A stretch of 64,000 nt of DNA from Roseateles sp. (GTDB taxonomy: Bacteria > Pseudomonadota > Gammaproteobacteria > Burkholderiales > Burkholderiaceae_C): the NCBI GenBank assembly GCA_016790285.1, contig JAEUPJ010000010.1, forward strand, positions 1 through 64,000, given 5' to 3'. Positions 1 to 64,000 of the stretch are shown here, piece after piece. The notes below the pieces were generated by a model that ran no database searches, had not been told where the DNA came from, and was given only the letters and a program-made list of their open reading frames with translations. How positions within the stretch are numbered: position 1 is the first letter of the stretch; the number at the start of each line of letters is the position of its first letter. A program made the position numbers and the translations under genes.

Positions 1-90
1 GCCGTTGACGAGGTAGATCGACACCGGCACGTGTTCCTTGCGCAGCAGGTTCAGAAAGGGGTCCTGCAAAAGTTGGCCTTTGTTGCTCAC
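1..90 (-). CDS. hfq: RNA chaperone Hfq (5' part, runs off the window)
   Basis: The first 30 codons are present and read [20 protein letters not shown] and onward, the conserved N-terminal alpha helix and start of the Sm1 fold of Hfq. Hfq is a hexameric cytoplasmic RNA chaperone that pairs small RNAs with mRNAs. The start is a GTG preceded by GGAG six bases upstream; no in-frame ATG is available nearby. It lies downstream of der on the same strand, the usual betaproteobacterial order. The C-terminal part is beyond base 1. Confidence 0.93.
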
Positions 91-163
91 GATATGCTCC
101 GTGTTGTTGGATGAGAGGCGGTCACCTTACCACAGGCCCGCCGTTCCGAGGCCGCCGGCGCGC

Positions 164-1510
164 TCAACCGCCCCGGTCGTCGAAGGGATTGCGCCCGGAG
201 CGCAACTCGATGCGCAAAGGAGTTCCGACCAGCTTGAAGTGCTCGCGGAATCGACCCTCGAGGTAGCGCTTGTACGACGCCGGCACGTGCTCGAGCGAGT
301 TGCCGTGGATCACGACGATCGGAGGATTCATCCCACCCTGGTGCGCGTAGCGCATCTTCGGTCGGAACCGGCCTTCCCGTCGGGGCTCCTGGTGGGCCAC
401 CGCTTCCTGCAGCACGCGCGTGAGCACCGGGGTGGGCATCTTCACCGTGGCAGAGGCGTGCGCTTGCAGCAAGGATTTCCAAAGGGCGGTCAGTCCGGTT
501 CGCTTGAGCGCAGAGATGTGGAGCACCGGCGCGAATTTCAAGAAGGCCAGCCGAGATTCCACCGACCGCTCGAGCATCTGCCGCTGGTAGTCGTCGGTCG
601 CATCCCACTTGTTGATCGCCACGACGACGGCACGGCCCGACTCGAGGATGTAGCCTGCGATGTGGGCGTCCTGGTCGCTGACCCCCTCCGTGGCGTCGAT
701 CAGCAGGACCACGACGTTCGCGTCGGCGATCGCCTGCAGCGTCTTCACGACCGAGAACTTCTCGATCGCCTCGAACACCCGCCCCTTGCGCCGCAAGCCC
801 GCGGTGTCGATGAGCTCGAAGTGCCGCCCGTCGCGCTCGAAGGGCACGTGGATCGCGTCGCGCGTCGTGCCCGGCTGGTCGAAGGCGATCAACCGCTCCT
901 CGCCCAGCCAGGCGTTGATGAGCGTGCTCTTGCCGGCGTTGGGGCGTCCGGCCACCGCGAGGCGGATCGGCCGGTCGGCGGCGTCGCCCTCTCCCCCGGA
1001 CACGTCTTCGGGCGGCGCCTCGAAGCCCTCGAGCGCCGCCTCGAGCAGGCTGCGAACGCCCTGCCCGTGCGCCGCGGACACCGGATGCGGCTCGCCCATG
1101 CCGAGCTCGTGGAACTCGGCCAGCGCCGGCGAGTCGGACATGCCCTCGGCCTTGTTCACGGCCAGGAGGGCGCGCTTGCCCTGCGTGCGGAGGTAGCGCG
1201 CGATGTCCTGGTCCTGCGCCGAGAGGCCGCTGCGGATGTCGGCCACGAAGATGACCACGTCCGCTTCGGCCACCGCGGCGCGCGTCTGCTTGGCCATCTC
1301 CGCCACCACGCCACTCGGCCGCTCGGGCTCGAAGCCGCCGGTGTCGACGACGATGAACTCGATGTCGCCGAAGCGCGCGTCGCCGTAGTGGCGGTCGCGC
1401 GTCAGGCCCGGGAAGTCGGCGACGATGGCGTCGCGCGTCTTCGTGATGCGGTTGAAGAGCGTGCTCTTGCCCACGTTGGGGCGGCCGACCAGGGCGATGA
1501 CCGGCTTCAT
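164..1510 (-). CDS. der: Ribosome-assembly GTPase Der (EngA)
   Basis: Der is a double-GTPase needed for late maturation of the 50S subunit. Both G domains are complete: domain 1 has GRPNVGKS (residues 9-16), DTGG (56-59) and NKAE (119-122); domain 2 has GRPNAGKS (188-195), DTAG (235-238) and NKWD (300-303). A KH-like RNA-binding domain fills the C-terminus. At 448 residues it is a normal length for betaproteobacteria, slightly shorter than the E. coli protein. It sits between bamB and hfq, 13 bases after the bamB stop, so it is probably co-transcribed with both. Confidence 0.97.
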
Positions 1511-1523
1511 CGTCGGGCGGTCT

Positions 1524-2657
1524 TCAGTTGGGGCGGAACGCGAACAGCCCGCCGTCGCGCGTCACGACCAGCACCGTGGTGCCGCTCACGACCGGCGTCG
1601 TCACGACGGGCGTGCCGTCGGTGACCAGGCGCAGCTGCGTATCGCCGGTGGTCGTGCTCAGGAAGTGCACGTACCCGTCGAGATCGCCGAACACCACCAC
1701 CGGCCCCACGGCCAGCATGCCGGACAGGCCCCGATGCATGAACTTCTCGTTCGTCCACAGCACGTCGCCGTTGTCGGCGCGCCAGGCCGTGATGCGGTCG
1801 TTGGCATCGGCGCCGATCACGCGTTCGGCATCGCCGGCAAGGGCCCGGGAGCCCCCCACGTTGCGCGTCCACAGTAGGGCCCCGCGCTCGGCATCGACGC
1901 AGGCCACGGCCGACTGGAAGGCTCGCGCGCAATAGCGGCTGCCCTGCCGCACCGGCGGGCCCACCAGGTCGGCAAGGCGCTCGACCTCGTTCGTCCCGCG
2001 TGGCGTGGCCAGCGCGACGTCCCAGGCCAAGGACCCCTGCGTCGGCTCCAGCGCCGCCAAGCGCGGCCCCTGCCCCGTCAGCAGGGTGTTCCTGAAGGGG
2101 GCCAGCACGCCCGGCTGCGCCAGTGTCAACGGGTCGCCGGCCTTCTGGTAGACCCAAAGGCGCCGGCCGTCCAGCGCATCGAAGGCATGCACGACGCGGT
2201 CGACGGTCATCACGAAGACGCGCTCGCCGGCGACCAGAGGCGGGCTCACCACCGCCGAGGGCACGCGCTTGCGCCACTGGACGGCACCCTTGGCATCGAA
2301 GACCACGACCTCGTTGGCGCGCGTCACGACGCTCGTGAAGCGGCCATCGGTGCCGACCCCGGCCGAGACCTCGCCGCCGGCATCGGCCCGCCAGACTTCG
2401 CGGCCGTTCTCGGCGACCAGGGCACGCACGGTGCCGTCGGTGCCGGCGACGAAGAACATCCCGTCGCGCGCCGCCGGAACCAGCGGGAACCGCAGCGTCC
2501 CGATCTGGTCGAGCCAGACCTGGCGACCGGCGATCTTCGGCACGAAGTCCTCGAGCGGCTTGGGCTCGGGCTTGTCGGAGGCACAGCCGGACAGCCAGGT
2601 CGCCGCCACGGCGACGACGCCGAGCAGCGCGCGGCGGGCCCAAGCGCGGCCGGTCAT
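1524..2657 (-). CDS. bamB: Outer-membrane protein assembly lipoprotein BamB
   Basis: BamB is the beta-propeller lipoprotein of the BAM complex, which inserts beta-barrel proteins into the outer membrane. The chosen ATG gives a lipoprotein signal ending in the lipobox LSGC with the lipidated cysteine at residue 25. The remaining roughly 350 residues show PQQ/WD-like blade repeats such as [16 protein letters not shown] and [10 protein letters not shown]. Its ATG overlaps the stop of the upstream yfgM-like gene (ATGA), which fixes the start and implies translational coupling. The same reading frame stays open far upstream, but that region encodes YfgM in another frame. Confidence 0.95.
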
Positions 2658-3430
2658 TTCGAGGCAGCCGGCGCCACCGCGGGCCGGGCGGCCGCGGACG
2701 CGGCAGCGGCCGCAGCCGGGGTGGAGGACGCGGCCGCCGCGGGCGGGGCGGCGGAGGCCGCCGACCCGGCCGCCGGCGCCGATGCGGCGCCCGGAGGCGC
2801 GCCCAGGGCGGTCAGCTTGGCGTCGATCAGCCGCCGGTACTCCACCTTGTCGCTCATGGCGGCATAGGCCACCTGCCAGGCGTTGCGTGCCTCGGCCTTC
2901 TTGCCCTGCAGCATGAGCACGTCGCCACGCCGGTCGGCGACCAGCGCCTCGAAGCCCTCGGCCTTGGCCGCGTCGAGCGTCTTCAGCGCCTCGTCGTACT
3001 GCTTGGCGTCGGCCTGCAGCGCGGCCAGGCGCAGCCGCGCCACGGTGCGCATCTCGGACTCCTTGGCCTGCTCGGCGACCCAGGTCAGCGAGGCGCGCGC
3101 GTCCTCGGCCTTGCCCTTGTCGAACTGCACCTTGGCCGCGATGAGGCCGCCCTGCTGGGCATACGCGGTGCCGGGGAACCGCTGGCGCAGGTCGGCGAAG
3201 GCGCGCGAGGTCTTCTCGACATCCCCCGCCGAGGCGGCACGGTCGAGCTCGTCGAACAGCGCGCCCGCCTTGTTCCCCTGGTCGCGCTGGTACCACTGCC
3301 AACCGTTCCAGGCCGCGAAGCCGCCCAGCACCAGCACGAGCAGCCAGGTGATGAGGTTGCCGTACTTGTTCCAGAACGCCTTGACGGCGTCGAGTTGTTC
3401 CTGCTCTTGCAGGTCGAGGGAGGTGGCCAT
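2654..3430 (-). CDS. yfgM: YfgM-like TPR membrane protein (ancillary translocon subunit)
   Basis: This 258-residue protein has a short cytoplasmic N-terminus (LDLQEQEQLDAVKAFWNKYG), one membrane segment at about residues 28-46 (LITWLLVLVLGGFAAW) and a periplasmic TPR-like helical domain. That architecture matches YfgM, which associates with SecYEG and periplasmic chaperones such as PpiD. Its place between hisS and bamB is the conserved arrangement. The last 45 residues or so are an alanine/proline-rich low-complexity tail, which is probably variable. It overlaps bamB by four bases. Confidence 0.9.
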   Translation of the reverse strand: MATSLDLQEQEQLDAVKAFWNKYGNLITWLLVLVLGGFAAWNGWQWYQRDQGNKAGALFDELDRAASAGDVEKTSRAFADLRQRFPGTAYAQQGGLIAAKVQFDKGKAEDARASLTWVAEQAKESEMRTVARLRLAALQADAKQYDEALKTLDAAKAEGFEALVADRRGDVLMLQGKKAEARNAWQVAYAAMSDKVEYRRLIDAKLTALGAPPGAASAPAAGSAASAAPPAAAASSTPAAAAAASAAARPAVAPAASK

Positions 3431-3559
3431 GGAGCGGGGTGTGGGGTCGCGGGCGCGGGTCGTCGGCGTCGGGGGCTGCGGCGTGCTGGCTCGTTCGCGT
3501 CCGCCAGGCGGCGCGCGGGCAAGCGGCGGATTATCTCTTGCGTGTCCTGGTCGCCGGGA

Positions 3560-4933
3560 TCAGGCCACCGGGCCGCGCAGCGCCGCCTGCAAGGCGTCGA
3601 GGTCGGCCAGCGGGAACTGCCGCTGGACCGCGGCCGCGTCCCGCAGCGACTTCAGCGCCACCTCACCGCGCGAGAGCTCGTCGGAACCGAAGACGAGCGC
3701 GAAGCGCGCGCCGCTCGCGTCGGCCTTCTTGAACTGGCTCTTCATGCTGCCCTGCCCGTCCTTGGACGCGGCGTGCATGACGATCGCGAGGCCGCGCTCG
3801 CGCAGCGTCGCCAGCACGGGCATGACGCGCGGCAGCGACGCCGCGTCGGGCACGACGGCGTAGGCGTCGGGCGCCGACGAGGGCACTGGCGTGCCGACGG
3901 CCGCCAGCGCGAGCAGCAATCGTTCGGTGCCGAGCCCGAAGCCGATGCCCGGGGCAGGCTTGCCGCCCAGCGTCTCGATCAGCCGGTCGTAGCGGCCACC
4001 TCCGCACACCGTGCTCTGGGCGCCCAGGTGCGGGCTCTTCCACTCGAACACGGTGAGGTTGTAGTAGTCCATGCCGCGCACCAAGCGCGGATTGACCGTG
4101 TAAGCGAGCCCGGCCGCGTCGAGCACGGCGCGCAGCGCGCCGAAGTGCGCCATCGACTCCGGACCCAGGAAGTCGATCAGCTTGGGCGCGCCGACCACCA
4201 CCGGCTCCATCGCCGGATTCTTGGTGTCGAGGATGCGAAGCGGGTTGCTGTGCAGGCGCCGGCGGGCGTCTTCGTCCAACCGGTCGGCGTGGGCCTCGAA
4301 GTGCGCGATCAGCGCGTCACGGTGCGCGCGGCGCTCCTCCGGCTGGCCGAGGCTGTTGAGCTCGAGCACGATATCGCGGCCCTCGACGAGGCCGAACTCG
4401 CGCCACAGCGCGCGCAGCATCAGGATGATCTCGGCGTCGACATCGGGCCCGGGGTGGCCGAGCGCTTCCACGTCGAGCTGGTCGAACTGGCGCGAGCGCC
4501 CCTTCTGCGGCCGCTCGTGGCGGAACATCGGGCCCATCTGCCAGATGCGCAGCGGCCCGTTGTAGAGCGCGTTGTGCTCGTTGATGGCGCGCACGATGCC
4601 GGCCGTGGCCTCGGGACGCAGCGTCAGCGCGTCACCGTTCATCGCGTCGGTCCAGGAGAACATCTCCTTTTCGACGATGTCGGTCACCTCGCCGAGGCCG
4701 CGCACGAAGAGGGCCGTCGGCTCGACGATGGGCGTGCGCAGGTTGCGGTAGCCCCAGCGCGCGAGCACGCCGCGCATCACGCCCTCCACCCACTCCCAGC
4801 GGTGCGCCTCGTCGGGCAAGAGGTCGTTCATGCCCTTCACCGCCTGCAGGGCGGCCGGCGTCGAGCCTGGCTTCGTGGGTTGCTGCATCGGCGACGCAGC
4901 ACTTGCCTTCACGGCATCTTGGGGTTGTGCCAT
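3560..4933 (-). CDS. hisS: Histidyl-tRNA synthetase
   Basis: Class II aminoacyl-tRNA synthetase that charges tRNA-His. Recognisable motifs are motif 2 ([15 protein letters not shown]), the histidine-specific LVRGMDYYN (usually LVRGLDYYN), motif 3 in [12 protein letters not shown] and a C-terminal anticodon-binding domain. The ATG at 4933 gives 457 residues. An internal ATG at 4888 would remove a poorly conserved 15-residue leader and is an alternative; neither has a strong Shine-Dalgarno. Core homology starts at [13 protein letters not shown]. It follows ispG after a 32-base spacer containing a hairpin. Confidence 0.95.
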
Positions 4934-4942
4934 CGGAGTGCT

Positions 4943-4961
4943 TGCCCGGCCGCGCCGGGCA
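4943..4961. other. GC-rich hairpin between ispG and hisS
   Basis: TGCCCGGC and GCCGGGCA form an 8-bp perfect stem around a 3-base loop. It fills most of the 32-base gap between the two minus-strand genes. There is no following T-tract, so it is more likely an mRNA processing or stability element than a terminator. It may also obscure the hisS ribosome-binding site. Confidence 0.45.
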
Positions 4962-4965
4962 GGTA

Positions 4966-6249
4966 TCAATGCGAAGCAGTCGCGGCCTGGGCGGCCGCGG
5001 CGGCGCCAAAGCGCCGCTCGATGTAGTTCTCGACGATCTTGTGGAACTCGGTGGCGATGCCTTCGCCACGCAGCGTCAGCGCCTTCTCGCCGTCGATGAA
5101 GACGGGCGCCGCAGGCGCCTCGCCGGTGCCCGGCAGGCTGATGCCGATGTCGGCATGCTTGCTCTCGCCCGGGCCGTTGACGATGCAGCCCATCACCGCG
5201 ACCTTGAGGTTCTCGACGCCCGGGTAGCGGCTCTTCCATACCGGCATCTGCGCGCGCAGGAAGTCGTCGATCCGCTTGGCCAGTTCCTGGAACGTGGTGC
5301 TGGTGGTGCGGCCGCAGCCGGGGCACGCGGTGACGCTGGGGTTGAAGGCACGCAGGCCCAGCGACTGCAGCACCTCCAGCGCCACCACCACCTCCTGCGT
5401 GCGCGCCTCGCCCGGCTGGGGCGTGAGGCTGACGCGGATGGTGTCGCCGATGCCTTCTTGCAGCAGCACGCCCAGCGCGGTGGCCGAGGCCACCGTGCCC
5501 TTGGTGCCCATGCCGGCCTCGGTGAGGCCCAGGTGCAGCGCGTAGTCGCAGCGCGCAGCCAGCGCACGGTACACGGCGATGAGGTCCTGAACGCCGCTGA
5601 CCTTGCAGCTGATGATGATCTGGTCGGCGTCGAGCCCGAGCTCGCGCGCATAGGCCGCCGAGCCGAGCGCCGACTGCACCAGCGCCTGGTACATCACCTG
5701 CTTGGCATCCAGCGGCTGCGCGCGAGCGGCGTTCTCGTCCATCAGCGCCGCCAGCAGCTCCTGGTCGAGGCTGCCCCAGTTGACGCCGATGCGCACCACC
5801 TTGTCGTGGCGGATGGCCGCTTCGACCATCATCGCGAACTGGCGGTCCCGCTTGTCGCCCTTGCCGACGTTGCCCGGGTTGATGCGGTACTTCGACAGCG
5901 CCTGCGCCATCGCCGGGAATTCGGTGAGCAGGCGATGGCCGTTGTAGTGGAAGTCGCCCACCAGCGGCACGTCGATGCCCATGCGGTCGAGCTGCTCGCG
6001 GATGTAGGGCACCTGCTCGGCGGCCTCGGGCGTGTTGACGGTGATGCGCACCAGCTCGGAGCCCGCGATCGCCAGCTCCTTGACCTGGATGGCCGTGCCG
6101 ATGGCGTCCACCGTGTCGGTATTCGTCATGGACTGCACACGCACCGGGGCATCGCCGCCGATGGTCACCACACGATCGCCCCAGACGACACGCGCCTGGC
6201 GGCTCCTGCGCGGCGCGGGCGCCGCCTCGGGGATGATCCACTCGCTCAT
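4966..6249 (-). CDS. ispG: 4-hydroxy-3-methylbut-2-enyl diphosphate synthase IspG (GcpE)
   Basis: IspG converts ME-cPP to HMBPP in the MEP isoprenoid pathway using a [4Fe-4S] cluster. The protein has the TIM-barrel start [11 protein letters not shown], the segment GDFHYNGH, and C-terminal cysteine motifs [10 protein letters not shown] and [11 protein letters not shown] that carry cluster ligands. At 427 residues it is the normal length for proteobacteria without the plant-type insert. The ATG shares its A with the last base of the rodZ-like stop codon (TGATG), which fixes the start. Confidence 0.96.
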
Positions 6250-7178
6250 CAATTCAACTCCAGTCGAGCGACGTTGTTGCTGCCGCGGGCGGCGAGGTCG
6301 ACGGCGGCACCCCGCCACTCGAGCCGCGTACCGCGCACGTTGCCGACGCGGACCTTGTAAGGCGCCGCGCCGCTGTATTCCTGCTGCTCGCCCTCGCGCA
6401 GGACGCGCGAGATCAGCACCTGGCCCTGGGCGTCGACGACCTCGACCCAGGTGTCGGCGGTGGCCGTGACGCGCAGCGCACTGCCGGGCACCACAGTGAT
6501 CACCGGCTTGATGGGCGCGGAAGCCACCGCCGGGGGCGGGGCCACCTCGCGCACCTGCAGCGGCGCGGACGCCACAGGCAGTGCGACCGGCGCCACGCTC
6601 GCCACCGGGGCAGACGCGGAAGGGCTCACCGCGACCGAGGCCGCAGGTGCCGGAACGAACTCCACCGGCGCGCTCGCCGCAGCGGTCACGACGCCCGCGG
6701 AGGCCGCCGCCGGCGGAGCGGAGGCGGCCCCCTCCCGGTCGGCGATCCAGCCAGCCGGCACCCAATAGACGGCTGCCGCGGCCAGCAGCAGCAGCGCCGG
6801 CCCCCAGACGACGGGGCGCATCACCACGGCCAGCGCACCGCCATCCATCGGGCTGCCGCTGGCATTGCGCTCCCGGAAGGGCTGGTTCAGGCCCGGGCGC
6901 ACGTCGAAGCCTTGCTCGCTGCTGCGCGGCAGCAAGGCCAACACAGGCGCCGGGTCCACCTTCAGGGCGCGGCACATGGCGGTGGCCAGAGCGCGGGCGA
7001 AAGTGGCGTCAGGCAGCAGGTCGAAGCGGTCTGCCTCCAGGGCTTCCAGCTTGGCCTGTGGCACCTTGAGCATGACGGCCAGCGCCGCGATGTGCAGGCC
7101 GCGCTGCTGGCGGGCATTGCGCAGCCACGCACCGGCGGTGGCTGCGGCGTGGGCACGTCCCTCGGAGATGGGTTCCAT
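6249..7178 (-). CDS. rodZ: RodZ-like cell-shape protein (HTH, one TM, DUF4115)
   Basis: An N-terminal Cro/C1-type helix-turn-helix ([20 protein letters not shown] onward, about residues 17-90) is followed by one membrane segment near residues 125-145, a long Ala/Pro/Val-rich linker and a C-terminal DUF4115 beta domain ([18 protein letters not shown]). This is the RodZ layout; RodZ links MreB to the cell-wall elongation machinery. The 309-residue length is typical. Its position between pilW and ispG matches other Burkholderiales. The linker, about 80 residues of Ala/Ser/Val/Pro, is low complexity. Confidence 0.88.
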
Positions 7179-7213
7179 CGTCTGGTCGTTGTTGTTGTAT
7201 GCCGCGGTGCGGC

Positions 7214-8005
7214 TTATTCGTCGAAGCGGCCGGCGTCCAGCAGCTGCGTCTCAGGCGACTGCGGATGCTTGCGGCGCAACTGCAGTGACAGATCATCGAA
7301 CGCGCCCGTGTTGGCGAGCTTGCGCTCGATGCGCAGTTGCAGCCAGAGGCTTTGCGCGTTGACCTGCTCGGGCTGCCCATTGACACGCTTGACGTAGAAG
7401 CGCGCCCGTTCGTACTCCGCATTGCGGAACAGCACGTCCGACAGGTTGACCGCGATGGCCGGGTTGCCCGGGTCCAGCTCGAAGGCGCGCAGCAGGGTCT
7501 TCTCGGCGACGAGCAGACGCCCCGCACGGGCCTCGCACACGCCCTTGGCCAGCAGCGTGCGGGCCGGCGCGCGGTAGGTGGACTGCGACAGCGCCTGGTC
7601 GAACAGCGCATCGGCCGTCTGCCAGCGCTGCTGCTGGCACATGAACCAGCCGTAGTTGTGCAGGGTGTCCGGGTCATTGGGGTAGACGGTCAGTGCGCGG
7701 CGGAAGGCTTCCTCCGCCAGCTGCGCGTCACCCATGGCACCGTAGATGAGACCACGCAGGTTGACGGCCTCGCGCATGTCCGGCTTGGCCTGCAGGGCGA
7801 GCTTGAGCTCGTCGAGCGCCGTCGAGAACTGGCCTCGCGAGAAGTAGCCCTGGGCTAGCTCGAGGCGGATGCCCGCGCGGCGGTCGGCGTCCGTCTGGTC
7901 GGAGTCGGTCTTGATCTCGCGGTCCGTACTCGGCGCCGTGCCGGCACAGCCGGTGAGCATGAGGGCAGTCAGCGTGAGGGTCAGGGCAGGCAGCAGGCGC
8001 TTCAT
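7214..8005 (-). CDS. pilW: Type IV pilus biogenesis/stability lipoprotein PilW (PilF)
   Basis: This is a TPR outer-membrane lipoprotein that helps multimerise and localise the PilQ secretin. From the ATG at 8005, preceded by GAGGA, it has a lipobox LTGC with cysteine 20 and then about six TPR motifs, for example ELAQGYFSRGQFSTALDELK and DTLHNYGWFMCQQQRW. An alternative ATG at 8026 overlaps the rlmN stop (TGATG) but pushes the signal peptide seven residues inward. The order rlmN-pilW-rodZ-ispG is the usual context for this protein. Confidence 0.9.
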   Translation of the reverse strand: MKRLLPALTLTLTALMLTGCAGTAPSTDREIKTDSDQTDADRRAGIRLELAQGYFSRGQFSTALDELKLALQAKPDMREAVNLRGLIYGAMGDAQLAEEAFRRALTVYPNDPDTLHNYGWFMCQQQRWQTADALFDQALSQSTYRAPARTLLAKGVCEARAGRLLVAEKTLLRAFELDPGNPAIAVNLSDVLFRNAEYERARFYVKRVNGQPEQVNAQSLWLQLRIERKLANTGAFDDLSLQLRRKHPQSPETQLLDAGRFDE

Positions 8006-8025
8006 CAGGTCCTCGATCGGGGGCA

Positions 8026-9135
8026 TCACTCGGATTTGGCCACCGTCACGGGGGCCCTGACCATGCGGATATGCGCGCGGGTGCGGTCCTGCACTTCCCC
8101 GGCGAGCTGCCCGCAAGCAGCATCGATGTCGTCGCCGCGCGTCTTGCGAACGGTCGTCACGATGCCGGCCTGGATCAGCACCTCGGCAAAGGCCTGCACA
8201 CGGGCGTTGGTGCTGCGCGTGAGGCCTGAAGCCGGGAAGGGGTTGAACGGGATCAGGTTGATCTTGCAGCTGACCTTGTTTTTCAGCAGCTTCACCAGCG
8301 CCATCGCCTGCTCCGGCGTGTCGTTCACCTCCTGCAGCATGCAGTACTCGAAGGTGATGAAGTCGCGCGGGGCCTTGTCGAGGTAGCGGTTGCAGGCCGC
8401 CAGCAGCTCGTCGATGGGGTATTTCTTGTTCAGCGGCACGAGCTGGTCGCGCAGCGGGTCGGTCGGTGCGTGCAGGCTCACCGCCAGGGCGACCGGGCAG
8501 TCCTCGCGCAGGCGGTCGATCATGGGCACGACGCCCGAGGTCGAGACGGTGACGCGGCGGCGGCTCAGCCCGTAGCCGTGGTCGTCCAGCATCGTCTTGA
8601 GCGCAGGCACGAGCTGGTCGTAGTTCTGCAGTGGCTCACCCATGCCCATCATCACCACGTTGGAGATGACACGCTCGGTGGTGTTCTGGCGCTGGCGCAG
8701 GTTGTGCTCGGCGAACCAGAGCTGGGCAACGATCTCGGCCGTGCTCAGATTGCGGCTGAAGCCCTGGTGGCCCGTCGAGCAGAAACGGCAGCCGACGGCG
8801 CAGCCGGCCTGGCTGGACACACACAGCGTGCCGCGGTCGTCTTCGGGAATGAACACCGCCTCGACGGCGTTGCCCGCGCCGACGTCGAACAGCCACTTGA
8901 TGGTGCCGTCAGCGGAAACGTGTTCGGAGATGACGGTGAGGCCCTGGATGACGGCCCGACCGGCGAGCTTCTCGCGCAGGGACTTGGCGAGGTCGGACAT
9001 CTGGTCGAAGTCCGACGCGCCCTTTTGGTGGATCCAGCGGAAGAGCTGGGTCGCACGGAACTTTTTTTCGCCCAGTTGCTCGCAGAAGGCGGCCAAGCCT
9101 GGCAGATCGAAACCGAGCAGGTTGACCGCGTCCAT
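8026..9135 (-). CDS. rlmN: Dual-specificity RNA methyltransferase RlmN
   Basis: Radical-SAM enzyme that makes 2-methyladenosine at 23S A2503 and at tRNA A37. The cluster motif CAVGCRFC places cysteines 112, 116 and 119 in CxxxCxxC spacing, and the C-terminal [13 protein letters not shown] carries the methyl-carrier cysteine. The chosen ATG has AGGAAG about five bases upstream and gives 369 residues; an ATG eight codons further upstream lacks a good site. It is followed by pilW with a possible TGATG overlap. Confidence 0.95.
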
Positions 9136-9175
9136 AGGAACTTCCTGGGCCGGGGTCACCGACCCCGTTGTGGGA

Positions 9176-9604
9176 TCAGCGACCCGAGTAGACGTTCATG
9201 CCGGGGAAGAAGAACGCCACTTCGGCAGCAGCCGTTTCAGCGGCGTCGGAGCCGTGCACGGCGTTGGCATCGATGCTGTCGGCGAAGTCGGCGCGGATGG
9301 TGCCCTTCTCGGCCTTCTTCGGGTCGGTGGCGCCCATCAGGTCACGGTTCTTCAGGATGGCGCCTTCGCCTTCCAGGACCTGGATCATGACGGGACCGGA
9401 GACCATGAAGTTCACCAGGTCGTTGAAGAAGGGGCGGGCCTTGTGCACAGCGTAGAACTGCTCGGCTTCACCGCGCGACAGGTGGACCATCTTGGCCGCG
9501 ATGACCTTCAGGCCAGCGCCTTCGAAGCGGGCGTAGATCTGGCCGATGACGTTCTTCGCCACGGCATCGGGCTTGATGATGGACAGGGTGCGTTCGATCG
9601 CCAT
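9176..9604 (-). CDS. ndk: Nucleoside diphosphate kinase
   Basis: Ndk equilibrates NTP and dNTP pools by phosphoryl transfer through a histidine. The protein starts [15 protein letters not shown] and contains the active-site segment [10 protein letters not shown]. It is 142 residues, the normal length. The ATG has GGAG about eight bases upstream; a longer frame beginning ten codons earlier lacks support. It is the first gene of the ndk-rlmN-pilW run and has its own likely promoter. Confidence 0.96.
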
Positions 9605-9642
9605 GGTGTTCTCCTGGAGGGGCGTATTGGACAAAGCCTGCG

Positions 9643-9683
9643 ATTGTAGCGGGGAGGGATGACCCTAATCAGGTCACCCCGCT
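9643..9683 (-). promoter_or_regulatory. ndk -10 box with adjoining dyad downstream of rluB
   Basis: On the minus strand a TACAAT -10 hexamer (9643-9648) lies 39 bases before the ndk ATG, with no clear -35. Just upstream a two-part dyad (AGCGGGG/CCCCGCT outside, TGACC/GGTCA inside) spans 9648-9683. The dyad starts five bases past the rluB stop. It could end the rluB transcript or act as an operator for ndk. Confidence 0.4.
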
Positions 9684-9687
9684 GGCG

Positions 9688-11772
9688 TCAGCGGTTGCGG
9701 CCACCAAAGCCACCGCCGGAGCGGCCGCCGCCGCCGCCGCCCTTGCCGCCGCGCCCGCCCCCACCACCACCGCCGCTGCGGCGCAGGAAGGCGTCGCCGC
9801 CGATGTAGCCGACCGAGGTCTGCATGGGATCAGGCTCGCGCGGGCCGTTGCCCTTGTTGCCCGGCTTGCCACCCTTGCCGCCGAACGCGCTGCTGCCGCC
9901 GGCGCCGAAGCCCTGCGGGATGCCCCGCTTGCCGCTCGAGGCATGGCGGCGGTCGAAAGTCTGCTCCAGCGGGTTGACGTGGTGCGGGATGAAGTCGTCG
10001 TCTTCCTCGTCGTCGTCGCGACGCACGCGCTCCTCACGGGGCGGGCGGGGCTGCTGCGGCTCCGGCGGGCGGCTCGGGCGCGGACCCACGCCGCTGTGGC
10101 GGTCGTCGGCGCCGCGGCGCTTGTTGCGGTCGTTCTTGCCGCCCTGCTGCGGCTGTTGCGGCTGGCCCTTGCCCTGCTGCTGGCCCTGCCCCTGGCCCTG
10201 GCCCTGGCCACCCGGCACATGGCCCTGGCCCTGGCCACCCGGCACATGGCCGGCGAGGCGGCGGATGACGCGCACGTCGTCGTCGCCGAGCTCGACCCAC
10301 ACGCCCCGCTTGAGGCCTCGCGGCAGCACGACGGTGCCGTAGCGGATGCGGATCAGGCGGCTCACCACCATGCCCACGGCCTCGAAGAGCTTGCGCACTT
10401 CGCGGTTGCGGCCTTCGGTGATGACGACGCGGTACCAGCGGTTGGCGCCTTCGCCGCCGCCGTCCTCGATGCTCTTGAAGGACGCCGTCTGACCCTCGAC
10501 GTTGACGCCCTCCAGCAGCTTGCTGCGCTGCTCGTCAGACAGCGAACCGAGCACGCGGGCCGCGTACTCGCGCTCGACGCCGAAGCGCGGGTGCATGAGC
10601 TGGTTGGCCAGTTCGCCCGAGTTGGTGAACAGCAGCAGGCCTTCGGTGTTGATGTCCAGTCGGCCGACGGACTGCCACTTCTGGCCCTGCACGCGCGGCA
10701 GGGTGCGGAAGACCGTGGGGCGGCCTTCGGGGTCATTGAAGGTCGACACCTCGCCCGTGGGCTTGTGGTAGGCCAGGATGCGCGGGTTGGGCGGCGAGAT
10801 GCGCACGCGCACTTCCTTGCCGTTCACGCGCACCTTGTCGCCAAACGAGATGCGCTGGCCGACATGCGCCACTTCGCCGTTGACTTCGATCTTGCCTTCG
10901 GCGATCCAGTCCTCGATGTCGCGGCGGGAGCCGATGCCGGCCTGTGCCAGCACCTTCTGCAGCTTGGGCGCGTCGGCGTCGGGCGCCAACACGCGCTTGG
11001 AATCGCCCTCGACCGCGTCTGCCGACTCTTCGGCGGGTTGCGGCGCCAGCACGGGCGGCTCGCCCACGGGGCCTTCGGATTCGGCGTCCAGCGTGCCCGA
11101 CAACACATCGGCAAAGCGCGCCCCCGCGGCCTCGACCAGTTCCGGCGCCAGCAGGGGAGCGGGCGGCTCATTGCCGCCGGGGCCCTGTGCGCCACCCTGT
11201 GCGCCGCCTTGCGCAGCCGCCTGGCGCTCGGCGCGCTCCTTGCGGTTGCGACGGCGGTTGCGGCTGCGGCCGCCGCGTTCGCCGTCTTCACCTTCACCGC
11301 CCTCGTCGCCGTCGGCATCACCCTCGCCGTCGCCCTCGCCCGCGTCGCCCTCGGAGGCGGCAGCCGGCGCTTCGGGCGCCAGGGAGAACAAGGGGGCCTG
11401 GGCGGGCACAGCGGCCGGTGCCGGCGCAGCCTGGGCACCCGACTCCACGGCATCAGCCGCAGGCGCCTCGGCCGCGGCGGCCGACTTGCGTGGCGCGCGC
11501 TTGCGGGCGGGGGCCGGCGCTGCATCGGCAGCCGCTTCGGTCTTGGCCACGTCGGCCACGGCCTGCGGCGCCTCCTCGGCGGCGGCTTCGGCCGGCGCTT
11601 CGGCCTTGCGGCGCGTTCGCTTCACAGGCGCGGCGGCTTCCGCGGGGGCGGCTGCCTCGGGCGTCGCCTCAGCCGCGGCGGCCTTCGTCGTGCGACGTCG
11701 CTTGGGCGCGGCGGGCGCGTCGGCGTCGGCGGCAGGAGTCAGGGGCTGGTCTTGATCGGCTGCGTCGTTCAT
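9688..11772 (-). CDS. rluB: 23S rRNA pseudouridine synthase RluB-type with long low-complexity ends
   Basis: The core, about residues 265-500, holds an S4 RNA-binding domain ([20 protein letters not shown]) and a RsuA/RluB catalytic domain with [19 protein letters not shown], where the aspartate is catalytic. RluB makes pseudouridine in 23S rRNA helix 80. At 694 residues it is over twice the E. coli length. About 260 N-terminal residues are Ala/Pro/Glu/Lys-rich, and about 180 C-terminal residues are Gly/Gln/Arg-rich with RGG-like repeats. It overlaps scpB by four bases (ATGA). Confidence 0.92.
10204..10251. repeat. 27-bp direct repeat inside rluB
   Basis: A 21-base word beginning CTGGCCACCCGGCACATGGC occurs at 10204-10224 and again at 10231-10251, so the period is 27 bp, or nine codons. 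It sits beside shorter CCCTGG repeats. It encodes the duplicated Gly/Gln/His/Val/Pro unit in the RluB tail, and the period keeps the frame. Copy number is likely to vary between strains. Confidence 0.7.
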
Positions 11773-12599
11773 GCGGATTCGGGCTGGGGTTGCGGGGGCG
11801 GATCGTTGGGATCGGGATTGGGGAGGGCGGGCGTGCCGTCATCGCCGAAAAGGCTTCGCGACGGCGCCGGCAACTCGGCCGGGGTAACCGGGGCGGCTTC
11901 GTCAGCCAGGGCCGCATCGGCGGCCACCGGCACATCGGGAGCGGCTGCTGCGGCCGCCTCCAGGGCAGGCGCCTCGGCGGGCGCGGGAGCCGGGATGTCG
12001 AGCGGCGCCTCATCCGGGGTATCGGCTGGCGCCTCGTCCGGGGCGTCGAGCAACTGGCCTTGCAGGGCCTCGAAGGCCGGCGGCTGGCTGCCGACGTCCA
12101 GGGCCGGCAGTTGCTCCAGGCTCGCGAGGCCGAGGTCGTCGAGGAAGGTCTTGGTCGTGGCGTAAAGCGCCGGGCGACCGGGGGTCTCGCGGTGGCCGAT
12201 GGCCTCGACCCAGCCACGGTCCTCAAGCTGCTTGATGATCTGGCTGGCCACCACGACGCCGCGGATGTCCTCGATGTCGCCTCGCGTGACGGGTTGACGG
12301 TAGGCAATGATGGCCAGCGTCTCCAGCACGGCGCGGGAGTAGCGCGGCGGCTTTTCGGGGTGCAGGCGGTCGAGGTACTCGCGCAGCTCCGGGCGGCTCT
12401 GGAAACGCCAGCCGGAGGCCAGCGCCACGAGCTCGACGCCCTTGCCTTCCCAGTCACGGCTGAGCTCGTCGAGCAGGCTGCGCAGCGTGTCGGCACCGAG
12501 TTCGTCGGCGAACAGGCTGCGCATCTCGCGCAACGTCAGCGGCTGCGAGGCACAGATCAGCGCGGTCTCGAGGACGCGCTTGGCATCCTGGGTATTCAT
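11769..12599 (-). CDS. scpB: Chromosome segregation/condensation protein ScpB
   Basis: ScpB is the winged-helix kleisin partner in the SMC-ScpAB condensin. The first 180 or so residues contain both winged helices, with the conserved [20 protein letters not shown] and [18 protein letters not shown]. The remaining roughly 100 residues are an acidic Ala/Pro-rich tail. The ATG at 12599 ([14 protein letters not shown]) is preferred; the longer frame would need a TTG. It overlaps rluB by four bases. scpA is not in the window. Confidence 0.93.
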
Positions 12600-12837
12600 G
12601 AACGCAATTGCGCCCTCAATCAAGCCAAGTCTGGCAATCCGTCCGGGCCTGGGCGCTCTCAGCAGCCTTCAGGCAATGCGGACGGGGTCTGTCCGGGCGT
12701 CATCGAGGGGCTCATCAGCCTTCCAGCGGGACGCATGCGGGGTGGTTGACCGGCGGGCGGGTGAACTGCTGACCGCGCGGATCGCGCCTCATTCGGCGCG
12801 CTGGCTGCCACGACAACCGAAGTGCATTGTAGCCCTG

Positions 12838-13836
12838 TCATTCGGGCAGGTCGCTGGCGCCGATCTCGGCCCAGGCCGCGGCCATGTCCAGCGGCAGCGG
12901 CGCGCTCAGCGTGAGCGCCTCGCCAGTGACGGGATGGACGAAGCCCAGCCGCGCCGCATGCAGCGCCTGGCGCGACAGGCCCAGGGCGGGCGCGCCGCCA
13001 TACAGGGCGTCCGCCAGCAGCGGGTGGCCGCGGTGCATGAGGTGCACGCGGATCTGGTGGGTGCGGCCCGTGTGCAGCACGCAGTGCACGGCGCTCACCG
13101 CCCTGCCTTTCACGTCACCCACACCCAGCGGGTAGACGTCGGTGCGCGCCGGCTTGCCGAGGTTGGCCGGGGCCACCGCCATCTTCACCCGCGACACCGG
13201 GTCGCGCCGCAGTGCCTGCTCCACGGTGAAGGGCTCCTCCACCCGGCCCCAGGCGAGCGCCAGGTATTCGCGGTGCACCTCACGGGCGGCGATCTGGCGC
13301 GTGAGTGCCGTGACGGCCTCCAGCGTCTTGCCCACGACCATCAGGCCGCTGGTGTCCTTGTCCAGCCGGTGCACGATGCCGCCTCGCGGCAGCGTGGCCG
13401 CCGCCGCGTGATGGGCGAGCAGCCCGTTCATCAGCGTGCCCGACCAGTTGCCCGCGGCGGGGTGCACGACCAGCCCCGCGGGCTTGTTGACCACGGCCAG
13501 GTGCTCGTCCTCGTAGACGAAGTCCAGCGCCATCGCTTCGGCGCGGAAGGCGCGGCTCTCGTCGGTCGGCTGAAGTTCCACTTCGACACGCTGGCCGGCG
13601 CGCAGCTTGTGCGCCGCCTTGGCCAGCGCGCGGCCGTCCACCGTCACGCAGCCGCGCTCGATGAGCGCCTGCAGGTGGTTGCGTGAGAACTCGGGCGCGA
13701 TGCCCGTCAGCCAGCGGTCCAGCCGCTCGCCATGCCCCGCGGCGTCGACCTCGGCCGTGCGCCGTTCGGCCTCCTGGGCCTCGTCGGCATCCGGCTCGAA
13801 GTCGTCCGGCCCCCCCACCCTATACTGCGCGTCCAT
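12838..13836 (-). CDS. rluD: 23S rRNA pseudouridine synthase RluD
   Basis: RluD modifies U1911, U1915 and U1917 in 23S helix 69 and is important for ribosome assembly. It has an N-terminal S4 domain (GERLDRWLTGIAPEFSRNHL) and the RluA-family catalytic motif HRLDKDTSGLMVVGKT. AGGAA lies three bases before the chosen ATG; an ATG nine codons upstream is less well placed. The gene is divergent from bamD, and the rluD/bamD head-to-head pair is conserved in betaproteobacteria. The 238 bases between it and scpB show nothing I can name. Confidence 0.95.
   Translation of the reverse strand: MDAQYRVGGPDDFEPDADEAQEAERRTAEVDAAGHGERLDRWLTGIAPEFSRNHLQALIERGCVTVDGRALAKAAHKLRAGQRVEVELQPTDESRAFRAEAMALDFVYEDEHLAVVNKPAGLVVHPAAGNWSGTLMNGLLAHHAAAATLPRGGIVHRLDKDTSGLMVVGKTLEAVTALTRQIAAREVHREYLALAWGRVEEPFTVEQALRRDPVSRVKMAVAPANLGKPARTDVYPLGVGDVKGRAVSAVHCVLHTGRTHQIRVHLMHRGHPLLADALYGGAPALGLSRQALHAARLGFVHPVTGEALTLSAPLPLDMAAAWAEIGASDLPE
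13821..13826 (+). promoter_or_regulatory. Candidate -10 box for bamD
   Basis: TATACT matches the sigma-70 -10 consensus at five of six positions and would start transcription near 13833, giving a leader of about 48 bases. It lies inside the 5' end of the divergent rluD. The -35 region is poor, so this rests on the -10 alone. Confidence 0.4.
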
Positions 13837-13880
13837 CGTTTCCTGTGACCGGGCCGGCAGCATCGCCGTCGACTTCAGAC

Positions 13881-14696
13881 ATGTTTGTTGAGAATTTCAA
13901 GGCCGGCCGCGTTGTCGCCGGCGCTGTCGTGATGGCGCTCGCGCTCGGCTTGAGCGGCTGTGGCTCCACAGCCAAGGAGGACCCCAACTCCCAGGCAGCG
14001 CTGGACAAATTGTATGCAGACGCCAAGGAAGACCTGAACGCCGGCAGCTATGACCGCGCGATCAAGTCCCTGGAGAAGATCGAGGGCCGCGCCGCGGGCA
14101 CGACCATGGGCCAGCAAGCCACGCTGGACGTCGCCTGGGCCTACTACCGCACCGGCGAGCGCGCGCAGGCCATCTCGACGCTGGACCGCTTCATCAAGCT
14201 CAACCCGTCCAGCCCGGCGATGGACTACGCCCTGTACATGAAGGGCATCGTCAACTTCAACGAGGACCTCGGCCTCTTCGGGCGCCTGGCCAACCAGGAC
14301 GTGTCGGAGCGCGACCAGCAGGCCTCGCGCGAAGCGCTGCTGGCGTTCCGCCAGCTCGTCGAGCAGTTCCCTGACTCCAAGTACTCGGCTGAAGCGACGA
14401 CGCGCATCAACTTCATCACCAACACGCTGGCCGCCTACGAGATCCACGTGGCGCGCTACTACTTCAACCGCAAGGCCTACGTTGCCGCGGCCAACCGTGC
14501 GCAGTCGGCGGTGGCGGAGTTCCAGTACGCGCCGGGCATCGAGGAAGGCCTGTTCATCATGGCCGAGAGCTACGACAAGCTCGGCCTCACGCAACTGCGC
14601 GACGACGCGCGCCGCGTGCTGGACAAGAACTTCCCGAACAGCGAGTACGCCAGCGGCAACGCGAGCAAGCGCAAGCCGTGGTGGCAGCTCTGGTGA
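13881..14696 (+). CDS. bamD: Outer-membrane protein assembly lipoprotein BamD (ComL)
   Basis: BamD is the essential TPR lipoprotein of the BAM complex. The signal peptide ends in lipobox LSGC with cysteine 27, followed by five TPR-like repeats such as DVAWAYYRTGERAQAISTLD and FRQLVEQFPDSKYSAEA. It is 271 residues, the normal length. The gene is monocistronic, divergent from rluD and convergent with the helicase gene downstream, with a bidirectional hairpin between them. bamB lies 11 kb away in a separate operon. Confidence 0.96.
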   Translation: MFVENFKAGRVVAGAVVMALALGLSGCGSTAKEDPNSQAALDKLYADAKEDLNAGSYDRAIKSLEKIEGRAAGTTMGQQATLDVAWAYYRTGERAQAISTLDRFIKLNPSSPAMDYALYMKGIVNFNEDLGLFGRLANQDVSERDQQASREALLAFRQLVEQFPDSKYSAEATTRINFITNTLAAYEIHVARYYFNRKAYVAAANRAQSAVAEFQYAPGIEEGLFIMAESYDKLGLTQLRDDARRVLDKNFPNSEYASGNASKRKPWWQLW

Positions 14697-14722
14697 GCTG
14701 ACGGCTCACCTCGGCAAGCAAC

Positions 14723-14746
14723 GAACGGGCCTTCTCAGGCCCGTTC
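14723..14746. terminator. Bidirectional terminator between bamD and the dinG-like gene
   Basis: GAACGGGCC (14723-14731) and GGCCCGTTC (14738-14746) form a 9-bp perfect stem with a TTCTCA loop. It follows bamD by 27 bases and overlaps the stop codon of the convergent helicase gene. T-tracts are short on both sides, so efficiency is uncertain. Confidence 0.7.
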
Positions 14747-16786
14747 TGCGTTGAGCTGCTCCAGCCAGGCCAGCGCTTCAGCTTCGTTGGCCACGGGCGT
14801 CATCGGTGGCAGCGCGCCACGCAGCCGACGTCCATAGTTCATGCCGGCCATGCGGGGGTCGCACACCACCAGAAGGCCGCGGTCGGTCTCGGTGCGGATG
14901 AGCCGCCCCGCCCCCTGCTTCAGCGCGATGGCGGCCTCGGCCACGAAATACTCCGAGAACGCATTGCGGCCCTGGGCTTCCAGTCGCTGCACGCGGGCCT
15001 CGACCAAGGGGTCGTTCGGCGGCGGGAAGGGCAACTTGTCGATGACGACGCACTGCAGCGCGTCCCCGGGCACATCGATGCCCTCCCAGAAGCTCGCGGA
15101 CCCCACGAGCACGGCCGCCGGGTTGTCCAGGAAGCGTTGCAGCAGCAGCCGCTTGGGCAGCGCGCCCTGCTGCAACACGGCGATCGCGTCGCCCCCTTCC
15201 TCGAAGCGCTCGCGCAGGGCGTCCGCGACGGTCTGCAGGTTGCGCAGCGTCGTCGTCAGCACGAAGGTGCGCCCGCCCAGGGCGCGCGCCAGGCGCGAGG
15301 CCAGCAGCGCCACGCTCGCCGGGTGATGCGGCTCGCTGGGCTTGGGAAAGCCGCGCGGCACGTACAGGCGTGCATGTGTCGGGTAGTCGAAAGGGCTGCC
15401 CACGCGCAGCACTTCAGCGTCCGTCAGGCCTGCGGGCTCGGTGAACCAGGTCAGGCCTTCGTCGTCGCCGAGCGTGGCCGACGTGAACACCCAGGCCTTG
15501 GGCGCCGCTTCGAGCTGCTGCTGCATGGCTTCGCGGATGTCCAGCGGCGACTCGACCAGCCGGGCCGCGTGGGGGCTGATGTCGATCCAGCGCACGTCGC
15601 CAGGGTCCGGGTCCACCGCGAAGGTCTTGGCGAGGTCGCGCAGCTGCTGGGCGCGCTCGCACAGCCGGGCGAAGTCCGGCGACGCATCACGCACGGCGGT
15701 CAGCGCCTCCAGCGCCGCCGCGGTGGCGCGCTCGACGCCGCCCAGGGCTTCACCGAACGCCGGCTGGGCCGCCCTCTCCTTCCAGGCCAGCTTGAGCGTG
15801 CCGCGCAGCTCACGGCCACCCGTGGCCAGGGCGCCGGCGGCTGCCAGGCGCAGCTCGCGGGCAGCCTTCTCGACGCCGGCGTGCAGGAGCTGCCAGTCGT
15901 GCACACCGCGCGCGTGGGCCAGGCCCTGTGCGAGCAGGTCGCGCGCGAAGTCGATGAGCGCCGCGGTGCCCAGCATCGTGCCGAGAAACTGCACGCCCGC
16001 CTCGGCCAGCTGATGGGCCTCGTCGAAGATGGCGATCTCCACGCTCGGCAGCAGCTCGGCAACGCCCGTGTCGCGCAGCGTCATGTCTGCAAAGAAGAGG
16101 TGGTGGTTCACGACGACGACGTCGGCCTCCATCGCCTCGCGGCGCGCCTTGACGACGTAGCAGGCCTTCCAGTCGGGGCATTCCTGCCCCAGGCAGTTCT
16201 CCCGGCTGGAGCTGACGATGGGGATGATGGGCGAGCGGTCGTCCAGCCCGTCGATCTCGGCGAAGTCGCCCGTCGTCGTGCCCATGGCCCAGCGTTCGAT
16301 GCGGGCGAGCGACAGCGCCGTGCGCCGGTCGGGGAATTCGCCGGAGACCCGTGCCTCCTTCATGCGGTGCAGGCACAGGTAGCTGCTGCGCCCCTTGAGC
16401 AGGGCCAGCCGCACCGGTGTGTTCAGCGCCTTGGCCAGGCGCGGCAGGTCGCGCAGGAAGAGCTGGTCCTGCAGGCTCTTGGTGGCCGTGCTGATGAGCG
16501 CGCGGCTGCCGGCCAGCAGTGCCGGCACCAGGTAGGCGAAGGTCTTGCCGACACCCGTGCCGGCCTCCACCACCAGCGCCTGGCGGCGGCTGAGCGCACG
16601 GGCGACCGCCCGGCTCATCTGCAACTGCGGGGCGCGGGGCTTGTAGCCCGGGTCCAGGCGCGCCAGCGGCCCGTCCACGTCGAAAGCCGCCAGCACCGCC
16701 TGCTCGAGTTCGTCGGCGGCGGGGGCAGCGGGTGGGGTGGCCTGATCGAGGGCGTCGAGCCAGTCGTCCAGGTCAGGCGAGGTCAT
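14735..16786 (-). CDS. DinG/YoaA-type iron-sulfur DNA helicase
   Basis: Superfamily 2 XPD-like helicase. Walker A GTGVGKT is at residues 76-82 and the DEAH box at 255-258. Four cysteines at 138, 198, 203 and 209 sit between motifs I and II, where XPD/DinG proteins bind a 4Fe-4S cluster. C-terminal helicase motifs include SASFWEGIDVPGDAL and KQGAGRLIRTETDRG. The 683-residue length fits YoaA or DinG; I cannot tell which paralog it is. Its start overlaps the small DUF465 gene by 14 bases, implying co-transcription. The likely role is unwinding of damaged forks or D-loops. Confidence 0.9.
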   Translation of the reverse strand: MTSPDLDDWLDALDQATPPAAPAADELEQAVLAAFDVDGPLARLDPGYKPRAPQLQMSRAVARALSRRQALVVEAGTGVGKTFAYLVPALLAGSRALISTATKSLQDQLFLRDLPRLAKALNTPVRLALLKGRSSYLCLHRMKEARVSGEFPDRRTALSLARIERWAMGTTTGDFAEIDGLDDRSPIIPIVSSSRENCLGQECPDWKACYVVKARREAMEADVVVVNHHLFFADMTLRDTGVAELLPSVEIAIFDEAHQLAEAGVQFLGTMLGTAALIDFARDLLAQGLAHARGVHDWQLLHAGVEKAARELRLAAAGALATGGRELRGTLKLAWKERAAQPAFGEALGGVERATAAALEALTAVRDASPDFARLCERAQQLRDLAKTFAVDPDPGDVRWIDISPHAARLVESPLDIREAMQQQLEAAPKAWVFTSATLGDDEGLTWFTEPAGLTDAEVLRVGSPFDYPTHARLYVPRGFPKPSEPHHPASVALLASRLARALGGRTFVLTTTLRNLQTVADALRERFEEGGDAIAVLQQGALPKRLLLQRFLDNPAAVLVGSASFWEGIDVPGDALQCVVIDKLPFPPPNDPLVEARVQRLEAQGRNAFSEYFVAEAAIALKQGAGRLIRTETDRGLLVVCDPRMAGMNYGRRLRGALPPMTPVANEAEALAWLEQLNAERA

Positions 16787-16976
16787 CGGGCTCCGTGGTC
16801 GCTTCCAGGCGCGCGATCATGTCGCGCAGCGCCAGCCGGCGCTTCTTGAGTCGCTGCAGGGCCAGCTCGTCCACGGGCGGTTGCTCGACCAAACGGTCGA
16901 TCATGGCGTCCAGGTCGGCATGCTCGATGCGCAGCTCGATCAGCCGCCGCGTCAACGAGTGAAGTTCTTCATCCAT
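16773..16976 (-). CDS. DUF465 (YdcH-like) small coiled-coil protein
   Basis: This is a 67-residue, highly charged, helical protein (MDEELHSLTRRLIELRIEHA onward) with the RLKKRRLALRDMI segment typical of the DUF465/YdcH family. The function is not established. The start is taken at the second methionine of a longer frame because homology begins there. It overlaps the helicase start by 14 bases and is divergent from the PP2C phosphatase gene. Confidence 0.8.
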   Translation of the reverse strand: MDEELHSLTRRLIELRIEHADLDAMIDRLVEQPPVDELALQRLKKRRLALRDMIARLEATTEPDDLA

Positions 16977-17025
16977 CCAGGGGGGGCGCGTGCGCAACGG
17001 GGCGGGTCCAAGGGAGTCGGGCCAG

Positions 17026-17031
17026 TATAGT
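17026..17031 (+). promoter_or_regulatory. -10 box placed for a near-leaderless PP2C transcript
   Basis: TATAGT lies seven bases before the ATG of the phosphatase gene, so initiation at the usual distance would fall on or next to the start codon. No Shine-Dalgarno is visible. The -35 region is weak. Confidence 0.4.
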
Positions 17032-17038
17032 TTTCGAC

Positions 17039-17809
17039 ATGTCCCCGCCTTCAGCCGTCGGTTTCCGACTCAGCGCCGCCACCGGCACCCACCGCGGTGA
17101 CCGTTCCTATCAACAGGACCAGGTCGCCGTCATCGCGCACCCGCGCATCGGCGGCTGCGTGATGGGCATCGTGGCCGATGGCATGGGCGGCAAGAGCGGC
17201 GGGCGCAAGGCCGCCGACCAGGTCATCCTGACAGCCCGCCAGCTCTTCGAACGCTACTCGCCCGAGGATGAGCTGCCCGCCGAGCTGCTGAGCCAGATCG
17301 CCGCCGAATCTCACCTCATGATCAAGCTGACGGCCATCTCCGCAGAGGAAGAGCCGCACAGCACCCTCGCCGCCTTCGTCGTCACGGCCGACCGCTGCGC
17401 GCACTGGATCCACTCCGGCGACTCGCGCATCTACTGGTTCCGCGGCGCGCGCCTGGTCAAGCGCACGATGGACCATTCCTACGTGCAGCGCCTCGTGGAC
17501 GAAGGTCAACTCACCGAAGCTGAGGCCAGCTCCCACCCGCAGAGCAATCTGCTCACCGCGTGCCTGGGCACGGTGCAGGACCCGACGTCGACGTCCGAGC
17601 GTTTCGAGGGGCTGGAAGTGGGCGACACGCTCATGTGCTGCAGCGACGGACTCTGGCACTACTTCACCCCGCAGGAGCTCGGCAGCGTGCTCTACAGCCT
17701 GCCGCCGCGGGAAGCGGCCGAGCTGCTGGTGAGCAAGGCCCGCCAGCGCGCGCGCGGGGGTGGCGACAACCTGTCGCTGGCCATCGTCAAGGTCGAGAAC
17801 CTGGACTGA
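17039..17809 (+). CDS. PP2C-family serine/threonine phosphatase
   Basis: Metal-dependent protein phosphatase (PPM) of 256 residues. Conserved metal-binding motifs are present in order: RGDRSYQQDQ, VADGMGGKSGG, HSGDSRIYW, CCSDGLW and GGDNLSLAIV. There is no membrane segment or fused sensor domain, so it is a soluble catalytic unit like Stp1 or PrpC. No Ser/Thr kinase gene is adjacent, so its partner must be encoded elsewhere. The substrate is unknown. It is a single-gene unit between divergent DUF465 and the convergent coiled-coil gene. Confidence 0.93.
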   Translation: MSPPSAVGFRLSAATGTHRGDRSYQQDQVAVIAHPRIGGCVMGIVADGMGGKSGGRKAADQVILTARQLFERYSPEDELPAELLSQIAAESHLMIKLTAISAEEEPHSTLAAFVVTADRCAHWIHSGDSRIYWFRGARLVKRTMDHSYVQRLVDEGQLTEAEASSHPQSNLLTACLGTVQDPTSTSERFEGLEVGDTLMCCSDGLWHYFTPQELGSVLYSLPPREAAELLVSKARQRARGGGDNLSLAIVKVENLD

Positions 17810-17834
17810 CCGCTTGGTGGCGGCCCGGCCGGCT

Positions 17835-18428
17835 TCAGCGGGAGGCGGCAGAGGCGGCAGAGGTGGCAGAGGCGCCAGGCAGGGGCAGCGGGGCTGCCGG
17901 CGGCTTGGTGCGGCGCTTTTCCCGCGCCTCGTGCTCGGCGAGGCGCTGCTGCTGGCGCAGCTCGCGCTCGCGGGCCTGCTCGCGACGCCGCGCCGCCTCG
18001 GCTTGCGCCTTCTGCTCGGCCTGGCGCTGCTGCTGAGCGGCCTGCTCGGGGCTGCGGGGGCGCGCCGGGTGGGAGGCCGGCACCGCAGGCGCCGCCGGAA
18101 CGAGGCTTTCGCGGCGCTGGCCGTCGTCCTGGCTGGCCGCCTGTTCGCGCTCCTTCACACGCTGGGCCTGTGCAGCCGCCCGCGCCTTGCGCTCCTCGGC
18201 GGCCAGCTCATGCTCGCGGGCCACGAGCGGCGCCAGGGCCGCGCGCTGGCGCTGCCGCGCCTCCTCCAGGCAGGCCGAGACGGCGAAGCGCTGCTCGCAC
18301 TCGGCCTTCTCGCGCACGAACTGTCGATCGATGGCGGCGCGCTGCGCCTGGACCTCGGCGCGGGTGGCAGGCTGGGCCCCGCTGGCGCCCGAGGCCAGGA
18401 GCAAGACGCACAGTGATATTCGCTTCAT
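17835..18428 (-). CDS. Secreted Ala/Arg/Gln-rich coiled-coil protein
   Basis: No family is recognised with certainty. The 197 residues begin with a signal peptide (MKRISLCVLLLASGASG) and continue as a highly charged, Ala/Gln/Arg/Glu-rich helix, probably coiled coil, with two cysteines near residues 44 and 52 and a Pro/Ala-rich C-terminus. It resembles small periplasmic proteins common in Burkholderiales. Its ATG overlaps the zapE stop (ATGA), so it is co-translated with zapE, though a functional link is only inferred. Confidence 0.7.
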   Translation of the reverse strand: MKRISLCVLLLASGASGAQPATRAEVQAQRAAIDRQFVREKAECEQRFAVSACLEEARQRQRAALAPLVAREHELAAEERKARAAAQAQRVKEREQAASQDDGQRRESLVPAAPAVPASHPARPRSPEQAAQQQRQAEQKAQAEAARRREQARERELRQQQRLAEHEAREKRRTKPPAAPLPLPGASATSAASAASR

Positions 18429-19525
18429 GTGAGGGAAGTATCGACCTCACGGCGCGCCAGGGCCAGGTACTCGGCCGAGCGCATCTCCTGCAGGCGCGAG
18501 ACCGTGCGCGGAAACTCGTGCGCAAGCGGCCCCTCGGTGTAGAGCTCCTCGGCGGGCACGGCGGCCGAGATGATGAGCTTCACGCGGCGGTCGTAGAGCA
18601 CGTCCACCAGCCACGTGAAGCGCCGCGCCTCGCTGGCCAGGCGCACGGGCATCTCGGGCACGTCCGACAGGATCACGGTGTGGAACTGGCTGGCCAGCTC
18701 CAGGTAGTCGTTCTGCGAGCGCGGGCCGCCACACAGGGTCTGGAAATCGAACCACACCACGCCGCCCGCGCGCCGTCGCGCCCAGAGCGCCCGGTGCTCG
18801 ATCATCAGCTTGCGGTCTTCGTCCTGCGCCTCGGCGAGCGACTCGAAGGCGCGCGTCAGCGCGGCCTCGTTCTCATCGTTCAGCGGCGTCAGATAGAGGT
18901 TCATGTCCTCCAGCGTGCGGCGCCGGTAGTCGGTGCCGGCGTCGACGTTGATGACCTCCAGGTGGGTCTTGAGCAGCTCGATGGCCGGCAGGATGCGGTC
19001 GCGGTGCAGGCCGTTGGGGTAGAGACCGTCGGGGTGGAAGTTGGACGTCGTGACGATGGACACGCGGTTGCGGAACAGCGCGTCCAGCAGCCGGTGCAGG
19101 ATCATCGCGTCGGTCACGTCGGCCACGTGGAACTCGTCGAAGCAGATGAGCCGGAAGCGCCGCGCGATGCGCTTGCCGAGTTCCTCCAGCGGGTCGGCAA
19201 TGCCCTTGAGCTCCTGCAGCTCACGGTGCACCTCGCGCATGAACTCGTGGAAATGCAGCCGCGTCTTGCGGGTGAGCGGCACGGCCTGGAAGAAGCAGTC
19301 CATCAGGAAGCTCTTGCCCCGCCCCACGCCGCCGTACATGTAGACGCCACGCGGGATGGGCGGGCGCACGAGCAGCTTGGTCACGGCATTGCTGCGGCGC
19401 GACTTGTAGGCCGCCCATTCGTCCTGGCAGCGCTGCAGCGCCTCGATGGCACGCAGCTGCGCCGCGTCGGCCTTGAAGCCGCGCTCGGCGAGAGTCTGCT
19501 GGTAGAGCTCGGTGACGGAGGTCAT
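18425..19525 (-). CDS. zapE: Cell-division-associated AAA ATPase ZapE
   Basis: AFG1-like ATPase that modulates FtsZ ring constriction in E. coli. Walker A is GGVGRGKS at residues 65-72, Walker B lies in RLICFDEFHVADV, and TTSNFHPDGLYPNGLHRDRI covers the sensor region. At 366 residues it matches the bacterial family. It follows lpdA after a 107-base gap holding a large imperfect palindrome. The sucA-sucB-lpdA-zapE order recurs in Burkholderiales. Confidence 0.94.
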   Translation of the reverse strand: MTSVTELYQQTLAERGFKADAAQLRAIEALQRCQDEWAAYKSRRSNAVTKLLVRPPIPRGVYMYGGVGRGKSFLMDCFFQAVPLTRKTRLHFHEFMREVHRELQELKGIADPLEELGKRIARRFRLICFDEFHVADVTDAMILHRLLDALFRNRVSIVTTSNFHPDGLYPNGLHRDRILPAIELLKTHLEVINVDAGTDYRRRTLEDMNLYLTPLNDENEAALTRAFESLAEAQDEDRKLMIEHRALWARRRAGGVVWFDFQTLCGGPRSQNDYLELASQFHTVILSDVPEMPVRLASEARRFTWLVDVLYDRRVKLIISAAVPAEELYTEGPLAHEFPRTVSRLQEMRSAEYLALARREVDTSLT

Positions 19526-19549
19526 GGCCTTGCATCAGCCCAAGAACAA

Positions 19550-19613
19550 AGCCACAGAGTCACAGAGCCGCACAGAGATCGGAATGTCTCTGTGCCTCCG
19601 TGCCTCTGTGGCT
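19550..19613. repeat. Large imperfect palindrome with CACAGAG words (dispersed-repeat type)
   Basis: Arm 19550-19578 (AGCCACAGAGTCACAGAGCC onward) and arm 19587-19613 (ending CCTCTGTGGCT) fold into a 27-29 bp imperfect stem with an 8-base loop. The motif CACAGAG recurs three times in one arm. It occupies the lpdA-zapE gap on the minus strand. The sequence resembles repetitive extragenic palindromes seen in many betaproteobacterial genomes, though other copies cannot be checked here. There is no T-tract. Confidence 0.75.
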
Positions 19614-19632
19614 GTGTTTGCGGCCTTCCTGG

Positions 19633-21054
19633 TCAGAAGTTCAGCGTGCGCTTGTCGACGGCGAGAGCCGCTTCCTTGGTCGCTTCGGACAGCGACGGGT
19701 GGGCGTGGCAGATGCGGGCGATGTCCTCGGCCGAGGCCTTGAACTCCATGGCGACGACGGCTTCCGAAATCAGCTCGGATGCGAACGGGCCGATGATGTG
19801 CACGCCCAGGATCTCGTCGGTCGTGGCGTCGGCCAGGAACTTGACGAAGCCGGTCGTGTCGCCCAGCGCGCGGGCGCGGCCATTGGCCAGGAAGGGGAAC
19901 TGCCCGGCCTTGTAGGCCACGCCTTCAGCCTTGAGCTGCTGCTCGGTCTTGCCGACCCAGGCGATCTCGGGCGAGGTGTAGATGACCCAGGGGATGGTGT
20001 TGAAGTTGACGTGACCATGCTGGCCCGCCATGCGCTCGGCCACCGCCACGCCCTCCTCCTCGGCCTTGTGCGCGAGCATGGGGCCGCGCACGACGTCGCC
20101 GATGGCCCAGACGCCAGGCAGGTTGGTCCGGCACTCGTCGTCCACGACGATGGCACCGCGCTCGTCGAGCTTCAGGCCGACCGCATCAGGGTTCAGACCG
20201 ATCGTGTTGGGCACGCGGCCGATCGAGACGATCAGCTTGTCCACCACCAGCGTCTGCTCCGCGCCCTTGGCGTCGGTGTAGGCGACGGTGACGTCCTTCT
20301 TGCCCTTGGTGACCTTGCTGATCTTGACGCTGAGCTGGATGTCCAGGCCCTGCTTCTTGAAGACCTTGGCGGCTTCCTTGGCCACGCCTTCGTCGGCGGC
20401 CGACAGGAAAGCGGGCATGGCTTCGAGGATGGTGACCTGCGAGCCCAGGCGACGCCACACCGAGCCCATCTCCAGGCCGATGACGCCCGAGCCGATGACG
20501 CCCAGCTTGGCCGGCACCGACGGGATGCGCAGCGCGCCGTCGTTGGAGAGGATCATCTCCTCGTCGAACTCCGCGCCGGGCAGCTGGCGGGCGTTGGAGC
20601 CCGTGGCCAGGATGACCTGCTTGGCGAACACGGTGTCGTCGCCGGCCTTGACCTCATAACCGCCATCCTTGGCGGCAACAAAGCTGCCGCGGCCGTGGAA
20701 GAAGGTGACCTTGTTCTTCTTGAACAGGTAGAGGATGCCGTCGTTGTTCTGCTTCACGACCGCGTCCTTGCGGCCGAGCATCTTGGCGACGTCGATCTTC
20801 AGGTTGTCCAGGCTGATGCCGTGGTCGGCGAAGTGATGGCCGGCGTGGTCGAAATGCTCCGACGACTGCAGCAGCGCCTTGGACGGGATGCAGCCCACGT
20901 TCGTGCAGGTGCCGCCCGGGGCCGGGCCGCCCTTGTCGTTCTTCCACTCGTCGACGCAGGCGACGTTCATGCCGAGTTGAGCCGCACGGATGGCCGCGAT
21001 GTAGCCGCCGGGGCCGCCGCCGATGACGACGACGTCGAATTGCTTGGTGCTCAT
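19633..21054 (-). CDS. lpdA: Dihydrolipoamide dehydrogenase (E3)
   Basis: Flavoprotein that reoxidises the dihydrolipoyl arms of 2-oxoacid dehydrogenase complexes, passing electrons to NAD. FAD binding is seen in [13 protein letters not shown], the redox disulfide in [16 protein letters not shown], the NAD-binding glycines in [14 protein letters not shown], and the C-terminal [14 protein letters not shown] carries the catalytic His-Glu pair. At 473 residues it is the normal length. It is third in the sucA-sucB-lpdA operon, 18 bases after sucB, so it most likely serves 2-oxoglutarate dehydrogenase. Confidence 0.97.
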
Positions 21055-21072
21055 GCTGGTTCGTCCTTCGGC

Positions 21073-22326
<1,254 letters not shown>

Positions 22327-22415
22327 GGTGGGAGGCTCCGTGTCTTGTATTTGGGTATGGGGTGCGCAGGCGCAAGCAGACGCAGCGCCGGTTCAGGGCG
22401 CTGCGCGAGCCGTTC

Positions 22416-25271
<2,856 letters not shown>

Positions 25272-25578
25272 CTTTCGCTCACCTCTTGCCCCGGTTTCCA
25301 AGGCTTTGGCTGGTTGAAGAACCTTCCGCGACACGGCTCGACCGATTGGCGGATTGCGACCCACCTTCGCCGCAGCCAGAGGCCACAGCAAAAGGGACGG
25401 GAAGGACTGGTTTTACGTCTCAGGGGCCGAACTCTAGCACTTCGGGTTTGCCCGCGAAGGTGCACGGGGCGCGACAAAGTGCACTGATCCGGGTCATAAA
25501 AAGTTGACTGACTCGTAAACTTGGCGCCGCGCCAGCCCCGCGATTGAATGGCTGCGCCACGGGACAAGAGGATTCCCC
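25272..25578. other. 307-base divergent intergenic region (sucA / oxygenase)
   Basis: No convincing gene is present. It must hold the promoters for sucA (minus) and the oxygenase gene (plus). On the minus strand a TAGAGT -10-like hexamer at 25433-25438 is possible for sucA, giving a leader of about 155 bases. On the plus strand a TTGACT at 25504-25509 lacks a good -10 partner. An AT-richer stretch, unusual here, lies at about 25495-25520. Confidence 0.5.
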
Positions 25579-26421
25579 ATGCAAGTCCAGGTTGTTGACT
25601 ACCGCGCTGCCGACGCAGCAGAAAAGTTCACCCGCTCCCTGCACGAGACCGGTTTCGGCGTGCTGACCAACCACCCCATCCGGCAGTCGCTGGTGGAGAA
25701 GATCTACGCCGACTGGCTGGCCTTCTTCAACAGCGAGGCCAAGCACGGGTTCGCGTTCTCCAAGGAGACGCAGGACGGGTACTTCTCCACCGAGATCTCC
25801 GAGACCGCCAAGGGCTCGACGCAGAAGGACATCAAGGAGTACTTCCACGTCTACCCCTGGGGCCGCATCCCCGAGCAGCTCAAGGCAGACGCCCTCACCT
25901 ACTACCGGGAAGCCAATGCGCTGGCCGAAGAGCTGCTCGGCTGGGTCGAGCGCTACACGCCGCCCGAGATTGCGGCCAAGTACCGCGAGCCGCTGTCGAA
26001 CATGATCCAGGGCAGCACCAAGACGCTGCTGCGCGTGCTGCGCTACCCGCCACTGACGGGCCACGAGCCGGCCGGCTCGCTGCGCGCTGCGGCCCACGGC
26101 GACATCAACCTGCTGACCATCCTGCCCGCCGCCAACGAGCCGGGCCTGCAGGTGCTCGGCAAAGACGGTGCCTGGCACGACGTGCCCTGCGACTTCGGCA
26201 CGCTGACCATCAACATCGGCGACATGCTGCAGGAAGCTTCCGCCGGCTACTACCCGTCGACCCAGCACCGCGTCGTCAACCCCACGGGCGAAGGCGCCAC
26301 CAAGAGCCGGGTGTCGCTGCCGCTGTTCCTGCACCCGCGCGACAACGTCGTGCTGAGCGACCGCTACACGGCGGGCGCCTACCTCGAAGAGCGCCTGCGC
26401 GAGCTGGGCGTCAAGGCCTGA
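25579..26421 (+). CDS. 2-oxoglutarate/Fe(II)-dependent oxygenase, isopenicillin-N-synthase-like
   Basis: Double-stranded beta-helix oxygenase of 280 residues. The iron facial triad is visible as His173 and Asp175 (AAHGDINLLT) and His230 (STQHRVVNP), and Arg244 in TKSRVSLPLF would bind the 2-oxoglutarate carboxylate. The N-terminal DIOX_N-type segment is also intact. The substrate cannot be deduced. It is divergent from sucA, whose product consumes the same co-substrate. It stands alone, with the LuxR-type gene 218 bases downstream. Confidence 0.87.
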   Translation: MQVQVVDYRAADAAEKFTRSLHETGFGVLTNHPIRQSLVEKIYADWLAFFNSEAKHGFAFSKETQDGYFSTEISETAKGSTQKDIKEYFHVYPWGRIPEQLKADALTYYREANALAEELLGWVERYTPPEIAAKYREPLSNMIQGSTKTLLRVLRYPPLTGHEPAGSLRAAAHGDINLLTILPAANEPGLQVLGKDGAWHDVPCDFGTLTINIGDMLQEASAGYYPSTQHRVVNPTGEGATKSRVSLPLFLHPRDNVVLSDRYTAGAYLEERLRELGVKA

Positions 26422-26639
26422 AGCCCCGGGGGCGCTGCAGCCGTCGGCGACGGCCGGATCAGCGCCCACCTTCTGCATCGCCGCTTTCTGCGCCGTCGGC
26501 ACCGCATGCACGACGCGTCAAGCCAGCCGCCAAGCTTCGCCTGACATTTCGCCGGTTCGTTCGTCTTGCCCTTTGACAGATGCGGGCCGCAGCTCCGTGG
26601 GGAGCCCGGCTGGCCCGCCACTGCGACGGGAGAACGACG

Positions 26640-27302
26640 ATGTACGAACGGTTCATGCCAGCGGGCGCCTGTCTGCTCTTGGACGACAGCCTGGCGGTGG
26701 TCCACGCGACCCCGGCGGCGCGACGACTGCTGCAACAAAGCCCACCCACGCTGGTCGTGCAGCAGCGACACCTGCACGCCATTGACTACGCCGTCGCGCT
26801 GAACAATGCCCTCGCGTCAGCCGCGCGGGGGGTTCCCGCAGCTATCGCGCTACGCCGCCCTGCTCGGCTGCCGCTGACGCTGCGCGCCGAAGCCTGGACC
26901 GCAGCAGGGCTCGACAGGGTGCTCGTCACCCTGCGTGATCCCGAGCTCGAGGCCCCCGACCCCGAATTGCTGCAAGCCCTCTTCGACCTCACCCCCACGG
27001 AGGCACTGGTGGCGGCAGGCCTGGCCCAAGGCATGGACAGCACCGAACTGGCTCACGACATGGGCGTGCAGGCCAACACCGTGCAATCGCACGTCAAGCG
27101 CGTCCTTCTCAAAAGCGGCACACACCGGCAGTCGCAGCTTGTCTCGCTGATCCTGCGCAGCGCAGCCATGCCAGATCACCCCCGGTTCGTGGGGGAGCAG
27201 CCAGCCGATGTGCCAGGTCTTGCCCAAACAGGTAACGACACCTTTGCGTGCACTGAATACATTCTTTCAAAGCAACGGGCAGGCTCCTGTCGCTGCCTGT
27301 GA
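26640..27302 (+). CDS. LuxR/GerE-type helix-turn-helix regulator
   Basis: A 220-residue protein. Residues 117-172 (LTPTEALVAAGLAQGMDSTE onward, with ANTVQSHVKRVLLKSG) form a GerE-type DNA-binding domain. The first 115 residues look like a degenerate PAS-like sensing domain (ACLLLDDSLAVVHATPAARRLL). There is no receiver aspartate, so it is not a classic response regulator. The tail of about 45 residues past the HTH holds four cysteines. The start is set by GGGAGAACGAC upstream. It directly precedes a PEP-CTERM gene whose leader has the same 11 bases, so that gene is its likely target. Confidence 0.8.
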   Translation: MYERFMPAGACLLLDDSLAVVHATPAARRLLQQSPPTLVVQQRHLHAIDYAVALNNALASAARGVPAAIALRRPARLPLTLRAEAWTAAGLDRVLVTLRDPELEAPDPELLQALFDLTPTEALVAAGLAQGMDSTELAHDMGVQANTVQSHVKRVLLKSGTHRQSQLVSLILRSAAMPDHPRFVGEQPADVPGLAQTGNDTFACTEYILSKQRAGSCRCL

Positions 27303-27339
27303 TTTCGCTGTCATCACTTAGCCACTAGGGAGAACGACC

Positions 27340-29283
27340 ATGACCCAGCACCCCCACCGAGCCGCCCGCCGGCCACTGCAGCTTGGCGGCATCGCCATGG
27401 CACTCGCACTCCTGCAGGCTCCCGCCTGGGCGACCAGCTACATCTGGCAGGGCGGCAGCGGCGTGTGGGACGACCCCGGCCGCTGGACGCTCCTGGGCGT
27501 GCCCGGCAGCGGCGACACCGCCACCGTCCAGGGCACCGGCACCGGTGAGGTGCTCGTGCGCGACCTGCGCAGCGTCGGGGAACTCATCATCAACGGCAAC
27601 CTGGCCAGCACCTCCACGCTGACGGCGGGAGCGCTGACCTTTGAATCGGGATACTTCGGCCGCACCATCGCACAGGGCGCCGGCGGCATCATGAATGTCA
27701 CCGGCAACACGGTGTTCAACGGCGCCTTCGTGCAAACGGTGGCCTACAGCAGCACCATCAACCTCGGCGGCAACGCCACCTGGCTGGCGGGCAACGGCCG
27801 CATCTCGGTCGAGCCAGCCTACAGCGCCGGGGCACAGAGCTATGCCACGTCGGTGCTCAACATCGGGGCGGGCACCACTTTCAGCGACCTGGGCGCGGCC
27901 GGCACCAGCGGGTTCAAGGTCATCAGCGGAACCAACATCGATGGCACCTACCTGCGCAGCGGCGTGGGCGACACCTACGGGCGCAACATCAACGTCAATG
28001 GCACGCTGAACATCGCCAGCGGCAACTTCATCTTCGACACCGGCAACTATGCCAACACGTCCCGCGGCACCATCAACGTCGCCAGCGGCAGCACGCTCGG
28101 CCTGGCCAACATCACGTTCACGCAAGGCAGCGTCATCAACAACGGGCTGGTGCGTCAGTACGGCGGCAACGTGACGGTGAGCAGCGGCGTTCAGATCGGC
28201 GGCGCCTGGCAAATGGATCAGGGCGTCATGACGGTCGAGGGCAACCACACCCTCGCCTCGCTCGTGCTCAAAGGCAACCAGATCAACGGTGCAGGCACCT
28301 TGACCACCGGCAGCCTCACGTTCAACGGCGGCAAGATGGGGGGCACCAGCGGCGCGCTGGGCGGCGGCACATTGGCGGTGACAGGAACGGCCACCCTCAG
28401 CGGTAGCAGCGTTCTGAATGTCGACTACAACCACACCCTCAATCTCGGCGGCGCAACCCGCTGGACCGCGGGCGACGGTCGCCTGGCCGTTTCCACCGGC
28501 GGCAGCTCCGGCCCGGATGCCCACCTGAACGTGCTCGCCGGCGCGACCTTCACGGACGAAGGATCCGCCGCGGCCAACAGCTACAAGACGCTCGTCGGCT
28601 CGCGCCTCTTCACCAACAGTGGCACCTACGTGCGTACCGGCCTGGGCGAAACCTACGCCTCCGGCTTCAGCAACGCGGGCCTGCTGCGAATCGACCAGGG
28701 CACCTTCAGCGTCGACGCGAGCTTCAGCAACACCGGTCGGGTCCATGTGGCCTCCGGTGCCCGGCTGATGACCTACAGCAACCAGTTCGTCAGCAACGGT
28801 GCCCTCACGGGGGACGGCGTCGTGAAGACCCTCAACGCCGGTACGGCGTTGACGAGCAATGGCAGCATCAACCCCGGCCAGGACGGCAGCGCCGGCACGC
28901 TCACCATCGACGGCGATCTGACGCTGAGCGGCAGCTCGGTGCTGCATATCGACCTGACCAGCAACGGCGCCGACAGGCTCGTGGTCACGAGCGACGCCTT
29001 GTGGCGCGGCGAGCTTTCCATCTGGGGCGGCGCGGACCTGTCGCTGCAGGTAGGCGACGCCTACACGATTGCCAGCTTCAGCCAGCGGGTGTCCAACTCC
29101 GTGTTTGACAGCATCAGCTGGCACGGGCTGAACGGCAACCAGTTCGCCATCGACTACACGACCGACAGCATCGTGCTGCGCGTGACTGCCGTGCCGGAGC
29201 CAGCCAGCTACGCGCTGTGGGCGCTGGGCCTGGCACTGGTGGCAGGCTGCAAATCGCGGCGTGGAGCCAACACCCGGGCATGA
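27340..29283 (+). CDS. PEP-CTERM-anchored beta-repeat exoprotein
   Basis: This is a secreted 647-residue protein with a signal peptide ending near residue 32 (LLQAPAWA). A long Gly/Ser/Thr/Asn-rich region follows, with imperfect repeats such as NVTGNTVFNGAF, LNIASGNFIFDTGN and LTTGSLTFNGGK, probably a right-handed beta-helix. The C-terminus VPEPASYALWALGLALVAGC followed by KSRR is a textbook PEP-CTERM signal: exosortase target, membrane helix and basic tail. Such proteins are tied to exopolysaccharide and biofilm production. No exosortase gene is in the window. The 658-codon open frame on the opposite strand is an artefact of base composition. Confidence 0.9.
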   Translation: MTQHPHRAARRPLQLGGIAMALALLQAPAWATSYIWQGGSGVWDDPGRWTLLGVPGSGDTATVQGTGTGEVLVRDLRSVGELIINGNLASTSTLTAGALTFESGYFGRTIAQGAGGIMNVTGNTVFNGAFVQTVAYSSTINLGGNATWLAGNGRISVEPAYSAGAQSYATSVLNIGAGTTFSDLGAAGTSGFKVISGTNIDGTYLRSGVGDTYGRNINVNGTLNIASGNFIFDTGNYANTSRGTINVASGSTLGLANITFTQGSVINNGLVRQYGGNVTVSSGVQIGGAWQMDQGVMTVEGNHTLASLVLKGNQINGAGTLTTGSLTFNGGKMGGTSGALGGGTLAVTGTATLSGSSVLNVDYNHTLNLGGATRWTAGDGRLAVSTGGSSGPDAHLNVLAGATFTDEGSAAANSYKTLVGSRLFTNSGTYVRTGLGETYASGFSNAGLLRIDQGTFSVDASFSNTGRVHVASGARLMTYSNQFVSNGALTGDGVVKTLNAGTALTSNGSINPGQDGSAGTLTIDGDLTLSGSSVLHIDLTSNGADRLVVTSDALWRGELSIWGGADLSLQVGDAYTIASFSQRVSNSVFDSISWHGLNGNQFAIDYTTDSIVLRVTAVPEPASYALWALGLALVAGCKSRRGANTRA

Positions 29284-29318
29284 CCGGCCACCCGCGGGCA
29301 TGCAGGCTAGGATGCGAC

Positions 29319-29340
29319 GGCCTCGGCTGTCGCCGAAGCC
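29319..29340. other. Hairpin before the sigma-factor operon
   Basis: GGCCTCGGC and GCCGAAGCC form a 9-bp stem with one mismatch and a TGTC loop. It lies 36 bases after the PEP-CTERM stop and 16 bases before the sigma-factor ATG. There is no T-tract. It may be a terminator for the upstream gene or a leader structure. Confidence 0.4.
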
Positions 29341-29356
29341 CTAACACCGCCCTGGC

Positions 29357-30010
29357 ATGGAACTTGACGCCAACTCATTCCACCAAGCATGCCGCGAAGG
29401 CGGCCGGCAGATCGAAGCCTGGCTTCGCGTCGTCGACCGCGAACACGGCGCGCGCTTCTATCGCGAAGCGGCTGGCGCGTTGCGCAGTTGGCATGCTGCC
29501 GAAGACGTTGTTCAGGAGGCGATGGTCAAGGTGTGGCAGCGCTGCACGACGTTTCGCGGCATGGGTGATCCGGTGGCATGGATCCACCAGATCGTGCGCC
29601 ACACCCTGCTGGACGCCCTGCGCCAGCGCAAAACCCAGGCCCCACGCGAAGCGCCGCTGCATGACGACGACGGGCAGTTGACGCAGGACGTCGAAGCGGC
29701 CGTGCGAGAACTTTCTGCCAGCCAGGTTTGCACCCCGGACGGCATGCTGGCCGAGCACCAGGTGGAAGCCGTGTTTCGCCGGTGCTTCGAGCAGTTCGCG
29801 GCTGCCCATCCCGAACACGCGATGGTGCTGCGCTGGGTGGTGGAGGACGGGCTGGACAACGCCGCCATCGAGGCCTTGCTGGAACGCAGCCCGGGCGCCA
29901 CGCGCGAGTTCATCTCGCAATGCCGCAAGAAGGCGCGCCCCTTCTTCTCGGCTTGGTACGCGCTGGTCAGCCCTGCCCAGACGCAGACCCGCACCGGCAT
30001 GCCGTCATGA
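29357..30010 (+). CDS. ECF-like sigma-70 family RNA polymerase sigma factor
   Basis: 217 residues. Region 2 is seen at about residues 35-93, with AAEDVVQEAMVKVWQR as the core-binding helix and DPVAWIHQIVRHTLLDALRQ as the -10 recognition part. Region 4 is at about 135-195 (NAAIEALLERSPGATREFIS). Region 3 is absent, as in ECF factors. It would direct RNA polymerase to a dedicated promoter set. The stop codon overlaps the next start (ATGA), and the next gene has anti-sigma topology. No autoregulated promoter could be identified by eye. Confidence 0.85.
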   Translation: MELDANSFHQACREGGRQIEAWLRVVDREHGARFYREAAGALRSWHAAEDVVQEAMVKVWQRCTTFRGMGDPVAWIHQIVRHTLLDALRQRKTQAPREAPLHDDDGQLTQDVEAAVRELSASQVCTPDGMLAEHQVEAVFRRCFEQFAAAHPEHAMVLRWVVEDGLDNAAIEALLERSPGATREFISQCRKKARPFFSAWYALVSPAQTQTRTGMPS

Positions 30011-30627
30011 GCCCACCTGGCGATGACGACCAGCAATGGCTGGACCTACTGGCCGGCCGGGCCGCGCCGGATGCCGATGCGCGCACGCGCAAGGAAGCCG
30101 CCTGGCTGCGTGCCGCCCTGCTCAGCTATCGGGTCAGTGCGCCGCCTGGCGCGCCCACGCACGCCGATGACCGCATCAGCCGCCTGCTGACCCGCGCCCG
30201 TGGAGCCGGCGTGCTGCCCGCTGCCGCGAACGACGACCGCCTGCCCGGCCAGCCAGCCACACGTTCATACCGGCACCGCTGGCCACAGGCACTGGCGGCT
30301 GGCGTCGTGCTGTGCGGCCTCGTCCTCGTGAGCCTGCCGTCACGGCAGACCGTGGAGGAAGACGACCGGGCGATGCGCGGCACCCCGTTGCAGCAGATCA
30401 CGACGCCAGACGCGGCCTTGCGCCGCAACCAGCTGCTGCAAGACCTGCGTGCCGCGGGCCTCGATGCCCAGCCCTACGAGCGCCTGGGCCGACTGGGCAT
30501 CGACGTGAGCCTGCCTGTACCGCTGCCGCGCGATCAAGCGGCAGCGCTCAAGCGGCTCGGCCTGCAGCCGCCGCCGGGACCCAGCCTTCAGATCGAGCTC
30601 CTCGCCCCCGAGCCGCCCCGCCCATGA
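30007..30627 (+). CDS. Single-pass membrane protein, probable anti-sigma factor
   Basis: 206 residues with no recognised domain. About 92 cytoplasmic residues (DDDQQWLDLLAGRAAPDADA onward, the acidic helical start typical of anti-sigma proteins) precede one membrane segment at about residues 93-110 (WPQALAAGVVLCGLVLVSL). About 95 periplasmic residues follow, ending in a Pro-rich tail. No zinc-finger HxxxCxxC is present, so it is not a ZAS-type anti-sigma. The assignment rests on topology and on ATGA overlaps with both the sigma gene and the protease gene. Confidence 0.65.
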   Translation: MSPPGDDDQQWLDLLAGRAAPDADARTRKEAAWLRAALLSYRVSAPPGAPTHADDRISRLLTRARGAGVLPAAANDDRLPGQPATRSYRHRWPQALAAGVVLCGLVLVSLPSRQTVEEDDRAMRGTPLQQITTPDAALRRNQLLQDLRAAGLDAQPYERLGRLGIDVSLPVPLPRDQAAALKRLGLQPPPGPSLQIELLAPEPPRP

Positions 30628-33600
30628 TGGCCTGGACGTGCAAGCCCCACGCCTGGCTCCTTGCTCTCGCGCTCGCCGTCGGCGACACAAACGCGGCCAC
30701 GGCTGACGAGGCTGCCGCAGTCGACACGGCCTGCGCCAGCGTGGCGAAGGATTCGGCAGCGGTGACAGACCTGGAGTCGCTGCGGCAGCGCATCATCGCC
30801 CTTCAAAACGCCCAGAGAGCGGGCCTGGAAGAAGCCTGCCGAGGATGGCGGCAGGTGGCGCGCAATCCGGACAGTGCAGCACTCCTGCGCACCGAATGGC
30901 AGGCCCAGGTCGCTGCGTCACTCGTCTGGCTGGGCCGCTCCGATGAAGCCGAACCGCTGCTGAGTGGCGCCCACGGGCGCTACGCCGAAGCGGGCGACGC
31001 ACACATCGACAAGCGAGCGCAGATCGCCGGCATGTTGATGGTGATCTGGCTGCAACGCGGCCAGGTCGACACAGCACTCCAATGGTCACAGCGCGCGGTG
31101 GATGGGGTCGCCAGCCCCGCATCGAAAGCCACGGTCAGCGAACGGATCCACCTGCAGCTCAATCACGGCGCCATCCTGTCGCGGGCGCGCCGCTACGACG
31201 AGGCTCAGGCGCTGCTGACGCGTCTGGTCGACGAAGCGCTGGCGCAGCCCGACACCCTCGCCGCCGAAGCGGCTGCGGGCTTGAATGCGCTGGCGAACCT
31301 GTCACGGCGCCAGTCGCGCCTGACGCAAGCGCTCGGCTATACCGAACGGGAGATTGCGCTTCGCCAGGCGCGACTGACCCAAGATCCGACCAACATCGCC
31401 AACGCGATGCAGAACCGGGGCCTGCTGCTGATGAATCTGGCGCGCTACGACGAGGCCGAGGCGGCTCTGGAGGCCGCCTTGCAGCAGGCCCGCAGTTCGC
31501 AGGCCGCCGGGGCGGTGGACCTGTGGGGGCACCAGAGTGCCGTGCGCGAGACGCTGTCCGGGTTGTTGTTGGCGCGTGGCCGCCCGGCTGACGCCTTGAA
31601 GGTGGCTGACGATGCCGTGGCCGCCATGGCAGGGCGGCCCGAGGCCACGACCGCGCGCGGTGCGCGCCCGCTGCGCCGCCAAGCCGAGGCACAGCTGGCC
31701 CTTGGCGAATTGAGCCAGGGCGTAGCAACGTACCGGCGTGCACTGCAGCTGCTGGAGCGCAGCGTCGGCGCGCCGGAAGCCGACACGGCCTTGGCGCTGC
31801 GCTTCGGGTATGCGCTGACGATGATCGAGCTGGGTGAGCTGGACGAAGCCGCCGCGTCGCTGCAACAGGTGCTGCACGACAACCGGCCACGCAGCGCGGA
31901 AGAGAACGCTCGCTTGCACGTGCTGCAGGCCACCCTCGCCCAACGCAAGGGCAACCTCCAGGCGGCACGTCAGCACTGGTTGTCGGCCGACGGTGCCCTG
32001 TCTGAGGCACTGCCGCCCAGCCACCCGGACCGGCGCTTCGTCCAGACCCAGGCGTGCGAATTGCTGGCGGCCCCCTGCCCGCCCGCGACCGAGGCTGCCA
32101 GCACGCCGGAAGGCGATGCACTGGTGCAGATGTCGCTTGCCCGCCGCGCGCGCGCCCAGGGCGATGCAGCGGGGGCAGATACCGCCGCGCGGCTGGCCGT
32201 CGCTGCAGCCCTTGCATCCGGCCAGCCTCGCCTGCAGTGGCAGGCGATGGCGCTTTGGGCAGACATCCTCGCCGACGCCGGCCAACGCCAGCAGGCCATC
32301 TTCGTGGGCAAGCTGGCCTTGAACCACTTGCAGCAGCAGCGACAGCGCCTGCTGCCGCTGGGTACCGTTGCCGATGCGCGCTACCTGGCAGACAAGACGC
32401 CGCTGTACCGGCGCGTGGCCGACTGGCTTTTGCAAGCCCAGCGCATCCCCGAGGCGCTGGCCGTGATGCACCTGCTCAAGGTCCAGGAACAAGCGGACTT
32501 CAGCGAACGAGGCGCCGCCGAGACGGGCGCCACGGGCGTCGGCCTGAACCGGGCCGAGCAGGCTGCATGGCAGCAACTGGCGCTGCTGGCGCAACCCGGC
32601 ACGAGCGCCGATGAACTGCGGGTGCTCAGTGAACGGGCGGCTGCCAAGCGCATCACCGCCGAAGAATCCAGCCGCCTCGCCCAGATGCGTCTGGAAGAAG
32701 CCGGGCGCCGCGACAAGCGCGCGCAAGCGCTCAGCGCTTCGCTGGCCGCACTCGGCAAGCCATTACCCGCCAAGCCATCCCCCGCCCTACCAGCCACGCG
32801 GCACCGACCGCCAACCGGGCACCTGCATGCCCACCTGCTGGCGGGCGAGCAGCGCCTGAGCGTGCTGCTGCTCAGCCCCACGCGCACACAGCTGCACCAG
32901 CTCGATCTGCCCGCCGCCGAACTGGCACGTCAGGTGGCCACGCTGCGCGACGCGCTCGCCACGCCGGCTGAAGCGGGCGCTGTGCAGCCGCTCGCCCAAG
33001 CGCTGTACCAACGCGTAGGCCGCTTCATCGACAGGGAAGCCCGGCGAAGCGGAGCGGCGCAGGTGACCGTGTGGCTGGACGGCCCCTTGCGCTACCTCCC
33101 GCCTGGGCTCATGCATGACGGCAAGCAGGCGTTGGCCTCCCGCTACCGCTGGGTCGTGGCGGGCGGCGTGTCGGCGGCTGCGCCAAACCCGGCGGCCTCG
33201 GCAGGCGTGGCCTTGAGGATCGCCGCATTCGGCGTGACGCAGTCGCTGCAGGGTCTGCCAGCCCTGCCTGCCGTGGCCGACGAGCTGTGCGACATCGTCG
33301 ACGGCCCGGTGTTCGGCCTGGAGGCCGAACACCACAACAAGGGCTGCAACGAGAACAGCCGCGGGCGCGGCCCGGTCAATGGCCAGGGTCGACTCAACGC
33401 AGAGTTCACCGAAGCCGCCCTGGTACGGCAGGGCTCGGACGCCGGGCCGGGTGAGCTGCTTCACATCAGCACGCATTTCGTGCTGCGGCCGGGCAGCGTC
33501 GCGAAATCGTGGCTGCTGCTGGGCGATGGCAGCCGGCTGCCTCTGGAACGACTGCGCCGCATGGACGTCGGCACACCACGCCTGGTCACCCTGTCCGCCT

Positions 33601-33884
33601 GCGAAACGGCAGTGACTGACGCATCCGGCGACGGCCGCGAGGTCGACGGGCTGGCCGCGACGCTGCTGGACCGCGGGGTCCGCCAGGTGCTGGCCAGCTT
33701 GTGGCGGGTCGACGACCGCGCGACGGCCCGCTTCATGCAGCGTTTCTATGCCGCCTATGCCACGCAGCCGCACAACGCGGCCGCGGCGCTGCAGCAGGCC
33801 CAGCGCCAAGCGATTGCGCAAGGCGCGCCAGCCCGGGACTGGGCGGCCTTCGTGTTGGTGGGCCAGGCCCACGCGGGCTACTGA
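30624..33884 (+). CDS. Secreted TPR-CHAT caspase-like protease
   Basis: 1086 residues. A signal peptide ending near residue 26 (HAWLLALALAVGDTNA) is followed by about 700 residues of TPR repeats, for example SLVWLGRSDEAEPLLSGAHG and LLMNLARYDEAEAALEAALQ, and then a C-terminal CHAT domain from about residue 830. The caspase-like dyad is intact: His951 in LHISTHF and Cys993 in LSACETA, with GLAATLLDRGVRQVLASLW after it. CHAT domains belong to the caspase/separase clan. The predicted export puts the protease in the periplasm. The first ATG overlaps the stop of the anti-sigma-like gene, indicating coupling. Confidence 0.88.
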   Translation: MMAWTCKPHAWLLALALAVGDTNAATADEAAAVDTACASVAKDSAAVTDLESLRQRIIALQNAQRAGLEEACRGWRQVARNPDSAALLRTEWQAQVAASLVWLGRSDEAEPLLSGAHGRYAEAGDAHIDKRAQIAGMLMVIWLQRGQVDTALQWSQRAVDGVASPASKATVSERIHLQLNHGAILSRARRYDEAQALLTRLVDEALAQPDTLAAEAAAGLNALANLSRRQSRLTQALGYTEREIALRQARLTQDPTNIANAMQNRGLLLMNLARYDEAEAALEAALQQARSSQAAGAVDLWGHQSAVRETLSGLLLARGRPADALKVADDAVAAMAGRPEATTARGARPLRRQAEAQLALGELSQGVATYRRALQLLERSVGAPEADTALALRFGYALTMIELGELDEAAASLQQVLHDNRPRSAEENARLHVLQATLAQRKGNLQAARQHWLSADGALSEALPPSHPDRRFVQTQACELLAAPCPPATEAASTPEGDALVQMSLARRARAQGDAAGADTAARLAVAAALASGQPRLQWQAMALWADILADAGQRQQAIFVGKLALNHLQQQRQRLLPLGTVADARYLADKTPLYRRVADWLLQAQRIPEALAVMHLLKVQEQADFSERGAAETGATGVGLNRAEQAAWQQLALLAQPGTSADELRVLSERAAAKRITAEESSRLAQMRLEEAGRRDKRAQALSASLAALGKPLPAKPSPALPATRHRPPTGHLHAHLLAGEQRLSVLLLSPTRTQLHQLDLPAAELARQVATLRDALATPAEAGAVQPLAQALYQRVGRFIDREARRSGAAQVTVWLDGPLRYLPPGLMHDGKQALASRYRWVVAGGVSAAAPNPAASAGVALRIAAFGVTQSLQGLPALPAVADELCDIVDGPVFGLEAEHHNKGCNENSRGRGPVNGQGRLNAEFTEAALVRQGSDAGPGELLHISTHFVLRPGSVAKSWLLLGDGSRLPLERLRRMDVGTPRLVTLSACETAVTDASGDGREVDGLAATLLDRGVRQVLASLWRVDDRATARFMQRFYAAYATQPHNAAAALQQAQRQAIAQGAPARDWAAFVLVGQAHAGY

Positions 33885-33891
33885 CTCGCCG

Positions 33892-34182
33892 ATGAGTGCC
33901 CACCGCATCATCGAGATCCACCCCGATGCGCCGCCCAAGCCAGCGCTCGAGGCCCCCTGCAACGGGTGCGGGGTGTGTTGCCTGGCCGAACCCTGCCCGC
34001 TGGGCGTGCTGATCAGCCGGCGCCGCCGTGGTGCATGCAGCGCCCTGCAATGGGACGGCCAGCGCTACGCCTGCGGCGCGCTGACGACGCAACCGGGCGG
34101 CTTGCGGGGCTGGCTCGTGCGGCGCTGGATCGCCGCCGGCGCCGGTTGCGATTGCTCACTCGAACCTGCGGGCAAGCCCTAG
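33892..34182 (+). CDS. Small cysteine-cluster protein (YkgJ-like)
   Basis: 96 residues with nine cysteines. The motif CNGCGVCCLAEPC (Cys23, 26, 29, 30, 35) is followed by Cys49, Cys61, Cys86 and Cys88. The pattern resembles the zinc- or iron-chelating YkgJ/UPF0153 family, although this protein is short. There is no signal peptide, so it is cytoplasmic. It starts seven bases after the CHAT gene stop and is probably co-transcribed. The function is unknown. Confidence 0.75.
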   Translation: MSAHRIIEIHPDAPPKPALEAPCNGCGVCCLAEPCPLGVLISRRRRGACSALQWDGQRYACGALTTQPGGLRGWLVRRWIAAGAGCDCSLEPAGKP

Positions 34183-34186
34183 GGGA

Positions 34187-34213
34187 GACCCCGGGGTCCC
34201 GGGCTACATTTTT
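34187..34213 (+). terminator. Possible terminator after the CHAT operon
   Basis: The perfect palindrome GACCCCGGGGTC (34187-34198), flanked by GGG and CCC, can fold into a short stem with a CCGG loop and is followed shortly by ATTTTT. It starts four bases past the stop of the cysteine-cluster gene. The stem is short, so it is a candidate only. Confidence 0.45.
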
Positions 34214-34240
34214 CGGCTTCTGCCCTCGTGAGGAAGCCGC

Positions 34241-35809
34241 ATGAAATCTGTTCTCCGGGCTCTGCCCCTGATCGCCGCGCTGGCCCTGGGCTCGGCCATC
34301 GCCGCCCCGCTGCGCTGGGCCGCCACGAACGACATCCTGACGCTGGACCCGCATTCGCAAGACCACAACACCTCCAACGCCATCGGCACCCACATCTACG
34401 AGGGCCTGACGCGCCTGAGCCGCGAGTACCGCCCGGAGCCGTCTCTGGCCACCAAGTGGACCTACCTCTCCCAGACCCAGGTGCGCTTCGAACTGCGCCG
34501 CGGCGTCAAGTTCCATGACGGCTCACCTTTCACGGCCGACGACGTCGTCTTCAGCTTCGGGCGCATCACCCAGCCCCAGGGCACCAAGCAGACCTATGTC
34601 TCGGGCATCAAGGAGGTCAGGAAGATCGACGACAACACGGTCGACCTGATCCTGGAAGCCCCCACGCCGATGCTGCTGCAGAACATCATCAGCTTCCCGA
34701 TCATGAGCAAGGCGTGGTCGGTCAAGAACAACACCACCAACACCCAGGACTACAAGGCCAAGGAAGAGAACTTCGCCTCCCGCAACGCCAACGGCACGGG
34801 CCCGTACAAGCTGGCGAGCTGGCAACCCGACCAGGCCGTGAAGATGGTGGCCAACAAGGACTGGTGGGACAAGAACCCGAGCAACGTCACCGAGCTGAGC
34901 TACCTGCCCATCAAGTCGGCGCCCACGCGCGTGGCCGCGCTGCTCTCGGGCGATGTCGACATCGTCACCGACCTGCCGCCACAGGACTTCTTCAAGCTCA
35001 AGGAGGAAGGCAAGGTCAAGCTGCTCGAGGGCCCCGAGATCCGCACGATCTTCTTCGTGATGGACCAGGGCAGCGAGGAGCTGCGCGAGTCCAGCGTCAA
35101 GGGCAAGAACCCCTTCAAGGACAAGCGCGTGCGCGAAGCCATGAACCTGGCGCTGGACCGGGAGGCCATCAAGCGCAGCATCATGCGCGGCTTGTCGGTG
35201 CCCGCCGCGCTGATGATCCCGCCGGGCGTCAACGGCTACGACGCCGCGCTCGACGCCCCCGTCAAGCCCGACCTGGACCGTGCCCGCAAGCTGCTCGCCG
35301 AGGCCGGCTACCCCCAGGGCTTCGAGGTGCCGCTGCACTGCCCCAACAACCGCTACGTGAACGACGAGCAGGTCTGCCAGGCGGCGGTGTCGATGTGGGC
35401 CAAGATCGGCGTGAAGGTGCGCCTCATCGCAGCGCCCTTCTCCACCCACAGCCAGACCTTCCAGCGCGGTGAATCCCCCTTCTACATGCTCGGCTGGGGC
35501 GTCTCGACCTACGATGCGCTGTACGGCATGCAGGCCTGGGGCCACACCCGCACCAGCGGCGCCGACGGCAACTTCAACTTCGGCAAGGTCAGCGATGCGA
35601 CGCTCGACGGCCTCATCCAGAAGATCAAGTTCGAGCCCGACGTGCCCAAGCGCAACGCGCTGATCCGGGACGCCCTGCTGCGCATCCGTGACGAGTCCCT
35701 GTTTGTTCCGATTCACCACCAGATTCGCCCCTGGGCGATGAAGCCGGGCGTGGACACCATCCACCGCTCCAACGACTACTTCGAAGCACGCTACACCACC
35801 GTCAAATGA
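34241..35809 (+). CDS. ABC transporter substrate-binding protein, peptide/nickel (SBP_bac_5) family, copy 1
   Basis: Periplasmic binding protein of 522 residues with a signal peptide (MKSVLRALPLIAALALGSAI). Family features include LRWAATNDILTLDPHSQDHN at the N-terminus, VRFELRRGVKFHDGSPFTAD and the C-terminal IHHQIRPWAMKPGV. DppA/OppA-type proteins bind peptides, nickel-chelates or other solutes. GAGGAA lies seven bases before the ATG. Its stop overlaps the start of a close paralog. No permease or ATPase gene is nearby, so transport partners are elsewhere. Confidence 0.92.
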   Translation: MKSVLRALPLIAALALGSAIAAPLRWAATNDILTLDPHSQDHNTSNAIGTHIYEGLTRLSREYRPEPSLATKWTYLSQTQVRFELRRGVKFHDGSPFTADDVVFSFGRITQPQGTKQTYVSGIKEVRKIDDNTVDLILEAPTPMLLQNIISFPIMSKAWSVKNNTTNTQDYKAKEENFASRNANGTGPYKLASWQPDQAVKMVANKDWWDKNPSNVTELSYLPIKSAPTRVAALLSGDVDIVTDLPPQDFFKLKEEGKVKLLEGPEIRTIFFVMDQGSEELRESSVKGKNPFKDKRVREAMNLALDREAIKRSIMRGLSVPAALMIPPGVNGYDAALDAPVKPDLDRARKLLAEAGYPQGFEVPLHCPNNRYVNDEQVCQAAVSMWAKIGVKVRLIAAPFSTHSQTFQRGESPFYMLGWGVSTYDALYGMQAWGHTRTSGADGNFNFGKVSDATLDGLIQKIKFEPDVPKRNALIRDALLRIRDESLFVPIHHQIRPWAMKPGVDTIHRSNDYFEARYTTVK

Positions 35810-37383
35810 AGAAGCTCTCCACCCTCGCCGCCGCCCTGCTGCTCGCCTCGGGCCTGACGGCCCTCCCGGCCATGGCCAACTCCCTGCGCTGGGCTGCCCA
35901 GAACGACATCCAGACGCTGGACCCGCACTCGCAGAACCACTCGGCCACCACGACCATTTCGGGCTACGCCTATGAAGGCCTGACCCGCTACACCGAGAAG
36001 TTCGACGTCGAGCCGGCCCTGGCCACCAAATGGACCTTCGTCACGCCGACCCAGGTGCGCTTTGAACTGCGCCGCGGCGTGAAGTTCCACGACGGCACGC
36101 CGTTCACGGCTGACGACGTCATCTTCAGCCTGCAGCGCATCAAGCACCCGGCCAGCAACATGGTCATCTACTCCTCCGGCATCAAGGAGGCCAGGAAGAT
36201 CGACGACTTCACCGTCGACCTCATCCTCGACGGCCCCAACCCCGTGCTGACGCGCAACCTCACCTTCGTGCGCATCGTCAGCAAGGCCTGGGCGCAGAAG
36301 AACCGCAGCGAGAACCCGCAGGACTTCAAGGCCAAGGAAGACACCTACGCCTCGCGCAATGCCAACGGCACCGGTCCCTTCCGCATCACGAGCTGGACGC
36401 CCGACCAGAAGATCACGATGGTCGCCAACAAGGACTGGTGGGACAAGCCCAAGGGCAACATCAGCGAGGTGACCTACCTGCCCATCAAGCAGGACGCGAC
36501 CCGCGTGGCCGCGCTGCTCTCGGGCGACCTGGACCTGCTGACCGACCTGCCGCCGCAGGACGTCGCCAAGCTCAAGGCCGACCCGCGGCTGAAGGTCATC
36601 GAAGGTCCCGAGAACCGCACCATCTTCTTCGCGCTGGACCTCGGCAGCGACGAGATCAAGGGCAGCAGCGTGAAGGGCAAGAACCCCTTCAAGGACAAGC
36701 GTGTGCGTGAGGCCATGAGCCTGGCCATCGACCGCGAGGCCATCAAGCGCAGCCTGATGCGCAACCTGTCCATTCCCGCCGGCATCATGGTGGCGCCGGT
36801 GGCCTACGGCTGGTCGCAGGAGCTCGACACCGTCGCCAAGCCCGACCTCGCGCGTGCCAAGCAGCTGATGACGGACGCCGGCTACGCCGACGGCTTCGAC
36901 ACGCCACTGGCCTGCCCGAACGACCGCTACGTCAACGATGAGGAGATCTGCCAGGCAGTCGTCTCGATGTGGGCCCGCATCGGCATCAAGGCCAAGCTCA
37001 CCACGCAGCCGATGACGCAGCACTCGGCCGCCCTGCAGCGCTTCGAGCTGCCGCTGTACATGTACGGCTGGGGCGTGACGACCTTCGACGCGCAGTACAC
37101 GCTGCAGGACATCGTGCACACCAAGACGTCGGGGGCCGACGGCAAGGGCAACTACTCGCGCGTCAGCGACGCCAAGGTCGACGCCCTGGTGCAGCAGATG
37201 AAGGTCGAGACCGACGTGCCCAAGCGGCTGGCCCTCATGCAGGAAGCCCTCAAGCGCACGCGCGACGAGGTCCTGTTCATCCCCATCCACCACCAGGTGC
37301 GCCCGTGGGCGATGAAGGCAGCCGTCAGCATCCCGCACTCCGCCAACGACGCGCCGCAGGCCAAGTGGGCCACGGTCAAGTGA
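35806..37383 (+). CDS. ABC transporter substrate-binding protein, SBP_bac_5 family, copy 2
   Basis: 525 residues with a signal peptide ending near PAMA. It aligns along its full length with the preceding gene (for example LRWAAQNDIQTLDPHSQNHS against LRWAATNDILTLDPHSQDHN, and KGKNPFKDKRVREAM in both), so the pair arose by tandem duplication. Differences concentrate in the middle lobe, consistent with changed ligand preference. The ATG overlaps the previous stop (ATGA). The ligand is unknown. Confidence 0.92.
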   Translation: MKKLSTLAAALLLASGLTALPAMANSLRWAAQNDIQTLDPHSQNHSATTTISGYAYEGLTRYTEKFDVEPALATKWTFVTPTQVRFELRRGVKFHDGTPFTADDVIFSLQRIKHPASNMVIYSSGIKEARKIDDFTVDLILDGPNPVLTRNLTFVRIVSKAWAQKNRSENPQDFKAKEDTYASRNANGTGPFRITSWTPDQKITMVANKDWWDKPKGNISEVTYLPIKQDATRVAALLSGDLDLLTDLPPQDVAKLKADPRLKVIEGPENRTIFFALDLGSDEIKGSSVKGKNPFKDKRVREAMSLAIDREAIKRSLMRNLSIPAGIMVAPVAYGWSQELDTVAKPDLARAKQLMTDAGYADGFDTPLACPNDRYVNDEEICQAVVSMWARIGIKAKLTTQPMTQHSAALQRFELPLYMYGWGVTTFDAQYTLQDIVHTKTSGADGKGNYSRVSDAKVDALVQQMKVETDVPKRLALMQEALKRTRDEVLFIPIHHQVRPWAMKAAVSIPHSANDAPQAKWATVK

Positions 37384-37433
37384 CGGCCTGAGGACCGGCG
37401 GCGGGGCTGCTCGCGCGCGGGACAATCCGCGCG

Positions 37434-39380
37434 ATGAGCGACCCCGTCTTCGAGCCCCAGCACCTCACGCCGAGCCCCGAGCAGCGCGCCATCCAGCTGC
37501 GCCGCACGCGGCTGATGCTGGTCGAGGCCAACGCAGGCGCCGCCAAGACCACCACGCTGGCCCTGCGCATCGCCCAGGCCCTCCTGCGCGGGGCGCCTCC
37601 GGCCACCCTCCTCGCCCTCACCACCACGGCGCCGGCCGTGGCTGCGCTGAAAGAGCGCCTGGCGTCGATCGGCGTGGCGCGCGACGTGCTCGCGCAGCTG
37701 CGCATCCAGACGTTCGAGGCCTTCAGCCTCGCGGTGCTCGCCGCGGCCGAGGGCACGCTCGCTCGCATCGTCAGCACGCCGGAGCAGGTGCGCGAGGTCG
37801 TCGTCCGCGCCATCGAGCGTGCGCAGACGCTGCCCGAGGAACGCCACCCCGACGAGCTCATGGCCGACGCGCGGCCGGGCGATCTCGTCGAAGGGCTGCT
37901 GCAGACCTTCGAGGTGCTCAAGGGCCGCATGGTGGTGGAGCACCTGGACGCCGACGATGCCCTCACCCCGGCCACCGCCGCGGCGCTGGGCTTTGACTAC
38001 TTCACGCTGCGGACCTGGCTGTGTTTCGAGGCCATCCGCCGCAGCGGGCACCCGGACCATCCCGACTTCCGCTACCCCGGCGACGGTGTCTACGACCTGG
38101 CGCGGCTGCTGCTGAATGGCGAAATGCTGGCCGAAGACAGCTGGCTGCAGCTGGGCCTGTCCCTCGTCTGCGTAGACGAGATGCACGACATGAACCGCGC
38201 CGCTTTCACGGTGCTCAAGGCCGTGCTCGCGGCCAACCCGCGCGCGGCCTTCGTGGGCGTGGGCGACCGCGATCAGGTCATCCACGCCCAGAGCGGCGCC
38301 GAGGCGGCCTTCATGGGCGAGCATTTCCGCCGCGAGATCGGATCGCCCGAGGTGCTGCCCCTGACCGCGAGCCACCGTTTCGGCGCCGAGCTCGCGCGCC
38401 ATGCCGGCGCCTTGGCCCGCAAGCCCTATGCCGCCAGCGCAGACGCCGCGACGGCCCTCCACCTGGAGCGCTGCACCTCACCACGGCTCGCTGCCGAGTT
38501 CATCGCACGCCAGGCGCAGGCCCACCACGCACAGCGACGCCTGGCCACGCTCAGCGTGCTGCTGCGGCACCCGGCGCAGTCGGTGCTCATCGAGCACGAG
38601 CTGCTGAGGCTGGGCGTGCCCTACGGCACGGCGGGCTTCGCCCCCTACCTCGCGCGGCCGGAGACGCTGCTCGTGCGGGGCCTGCACGCCCACGCGCGCG
38701 GCGACGACACCGGCTTCGACACGCCCGAGCGCCGTGCGCGGCTGCTGGACGCCTGGCTGCTGTTCTCCGGCGCACGCATCGACAGCATCGAGCTGCGGCA
38801 CCTGGACAGCGCACAGGCCCAGCGCGTGGCGGTGGCCGAGGCCGCGCAGGACGCCGACGCGACGCGGCGTTTCGTCGAGGCGCACGCGCTGCGCAGCGCC
38901 GCGCCTGCAGCCCGCCGCGCCCTGGAGGCCACGCTGGCCCTGCTGCGCGGCGGCGACGAGGACGCCTTCGAGGCCAGCTTCCTGAAGGTGCTGGACCCGC
39001 TGCAGCTCGCCCGCCGCGTGTTCGTGCGCGAAGCCGACGCCACCCGCGTGGCCGACAACGTCACGCAGCTGCACCGCCTCCTGCTCGCCGAAGGCAGCGG
39101 CGTGGACGGCGCCTTTCGCATGCTGACCCAGCTCGACACCGCGCGCGGCAAGGCGCGGGCCGGCGAGCGCGTCGTGCTTTCCAGCATCGAGGCCGCCAAG
39201 GGCCTGGAGTTCGACCACGTCATCGTGCCCCACCTCACCGCAGGCGAATTCGGCAGCGGCACGACCGAGAACCGCAACCTGCTCTACGTGGCGCTGACCC
39301 GCGCGCGCCACCGCCTCACGCTGACCTTCGACCCCGACCGCCCCTCGCGCTTCCTGCGCGAGGCAGGCTTCCTCGACTGA
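37434..39380 (+). CDS. UvrD-like superfamily 1 helicase with divergent Walker A
   Basis: 648 residues. The N-terminal P-loop region reads EANAGAAKTTTLALR (residues 31-45), where typical UvrD has AGAGSGKT; the catalytic Lys38 and Thr39 remain but the preceding Gly is Ala. Motif II is probably SLVCVDEMHDMNRAAF, motif IV lies near LTASHRFG, and the C-terminal SSIEAAKGLEFDHVI plus LLYVALTRARHRLTL are motifs V and VI. Several UvrD 2B elements appear reduced. The role, in DNA repair or otherwise, is not established. It begins 50 bases after the SBP pair. Confidence 0.85.
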   Translation: MSDPVFEPQHLTPSPEQRAIQLRRTRLMLVEANAGAAKTTTLALRIAQALLRGAPPATLLALTTTAPAVAALKERLASIGVARDVLAQLRIQTFEAFSLAVLAAAEGTLARIVSTPEQVREVVVRAIERAQTLPEERHPDELMADARPGDLVEGLLQTFEVLKGRMVVEHLDADDALTPATAAALGFDYFTLRTWLCFEAIRRSGHPDHPDFRYPGDGVYDLARLLLNGEMLAEDSWLQLGLSLVCVDEMHDMNRAAFTVLKAVLAANPRAAFVGVGDRDQVIHAQSGAEAAFMGEHFRREIGSPEVLPLTASHRFGAELARHAGALARKPYAASADAATALHLERCTSPRLAAEFIARQAQAHHAQRRLATLSVLLRHPAQSVLIEHELLRLGVPYGTAGFAPYLARPETLLVRGLHAHARGDDTGFDTPERRARLLDAWLLFSGARIDSIELRHLDSAQAQRVAVAEAAQDADATRRFVEAHALRSAAPAARRALEATLALLRGGDEDAFEASFLKVLDPLQLARRVFVREADATRVADNVTQLHRLLLAEGSGVDGAFRMLTQLDTARGKARAGERVVLSSIEAAKGLEFDHVIVPHLTAGEFGSGTTENRNLLYVALTRARHRLTLTFDPDRPSRFLREAGFLD

Positions 39381-39391
39381 CCCTGTCTGCC

Positions 39392-40042
39392 ATGAAACCT
39401 CCCGTCATCAACTTCTCGACGCTGCAGGCGGCCGTGGAGATCACGGCCACGCTCGCGTTCGCGCTGTCGGGCCTGCTCGCGGGTGCGCGCAAGCAGCTGG
39501 ACGTCGTGGGCCTGTGCGTCGTGGCGGGCCTGTCGGCCTTCGGCGGCGGCACGCTGCGCGACGTGCTGCTGGACCGCCGGCCCTTCTTCTGGGTGGAGCA
39601 CGCCGATTGGCTGTGGGTGCTGATGGGGCTGTGCCTGGCGGCCATGCTCGGCATGCGGCGGCGCCACCTGGCGCTGACCGAACGCGCCATCCAGTGGCCC
39701 GACGCCCTCGGGCTGGGCCTGTTCACCGCCAACGGCACGCTGGTGGCGCTGGACGCGGGCATGCCGGCCATCGTGGCCGTGCTCATGGGTGTCATCACCG
39801 CCGTGTTCGGCGGCGTGCTGCGGGACATCGTGTGCAACGAGATCCCTGCCGCCTTCCACGACCACCGGCCGTATGCGCTGTGCAGCTTTGTGGGCGGCTG
39901 GGTGCTCGTGGCAGCCGTGGCGCTGCAGGCGCCCCAGTGGGCGGCCATCAGCGCCGCAGCCGGCACAGCGGTGCTGCTGCGGGGCCTGGCGCTGTGGACG
40001 GGCTGGACCCTGCCCGCCTGGCGCATCGGCACCCGCCGCTAG
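39392..40042 (+). CDS. TRIC-family trimeric intracellular cation channel homolog (UPF0126/YicG)
   Basis: 216 residues and about seven membrane helices arranged as two similar halves, each with a Gly-rich GGGTLRDVLL or FGGVLRDIVCNE motif. Prokaryotic TRIC proteins form trimeric monovalent-cation channels; the physiological role in bacteria is unclear. It starts 11 bases after the UvrD-like stop, so the two may be co-transcribed. It is convergent with the glucanase gene, with only a 7-base gap. Confidence 0.88.
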   Translation: MKPPVINFSTLQAAVEITATLAFALSGLLAGARKQLDVVGLCVVAGLSAFGGGTLRDVLLDRRPFFWVEHADWLWVLMGLCLAAMLGMRRRHLALTERAIQWPDALGLGLFTANGTLVALDAGMPAIVAVLMGVITAVFGGVLRDIVCNEIPAAFHDHRPYALCSFVGGWVLVAAVALQAPQWAAISAAAGTAVLLRGLALWTGWTLPAWRIGTRR

Positions 40043-40049
40043 CCTGGCC

Positions 40050-41804
40050 TCACCAACCGATGGTGTAGGTCACCACCGTCGGCGCCTGCGTGTGCAGCGA
40101 GGGGCTGAAGTCGCCCACGTCGTCGTAGGCGAAGCCGTAGGCCTTCTTGTTGATGCTGTGGTCGTGCCAGAACTTGGCGTACCAGTTGCCCAGCTGCCCC
40201 GCGGGGTAATGCGCCGACTGCACGTACCAGTTGGCGGGCGTTTCCATCACGTGGCGGTTCAGCGCCGCGCAGACCTGGGCCTGGATCTGCAGCTGCGTGC
40301 CGACGTTGGTCGGGTTGCCGCTGCCGTCAGCCAGCAGGCCGGCGCCCAGCAGCACCATGGCGGTGTCGGGCTTGCCGTTGATGTAGAAGGTGCCGGCCGG
40401 CGAGCCCCCGGTGAAGGTGAAGCGGTCGCCACTGACGCGGCCGCGGAAGGTGCCCAGGTTCTGCAGCGTGAAGACGAGGTCCTCGTTGCGGTAGCGCGCC
40501 CAGACGGCGTCGATGTAGGGCTGCAGGTAGTTGGCGTTGGCCTGGCCGGGTTTGAAGCTGGCGTGGGCCGGCGCCATGATGCGGTAGGGCGAGTACGGCG
40601 CCTGGGCCAGCGGCTTGAAGGCGGCGGGCACTTCGGCGATGAACTTGCTGAAGAGCTGGTCGCGCGTCTCCGTGAGCGCCTCGCCGACCGTCTGGTCATA
40701 ACCGCCCAGGCCCTGCACACGCAGCTTCAGCGGGAAGCCGAAATGGTCCACGCGCGTGGTGTTGATGAAGATGCCGGGGTCGGGTCGGCCCGGCGGGATG
40801 ATGGCCATCTCGCCGAAGTCGAAGTAGACGTCGATGTTGGGGTCGGTCGGGTTCTCGATGTTGGCGCCGGCGTAGCCGATGTTGCCGTTGCCGTCCACGA
40901 CCACGCGGATGTACATGGGCGAGCCCACCGACATCAGCACACGTGCGGAGTCCAGCGCCGGGATGGTGATGGACCGCGTGGCACTGAGCTTGTGGAAGTA
41001 GTTGGTGTAGGTGACGCCGTTCTTCGTGAGCGCGCCGTTGTCGGCCGTGGACATCGGGATGAGGTTGCCCGCCGCGTCCACACGCACGAACTTGCCCGTG
41101 GACCAGTCGCGGCCAATGATGGCCCAGTACACCTGGTCATCGGTCCAGCGGCCTGCCGTCTGGTTGACGATGTTGAAGGTGGTGCGGCCATTCCAGCTGC
41201 CGGTGGCGGCGGCCACCTTGAACGACGAAGTGATGTCGTTGAAGCCGCGGTTCACGAGGTTCGCCTCGTTGCCGGTGAGCACCAGCGAGCCGCCGCCGTA
41301 GTTGATGTCGTTGAACAGCGTGACCTGGTAGCCCGCCTGGACCTTCACCGAGGAAATGCGGTCGTTCCAGGCGGCACCGATCCAGCTGGAATCGGCGCTC
41401 ACGCACAGGCTCGCGCCCGCATAGTTGGCGTCGGCATAGAAGCACACCGGCCCGCTGGCCGTGTTGCCGTTGACGGTGTAGCTGAACTTCGGCGTGTCGT
41501 AGGCCGGCGCGCCGTTGTTGTAGGTGAACCAGTAGCCGACGACGTTGCCGGCGGCCACGGTGAGCTTCTGCTCGTAGCGGCCGTTGGCCGCGGTCATGCG
41601 CAGGTTCTGCTGCGCGCCGTTGTTGACGGTGTAGTGGACGTCGACCCAGGTGGTCGACACATTGGACTTGAACCAGATCGTGGCGGTGGTCCCGCTGACC
41701 TCCACGCCCTGGTCATAGTCGGCCGCCGCAGCCGGCCCGATGAGGCCCAGCGTCAGCAGCAGGCAGGCGCCGAGCAGGCGCATGCAACGCAATACGAGAT
41801 TCAC
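40050..41804 (-). CDS. Secreted GH64 beta-1,3-glucanase with CBM56-like and beta-gamma-crystallin-like modules
   Basis: 584 residues from a GTG start with GAGGAG six bases upstream. Modules in order are: signal peptide (LLGACLLLTLGLIGPAAA), a CBM56-like beta-1,3-glucan-binding domain (about 28-115), a beta-gamma-crystallin-like domain (about 118-200, VCFYADANYAGASLCVSADS), and a GH64 catalytic domain (about 205-584). The GH64 family is marked by YWAIIGRDWSTGKF, YAGANIENPTDPNIDVYFDF and GFAYDDVGDFSPSLHT. GH64 enzymes release laminari-oligosaccharides from fungal or algal glucans. A LacI-type palindrome lies 178 bases upstream of the GTG. Confidence 0.9.
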   Translation of the reverse strand: MNLVLRCMRLLGACLLLTLGLIGPAAAADYDQGVEVSGTTATIWFKSNVSTTWVDVHYTVNNGAQQNLRMTAANGRYEQKLTVAAGNVVGYWFTYNNGAPAYDTPKFSYTVNGNTASGPVCFYADANYAGASLCVSADSSWIGAAWNDRISSVKVQAGYQVTLFNDINYGGGSLVLTGNEANLVNRGFNDITSSFKVAAATGSWNGRTTFNIVNQTAGRWTDDQVYWAIIGRDWSTGKFVRVDAAGNLIPMSTADNGALTKNGVTYTNYFHKLSATRSITIPALDSARVLMSVGSPMYIRVVVDGNGNIGYAGANIENPTDPNIDVYFDFGEMAIIPPGRPDPGIFINTTRVDHFGFPLKLRVQGLGGYDQTVGEALTETRDQLFSKFIAEVPAAFKPLAQAPYSPYRIMAPAHASFKPGQANANYLQPYIDAVWARYRNEDLVFTLQNLGTFRGRVSGDRFTFTGGSPAGTFYINGKPDTAMVLLGAGLLADGSGNPTNVGTQLQIQAQVCAALNRHVMETPANWYVQSAHYPAGQLGNWYAKFWHDHSINKKAYGFAYDDVGDFSPSLHTQAPTVVTYTIGW

Positions 41805-41981
41805 GGTTGTCTCCTCGGCCGGCTCGTCCCGCGGGATCGGCTGGCGTGTCAGGGCCCCAACGCACAACGTCCAGGTGGGCCGGTGTCGCGGCTGCAGAAG
41901 ACCTACTGCGCAGCCCGGCAAGCAGCCGCTGCCGGGGTCAGGTCGCCGTCCGAAGGCGCCTGATGCCAGTTGGACACCACT

Positions 41982-41995
41982 TGAAAGCGCTTTCA
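41982..41995. promoter_or_regulatory. Perfect LacI-family-type operator upstream of the glucanase
   Basis: TGAAAGCGCTTTCA is a perfect 14-bp palindrome with the central CG of LacI/GalR-family operators. It is 178 bases upstream of the GH64 GTG start, inside the 320-base gap to the metal regulator. This gap holds no gene I can support. Sugar-responsive control of the glucanase is the natural reading; no LacI-type gene is in the window. Confidence 0.7.
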
Positions 41996-42025
41996 TAATT
42001 GGTCCGCATCGTCCTGGGAGCGGCA

Positions 42026-42039
42026 AGAAAGCGGTTTCA
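42026..42039. promoter_or_regulatory. Second, imperfect copy of the LacI-type palindrome
   Basis: AGAAAGCGGTTTCA matches the perfect site at 41982-41995 in 12 of 14 positions. The centres are 44 bp apart, about four helical turns, which favours looping or cooperative binding. A third weak half-site (GAGCGTTTTCA) ends at 42065. Confidence 0.5.
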
Positions 42040-42124
42040 TGGAAAACCCGTGCGGAGCGTTTTCACGCGTCGCCTGCTTCAGGGACGGTCGATCCCTGCC
42101 CTGCCCCGGCGCCTCGGTGCGGCC

Positions 42125-42577
42125 TCAGTGCGAATGCACCGAACGCAGATGCGAGCCCCCGGCGGCGGGCGCTGGCGACTCCTGCGCGGCCGCAGCCAGG
42201 CCGGTGAGGATGCCGCACTGGTCGGCCCGCTGCGCCTCGCCGCAGCGCTCACGCAGCTCGCGCAGCTGCTTCTCGAGCGAGCGCAGCTCCTTGATGCGGC
42301 GCGACACGTGGCCGATGTGCGCGTCCAGCAGCGCGTTCACGTCGCCGCAGTCGCCGCCCGGCGCGTCCTTCACGCGCAGCAGCACGCGCACTTCGTCCAG
42401 CGACATGTCCAGGCCCCGGCAGAAGCGGATGAACTGCAGCCGCTCCAGGTGCGGCGCCTCGTAGACCCGAAAGCCACCCTGCGTGCGCGCGGGCGCCGGG
42501 AGCAGGCCTTCGCGCTCGTAGTAGCGGATGGTGTCGATGGCAGTCGACGAGGCAGTCGCGAGTTCGCCGATCTTCAT
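42125..42577 (-). CDS. cadR: MerR-family metal regulator, CadR/PbrR type
   Basis: 150 residues. The winged-helix N-terminus is MKIGELATASSTAIDTIRYY, followed by a long dimerisation helix. Metal-binding cysteines are at 77, 112 and 121, matching the CadR/PbrR pattern of Cys77, 112 and 119. The C-terminus ends with a His-containing tail (HSH). It would activate the divergent ATPase gene by untwisting the MerR-type promoter between them. Cd, Pb or Zn is expected; the sequence does not decide which. Confidence 0.9.
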   Translation of the reverse strand: MKIGELATASSTAIDTIRYYEREGLLPAPARTQGGFRVYEAPHLERLQFIRFCRGLDMSLDEVRVLLRVKDAPGGDCGDVNALLDAHIGHVSRRIKELRSLEKQLRELRERCGEAQRADQCGILTGLAAAAQESPAPAAGGSHLRSVHSH

Positions 42578-42619
42578 GGGGGCGCTCCGGAGGGGCAAGT
42601 CTGCAGCCAGTGTAGGGAC

Positions 42620-42650
42620 TTGACTCTGGAGCTGCTCCAGGGATTCCAAT
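42620..42650 (+). promoter_or_regulatory. MerR-type promoter-operator for the metal ATPase
   Basis: A -35 TTGACT (42620-42625) and a -10 TCCAAT (42645-42650) are separated by an over-long 19-bp spacer. The spacer contains the dyad CTGGAG-CTG-CTCCAG (42626-42640) in the frame ACTCTGGAGCTGCTCCAGGG. Over-long spacers with this dyad are the hallmark of ZntR/CadR/PbrR control. The transcript would start near 42657, 20 bases before the ATPase ATG. Confidence 0.85.
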
Positions 42651-42676
42651 GCCCTCACACGACACGCCTTGCACCC

Positions 42677-44917
42677 ATGACCGCGCACGACCACGCCCAC
42701 GACCACCCTCACGATCACCACCACGATCACGACAGCGGCGACGCCCCGGCATGCGCCCACGGCAGCGCCTGCGCGGCGGCCGCGGCCGCCCTTCCCCTGC
42801 CGACGCCGGCCACGGGCGACGCCGGCCTGCTGCTGCGCATCCCCGCCATGGACTGCCCGACCGAAGAGGGGCAGATCCGCCGCGCGCTGGAGGGCCTGGC
42901 CGACGTGCACGGGCTGCGCTTTGACCTGCCCGCCCGCGCCTTGCGTGTGGACGCCCCGCCCGCCGCCTGGCCGGCGGTGACGGCCGCCATCCAGCGCGCC
43001 GGCTTCGAGGCCCAGGCCCTGACCGCGCCACCGGCCGGCGCCGAGGTGGCGCAGCACCAACGTCGTGAGCTGGCCCGCCTCGTGGGCGCGCTGACGGCCG
43101 CCGTGGCCGCCGAGCTGCTGCACTACTTCGCACCCGAAACCGCGGCGTGGCGGGGCGCCGGCATGGCCGTGGCGGCCGGGGCCATTGCGCTGTCCGGCCT
43201 GTCGGTGTTCCGCAAGGGCCTGGCGTCGCTGCTGCGCGGGCAGCTCAACATCAACGCCCTGATGGCGGTGGCCGTGACGGGCGCCTTCGTCATCGGCCAA
43301 TGGCCCGAGGCGGCGATGGTGATGGCGCTGTACGCGCTGGCCGAGCTCATCGAGGCCCGCTCCGTCGAACGGGCCCGCAACGCCATCACCAGCCTGCTCG
43401 CGCTTTCGCCCGAAACCGCCGAAGTGCGCCAGCCCGACGGCACCTGGGCCCGCGTGGCGGCCGCGTCGGTGCCCGTGGGGGCCACGGTGCGCGTCAAGCC
43501 GGGCGAACGGTTTGCGCTGGACGGCCGCGTCACCGAAGGCCGCGGCGCCGTGGACCAGTCGCCCGTCACCGGTGAGAGCCTGCCGGTGGACAAGGTGCCG
43601 GGCGACGCCGTCTTCGCAGGCACCATCAACCAGAGCGGTGCGCTCAGCTTCGAGGTCACCAAACCGGCCAGCGACACGGTGCTCGCCGGCATCATCCACG
43701 CGGTGGAAGCGGCCCAGGCCCAGCGCGCGCCCACCCAGCGCTTCGTCGACCGGTTCGCAGCCGTCTACACGCCGGCGGTGTTCCTGCTGGCGGTGGCCGT
43801 GGCGGTGGGCACGCCGCTGCTGCTGGGCTGGCCGTGGCTCACGGGCTTGTACAAGGCCCTCGTCCTGCTCGTCATCGCCTGCCCGTGCGCGCTGGTCATC
43901 TCCACGCCCGTGACCGTGGTCAGTGGCCTGGCGGCCGCAGCGCGGCGCGGCATCCTGATCAAGGGCGGCGTGCACCTCGAGCAGGCCCGCCGCCTGCGCG
44001 TGCTGGCGCTGGACAAGACCGGCACGCTGACCGAAGGCCGCCCGCGGCTGGTCGCGCAGCAGCTGCTCGCTGACGACGCCTCGCGCGAGGGCGTGCTGCG
44101 CCTGGCCCGCAGCCTCGCGGCGCGCTCTGACCACCCGGTGGCCCAGGCCATCGCCAAGGCGCTCGAAGGCGAGCCCCTGCCCGTGGACGACTTCGCAGCG
44201 GACATCGGCCGCGGCGTGCACGGGCGGGTGGCGGGCCGCGCGCTCATCCTGGGCAACCACCGCTGGGTGCACGAGCGCGGCCTGTGCACGCCCGCGCTGG
44301 AGGCGTTGATGCAAGCGCAGGAGGCCGAGGGCCGCACGGTGTCGCTGCTGGCCGACGAGCACCAGGTGCTGGCCCTCTTCGCGGTGGCCGATGCCGTCAA
44401 GGCGACGAGCCGAGAAGCCGTGGCCGAGCTGCGCACGCTCGGTGTCCAACCGGTGATGCTGACGGGCGACAACGCGGCCACGGCACAGGCCATCGCGCGC
44501 CAGCTCGGCATCGACGAGGTGCAGGCCCAGTTGCTGCCTCAGGACAAGCAGCAGGCGGTGGTCTCGCTCGGCCAACGCGGCCCGGTCGGCATGGTGGGCG
44601 ACGGCGTCAACGACTCGCCGAGCCTCGCCGCCGCGGCCGTGGGCTTCTCGATGGGCGCTGCCGGCACCGACACCGCCAAGGAGGCCGCCGACGTGCTCAT
44701 CATGAACGACGACCTGCGCAAGGTGGCCGAGACGATCCGCCTGTCCCGCCGCACCCATGCCGTGCTGTGGCAGAACATCGCGCTGGCGCTGGGCATCAAG
44801 GCGGTGTTCTTCGTGCTGGCCGTGTTCGGCAGCGCCACGATGTGGATGGCCGTCTTCGCCGACATGGGCGCGAGCCTGCTCGTGGTGGCCAACGGGTTGA
44901 GGCTCTTGCGGCGCTGA
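42677..44917 (+). CDS. cadA: Zn/Cd/Pb-exporting P1B-type ATPase (CadA/ZntA)
   Basis: 746 residues. A histidine-rich N-terminus (HDHAHDHPHDHHHDHD) is followed by a heavy-metal-associated domain whose usual CxxC is replaced by MDCPTEE (Cys60). The core has the metal-site motif CPC at 402-404, phosphorylation site DKTGT at Asp446, SDHP with His486, and GDGVND. CPC plus the His-rich tail indicates export of Zn, Cd or Pb across the inner membrane. There is no strong Shine-Dalgarno. It is divergent from its regulator and ends at a strong hairpin. Confidence 0.93.
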   Translation: MTAHDHAHDHPHDHHHDHDSGDAPACAHGSACAAAAAALPLPTPATGDAGLLLRIPAMDCPTEEGQIRRALEGLADVHGLRFDLPARALRVDAPPAAWPAVTAAIQRAGFEAQALTAPPAGAEVAQHQRRELARLVGALTAAVAAELLHYFAPETAAWRGAGMAVAAGAIALSGLSVFRKGLASLLRGQLNINALMAVAVTGAFVIGQWPEAAMVMALYALAELIEARSVERARNAITSLLALSPETAEVRQPDGTWARVAAASVPVGATVRVKPGERFALDGRVTEGRGAVDQSPVTGESLPVDKVPGDAVFAGTINQSGALSFEVTKPASDTVLAGIIHAVEAAQAQRAPTQRFVDRFAAVYTPAVFLLAVAVAVGTPLLLGWPWLTGLYKALVLLVIACPCALVISTPVTVVSGLAAAARRGILIKGGVHLEQARRLRVLALDKTGTLTEGRPRLVAQQLLADDASREGVLRLARSLAARSDHPVAQAIAKALEGEPLPVDDFAADIGRGVHGRVAGRALILGNHRWVHERGLCTPALEALMQAQEAEGRTVSLLADEHQVLALFAVADAVKATSREAVAELRTLGVQPVMLTGDNAATAQAIARQLGIDEVQAQLLPQDKQQAVVSLGQRGPVGMVGDGVNDSPSLAAAAVGFSMGAAGTDTAKEAADVLIMNDDLRKVAETIRLSRRTHAVLWQNIALALGIKAVFFVLAVFGSATMWMAVFADMGASLLVVANGLRLLRR

Positions 44918-44926
44918 AACGACACG

Positions 44927-44946
44927 CGGCCGCCCGAAGGCGGCCG
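44927..44946. terminator. Hairpin between the ATPase and nitronate monooxygenase genes
   Basis: CGGCCGCC and GGCGGCCG form a perfect 8-bp stem closed by a CGAA tetraloop. It is nine bases past the ATPase stop and 21 bases from the end of the convergent gene, so it can serve both. T-tracts are lacking. Confidence 0.65.
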
Positions 44947-44967
44947 TGAGTCAGCACGAAGAAGCGG

Positions 44968-45921
44968 TCAGCCCAGCGCCAGGCGCTCGCGCGCGGCGGC
45001 GTACTCGCGCTTCAGGCGCGCCACCAGTTCAGCGGCAGGCACCACCTGCTTCACGGCGCCGATGCCCTGGCCGCTGCCCCAGATGTCCTTCCAGGCCTTG
45101 GCCGCGCTGCCGCCGAAGTTCATCTTGCTCGGGTCGCTCTCCGGCAGCTTGTCCGGGTCCAGGCCGGCCGCCACCACGGAGCCGCGCAGGTAGTTGCCGT
45201 GCACGCCCGTGAAGAGGTTGCTGTAGACGATGTCGTCGCTGTTGCTGTCGACGATCATCTGCTTGTACTCCGCGCTGGCGCGGGCCTCTTCGGTGGCGAT
45301 GAAGGCCGAGCCGATGTAGGCGAGGTCGGCGCCCATGGCCTGCGCGGCCAGCACGGCGTCGCCCGTGGCCATCGAGCCCGACAGCGCCAGCGGGCCGTCG
45401 AACCACTCGCGGATCTCCTGCACCAGCGCGAAGGGGCTCTTCACACCGGCGTGGCCGCCCGCGCCGGCCGCCACCGCGATGAGGCCGTCGGCGCCCTTCT
45501 CGATGGCCTTCTTCGCGAACTTGTTGTTGATGATGTCGTGCAGCACGATGCCGCCCCAGGCGTGCACGGCCTGGTTCACGTCTTCACGCGCACCGAGGCT
45601 CGTGATGATGATGGGCACCTTGTACTTGGCGCACACCGCCATGTCGTGCTCCAGGCGCTCGTTGCTCTTGTGCACGATCTGGTTGATGGCGAACGGCGCG
45701 GCGGGCTTGTCCGGGTTGGCGCGGTTGTAGGCGGCCAAGGTCTCGGTGATCTCCGCCAGCCACTCGTCGAGCAGTTCGGCAGGCCGGGCATTGAGCGCAG
45801 GCATGGAGCCGACGACGCCGGCCTTGCACTGCTCGATGACGAGCTTGGGGTTGCTGATGATGAACAGCGGCGAGCCGATGACCGGCAGCGGCAGGTTCTT
45901 CAGGATGTCGGGCAATGCCAA
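44968..45921 (-). CDS. Nitronate monooxygenase (2-nitropropane dioxygenase family)
   Basis: FMN-binding TIM-barrel enzyme of 317 residues. FMN and substrate segments include GVVGSMPALNARP, AVAAGAGGHAG and ALSGSMATGDAVLAAQAMG. Class I enzymes oxidise alkyl nitronates; related proteins act as enoyl reductases, so the substrate is open. It is 24 bases downstream of the acyl-CoA dehydrogenase and probably belongs to the same operon as the dehydrogenase and ETF genes. Confidence 0.9.
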   Translation of the reverse strand: MALPDILKNLPLPVIGSPLFIISNPKLVIEQCKAGVVGSMPALNARPAELLDEWLAEITETLAAYNRANPDKPAAPFAINQIVHKSNERLEHDMAVCAKYKVPIIITSLGAREDVNQAVHAWGGIVLHDIINNKFAKKAIEKGADGLIAVAAGAGGHAGVKSPFALVQEIREWFDGPLALSGSMATGDAVLAAQAMGADLAYIGSAFIATEEARASAEYKQMIVDSNSDDIVYSNLFTGVHGNYLRGSVVAAGLDPDKLPESDPSKMNFGGSAAKAWKDIWGSGQGIGAVKQVVPAAELVARLKREYAAARERLALG

Positions 45922-45945
45922 GGGGATGTCTCCGTCAGAAGGCGG

Positions 45946-47733
45946 TCAGAAGGCTTCGAGGGCCAGTTCGGTCACGCTGTCGGCACCGTTCACGACGGCG
46001 CTGCGCAGGGCGCCGGTGCGCGGCAGGATGTGTTCGGCGTAGAAGCGCGCCGTGGCGATCTTGGCCTGCATGAAGGGCGTGTCAGTCGCCAAGGCGTCTT
46101 CGGCCACCATCAGCGCGCGGGCCAGCTGCCAGCCCGCCACCAGGTTGCCCGCGAGCATCAGGTAGGGCACCGAGCCGGCGTAGGCGGCATTGGGGTTGCC
46201 CTTGGCCGAGCCGGCGATGAAGTCGACCACGGCGAGGAAGTCCTCGCGCGAGGCGCGCAGCGCGCGAGCCATCGCACGCGCCGCGGCGCTGTCGCGCTGG
46301 GCGAGCGCCGCTTCGGTCGCTTCGACCTGACCCGCGATGCCGCGTGCGAGCTGGCCGCCGTCACGCGAGGTCTTGCGGCCGACGAGGTCGTTGGCCTGGA
46401 TGGCGGTGGTGCCTTCGTAGATGGTCAGGATCTTGGCGTCGCGGTAGTACTGCGCGGCGCCCGTCTCCTCGATGAAGCCCATGCCGCCGTGCACCTGCAC
46501 GCCCAGGCTGGTGACTTCCAGGCTCATCTCCGTGCTGTAGCCCTTCACGAGCGGCACCATGAAATCGTAGAAGGCCTGGTTCTGCTTGCGCGCGTCGGCG
46601 TCGGGGTGGTGGTGGGCAGCGTCGAAGGCGGCCGCGGCCGTGCTGGCCATCGCGCGGCATCCCTCGGTGAGCGAGCGCATCGTCATCAGCATGCGGCGCA
46701 CGTCGGGGTGGTGGATGATGGCTGCGCTGCCGGGCTTGGAGCCGTCCACGGGGCGCGACTGCACGCGGTCCTTCGCGTAGGCCACGGCCTTCTGGTAGGC
46801 GCGGTCGGCAATGCCGATGCCCTGGATGCCCACGCCGTAGCGGGCGGCGTTCATCATGATGAACATGTACTCCAGGCCGCGGTTCTCCTCGCCGATGAGC
46901 GTGCCGATGGCGCCGCCGTGGTCGCCGAACTGCAGCACGGCGGTCGGGCTGGCCTTGATGCCCATCTTGTGCTCGATGGACACGCAGTGGGCGTCGTTGC
47001 GCGCGCCCAGGCTGCCGTCCGCGTTCACGAGGAACTTGGGCACCAGGAACAGGCTGATGCCCTTCACGCCCTCCGGCGCCCCGACGACGCGGGCCAGCAC
47101 GAGGTGGACGATGTTCTCGGCCATGTCGTGTTCACCGTAGGTGATGAAGATCTTGGTGCCGAAGATCTTGTAGGTGCCGTCGGGCTGCGGCTCGGCGCGG
47201 GTGCGCACCAGGGCCAGGTCGGAGCCGGCCTGCGGCTCGGTGAGGTTCATGGTGCCCGTCCAGCGGCCTTCCAGCAGCGGCGGGATGAACAGCGCGCGCT
47301 GCTCGTCGGAGCCGGCCGTCAGCAGCGCCTCGACGGCACCGTCGGTCAGCAGCGGGCACAGCGCGAAGCTCATGTTGGCCGCCTGCAGCATCTCGTTGCA
47401 CGCCGCGGCGATGGTCTTGGGCGCACCCTGGCCGCCGAAGTCGGTCGGGTGCTGCAGGCCCTGCCAGCCGCCCTCGGCGTAGGCGCGGAAGGCGTCCTTG
47501 AAGCCGGGCGTGGTGGTGACCTGGCCGTCCTTCCAGAACGACGGGTTCTTGTCGCCTTCCCAGTTCAGCGGGGCAATGACGTCCTGCGTCAGCTTGGCGC
47601 ACTCCTCCAACACGGCGCCGGCCGTGTCCAGGCCGAAGTCGGCGAAGGCGGGGACCTGTTGCGTCAGCGTCTCCAGGCCAGCGAGGTGCTGGATGTTGAA
47701 GAGCATGTCCTTGACGGGGGCTTGGTAACTCAT
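45946..47733 (-). CDS. Acyl-CoA dehydrogenase, long C-terminally extended (DmdC/FadE-like) type
   Basis: 595 residues from an ATG preceded by GGAGGAA. FAD acyl-CoA dehydrogenase signatures are MNLTEPQAGSDLALVRTRAE, GVQVHGGMGFIEETGAAQYY and RDAKILTIYEGTTAIQANDL. The extra N- and C-terminal segments match the subfamily that includes 3-methylmercaptopropionyl-CoA dehydrogenase DmdC; substrate chain type is not inferable. It reduces ETF, encoded just upstream. The spacing to etfA is 76 bases. Confidence 0.93.
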   Translation of the reverse strand: MSYQAPVKDMLFNIQHLAGLETLTQQVPAFADFGLDTAGAVLEECAKLTQDVIAPLNWEGDKNPSFWKDGQVTTTPGFKDAFRAYAEGGWQGLQHPTDFGGQGAPKTIAAACNEMLQAANMSFALCPLLTDGAVEALLTAGSDEQRALFIPPLLEGRWTGTMNLTEPQAGSDLALVRTRAEPQPDGTYKIFGTKIFITYGEHDMAENIVHLVLARVVGAPEGVKGISLFLVPKFLVNADGSLGARNDAHCVSIEHKMGIKASPTAVLQFGDHGGAIGTLIGEENRGLEYMFIMMNAARYGVGIQGIGIADRAYQKAVAYAKDRVQSRPVDGSKPGSAAIIHHPDVRRMLMTMRSLTEGCRAMASTAAAAFDAAHHHPDADARKQNQAFYDFMVPLVKGYSTEMSLEVTSLGVQVHGGMGFIEETGAAQYYRDAKILTIYEGTTAIQANDLVGRKTSRDGGQLARGIAGQVEATEAALAQRDSAAARAMARALRASREDFLAVVDFIAGSAKGNPNAAYAGSVPYLMLAGNLVAGWQLARALMVAEDALATDTPFMQAKIATARFYAEHILPRTGALRSAVVNGADSVTELALEAF

Positions 47734-47809
47734 TTGTTCCTCCAGGCGGATACAAAAAGGGCGCCGCAACGACCGGAGTCGGGGGCGCCCGGTGCAGTCA
47801 GTGCGTGGC

Positions 47810-48742
47810 TTACAGCGCGGCCACGAGTTCCGGCACGGCCGTGAACAGGTCGGCTTCCAGGCCGTAGTCGGCCACCGAGAAGATGGGCGCTTCCGGGTCC
47901 TTGTTGATGGCCACGATGACCTTGGAGTCCTTCATGCCGGCCAGGTGCTGGATGGCGCCGGAGATGCCGGCGGCCACGTACAACTGCGGGGCGACGATCT
48001 TGCCGGTCTGGCCGACCTGCCAGTCGTTGGGCGCGTAGCCGGCGTCCACGGCGGCGCGCGAGGCGCCGAGCGCGGCACCCAGCTTGTCGGCCAGCGGCGT
48101 CAGCACTTCCATGAATTTCTCGTTGGAGCCGAGCGCACGGCCGCCGGAGACGATGATCTTGGCGGCAGTCAGCTCAGGGCGGTCGCTCTTGGTGACCTCA
48201 CGGCCGACGAAGCTGCTCTTGCCGCTGTCGGCAGCTGCAGCGGCGGATTCGACAGCCGCGGAGCCACCGGTGGCCGCGGCCGGGTCGAAGCCGGTCGTGC
48301 GCACGGTGATGACCTTGGTGGCGTCCCCGCTCTGCACGGTGGCGATGGCGTTGCCGGCGTAGATGGGGCGCTCGAAGGTGTCGGGGCTGATCACCTTGGT
48401 GATGTCGCTGATCTGGCCCACGTCCAGCAGCGCGGCCACGCGCGGGGCGACGTTCTTGCCGGCGGCGGTGGCGGGGAAGAGGATGTGGCTGTAGCCCGAG
48501 GCCAGCGCGAGCACTTGCGCAGCGACGTTCTCGGCCAGGCCCTCGCCCAGCGAGGCGGCGTCGGCGTGCAGCACCTTGGCCACGCCCGCGATCTGCGCGG
48601 CAGCAGCGGCGGCGCCAGCGGCGTTGAGGCCGGCCACCAGCACGTGCACATCGCCACCCAGGGCGACGGCGGCGGTGACGGTGTTCAGCGTGGCGCCCTT
48701 GATCGAGGCGTTGTCGTGTTCGGCAATGACGAGTGCGGTCAT
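47810..48742 (-). CDS. etfA: Electron transfer flavoprotein alpha subunit
   Basis: 310 residues. The C-terminal FAD domain is marked by [40 protein letters not shown] and [20 protein letters not shown]. With EtfB it accepts electrons from acyl-CoA dehydrogenases and passes them to ETF-ubiquinone oxidoreductase. It follows etfB by 26 bases and precedes an acyl-CoA dehydrogenase, which is its likely donor. Confidence 0.97.
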
Positions 48743-48768
48743 CTCAAAGTCTCCAGATTCGATACGGC

Positions 48769-49524
48769 TTAGATGACCTTGGCTTCGGTCTTCAGCTTGG
48801 TGACCAGGGTGGCCACGTCCGGCACCTTGACGCCGGCGCCGCGCTTGGGCGGCTCGCTGACCTTCAGGGTCTTGATGCGCGGCGTGACATCCACGCCCAG
48901 GTCGGCGGGCTTGACGACGTCGAGCTGCTTCTTCTTGGCCTTCATGATGTTGGGCAGCGTGACGTAGCGCGGCTCGTTCAGGCGCAGGTCGGTCGTCACG
49001 ACGGCGGGCAGGCTGAGGGACACGGTCTCCAGGCCACCGTCCACTTCGCGGGTCACGCTGACCTTGTCGCCCGCGACTTCCACCTTGGAGGCGAAGGTGC
49101 CCTGGGGCATGCCGGTCAGCGCGGCCAGCATCTGGCCGGTCTGGTTGCAGTCGTCATCGATGGCCTGCTTGCCCAGGATCACGAGGCTCGGGCCTTCCTT
49201 GTCCACCAGCGCCTTGAGCAGCTTGGCGACGGCCAGCGGCTGCAGCTCGACGTCGGCAGGCGTCTCCACCAGGATGGCGCGGTCGGCGCCGATGGCCATG
49301 GCGGTGCGCAGGGTTTCCTGGCACTGCGTGACGCCGCAGGACACAGCGATCACTTCCGTGACGGCGCCCTTCTCCTTCAGCCGCACGGCCTCTTCGACGG
49401 CGATCTCGTCGAAGGGGTTCATGGACATCTTGACGTTGGCGATATCGACGCCCGTGCCGTCGCTCTTGACGCGCACCTTGACGTTGTAGTCCACGACGCG
49501 TTTGACAGGGACCAAGACCTTCAT
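48769..49524 (-). CDS. etfB: Electron transfer flavoprotein beta subunit
   Basis: 251 residues starting [20 protein letters not shown], with the AMP-binding and recognition-loop features of EtfB ([40 protein letters not shown]). It is the first gene of etfB-etfA-acyl-CoA dehydrogenase-nitronate monooxygenase. A near-palindromic operator-like box lies 18 bases upstream of its ATG. Confidence 0.97.
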
Positions 49525-49542
49525 CGAAAACTCCAGCTCGAA

Positions 49543-49570
49543 TTGACGTAAACGTTAACCGGGGATTCTA
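49543..49570 (-). promoter_or_regulatory. etfB promoter with LiuR/FadP-like box
   Basis: TTGACGTAAACGTTAA (49543-49558) is a near-palindrome resembling the MerR-family LiuR boxes known upstream of branched-chain and fatty-acid catabolic genes in proteobacteria. On the minus strand a TAGAAT -10 candidate lies at 49565-49570, so the box covers the predicted transcription start. The regulator gene is not in the window. Confidence 0.55.
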
Positions 49571-49698
49571 CGGGCGCTCCCCGCGGGAGCTGCGCATAAA
49601 AAAGCACGATCGTTCGATTCTAGCCAGACGCGGGAAGCCGGCGGGGAAAGGTTTATTGGAGAGGCCTCTCGAATCGTGAAGCTAGACTGCTTTCGGTG

Positions 49699-50529
49699 AT
49701 GCAGATCGACCCTTCCCTGCGCCGCGAGATCGGCGTCTTCGACTCCGGCGTCGGCGGCTTCACGGTGCTGCGCGAACTGCGCACACTGTTGCCCACCGCG
49801 CGCCTGCGCTACCTGGCTGACGCGGCCTATGCGCCTTACGGCAGCCGCAGCCCCGAGGAGATCCGGGCGCGCAGTTTCGCCATTGCCGAGCACCTGATCG
49901 AGCGGGGCGCCGGCCTCATCGTCATCGCCTGCAACACGGCGACGGCACATGCCATCGAGGCGTTGCGCGCGCACTGGCCCGACGTGCCATTCGTGGGCAC
50001 CGAGCCGGGCATCAAGCCGGCGGTGGCGGCATCGGCGAATGGCCGTATCGGGTTGCTGGCCACGCCAGCCACGGCCGCCAGCGCGCGGCTGCGGGCGCTG
50101 ATCGATCGGCATGCCGGCGGGCACCTGGTGACGGTGCAAGGCTGTGCGGGCGTGGTCGACCGCATCGAGGCTGGCGACCTGGAGAGCGAAGAACTGAAGG
50201 CTCTGGTTTCGAAATACTGCGCACCGCTGCAGGCTGCAGGTGTGGACACAGCCTTGCTGGGCTGCACGCACTACCCGCTCATTGAGCCTCTGTGGCGTGC
50301 TGCGCTCGGTCCGTCCGTACGACTCCTGCGCATCGAGACTGCCGTGGCACGACGGGCGGCCGATCTATGGTCCGCCCGGCCCGACGACACCGCGAGTCTG
50401 TCCATTGAAACCAGCGGCGTCCCGGATGCGCTCGAGGGCTGGATGGGTCGCGTCCTGGGGTGGCACGGTATCGGCGTGGCCCGCTGGGACACCAACACCG
50501 CCAGCACGCTGTCTTCGCCCGGCCGGTGA
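49699..50529 (+). CDS. murI: Glutamate racemase
   Basis: MurI makes D-glutamate for peptidoglycan. The N-terminal IGVFDSGVGGFTVL is followed by the first catalytic cysteine in ACNTAT (Cys78) and the second in GCTHYPL (Cys189). It has 276 residues. The ATG at 49699 is preferred to an adjacent GTG. A TAGACT -10-like box at 49683-49688 would give a very short leader. A perfect palindrome GAGAGGCCTCTC (49659-49670) lies upstream. Confidence 0.95.
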   Translation: MQIDPSLRREIGVFDSGVGGFTVLRELRTLLPTARLRYLADAAYAPYGSRSPEEIRARSFAIAEHLIERGAGLIVIACNTATAHAIEALRAHWPDVPFVGTEPGIKPAVAASANGRIGLLATPATAASARLRALIDRHAGGHLVTVQGCAGVVDRIEAGDLESEELKALVSKYCAPLQAAGVDTALLGCTHYPLIEPLWRAALGPSVRLLRIETAVARRAADLWSARPDDTASLSIETSGVPDALEGWMGRVLGWHGIGVARWDTNTASTLSSPGR

Positions 50530-50586
50530 GGGGGCGGCCTCAGGGCTTCAGGACGCCGCGCGCCAGCCTTTGGCCGCGAGGCAGCG

Positions 50587-50844
50587 TTACTGCGCCAACT
50601 GGCCGAAGGTCGTCGCCCGCATCTCCCGGCCGCCTGGCGTGACGCGACAGGTGAGGCAATCGTTGTTGACCTCGGCGAGGTTGGAGAGCAGCTCGCGACG
50701 GGCGACGCGCTCGGCCTCGCGATCGCAGGTGATCGTGTCGGCGCGAAGGTCGGCCGAAGGGCGGTCCGGATTGACGAGGCGAGGTCCCGCGCACGCCGCA
50801 AGGCCCAGAGCCAGCATTGCGACCGAGGCACGCATGGCGAACAT
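50587..50844 (-). CDS. Small lipoprotein of unknown function
   Basis: 85 residues with a lipoprotein signal ending LGLAAC. The mature part contains three further cysteines (ITCDREAERV, NNDCLTCRVTPGG). No family is recognised. An AGGGAG five bases before the ATG fixes the start. It lies 46 bases downstream of tRNA-Leu on the same strand and is convergent with murI. Confidence 0.75.
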   Translation of the reverse strand: MFAMRASVAMLALGLAACAGPRLVNPDRPSADLRADTITCDREAERVARRELLSNLAEVNNDCLTCRVTPGGREMRATTFGQLAQ

Positions 50845-50890
50845 ATCCACTCCCTGCACATCGCCATCGACGTGGCGTTGATGAGATTCC

Positions 50891-50978
50891 TGGTGCCCGG
50901 GACGGGACTTGAACCCGTACGCCTGTTGAGGGCGGCGGATTTTAAGTCCGCTGCGTTTACCGATTTCGCCACCCGGGC
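50891..50978 (-). tRNA. tRNA-Leu (TAA)
   Basis: A class II tRNA of 85 bases plus encoded CCA. The acceptor GCCCGGG pairs with CCCGGGC, the anticodon loop is CTTAAAA (anticodon TAA), and there is a long variable arm and a GTTCAAGTC T-loop. It decodes UUA. It is separated from the tRNA-Gly genes by a strong terminator. Confidence 0.97.
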
Positions 50979-51005
50979 GGCGGGCCGCATTATCGGCGGC
51001 GGCAC

Positions 51006-51043
51006 AAAAGAAAACGGGAGATCCGACTGATCGGATCTCCCGT
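51006..51043 (-). terminator. Rho-independent terminator after the Cys-Gly-Gly tRNA unit
   Basis: ACGGGAGATCCGA and TCGGATCTCCCGT form a perfect 13-bp stem with a 4-base loop (51014-51043). On the minus strand it is followed by TTTTCTTTT. It ends transcription of the tRNA genes to its right, before tRNA-Leu. Confidence 0.92.
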
Positions 51044-51047
51044 GATT

Positions 51048-51123
51048 TGGAGCGGGTAACGAGGCTCGAACTCGTGACCTCAACCTTGGCAAGGTTGCGC
51101 TCTACCAACTGAGCTACACCCGC
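51048..51123 (-). tRNA. tRNA-Gly (GCC), copy 1
   Basis: 76 bases with encoded CCA. The acceptor GCGGGTG pairs with TACCCGC (one G-T pair), and the anticodon loop is TTGCCAA. It is identical to the copies at 51172 and 51408. Confidence 0.97.
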
Positions 51124-51171
51124 GCATTTCGTTCAGCCTGCCGGGGCTGGACATCGGTGCGACCGATTTTT

Positions 51172-51247
51172 TGGAGCGGGTAACGAGGCTCGAACTCGTG
51201 ACCTCAACCTTGGCAAGGTTGCGCTCTACCAACTGAGCTACACCCGC
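51172..51247 (-). tRNA. tRNA-Gly (GCC), copy 2
   Basis: Same 76-base sequence as copy 1, with anticodon GCC and encoded CCA. It is between tRNA-Cys and copy 1. Confidence 0.97.
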
Positions 51248-51259
51248 ATGATGCGATTT

Positions 51260-51333
51260 TGGAGGCGCGATCCGGAGTCGAACCGGACTAACCGGATTTG
51301 CAATCCGGGGCATAACCGCTTTGCTATCGCGCC
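51260..51333 (-). tRNA. tRNA-Cys (GCA)
   Basis: 74 bases with encoded CCA. Acceptor GGCGCGA/TCGCGCC, anticodon loop TTGCAAA (anticodon GCA), T-arm GTTCGACTC. It lies 12 bases upstream of tRNA-Gly copy 2 in the transcript. Confidence 0.97.
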
Positions 51334-51373
51334 GCCGTAAACCCTGGCCAAAGCCGTTGGTGCGGCTTTGACG

Positions 51374-51398
51374 AAAAAGGGAAGCCGGGGCTTCCCTT
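51374..51398 (-). terminator. Rho-independent terminator after tRNA-Gly copy 3
   Basis: AAGGGAAGCC and GGCTTCCCTT form a perfect 10-bp stem with a tight 2-base loop (likely opening to 4). On the minus strand a TTTTTC tract follows. It separates tRNA-Gly copy 3 from tRNA-Cys, so copy 3 may be largely monocistronic. Confidence 0.85.
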
Positions 51399-51407
51399 CT
51401 CAAAAAC

Positions 51408-51483
51408 TGGAGCGGGTAACGAGGCTCGAACTCGTGACCTCAACCTTGGCAAGGTTGCGCTCTACCAACTGAGCTACACCCGC
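51408..51483 (-). tRNA. tRNA-Gly (GCC), copy 3
   Basis: Identical to copies 1 and 2. It is the first tRNA downstream of a good promoter in the lon-tRNA gap. Confidence 0.97.
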
Positions 51484-51544
51484 ATTGCTTTCGCAATTTT
51501 CTCTAGATCACATCGATGAATCTTTGCGATCTAGCGAAGCTGGC

Positions 51545-51574
51545 ATTGTAATCCAATTTTCGAGCGGATTGCAA
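51545..51574 (-). promoter_or_regulatory. Promoter for tRNA-Gly copy 3
   Basis: On the minus strand a -35 TTGCAA (51569-51574) and a -10 TACAAT (51545-51550) are separated by 18 bp. Transcription would start near 51538, about 55 bases before the tRNA. It follows the lon stop by only 15 bases. Confidence 0.65.
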
Positions 51575-51589
51575 GCCAGCCGCGCTACT

Positions 51590-54004
51590 TCAGTGAGGAA
51601 CCACTGTGCTCTTGGCGGCGCCCTCTTCCGGCTTGGCGGCCGCGACGGCGACTTCCTCGTCCGGCAGCGGCGCGGGCATGGATTCCAGCGCCACTTCGAG
51701 CACGCGTTCGATCCAGCGCACGGGCACGATCTCGAGCTGGTTCTTGACGTTCTCCGGAATGTCCTGGAGGTCCTTGACGTTCTCTTCCGGGATCATGACG
51801 GTCTTGATGCCGCCGCGGTGGGCCGCGAGCAGCTTCTCCTTCAGGCCGCCGATCGCCGTGACCTCGCCGCGCAGCGTGATCTCGCCCGTCATGGCCACGT
51901 CGGCACGCACCGGGATGCCCGTCAGCGCCGACACGAAGGCCGTCGTCATCGCAGCACCCGCGCTCGGGCCGTCCTTGGGCGTGGCGCCATCGGGCACGTG
52001 CACGTGCACGTCGCGCTTCTCGAAGACCTCGTCCTTGATGCCGAGGCGCCGGGCGCGCGAACGCACCACCGTGCGCGCGGCTTCGACGGATTCCTTCATC
52101 ACATCGCCCAGCGAGCCGGTGCGGATGATGTTGCCCTTGCCCGGCATGGCCGTGGCTTCGATGGTCAGCAGATCGCCGCCCACCTCGGTCCACGCGAGGC
52201 CGACCACCTGGCCGACCTGGTTCTTCTTCTCGGCACGGCCGAAGTCGTACTTGCGCACGCCGAGGAAGTCGTTGAGGTTGTCCTCGGTGACGGTGACCTT
52301 GCCGTCGTAGGTCTTGAGCTGGATGCCCTTGACCACCTTGCGGCAGATCTTGGACATCTCGCGCTCAAGCGAACGCACGCCGGCTTCCCGCGTGTAGTAG
52401 CGGATCACGCCGCGGATGGCCGATTCGGTGACGTCCAATTCCTCGTCCTGCACGCCGTTGTTCTTGCGTTGCTTGGGCAGCAGGTAGGTCTGGGCGATGT
52501 TGACCTTCTCATCCTCGGTGTAGCCCGACAGGCGGATGACTTCCATCCGGTCCAGCAGGGCCGGCGGGATGTTCATCGAGTTGGACGTGGCCACGAACAT
52601 CACGTCCGACAGGTCGAAGTCGACCTCAATGTAATGGTCGCCGAAGGTGTGGTTCTGCTCGGGGTCGAGCACTTCCAGCAGGGCCGACGACGGGTCGCCG
52701 CGGAAGTCCATGCCGAGCTTGTCGATCTCGTCGAGCAGGAACAGCGGGTTGCGCGTGCCTACCTTGGTCAGCGACTGCAGCACCTTGCCCGGCATGGAGC
52801 CGATGTAGGTGCGGCGGTGGCCGCGGATCTCGGCTTCATCACGCACGCCGCCCAGTGCCATGCGGACGAACTTGCGGCCGGTGGCGCGCGCCACGCTCTG
52901 GCCGAGCGAGGTCTTGCCCACGCCCGGGGGGCCCACGAGGCACAGGATGGGGGCCTTGACCTTGTCGACGCGCTGCTGCACCGCGAGATACTCAAGGATG
53001 CGGTCCTTGACCTTCTCGAGGCCGTAGTGGTCTTCGTTGAGCACGTCCTCGGCGTTCTTGAGGTCGTGCTTGATCTTGGTCTTCTTGCTCCAGGGCAGGT
53101 TGACCAGGGTGTCGATGTAGTTGCGCACCACGGTCGCCTCGGCGGACATGGGCGACATGAGCTTGAGCTTCTTGAGCTCCGCGTCGGCCTTCTTGCGGGC
53201 CTCCTTGGGCATCTTGGCCGCGAGGATCTTCTTCTCTAGCTCCTCCATGTCGGCGCCGTCTTCACCGTCGCCGAGTTCCTTCTGGATGGCCTTGACCTGC
53301 TCGTTCAGGTAGTACTCGCGCTGGCTCTTCTCCATCTGGCGCTTGACGCGGCCACGGATACGCTTTTCGACCTGGAGGATGTCGACTTCGTGCTCGAGGA
53401 GGTCGAGCAGCTTCTCGAGGCGCTTGGCCACGTCGGCCAGGTCCAGCACGGCCTGCTTAGCGTCGAGCTTGAGCGGCAGGTGGGCGGCGATGGTGTCGGC
53501 GAGGCGCCCCGGGTCATCGATGCCGCCGATGGACGTGAGGATCTCGGGCGGGATCTTCTTGTTGAGCTTGACGTACTGGTCGAACTGCTGCGTCACGGCG
53601 CGGCGCAGGGCCTCGACTTCGGGCGCGTGCTCGGTCTCGGGCGGGATGGGCGTGACTTCGGCGACGAAGTGCTCGCCAGGCTCGCTGATCGAGCTGGTGG
53701 TGGCGCGCTGCAGCCCCTCGACCAGCACCTTCACGGTGCCGTCAGGCAGCTTGAGCATCTGCAGGATGCTGGAGACGCAGCCGACCTCGAACATGTCTTC
53801 GGGCTTGGGCTCGTCCTTGCCGGCGGCCTTCTGCGCGACCAGCATGATCTGGCGGCCTGCTTCCATCGCGGCTTCCAGGGCCTTGATGGACTTGGGGCGC
53901 CCGACGAACAGCGGGATGACCATGTGCGGGAACACGACGACGTCACGCAGCGGCAGCAGCGGCAGCGTGATGGGGTCGGCGGGGAGGATGGGGTGTCCGG
54001 ACAT
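51590..54004 (-). CDS. lon: ATP-dependent protease Lon
   Basis: 804 residues, normal for LonA. The N-terminal substrate-binding domain starts [20 protein letters not shown], the AAA module has Walker [10 protein letters not shown], and the C-terminal protease domain carries Ser681 in [10 protein letters not shown] and Lys724 in [14 protein letters not shown], matching the Ser-Lys dyad of E. coli (679/722). It degrades misfolded and regulatory proteins. It follows clpX by 71 bases, in which a sigma-32-like promoter sits. Confidence 0.97.
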
Positions 54005-54029
54005 GAAGACCTCTCTTTCTCAGACCGAT

Positions 54030-54055
54030 ATCGGGCCTGAGGGGGCGAATGCAAG
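54030..54055 (-). promoter_or_regulatory. Sigma-32-like heat-shock promoter for lon
   Basis: On the minus strand CTTGCA (54050-54055) and CCCGAT (54030-54035) are separated by 14 bp, close to the sigma-32 pattern CTTGAA / CCCCAT. Transcription would begin near 54021, about 17 bases before the ATG. The same -35 and spacer occur before clpP. Confidence 0.6.
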
Positions 54056-54075
54056 CGGATGGGACGGCGTGATGC

Positions 54076-55347
54076 TCAGGCGCTGGCCTTGGCTTGTTCG
54101 CGGTAGACCAGCAGCGGGCGCGCGGTCGCGTCCTCGATGTTGTGCTCGTCCAGGACGACCTTCTCCACGCCGTCGAGCGTGGGCAGGTCAAACATGGTGT
54201 CGATGAGGGACTGCTCCATAATGGAGCGCAGGCCGCGGGCGCCGGTCTTGCGCGCCAGGGCCTTGCGGGCGATGGCGGCCAGGGCGGGCTTGCGGATCTC
54301 CAGCTCGACGCCGTCCATCTCGAACAGCTGCTGGTACTGCTTGACCAGCGCGTTCTTGGGCTCGGTGAGGATCTGGATGAGGGCGTCCTCGGTCAGCTCG
54401 CCCAGCGTCGCGACGACGGGCAGGCGACCCACCAGCTCGGGGATAAGGCCGAACTTGATGATGTCCTCGGGCTCGACCTCGCGGAAGACCTCACCGACCT
54501 TCTTCTCGCTCTTGCTGCGCACCGTGGCACCGAAGCCGATGCCCGACTTCTCGCTGCGGTTCTGGATGACTTTCTCCAGGCCGTCGAAGGCGCCGCCGCA
54601 GATGAACAGGATGTTGGTCGTGTCGATCTGCAGGAAGTCCTGATTCGGGTGCTTGCGGCCGCCTTGCGGCGGCACGGAGGCCATCGTGCCTTCCACGAGC
54701 TTGAGCAGGGCCTGCTGCACACCCTCGCCCGAGACGTCACGGGTGATGGACGGGTTGTCGGCCTTGCGCGAGATCTTGTCGATCTCGTCGATGTAGACGA
54801 TGCCGCGCTGGGCGCGCTCGACGTCGTAATTGCAGTTCTGCAGCAGCTTCTGGATGATGTTCTCGACGTCCTCACCCACGTAGCCGGCTTCGGTCAGCGT
54901 GGTGGCGTCGGCAATCACGAAGGGCACGTTGAGCAGGCGCGCCAGCGTCTGGGCCAGCAGCGTCTTGCCGGAGCCGGTGGGGCCGATGAGCAGGATGTTG
55001 CTCTTGGACAGCTCCACCGAGTCCTTGGCCGTGCTCATGTGGCGCAGCCGCTTGTAGTGGTTGTAGACGGCCACGGCCAGCGTGCGCTTGGCGACATCCT
55101 GGCCGATGACGTACTGGTCGAGGCTCGACTTGATCTCGCTGGGCACGGGCAGGTCCGACTTGCCGGCGCGCGCGGCAGGCGCGGGTGCCGGGATTTCGTC
55201 ACGGACGATGTCGTTGCACAGCTCGATGCACTCGTCGCAGATGAAGACGGACGGGCCGGCGATGAGCTTCTTCACCTCGTGCTGGCTCTTGCCGCAGAAG
55301 GAGCAGTACAGAACTTTCTCGCTGGAGGTGCCTTTTTTGTCGGCCAT
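54076..55347 (-). CDS. clpX: ClpX, unfoldase subunit of ClpXP
   Basis: 423 residues. The N-terminal C4 zinc domain is [17 protein letters not shown] followed by CDECIELC. Walker A is [12 protein letters not shown], Walker B lies in [11 protein letters not shown], and the ClpP-contact loop region is in the AAA domain. It unfolds tagged substrates for ClpP. It follows clpP with a 147-base gap that contains a strong hairpin. Confidence 0.97.
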
Positions 55348-55416
55348 GAGAACTGCTCTATGAAAACGTGGGAATTCGAGGCGGGGCGCTTCGAATGATG
55401 ATAGTCCAAACGGTCA

Positions 55417-55444
55417 CGGGGCCCTTGTGGGGATAAGGGCCCCG
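55417..55444. other. 10-bp perfect hairpin between clpP and clpX
   Basis: CGGGGCCCTT (55417-55426) and AAGGGCCCCG (55435-55444) pair perfectly around an 8-base loop. There is no T-tract on either strand, so it is better read as an mRNA stability or processing element that could set the clpP:clpX ratio than as a terminator. Confidence 0.6.
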
Positions 55445-55494
55445 ATTTCGCTGCGAATCCAGGGGCCGGTTACAGCCCCTCACGAACTGGCGCT

Positions 55495-56103
55495 TCAGGG
55501 CCGGTGTTCCAGCACCTGGTCGATCAGGCCGTAGCTCTGCGCTTCGGCTGCCGACATGAAATAGTCGCGCTCGGTGTCGGACTGGATCTTCTCCAGCGTC
55601 TGGCCGGTGCGCTCGGCAAGGATGCGGTTGAGCGTCTCGCGCGTCTTGAGGATCTCGCGGGCGTGGATCTCGATGTCGGTGGCCTGGCCCTGCGCGCCGC
55701 CCAGCGGCTGGTGGATCATGACCTTGGCGTTCGGCAGCGAGAAACGCTTGCCCTTGGCGCCAGCCGCCAGCAGGAAGGCGCCCATGCTCGCCGCCATGCC
55801 CATGCACAGCGTCGAGACTTCGGGCTTGATGAACTGCATGGTGTCGAAGATCGACATGCCGGCCGACACGCTGCCGCCGGGGCTGTTGATGTAGAGCGAG
55901 ATCTCCTTGTCGGGGTTCTCGCTTTCCAGGAACAGCAGCTGCGCCACGACGAGGTTGGCCACGGCGTCGTTGACGGGGCCGACCAGGAAGACGATGCGCT
56001 CGCGCAGCAGGCGCGAGTAGATGTCGTAGGCGCGCTCGCCACGGCCCGACTGTTCGATGACCATGGGCACGAGGCCGAGATTGCTGGTGTCCAGAGCGCT
56101 CAT
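55495..56103 (-). CDS. clpP: ClpP, proteolytic subunit
   Basis: 202 residues. The catalytic triad is Ser106 ([11 protein letters not shown]), His131 (MIHQPLGG) and Asp180 (DTERDYFM). The tetradecameric chamber degrades substrates fed by ClpX or ClpA. The start has AAGGA about seven bases upstream. Its promoter region shows a clear sigma-32-like element and is separated from tig by a terminator. Confidence 0.97.
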
Positions 56104-56138
56104 TCAGATCCTTGAAATCAAATTCAACTGCAACCGTT

Positions 56139-56164
56139 ATGGGGGCAGATTATGGCCATGCAAG
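56139..56164 (-). promoter_or_regulatory. Sigma-32-like heat-shock promoter for clpP
   Basis: On the minus strand CTTGCA (56159-56164), a 14-bp spacer and CCCCAT (56139-56144), followed by AA, closely match the sigma-32 consensus. The leader to the clpP ATG is about 27 bases. The -35 directly follows the tig terminator. Confidence 0.7.
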
Positions 56165-56165
56165 T

Positions 56166-56198
56166 AAAAAGGCGCCGGGCCTTGCGGCGCGGCGCCTT
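56166..56198 (-). terminator. Terminator downstream of tig
   Basis: On the minus strand AAGGCGCC and GGCGCCTT form an 8-bp stem with a GC-rich inner part, followed by TTT. It lies 18 bases past the tig stop and separates tig from clpP. Confidence 0.75.
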
Positions 56199-56215
56199 CG
56201 TCATGCGAAGGGCTT

Positions 56216-57529
56216 TCAGTTGCCCTGGGCCATCAGCTCATCGAAAGGCAGGGCCTTGTCGGTGACCTTGGCCGACGCCAGGACGAAATCCGTGACGTTG
56301 TTCTCGACGACGACGGCTTCGACTTCGGCCATGCGCTCGCGGTCCGTCAGGTACCAGCGCATGACTTCGGCGGGCTTCTCGTAGCTCTGCGACAGCTCTT
56401 CGATGTGCGCCTGCAGTTGGGCCGGCTTGGCCTGCAGGTTGTTGGCACGCACGAGTTCAGCGACGACCAGGCCCAGGCGCACGCGGCGCTCAGCTTGGGG
56501 CTTGAAGATGTCGGCGGGGATCTCGGCCTTGTCGGCGTCCTTCACACCACGCTTCTTCAGGTCTTCGCGGGCCTGGGCGACCATGCGCTCGGCTTCGCCC
56601 TGCACCAGCGCGTTGGGCACATCGAGCTCCGACACGGCCACCAGGGCGTCCATCACGGCGCCCTTGTTGCGGGCCAGCACGCGGAACTTCACTTCGCGCT
56701 CGAGGTTCTTCTTGATGTCGGCGCGCAGGCCTTCGACCGTCGCGTCCTTGATGCCGAGCGACTTGGCGAACGCCTCGTTCACTTCGGGCAGGTGCTGGGC
56801 TTCGATCTTCTTGACCGTGACGAGGAAGTCGGCTTCCTTGCCGGCGACGTCCTTGCCGTGGTAGTCCTCGGGGAACTGCAGCGGGAAGGTCTTGCTTTCG
56901 CCAGCCTTCATGCCACGCACGGCGGCGTCGAACTGCTCCAGCATCTGGCCTTCGCCGATCAGGAACTGGAAGCCCTCAGCCTTGCCGCCGGCGAAGGGCT
57001 CGCCGTCGATCTTGCCTTCGAAGTCGATCGTGACGCGGTCACCGACCTGGGCGACGTCAGCCGCCGGGCGCTGGGCGAAGCTGCGGCGCTGCTTGCGCAG
57101 GATCTCGACGGTCTTGTCGATGGCTTCGTCGGTCACGTCGCTGCTGACGCGCTCGACTTCGGCGGTGGCCAGGTCGCCGATCTTGACTTCGGGGTAGACC
57201 TCGAAGGTGGCGTCGAAGGCCATCTGGCCTTCGGGCGCTTCGTTCTTCTGCTCGATGCGGGGCATGCCGGCCACGCGCAGCTGGGCTTCGTTGGCGGCGT
57301 TGTTGAAGGCCTGGCCCAGCTTGTCGTTGACGACTTCGTATTGGACCGAGTAGCCGTAGCGCTGGGCGACGACGTTCATCGGCACCTTGCCGGGACGGAA
57401 GCCGTCGGCCTTGACGGTGCGGGCCAGCTTCTTCAGACGGGCTTCGACTTCGCTGTTGATGTCAGCGGCCGCCACGTGCAGGGTGATGCGGCGTTCCAGC
57501 TTTTCGAGGGTTTCGACGGTGACGGCCAT
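56216..57529 (-). CDS. tig: Trigger factor
   Basis: 437 residues. The N-terminal ribosome-binding signature is GFRPGKVPMNVVAQRYG, the middle FKBP-like prolyl-isomerase domain includes VGDRVTIDFEGKIDGEPFAG, and a helical C-terminal chaperone domain completes it. It binds nascent chains at the ribosome exit. It heads the tig-clpP-clpX-lon cluster. Immediately upstream is the truncated tRNA-Leu that marks an integrated element, so its original upstream context has been replaced. Confidence 0.96.
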   Translation of the reverse strand: MAVTVETLEKLERRITLHVAAADINSEVEARLKKLARTVKADGFRPGKVPMNVVAQRYGYSVQYEVVNDKLGQAFNNAANEAQLRVAGMPRIEQKNEAPEGQMAFDATFEVYPEVKIGDLATAEVERVSSDVTDEAIDKTVEILRKQRRSFAQRPAADVAQVGDRVTIDFEGKIDGEPFAGGKAEGFQFLIGEGQMLEQFDAAVRGMKAGESKTFPLQFPEDYHGKDVAGKEADFLVTVKKIEAQHLPEVNEAFAKSLGIKDATVEGLRADIKKNLEREVKFRVLARNKGAVMDALVAVSELDVPNALVQGEAERMVAQAREDLKKRGVKDADKAEIPADIFKPQAERRVRLGLVVAELVRANNLQAKPAQLQAHIEELSQSYEKPAEVMRWYLTDRERMAEVEAVVVENNVTDFVLASAKVTDKALPFDELMAQGN

Positions 57530-57561
57530 GATGGACTCGGGAACAGTTGAAGGGACAGTGG

Positions 57562-57621
57562 TGGTGCGCGGGGCCGGACTCGAACCGGCACGCCCGTGAA
57601 GGCGTCAGGACCTAAATCTGA
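57562..57621 (-). pseudogene. tRNA-Leu (TAG) 3'-half remnant, attachment site
   Basis: From the anticodon loop TTTAGGT (anticodon TAG) through the variable arm, T-arm GCCGG-TTCGAGT-CCGGC, acceptor strand CCCGCGC and encoded CCA, this is the 3' half of tRNA-Leu. The 5' half is missing: no D-arm and no GCGCGGG acceptor strand are found where they should be. This is the expected left junction of an element inserted at a tRNA 3' end. Confidence 0.85.
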
Positions 57622-57690
57622 AATACAGACGCCCGCACGGAGGGCTTTTTCATAGGAGAAAGCCGAAAAAACGATCTAGCGCCATCGACT

Positions 57691-57712
57691 TTCCCAAACT
57701 TTTTCCCAAACT
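57691..57712. repeat. Tandem TTCCCAAACT repeats near the attachment site
   Basis: TTCCCAAACT occurs at 57691-57700 and at 57703-57712, a 12-bp period. Lying between the tRNA remnant and the integrase start, they are candidates for integrase arm-type binding sites. The rest of the 216-base gap (57622-57837) shows a small GGCTTT/AAAGCC hairpin near 57643-57664 and no gene. Confidence 0.5.
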
Positions 57713-57837
57713 CCAAGCAGCTCTCGCTATGCTGGCTATGCCACACCGGAGGCCGAGCTTTGAGTTGAGGAACCCGCCATTGTAGCCAACCGTCCAATGG
57801 CAAACCTTCCGGCCCTACCCCAACACGCCACCCGCAC

Positions 57838-59205
57838 ATGGCCAACATCACCAACCGCTCGCCCTGGATCGCCAATGCACACCGCAAAGGCGAGCCGCCG
57901 AGGGAGTTCCGGCTGAAGTCCAAGGCACTGGAATACCTGGCGACCTTCGGGCACACCGACCCGGCGGCGCTGACCCGCAAGCACCTCAAGCAGTTGGAAA
58001 CCGCCTTCGAGGTCCAGATCAAACTCAAGGACAAGGCTGGCGAGATCGTCAAGCGGTCCAGCACGTTCTCCACCGCCGAAGAGGCCCAAACCTGGGCCGA
58101 CGCACAGGAAGTGGAAATCAAGAGCTACCGGGAGCGTCACGGCGGCTTCGTGGCCGACTTCGAAACCATGACGGTTGAAGAGGCCCTCACGAAGTTCCAC
58201 TCCCAGCACTACACCGACAAGCGCTCCGCCAAGGAGGTCGGGTACCGCATCAGGCATCTCGCCGATTGGCTGGGCGCGAGCCGCCCCTTCAGGACGCTAA
58301 ACCGCAAGGACTTCATCAAGCTGCGGGACGACATGGAAGGCATGGAGTACAGCGCCTCATCCATGCGCAACTACTTCACCATCCTGACTTCGCTCTACCA
58401 GCACGCAGCCAACGATTGGCTGTACCCGGTAGACAACCACGCCCGAGGCATCAAGCTCCCAAAACCGGCAAACCACAAGCAACGCTTCTGGATGGCGGAC
58501 GAAGAGCGCCGCCTGATGGAGTCCATCCGGAAAAATTTCCCGTGGCTGGAACCCATCGTGCGTCTTTCGCTGGCCATGGCATTTCGTCGCGGGGAAATCA
58601 TCCAAGGCGCGAAGGACTCGAAGACCGGCCTGCAATCGGGCGGCCTTCGCTGGGAGGACATTGACTGGGACAAGAAGCAGGTCACCCTTCCCAGGGAAAA
58701 GAACGATCACACCAAGGCGGTGACGGAGGAAGCCGGACGCAAGGTGCCCCTGACCACTGAAATCGAAGCCATCCTTCGACCGCTGTTCGACGCCAGCGCA
58801 TCAAAGCGAGGGCTGATCTTCTCTACAACGACGAACACGGTCTCAAAGGCCTTTCGTCAAGCATGCGAACGGGCAGAGCCACCCATCGAACAGCTCACCT
58901 TCCACTCGCTGCGCAAGATCGCCACGAAGCGGTTGTCCGAACTGGTCACGAACCCCATGGAATTGAGCCGCTTGACCGGCCACAAGTCGATTGATGTGCT
59001 CAACCGGCGCTACTTCCAGGTTTCGACCGACGAGCTGCGATCCAAGCTGGAAATCAATTCCGCCGAACTACTGCAAAAGGGCGTCTCCGCGTTGTCGTCG
59101 GCGCTTGGAGGCGAGCGCGCCAGAAAGTTTCTGGAACTCGTGCGGTCCATGCCGAACGTGGAGGATGCATTCAAGCCCAGCACCAACACGGAGCAAGCCG
59201 CCTGA
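57838..59205 (+). CDS. int: Tyrosine recombinase (site-specific integrase)
   Basis: 455 residues. The C-terminal catalytic domain shows Arg250 in AFRRGEII, the HxxR box His356/Arg359 (FHSLRKIATKR), His382 in TGHKS and the nucleophile Tyr392 in NRRYFQ. A core-binding SAM-like domain precedes it (about 110-205), with a longer arm-binding N-terminus. It integrates and excises the element at tRNA-Leu and reads away from the attachment site. The set is complete, so the enzyme is probably active. Confidence 0.93.
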   Translation: MANITNRSPWIANAHRKGEPPREFRLKSKALEYLATFGHTDPAALTRKHLKQLETAFEVQIKLKDKAGEIVKRSSTFSTAEEAQTWADAQEVEIKSYRERHGGFVADFETMTVEEALTKFHSQHYTDKRSAKEVGYRIRHLADWLGASRPFRTLNRKDFIKLRDDMEGMEYSASSMRNYFTILTSLYQHAANDWLYPVDNHARGIKLPKPANHKQRFWMADEERRLMESIRKNFPWLEPIVRLSLAMAFRRGEIIQGAKDSKTGLQSGGLRWEDIDWDKKQVTLPREKNDHTKAVTEEAGRKVPLTTEIEAILRPLFDASASKRGLIFSTTTNTVSKAFRQACERAEPPIEQLTFHSLRKIATKRLSELVTNPMELSRLTGHKSIDVLNRRYFQVSTDELRSKLEINSAELLQKGVSALSSALGGERARKFLELVRSMPNVEDAFKPSTNTEQAA

Positions 59206-59246
59206 CCCGAAGTAGCATCACTTCATAAGAGTCAGGGAGAGACTTC

Positions 59247-60068
59247 ATGATGCAGCGGGCCAGCGCCTTCGCCAGCGCGATCACCATGACCGGCGGACTG
59301 TGGCGCCAGGACGGCCCCGCGCGATTCGCACACGAGATTCGCAGCAGCTTGCAGGGCATGCGTCCCTATGAGGAGATGCTGACGGCGGCGGCGCAAGAGA
59401 CGCTTCCTGAAGGGCACTACGAACGCGCGGCCCAGATGGCACTGGCGGCTAGCGTGAATCCCTTCATTCAGTTCGCACGTGAAGCGCGCAGTCTGTCCGA
59501 GTTCGCGCGCCTGAACATGGCATTCATGCGCCATGCACCTCTGCCATTTCGAACCTTCGTCGATGCGCACGGCCGGAGCCGCCGCATCCGCATCGGCCAG
59601 CACAACTACCCCGACATTCGGGGCAACCACGAGTTAACGGTCCATCTTCTCGGTGCAGCATTGAAGTGGATTCCTCGTCAACCGACCATTGCCTCGCGCG
59701 GCTCTTTAAGCTTGCTTGCGTTGGGCCGCTATCTCAATGTGGATCGCGGCATTCTTGGTGAAGTGCTGGAATGCCTTGAGGGGCAGCCGGACCTGAAGCC
59801 CGTCGATCTCGGGCGGTCGCTTGGACTGATGCCGCATCAATTGGCTCGCATGCTGCGTCCCCTGGGGGTAAACGCCTCTCAGTTGCGTGAGGTGGCGATG
59901 CTTCAGGCTGCCACCCGGTTGATGGTCGGCCCATCAAGCCTCACAGAAATCGCCCATCTCGTCGGCTACGCCGACGCTGCACATCTCAGCCGCTCGTTCA
60001 CGCGCTCGACGGGCGTACCGCCCTCCCAGATGCGCCCGCCACCACAAGCTACTAGCAGTAACGGTTGA
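59247..60068 (+). CDS. AraC-family transcriptional regulator
   Basis: 273 residues. The C-terminal 85 or so residues form an AraC DNA-binding domain, with the second helix-turn-helix at SSLTEIAHLVGYADAAHLSR and SFTRSTGVPPSQMR. The N-terminal 180 residues are of the arabinose-binding-domain-like kind found in OruR/GbuR-type regulators. GGGAGAG precedes the first of two ATGs. It starts 41 bases after int and may regulate element genes or cargo; its target is unknown. Confidence 0.85.
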   Translation: MMQRASAFASAITMTGGLWRQDGPARFAHEIRSSLQGMRPYEEMLTAAAQETLPEGHYERAAQMALAASVNPFIQFAREARSLSEFARLNMAFMRHAPLPFRTFVDAHGRSRRIRIGQHNYPDIRGNHELTVHLLGAALKWIPRQPTIASRGSLSLLALGRYLNVDRGILGEVLECLEGQPDLKPVDLGRSLGLMPHQLARMLRPLGVNASQLREVAMLQAATRLMVGPSSLTEIAHLVGYADAAHLSRSFTRSTGVPPSQMRPPPQATSSNG

Positions 60069-60080
60069 GGTGTGTCGGGA

Positions 60081-60389
60081 TTACTCCGCGCCACTGTCGG
60101 GCGCAGCCAACTCCGCTTCGAACTTTTTAATCAACGTAGCGGCACTGCAATTCAACGCAGCCGCCAGCTTCACCACGCCGACCAAGTTGGGAACATTCTG
60201 GCCGCGCTCTAGGCGCCCCATGAAGGAACGATCCACCATCGCCTTCAGCGCCAAACCTTCTTGAGACAGCCCCTTGCTGAGCCGCAAGGCGACAACGGCC
60301 CTGCCGAACGCTGTGGCGATAGCTGGATCGGTGGACTTCGCGCCGACTGGCCGTCCACCTTTGGGAGGTTGCACCCGCTTGGTTGGCAT
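60081..60389 (-). CDS. XRE-family helix-turn-helix regulator
   Basis: 102 residues. Residues 26-85 make a Cro/C1-type domain (FGRAVVALRLSKGLSQEGLA, DRSFMGRLERGQNVPNL). A basic N-terminal leader (MPTKRVQPPKGGRPVGAK) precedes it. The frame remains open upstream to 60554, but the ATG at 60389, with GGAG close by, is preferred. It is convergent with the AraC-type gene. Such small repressors commonly control integrase or transfer genes in mobile elements. The 293 bases upstream (60390-60682) contain no gene I can support. Confidence 0.8.
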   Translation of the reverse strand: MPTKRVQPPKGGRPVGAKSTDPAIATAFGRAVVALRLSKGLSQEGLALKAMVDRSFMGRLERGQNVPNLVGVVKLAAALNCSAATLIKKFEAELAAPDSGAE

Positions 60390-60682
60390 CGCTCCGAGGT
60401 TCGCCAACAAGCGCCAAAAATCCCACGGTAAATTAATCCCGTATCGCGTTAAAGTTGCCGCCGAGCAGCCCGCCGACGACAGCCGTTCGCCATAGAACAG
60501 ACGAGGAAGGCCAGCGCCCCGACGAGATCGACGCCAGGGCAAACCCTGACCCATCTGTCCGTCCAGTTCAAGCGTCCGGACATCGGAGCCAGCAGACTGC
60601 CGAGGCTATTGATTCGAGCCCATCCATGCGCCCATGGCGCTCACCTGGTGATGGGCCGGGTCCGAATTCGACGGGAGGAAGA

Positions 60683-61831
60683 ATGACTATCAAGCGTGCC
60701 TGTTGGGCATGGGGAACATTGCTTGTCGTGGCAGCAGGACTTGCAGGCTGCGGCGGTGGCGGAGGCGGAGGCGGAGGCGGGCCTACAACTGCCGCGACCT
60801 CTTCTCCTTCCACGCCCAGCACTCCGGCCTCGTCGCCCAGCACGACGCCCACTGCGCCCACCGGCCCCTCCCCCACCACGACCATTGCAACCGCCAGCTA
60901 CGCCGCCAGCAGCGTAGAAGCGGGCGTCTACAGCGGCATCAACCAAATCCGCCAGGCGGGCAAGTGGGGAACGCTGACCCAGGATGCGCTGTTGGACAAG
61001 GCGGGCCGCAACATGGCGAACTACACCATTGCGAACTACGTGCGCGCGGACGGCACCTTTGACCCGGCCATGTACAACACGGATGCGGCCACGGGCTGGC
61101 TCATGGGCCACGTGCAGACGGTGGGCAAACCTCTCTTCACGGGCGTACTGCCTGCGGATCGCTTCAAGGCCGCGGGACAAACCGATTTCCAGGTGGCGTT
61201 AGAGAACGGCGGCTTCTACTTCTCCAACTTCAGCACTGCCGCAGCCATCGATTGGTGCGTTGACGGCTGGATGCGGAGTATCGGCCACCGTCAGGCCGCT
61301 CTGCATCCTCAAGCCAACTTCATAGGCGTTGGCGTCAGTGTCGGCCAAGTCAAGGTGCCGAGTGGCGATACGGCCAGCACCTGCTATCTGGAACTCACGT
61401 TGCCCAAGACGAGCCTGGTCTACGACTCGGCCTGGTCGGCGGTCTTTCCGGTGGATGGTTCCACGGTGAATTACGTCAGCGATTTCTACGGCAAGGGCCT
61501 CGCGCTGTCCATCAGCTTCGACAAGTCAGTGGCATCGGTCACGTCCTTCGTCCTCACCAACCGCGCCACAGGCGCTGCCGTCGTGGGCGCGCCCTTGTAC
61601 TACGGTGTGGACCGCACGGTTTACACCAACATCGCCTTCTTCCAGCCCACGTCGCCGCTCCCCGAGAACACCACATTCGATGCCTCCGCCATCGTGGTGG
61701 TTCAGGACAGCACAGGTAAGCAAAGCACCGTGGAGAAGAAGTGGGCCTTCGCGACCAGCACCGACAAATACAAGAGCATTGCGACGACCAAAGGTACCGC
61801 GATTCCGAAGCCGAGCAGGATTTCCCAATAG
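60683..61831 (+). CDS. CAP/SCP-domain lipoprotein with poly-Gly and Ser/Thr/Pro linker
   Basis: 382 residues. The lipoprotein signal ends LAGC (Cys23), followed by a run of ten glycines and a Thr/Ser/Pro-rich linker to about residue 70. Then comes a CAP (SCP/PR-1-like) domain, seen in INQIRQAGKWGTLTQDALLD and MRSIGHRQAALHPQANFIGV, where His residues form the cavity. The last 130 residues look like an Ig-like or Big domain. GGGAGGAAGA precedes the ATG. The biochemical role of bacterial CAP proteins is poorly known; a surface location is likely. Confidence 0.85.
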   Translation: MTIKRACWAWGTLLVVAAGLAGCGGGGGGGGGGPTTAATSSPSTPSTPASSPSTTPTAPTGPSPTTTIATASYAASSVEAGVYSGINQIRQAGKWGTLTQDALLDKAGRNMANYTIANYVRADGTFDPAMYNTDAATGWLMGHVQTVGKPLFTGVLPADRFKAAGQTDFQVALENGGFYFSNFSTAAAIDWCVDGWMRSIGHRQAALHPQANFIGVGVSVGQVKVPSGDTASTCYLELTLPKTSLVYDSAWSAVFPVDGSTVNYVSDFYGKGLALSISFDKSVASVTSFVLTNRATGAAVVGAPLYYGVDRTVYTNIAFFQPTSPLPENTTFDASAIVVVQDSTGKQSTVEKKWAFATSTDKYKSIATTKGTAIPKPSRISQ

Positions 61832-61905
61832 TCCGGCGATCACGGCGGCAGCACAAGTCGGGCGAAAGAATCCTCCCGATCAACACAAACCCAACGAGGA
61901 ACCAA

Positions 61906-62664
61906 GTGAGAAAAATTCTTCTGTCGATGATCGTTTTGTTCGCCAACAGCCTTTGTTTGGCCCAGGGGCGCACCACGGTCCTCGCGGACTATAGAAAATC
62001 CGACCGGATCATCCTCTCCGACATTCTCCTCAAAGACACACCACCGCGTTTTGAATTCAAAAACAGATGCCCCGGAGAAAACTGCAACTGGGTCATCAAC
62101 GCCTGGATCGCAGAACTCAACACGGACCCGGCCGAGCGAGCGTTCGTTGCCAATGTTTCCTCGAAGCCGCCCCATATCGCAGAAGAGATCCTTGTCAACG
62201 AGTTCAAGCGCCGATACGAGAAACTCGCCTCAACGACCAACGGCGACTTCTGCCTGGACTCGAAAAACTGGGGTCTGCACAAGGACGCGACTGGATACTA
62301 TTTCGGGCAAGCAGGGAGAATGCCGAACGTGATCCTGTTGGAAACCAATATTCTTCATGCAGGAGCCACGGACCTGATCGTCGCCGAATCCGGCGGAAAA
62401 ATCCTTCAATCGGTCGCCAGCCAATACATCACGGAATCCGTCTACACCAAGATCTCGAACCTTCTCAAGTACACCTCCGAAGACAAGAAGGCAGCTATTC
62501 GAACCTGCGGAAAGATTGTCGGACTCTTTCAACGAAAAGTCGCCCTCGGAGATATGTCGGTTGACCCTGTCACTTACGTCTTTCGCATCTCTCGCCCCAT
62601 TGAAATTATTCGCAACGGTGACGCGGGCACCAAGCTGACGCTGCCGACGGAATGGTTCAACTGA
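61906..62664 (+). CDS. Secreted protein of unknown function
   Basis: 252 residues. A GTG start with GAGGAA five bases upstream gives a clear signal peptide (MRKILLSMIVLFANSLCLAQ). The mature protein has four cysteines (NRCPGENCNW, NGDFCLDS, IRTCGKI) and mixed alpha/beta character. No family is recognised. Codon use is less GC-rich than in neighbouring chromosomal genes, in line with a transferred element. It follows the CAP lipoprotein by 74 bases. Confidence 0.7.
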   Translation: MRKILLSMIVLFANSLCLAQGRTTVLADYRKSDRIILSDILLKDTPPRFEFKNRCPGENCNWVINAWIAELNTDPAERAFVANVSSKPPHIAEEILVNEFKRRYEKLASTTNGDFCLDSKNWGLHKDATGYYFGQAGRMPNVILLETNILHAGATDLIVAESGGKILQSVASQYITESVYTKISNLLKYTSEDKKAAIRTCGKIVGLFQRKVALGDMSVDPVTYVFRISRPIEIIRNGDAGTKLTLPTEWFN

Positions 62665-62737
62665 GTACTCAAGATATTGCCCAACAGGTTTCTGCCCCCA
62701 CCGGCCGCAAGGCCCTGACAACAACGCCGAACTACCG

Positions 62738-63007
62738 ATGCAAAGATGGTCCGTCAACGAGCAAACCAAAGACGCCCTCAAGCACCTGACGCTGGAACAC
62801 ATCGATGACAACGCTCTGGAGAGCTTCACTGAGGTGGTTCAAAGCGTGATCACCAGGACAGTCACCCAAGCCTCGACCTCCAACCACCATACGGCCATCT
62901 CCAACACCGAGTCACTGGACGTTTTCGTACGAAGCCCGGACGGCATCGAGCACCTTTGCAGACCCACGGATCACTTCGCGCTCGCGTGTCGCGAGCCTGG
63001 CAGCTAG
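62738..63007 (+). CDS. Hypothetical small protein
   Basis: 89 residues (MQRWSVNEQTKDALKHLTLE onward), soluble, with no recognised family. It begins 73 bases after the preceding gene and its stop overlaps the stop of the convergent gene by three bases. There is no strong Shine-Dalgarno. It is kept because length, composition and spacing are gene-like. Confidence 0.5.
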   Translation: MQRWSVNEQTKDALKHLTLEHIDDNALESFTEVVQSVITRTVTQASTSNHHTAISNTESLDVFVRSPDGIEHLCRPTDHFALACREPGS

Positions 63008-63600
63008 TCCGCGAACACTTCCGCTGGAAGTTCCAGTTCAGCGGGCTCGCTCGGCGTGCAATTCATCTCCAAGGCTGTCGCGACAACTTCCCGCCAGCAA
63101 GGCTCCGTCGCGTCCTCTGACTGCCTGAACCAGATTTCACTGAGCTGCTTTGTGACGGCGTACTGCCCCTTTGACACTGGACCTCCCGGCGTGTTCAAGG
63201 GCATTACCCCGCACATGATGTGCAACCGCAAGCCCTCAATCAACCGTACACAGGCGGCAAGCTGGCCAGAGCCACGCAGCAACGGCGCCGCCATTCCTGC
63301 GGACTTCATCGCCTGCTTCATCTCCGTAGTCGGAACGACCTGCTGCAGGCTACCGTCCAGCCCGACATAGCTCAGGCGGTATGTCCAGCCGCGCTCCTTG
63401 CGGTGATGATTTTCCTCGCCCTCGATCATGAAGTCGCCGGGCGACAGCTCCACTTCGCCCTCGCGAAGAAAGCGCCCAGGAAGATCGGCAGCTCTGTCCA
63501 CCTCCGACGGCGGTTTGAGAACAGTTCCTGCAGCGATGAACTTCGCCCAGTGGCGGCATCGGTTGTCTCGCGGTGCAACGTTGATGGATACGGAGTTCAT
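63004..63600 (-). CDS. Hypothetical element protein coupled to the rep-like gene
   Basis: 198 residues (MNSVSINVAPRDNRCRHWAK onward), soluble, with five cysteines and no recognised domain. Its ATG overlaps the stop of the upstream gene (ATGA). That coupling, next to a replication-initiator-like protein, suggests a role in element replication or maintenance, but this is inference only. Confidence 0.65.
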   Translation of the reverse strand: MNSVSINVAPRDNRCRHWAKFIAAGTVLKPPSEVDRAADLPGRFLREGEVELSPGDFMIEGEENHHRKERGWTYRLSYVGLDGSLQQVVPTTEMKQAMKSAGMAAPLLRGSGQLAACVRLIEGLRLHIMCGVMPLNTPGGPVSKGQYAVTKQLSEIWFRQSEDATEPCWREVVATALEMNCTPSEPAELELPAEVFAD

Positions 63601-64000
63601 ACGGCACCTACTGCTGCATTCGCGGAAGGCTCCAGGCGCTTTCCGCTCCCCTTCGCTGCACGGTATCGAGGTGGCGACACGTAGACCATCTCTCGCGCGC
63701 CTTCCCCAACCAACCAACCAGGCAGCGAACCAACCTCGTGCAGCGCAGCTCGAATCATCTGCTTGGCCCGGCCGTCGAACGGCAGACCATCGAAGCGTTC
63801 ACCCCAAACGTGTCTCGCGAGCAGGTGCATTCGCACCCCCTTGCCGCCGCTGCTTGGAGCCCACCAACTGAGCCAGGCATGCAAACGCTTTGCCGCCGCA
63901 CTCCTCAACATCCGTTGCTCCGCCAGATCGACCCAAACCACACCCCGTTTGGATTCTGGTGCCATCCACAGCAGTGGACTTACCAGAAGGTTAAAGCAGC
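63597..64000 (-). CDS. Replication-initiator-like winged-helix protein (C-terminal part, runs off the window)
   Basis: The last 134 codons are present and the frame is open to the edge. The segment AAKRLHAWLSWWAPSSGGKG, then HLLARHVWG, then an Arg-rich turn and a LPGWLVGEGAREMVYVSPPR end, is reminiscent of the C-terminal winged helix of plasmid replication initiators such as IncQ RepC. The similarity is by eye and weak. The ATG at 63965 is probably internal, because upstream codons (FNLLVSPLLW) look like the same protein. Confidence 0.5.
   Translation of the reverse strand, partial: CFNLLVSPLLWMAPESKRGVVWVDLAEQRMLRSAAAKRLHAWLSWWAPSSGGKGVRMHLLARHVWGERFDGLPFDGRAKQMIRAALHEVGSLPGWLVGEGAREMVYVSPPRYRAAKGSGKRLEPSANAAVGAV

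Follow-up and report, generated by a model that had tools for sequence, protein, structure and literature searches.

Several described systems join a caspase-type protease to a sigma factor. In Craspase, as the part of the published account used here presents it, the TPR-CHAT protein Csx29 acts with the sigma inhibitor Csx30 and CASP-sigma, and cutting of the inhibitor is supposed to release the sigma factor (PMC10028731). That a TPR-CHAT protease releases a sigma factor from its inhibitor is an idea already in print for this system, which the same part of the account describes as cytoplasmic, CRISPR-linked and activated by target RNA through Cas7-11 (PMC10028731). For the actinobacterial ECF54 group, the portion of the review that we used lists CHAT, subtilase and carboxypeptidase neighbours (PMC8999054). 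Predicted operons of metacaspase (C14) and sigma-70 genes are listed for Myxococcus, Anaeromyxobacter, Haliangium, Sorangium, Ralstonia and Fibrobacter in the portion available of a third source (PMC3501461). A literature search, which did not extend to a key classification paper, returned no case in which the protease is exported, CRISPR is not involved and the anti-sigma factor lies in the membrane.

The locus described here lies in a 64,000-nucleotide stretch of DNA from Roseateles sp., the whole of which we call the window (Table 1). Like Craspase, as far as the excerpted account of it goes, it encodes a TPR-CHAT protein together with an ECF-like sigma factor and an inhibitor, here a putative one; unlike Craspase, its protease looks exported and its putative inhibitor is a membrane protein (PMC10028731). 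The window CHAT protein is homologous to Csx29 in its catalytic part (Csx29 model, E 1.6e-5; PDB 7zoq, E 0.34) and scored 23.9 bits against the Csx29 equivalog cut-off of 300, falling below it. A CRISPR link seems unlikely at this locus: no CRISPR-like repeats were found within window positions 20000-45000, and the genes tested around the trio are of LuxR, PEP-CTERM, SBP and UvrD types. With RseA-DegS-RseP the locus shares an ECF sigma factor, a membrane protein that crosses once and has a domain outside the cytoplasm, an exported protease and the presence of RseP in the genome, but its candidate site-1 enzyme is an operon-encoded cysteine protease of the caspase clan instead of an HtrA-type serine protease, and its membrane protein gave no match to an RseA family. 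Set against ECF54 as the excerpted review describes it, the loci found here always include the membrane protein (PMC8999054). The metacaspase operons, compared by description and not by sequence, resemble them in having C14 caspase homologues co-operonic with sigma-70 factors, while an anti-sigma factor, export and exchange with CHAT go unmentioned in the portion of their description that was available (PMC3501461).

Table 1. Features of the sigma factor, membrane protein and TPR-CHAT locus (window coordinates)
Feature	Position	Strand	Evidence
PEP-CTERM surface protein, upstream; possible target or client of the switch	27340..29283	+	PF07589, 24.9 bits
ECF-type sigma factor, 217 aa	29357..30010	+	Sigma70_r2, TIGR02937 and PDB profile matches
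Single-pass membrane protein, 206 aa, putative anti-sigma factor without known family	30007..30627	+	Hydropathy, charge, family alignments
Predicted TM segment, membrane-protein residues 94-112	30286..30342	+	Kyte-Doolittle 1.91; runner-up window 0.66
R124-G125 of the membrane protein, recurrent Arg-Gly, candidate cleavage site	30376..30381	+	Family alignment
TPR-CHAT protease, putatively exported, 1086 aa	30624..33884	+	Domain matches, hydropathy
Putative signal peptide, approximately TPR-CHAT residues 1-24	30624..30695	+	Hydropathy; cleavage position read from sequence
CHAT domain	32985..33866	+	PF12770; His951 codon 33474-33476, Cys993 codon 33600-33602

The initial annotation had read the three genes as coupled by overlaps, and both 4-base overlaps proved exact: the sigma stop codon (30008-30010) overlaps the membrane-protein ATG at 30007, and the membrane-protein stop codon (30625-30627) overlaps the CHAT ATG at 30624. 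It had also drawn in a cysteine-cluster gene at 33892-34182, which does begin 7 bases past the CHAT stop codon, but we do not count this gene as a fourth part of the system because nothing better than alignments of E 0.055 or weaker was found at the other close loci and its family match, to a YcgN type, was weak (E 0.081).

A conserved association of the three genes, which the initial annotation had proposed looking for, emerged from a wider search. Nineteen loci with the sigma-membrane pair were found, 17 of them with a readable neighbour (L063 and L065, which run into contig ends, do not enter this count), and a gene for a clan-CD protease, whether TPR-CHAT, Peptidase_C14 caspase or both, adjoins the pair in 16 of the 17. 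The gene order sigma, membrane protein, CHAT is the same at every one of the nine close loci, and in seven the first two genes overlap by 4 bases. A profile of the membrane protein, free of any protease sequence, turned up 10 further sigma-membrane pairs, and among the eight with a readable neighbour seven adjoin a clan-CD protease: CHAT in L061, with its TPR and CHAT parts on two successive open reading frames; C14 in L062, L075 and, divergently, L076; CHAT plus a trypsin-like protease in L064; C14 and CHAT flanking the pair in L078; and C14 followed by CHAT in L087. The counts include L061 despite its split and the close locus L046 despite a lost active site. At L077 the pair adjoins FHA and MotA/ExbB genes instead, and neither CHAT nor C14 was found in that genome. 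Weak profile matches in G869, G1390 and G1103 were dropped, having no sigma gene beside them, and the counts do not take in those in G1189, G854, G686, G980, G801 and G940, whose best E values ran from 9e-5 to 0.003; the starts of several proteins of L047, L048, L049 and L075 were set from the alignment instead of a start codon. For exported proteins of L076 and L087, a FecR-like assignment was discarded, as Pfam did not show FecR.

By chance, an adjoining clan-CD protease would be expected about 0.037 times over 15 genomes, compared with 14 of 15 observed, a figure to be read with the knowledge that eight of the 15 genomes belong to one family and hence are not independent. None of 22 other ECF loci had such a protease beside it, and the same short flank recovered seven of eight positives. 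These observations support the view that a clan-CD protease is what the loci have in common beside the sigma-membrane pair.

The sigma assignment is supported in region 2: the window protein matches Sigma70_r2 (E 1.4e-14) and TIGR02937 (50.6 bits against a cut-off of 42.9), and Sigma70_r2 is matched by all 13 members of the sigma profile. Pfam Sigma70_r4_2 was found in 4/13 members, the window protein giving no match, and the 13-row profile aligns over positions 7-196 of 207 to solved ECF sigma factors in the PDB. A tree built from 18 sigma proteins groups those of the nine close loci in a single clade (100/100), but 10 of its 15 inner branches leave the deeper order open, so that exchanges of CHAT and C14 could not be counted on it.

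Hydropathy of the membrane protein agrees with the single transmembrane segment and roughly 95 periplasmic residues first proposed, with 94 residues following the best stretch, and the 15 residues before that stretch hold three K/R and no D/E. Across the family, the best hydrophobic window reaches at least 1.5 in 16 of 18 members, and an alignment shows a conserved N-terminal motif, DDxxWLDxLAGR. Encoded directly after the sigma factor and having a single transmembrane segment and a predicted N-in topology, the protein probably holds the sigma factor inactive. It could instead be no anti-sigma factor at all, the neighbouring genes having separate roles, for example in a defence or cell-death cluster. 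In keeping with that, no known anti-sigma Pfam family appeared among the matches of 17 members (E up to 0.1), the family profile drew no anti-sigma match from the PDB, where no chain scored better than E 0.16, and the CHAT protein weakly resembles BovA (E 7e-5) as well as Csx29. We consider separate roles very unlikely, given the placement of the membrane gene after the sigma gene with 4-base overlaps, the N-in topology with a net positive charge before the segment in 17/18 members, the conserved N-terminal motif and the absence of CRISPR-like repeats nearby.

In the ectodomain, an Arg-Gly recurs in the columns of window residues R124-G125, with R in 13, G in 15 and both in 11 of the 18 aligned members. 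It is a candidate cleavage site, though it may merely begin the ectodomain fold; in L078, where caspases are present, the membrane protein has neither residue in these columns.

The window CHAT domain matches PF12770 at 156 and 160.6 bits in two scans, and the His951/Cys993 dyad, which had been described as intact, lies in the aligned catalytic columns. Its N-terminus reads by hydropathy as a signal peptide, so that the extracytoplasmic location assumed by the initial annotation, as opposed to a cytoplasmic one, is upheld as likely export. The seven cysteines of the mature protein comprise the catalytic one and three pairs, in columns that seven or all eight of the aligned rows conserve, as would be expected for a periplasmic protein. 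An N-terminal hydrophobic core of at least 1.8 was scored in 18 of 20 clan-CD proteases, the signal peptides of the L045 and L047 proteases being weak (1.41 and 1.24), and most of these proteases thus look exported, as judged from hydropathy.

Whether such proteins act mainly by catalysis is a separate matter. The exported CHAT or C14 protein might chiefly serve as a sensor or scaffold in the periplasm, binding the ectodomain in the manner of RseB, and its catalysis might be of lesser importance or gone from some lineages. The L046 operon has been retained with the catalytic His and Cys of its CHAT deleted, beside an adjacent intact C14 that has no visible signal peptide. Many of the CHAT proteins carry TPR binding repeats (Pfam found none in those of L047 and L078), and a second exported TPR-CHAT of the window genome adjoins FecR and CHASE2-PAS-GGDEF-EAL genes, as though exported CHAT proteins accompany other envelope sensors. 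Yet the dyad is intact in 11/11 CHAT and 7/7 C14 domains aligned, and also in L034 and L036, leaving the L046 CHAT as the sole exception, and the occupation of the same place by differently built caspase types is more easily explained by common chemistry. A mainly non-catalytic role therefore seems quite improbable to us.

The genes around the trio raise another alternative, in which the protease is the output: a membrane-held sigma factor would switch on surface proteins encoded nearby together with the exported protease of caspase type, which would act on surface or foreign proteins, and an ordinary protease, such as DegS or the trypsin-like enzyme, would cut the anti-sigma factor. A PEP-CTERM protein lies just upstream in the window, L034, L035 and L046 (4/9 close loci), and a Calx-beta protein lies downstream in L048. 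In L064 an exported trypsin-like protease is encoded directly 3' of the membrane gene and could itself be the site-1 protease, and the variation between CHAT and C14 is what outputs might show. Against this, the protease gene is usually within the operon of the pair and not elsewhere in the genome, its caspase-clan identity stays constant across families while the remaining neighbours change, and a fixed site-1 enzyme would need no linked gene. We regard the protease as output as unlikely, while giving it some weight.

We favour, at a probability of roughly 0.45, a transmembrane switch in which the exported clan-CD protease cuts the membrane anti-sigma factor and an RseP step then frees the sigma factor. 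The steps that we infer for it, from sigma binding to signal and targets, would run as follows. Through its N-terminal domain, which would lie in the cytoplasm and bears the DDxxWLDxLAGR motif, the membrane protein would keep the ECF sigma factor membrane-bound, and the clan-CD cysteine protease, a TPR-CHAT protein here and a C14 caspase in some relatives, would reside in the periplasm. An envelope signal, sensed by the repeats of the protease or by other exported proteins, would lead it to cut the ectodomain of ~95 residues, for which a plausible site is the Arg-Gly some 12 residues beyond the membrane. RseP, present in the window genome (304.6 bits), would then cut the remaining stub within the membrane, the N-terminal piece would be degraded, and the freed sigma factor would drive transcription of the operon that encodes it and of surface-protein genes nearby. 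Counting against this reading, comparison of the 220 bases upstream of eight sigma genes and five surface-protein genes yielded no shared promoter motif, only GC-rich word pairs common to at most five of the 13 regions. The initial annotation had likewise proposed that the protease frees the sigma factor; its operon, the conserved association and the extracytoplasmic protease are supported, but the dead CHAT of L046 and the missing protease of L077 speak against a simple universal form, and the TPRs proposed to gate the protease are not universal.

More broadly, and somewhat more tentatively, the trio may be a CRISPR-free transmembrane counterpart of Craspase, in which exported and interchangeable CHAT and C14 proteins would serve as dedicated site-1 proteases of a previously unnamed membrane anti-sigma family, cutting at a juxtamembrane Arg-Gly and relaying envelope signals to ECF sigma factors in several proteobacterial families. 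If so, Craspase would fall within a broader pattern of sigma control by TPR-CHAT proteases, and the trio would offer a non-CRISPR relative of it for study.

Caspase homologues are widespread in bacteria and, to our knowledge, mostly lack an assigned task; the conserved operon, in which they accompany a sigma factor and its putative membrane inhibitor, offers a concrete, testable job in site-1 proteolysis. If CHAT and C14 replace each other in one and the same position, the cell would need caspase-type cutting as such, and the different caspase that often adjoins the sigma-membrane pair in distant relatives suggests that caspase-type enzymes may flip envelope-to-gene switches.

In the window, three genes joined by 4-base overlaps encode an ECF sigma factor, a membrane protein with a single transmembrane segment (TM) and an exported TPR-CHAT protein. 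Domain searches matched the sigma protein to Sigma70_r2 (E 1.4e-14) and the third product to CHAT (156 bits) and TPRs, while the membrane protein matched no family. PEP-CTERM proteins are encoded directly upstream of the sigma gene here and at three related loci (L034, L035 and L046). The tandem solute-binding genes downstream of the trio resemble each other, and the second begins 4 bases before the first ends.

Features of the window and of the compared loci
Locus	Feature	Coordinates	Arrangement
Window	LuxR-type gene		upstream of trio
Window	PEP-CTERM surface protein gene	27340-29283	73 bases upstream of sigma gene
Window	ECF sigma gene	29357-30010	+ strand
Window	Membrane protein gene	30007-30627	+ strand
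Window	TPR-CHAT gene	30624-33884	+ strand
Window	Two family-5 solute-binding protein genes	34241-37383	downstream of trio
Window	UvrD-like helicase gene		downstream of trio
L046	TPR-CHAT gene lacking catalytic residues	4225-7122
L050	Second TPR-CHAT gene of window genome (G000:C52)	5181-11744
L061	TPR, then CHAT	5309-8405	two successive ORFs
L062	Exported C14
L064	TPR-CHAT; exported trypsin-like protease; another TPR-CHAT		first directly before sigma; protease directly after membrane gene, then second TPR-CHAT
L075	Exported C14, then exported TPR protein		TPR protein cut by contig end
L076	Exported WD40-C14 protein; CHASE2		WD40-C14 divergent; CHASE2 after membrane gene
L078	Exported C14; CHAT		C14 before pair; CHAT after
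L087	Exported C14, then TPR-CHAT
L087	Three small exported proteins	9279-10668	directly upstream of sigma gene

When the window sigma factor was used as query against 299 genomes of the family, eight genomes, the window's own included, matched at E ≤6.2e-48, and the next match came only at E 1.4e-12. A scan of named genomes added one further locus, L034, from a Roseateles MAG. Since matches in Paucibacter PLA-PC-4 and Pelomonas V22 lie on contigs equal in length to those of two genomes already found (G182 and G111), with the same genes, they were not counted separately, and the distinct close loci number nine. A membrane-protein profile then recovered five more genomes among 399 of the order, four more with an adjacent sigma gene among 369 of the class and one more among 398 of the phylum, where an earlier scan of 398 genomes had given weak matches only. 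With 19 loci in total, the sigma-membrane unit is therefore rare and patchy.

A CHAT gene lies next to the sigma-membrane pair in all nine close loci. Two of the ten distant loci are cut by contig ends and not readable (L063, where the start of a PDZ lipoprotein is present, and L065); a clan-CD protease gene, of CHAT or C14 (caspase) type, adjoins the pair in seven of the other eight, and thus in 16/17 readable loci. The eighth, L077, lies on a 3.2-kb contig with FHA and MotA/ExbB genes, and a search of its genome found neither CHAT nor C14. Protease neighbours were not directly selected for, because the search profile held only membrane proteins, although its first rows were taken from CHAT-bearing loci. 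The overlapping successive frames at L061 represent a split gene or a frameshift. The 79-kb contig carrying L064, L089 and L090 (G411:C27, from a 2.9-Mb genome) holds five CHAT matches, two of which flank the pair.

Given the numbers of CHAT and C14 genes in 15 of the genomes, and ~1 gene per kb, 0.037 genomes with an adjoining clan-CD gene were expected and 14/15 were observed, the 15 not being independent because 8 belong to one family. CHAT, TPR-CHAT and C14 were found in 0/22 other ECF loci of the same family (flanks of ~1.5 kb, home-made profiles); the identical test detected 7/8 true loci, missing L009. One rival explanation is that sigma factor, membrane protein and protease have no functional link.

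Hydropathy of 18 membrane proteins gave a best hydrophobic window of at least 1.5 in 16 (L046, 1.29; L061, 1.42) and a second never above 1.19; the N side of the TM is net positive in 17/18, and 87 to 138 residues follow it. Alignments across the family pick out both DDxxWLDxLAGR, a motif near the N-terminus, and a C-terminal domain. Pfam matches of 17 members at E up to 0.1 included no anti-sigma family; DUF3379 matched one, at 0.08. Outside the membrane the linker is variable apart from one site, where R recurs in 13/18 members, G in 15/18 and both in 11/18 (R124-G125 in the window), rising to 16/18 if R one place earlier is admitted. Of the two members still lacking it on this wider count, one comes from L077, a locus without a caspase, and the other from L078, where a caspase is present. 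We propose this recurrent Arg-Gly as a candidate cleavage site, though it may be no more than the point where the ectodomain begins.

An N-terminal hydrophobic core of at least 1.8 was scored in 18/20 proteases, with weaker cores at L045 (1.41) and L047 (1.24). Of the seven cysteines in the mature window CHAT, one is the catalytic Cys993; the other six occupy columns that 7 or 8 of 8 alignment rows conserve, and may pair as C37/C72, C478/C485 and C889/C908, which would suit the periplasm. The CHAT proteins encoded at L047 and L078 gave no TPR match in Pfam. A rival reading makes the protease a non-catalytic sensor. The His/Cys dyad (His951/Cys993 in the window) is intact in 11/11 CHAT and 7/7 C14 domains aligned, plus L034 and L036; the exception, the L046 TPR-CHAT, has an in-frame loss covering both residues, and tail to tail with it lies an intact C14 gene whose product has no visible signal peptide.

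The simplest account is a membrane anti-sigma factor under regulated proteolysis, with an exported caspase-clan protease as the site-1 enzyme; sigma binding, cutting, signal and regulon are all parts that we infer. RseP is present in the window genome (304.6 bits). In a further rival, the protease is instead an output of the sigma factor. The three tandem, similar proteins of L087 (130-143 aa) are possible targets or signals.

Regulated proteolysis of this kind would resemble Craspase in setting a TPR-CHAT protease against a sigma inhibitor, but Craspase, as described, cuts its inhibitor in the cytoplasm and is RNA-activated (PMC10028731). A review notes CHAT neighbours of ECF54 and puts forward control by proteolysis in which no anti-sigma factor takes part (PMC8999054); sigma-70 factors are recorded in metacaspase operons in a 2012 survey (PMC3501461), and ECF genes in caspase-EACC2 neighbourhoods in a 2021 study (PMC8195603). 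Literature searches pairing CHAT with ECF sigma or anti-sigma, and caspase-like or metacaspase with anti-sigma, returned, besides the Craspase paper, only papers unrelated by title; the 2021 ECF classification, outside the search, may list the group.

The second exported TPR-CHAT gene of the window genome, at L050, is followed on the same strand by FecR-domain and CHASE2-PAS-GGDEF-EAL genes, possibly a CHAT module with c-di-GMP output. Together with the CHASE2 genes in L076 and L087, these FecR and CHASE2 neighbours hint at several envelope-sensing outputs for exported CHAT and C14 proteins.
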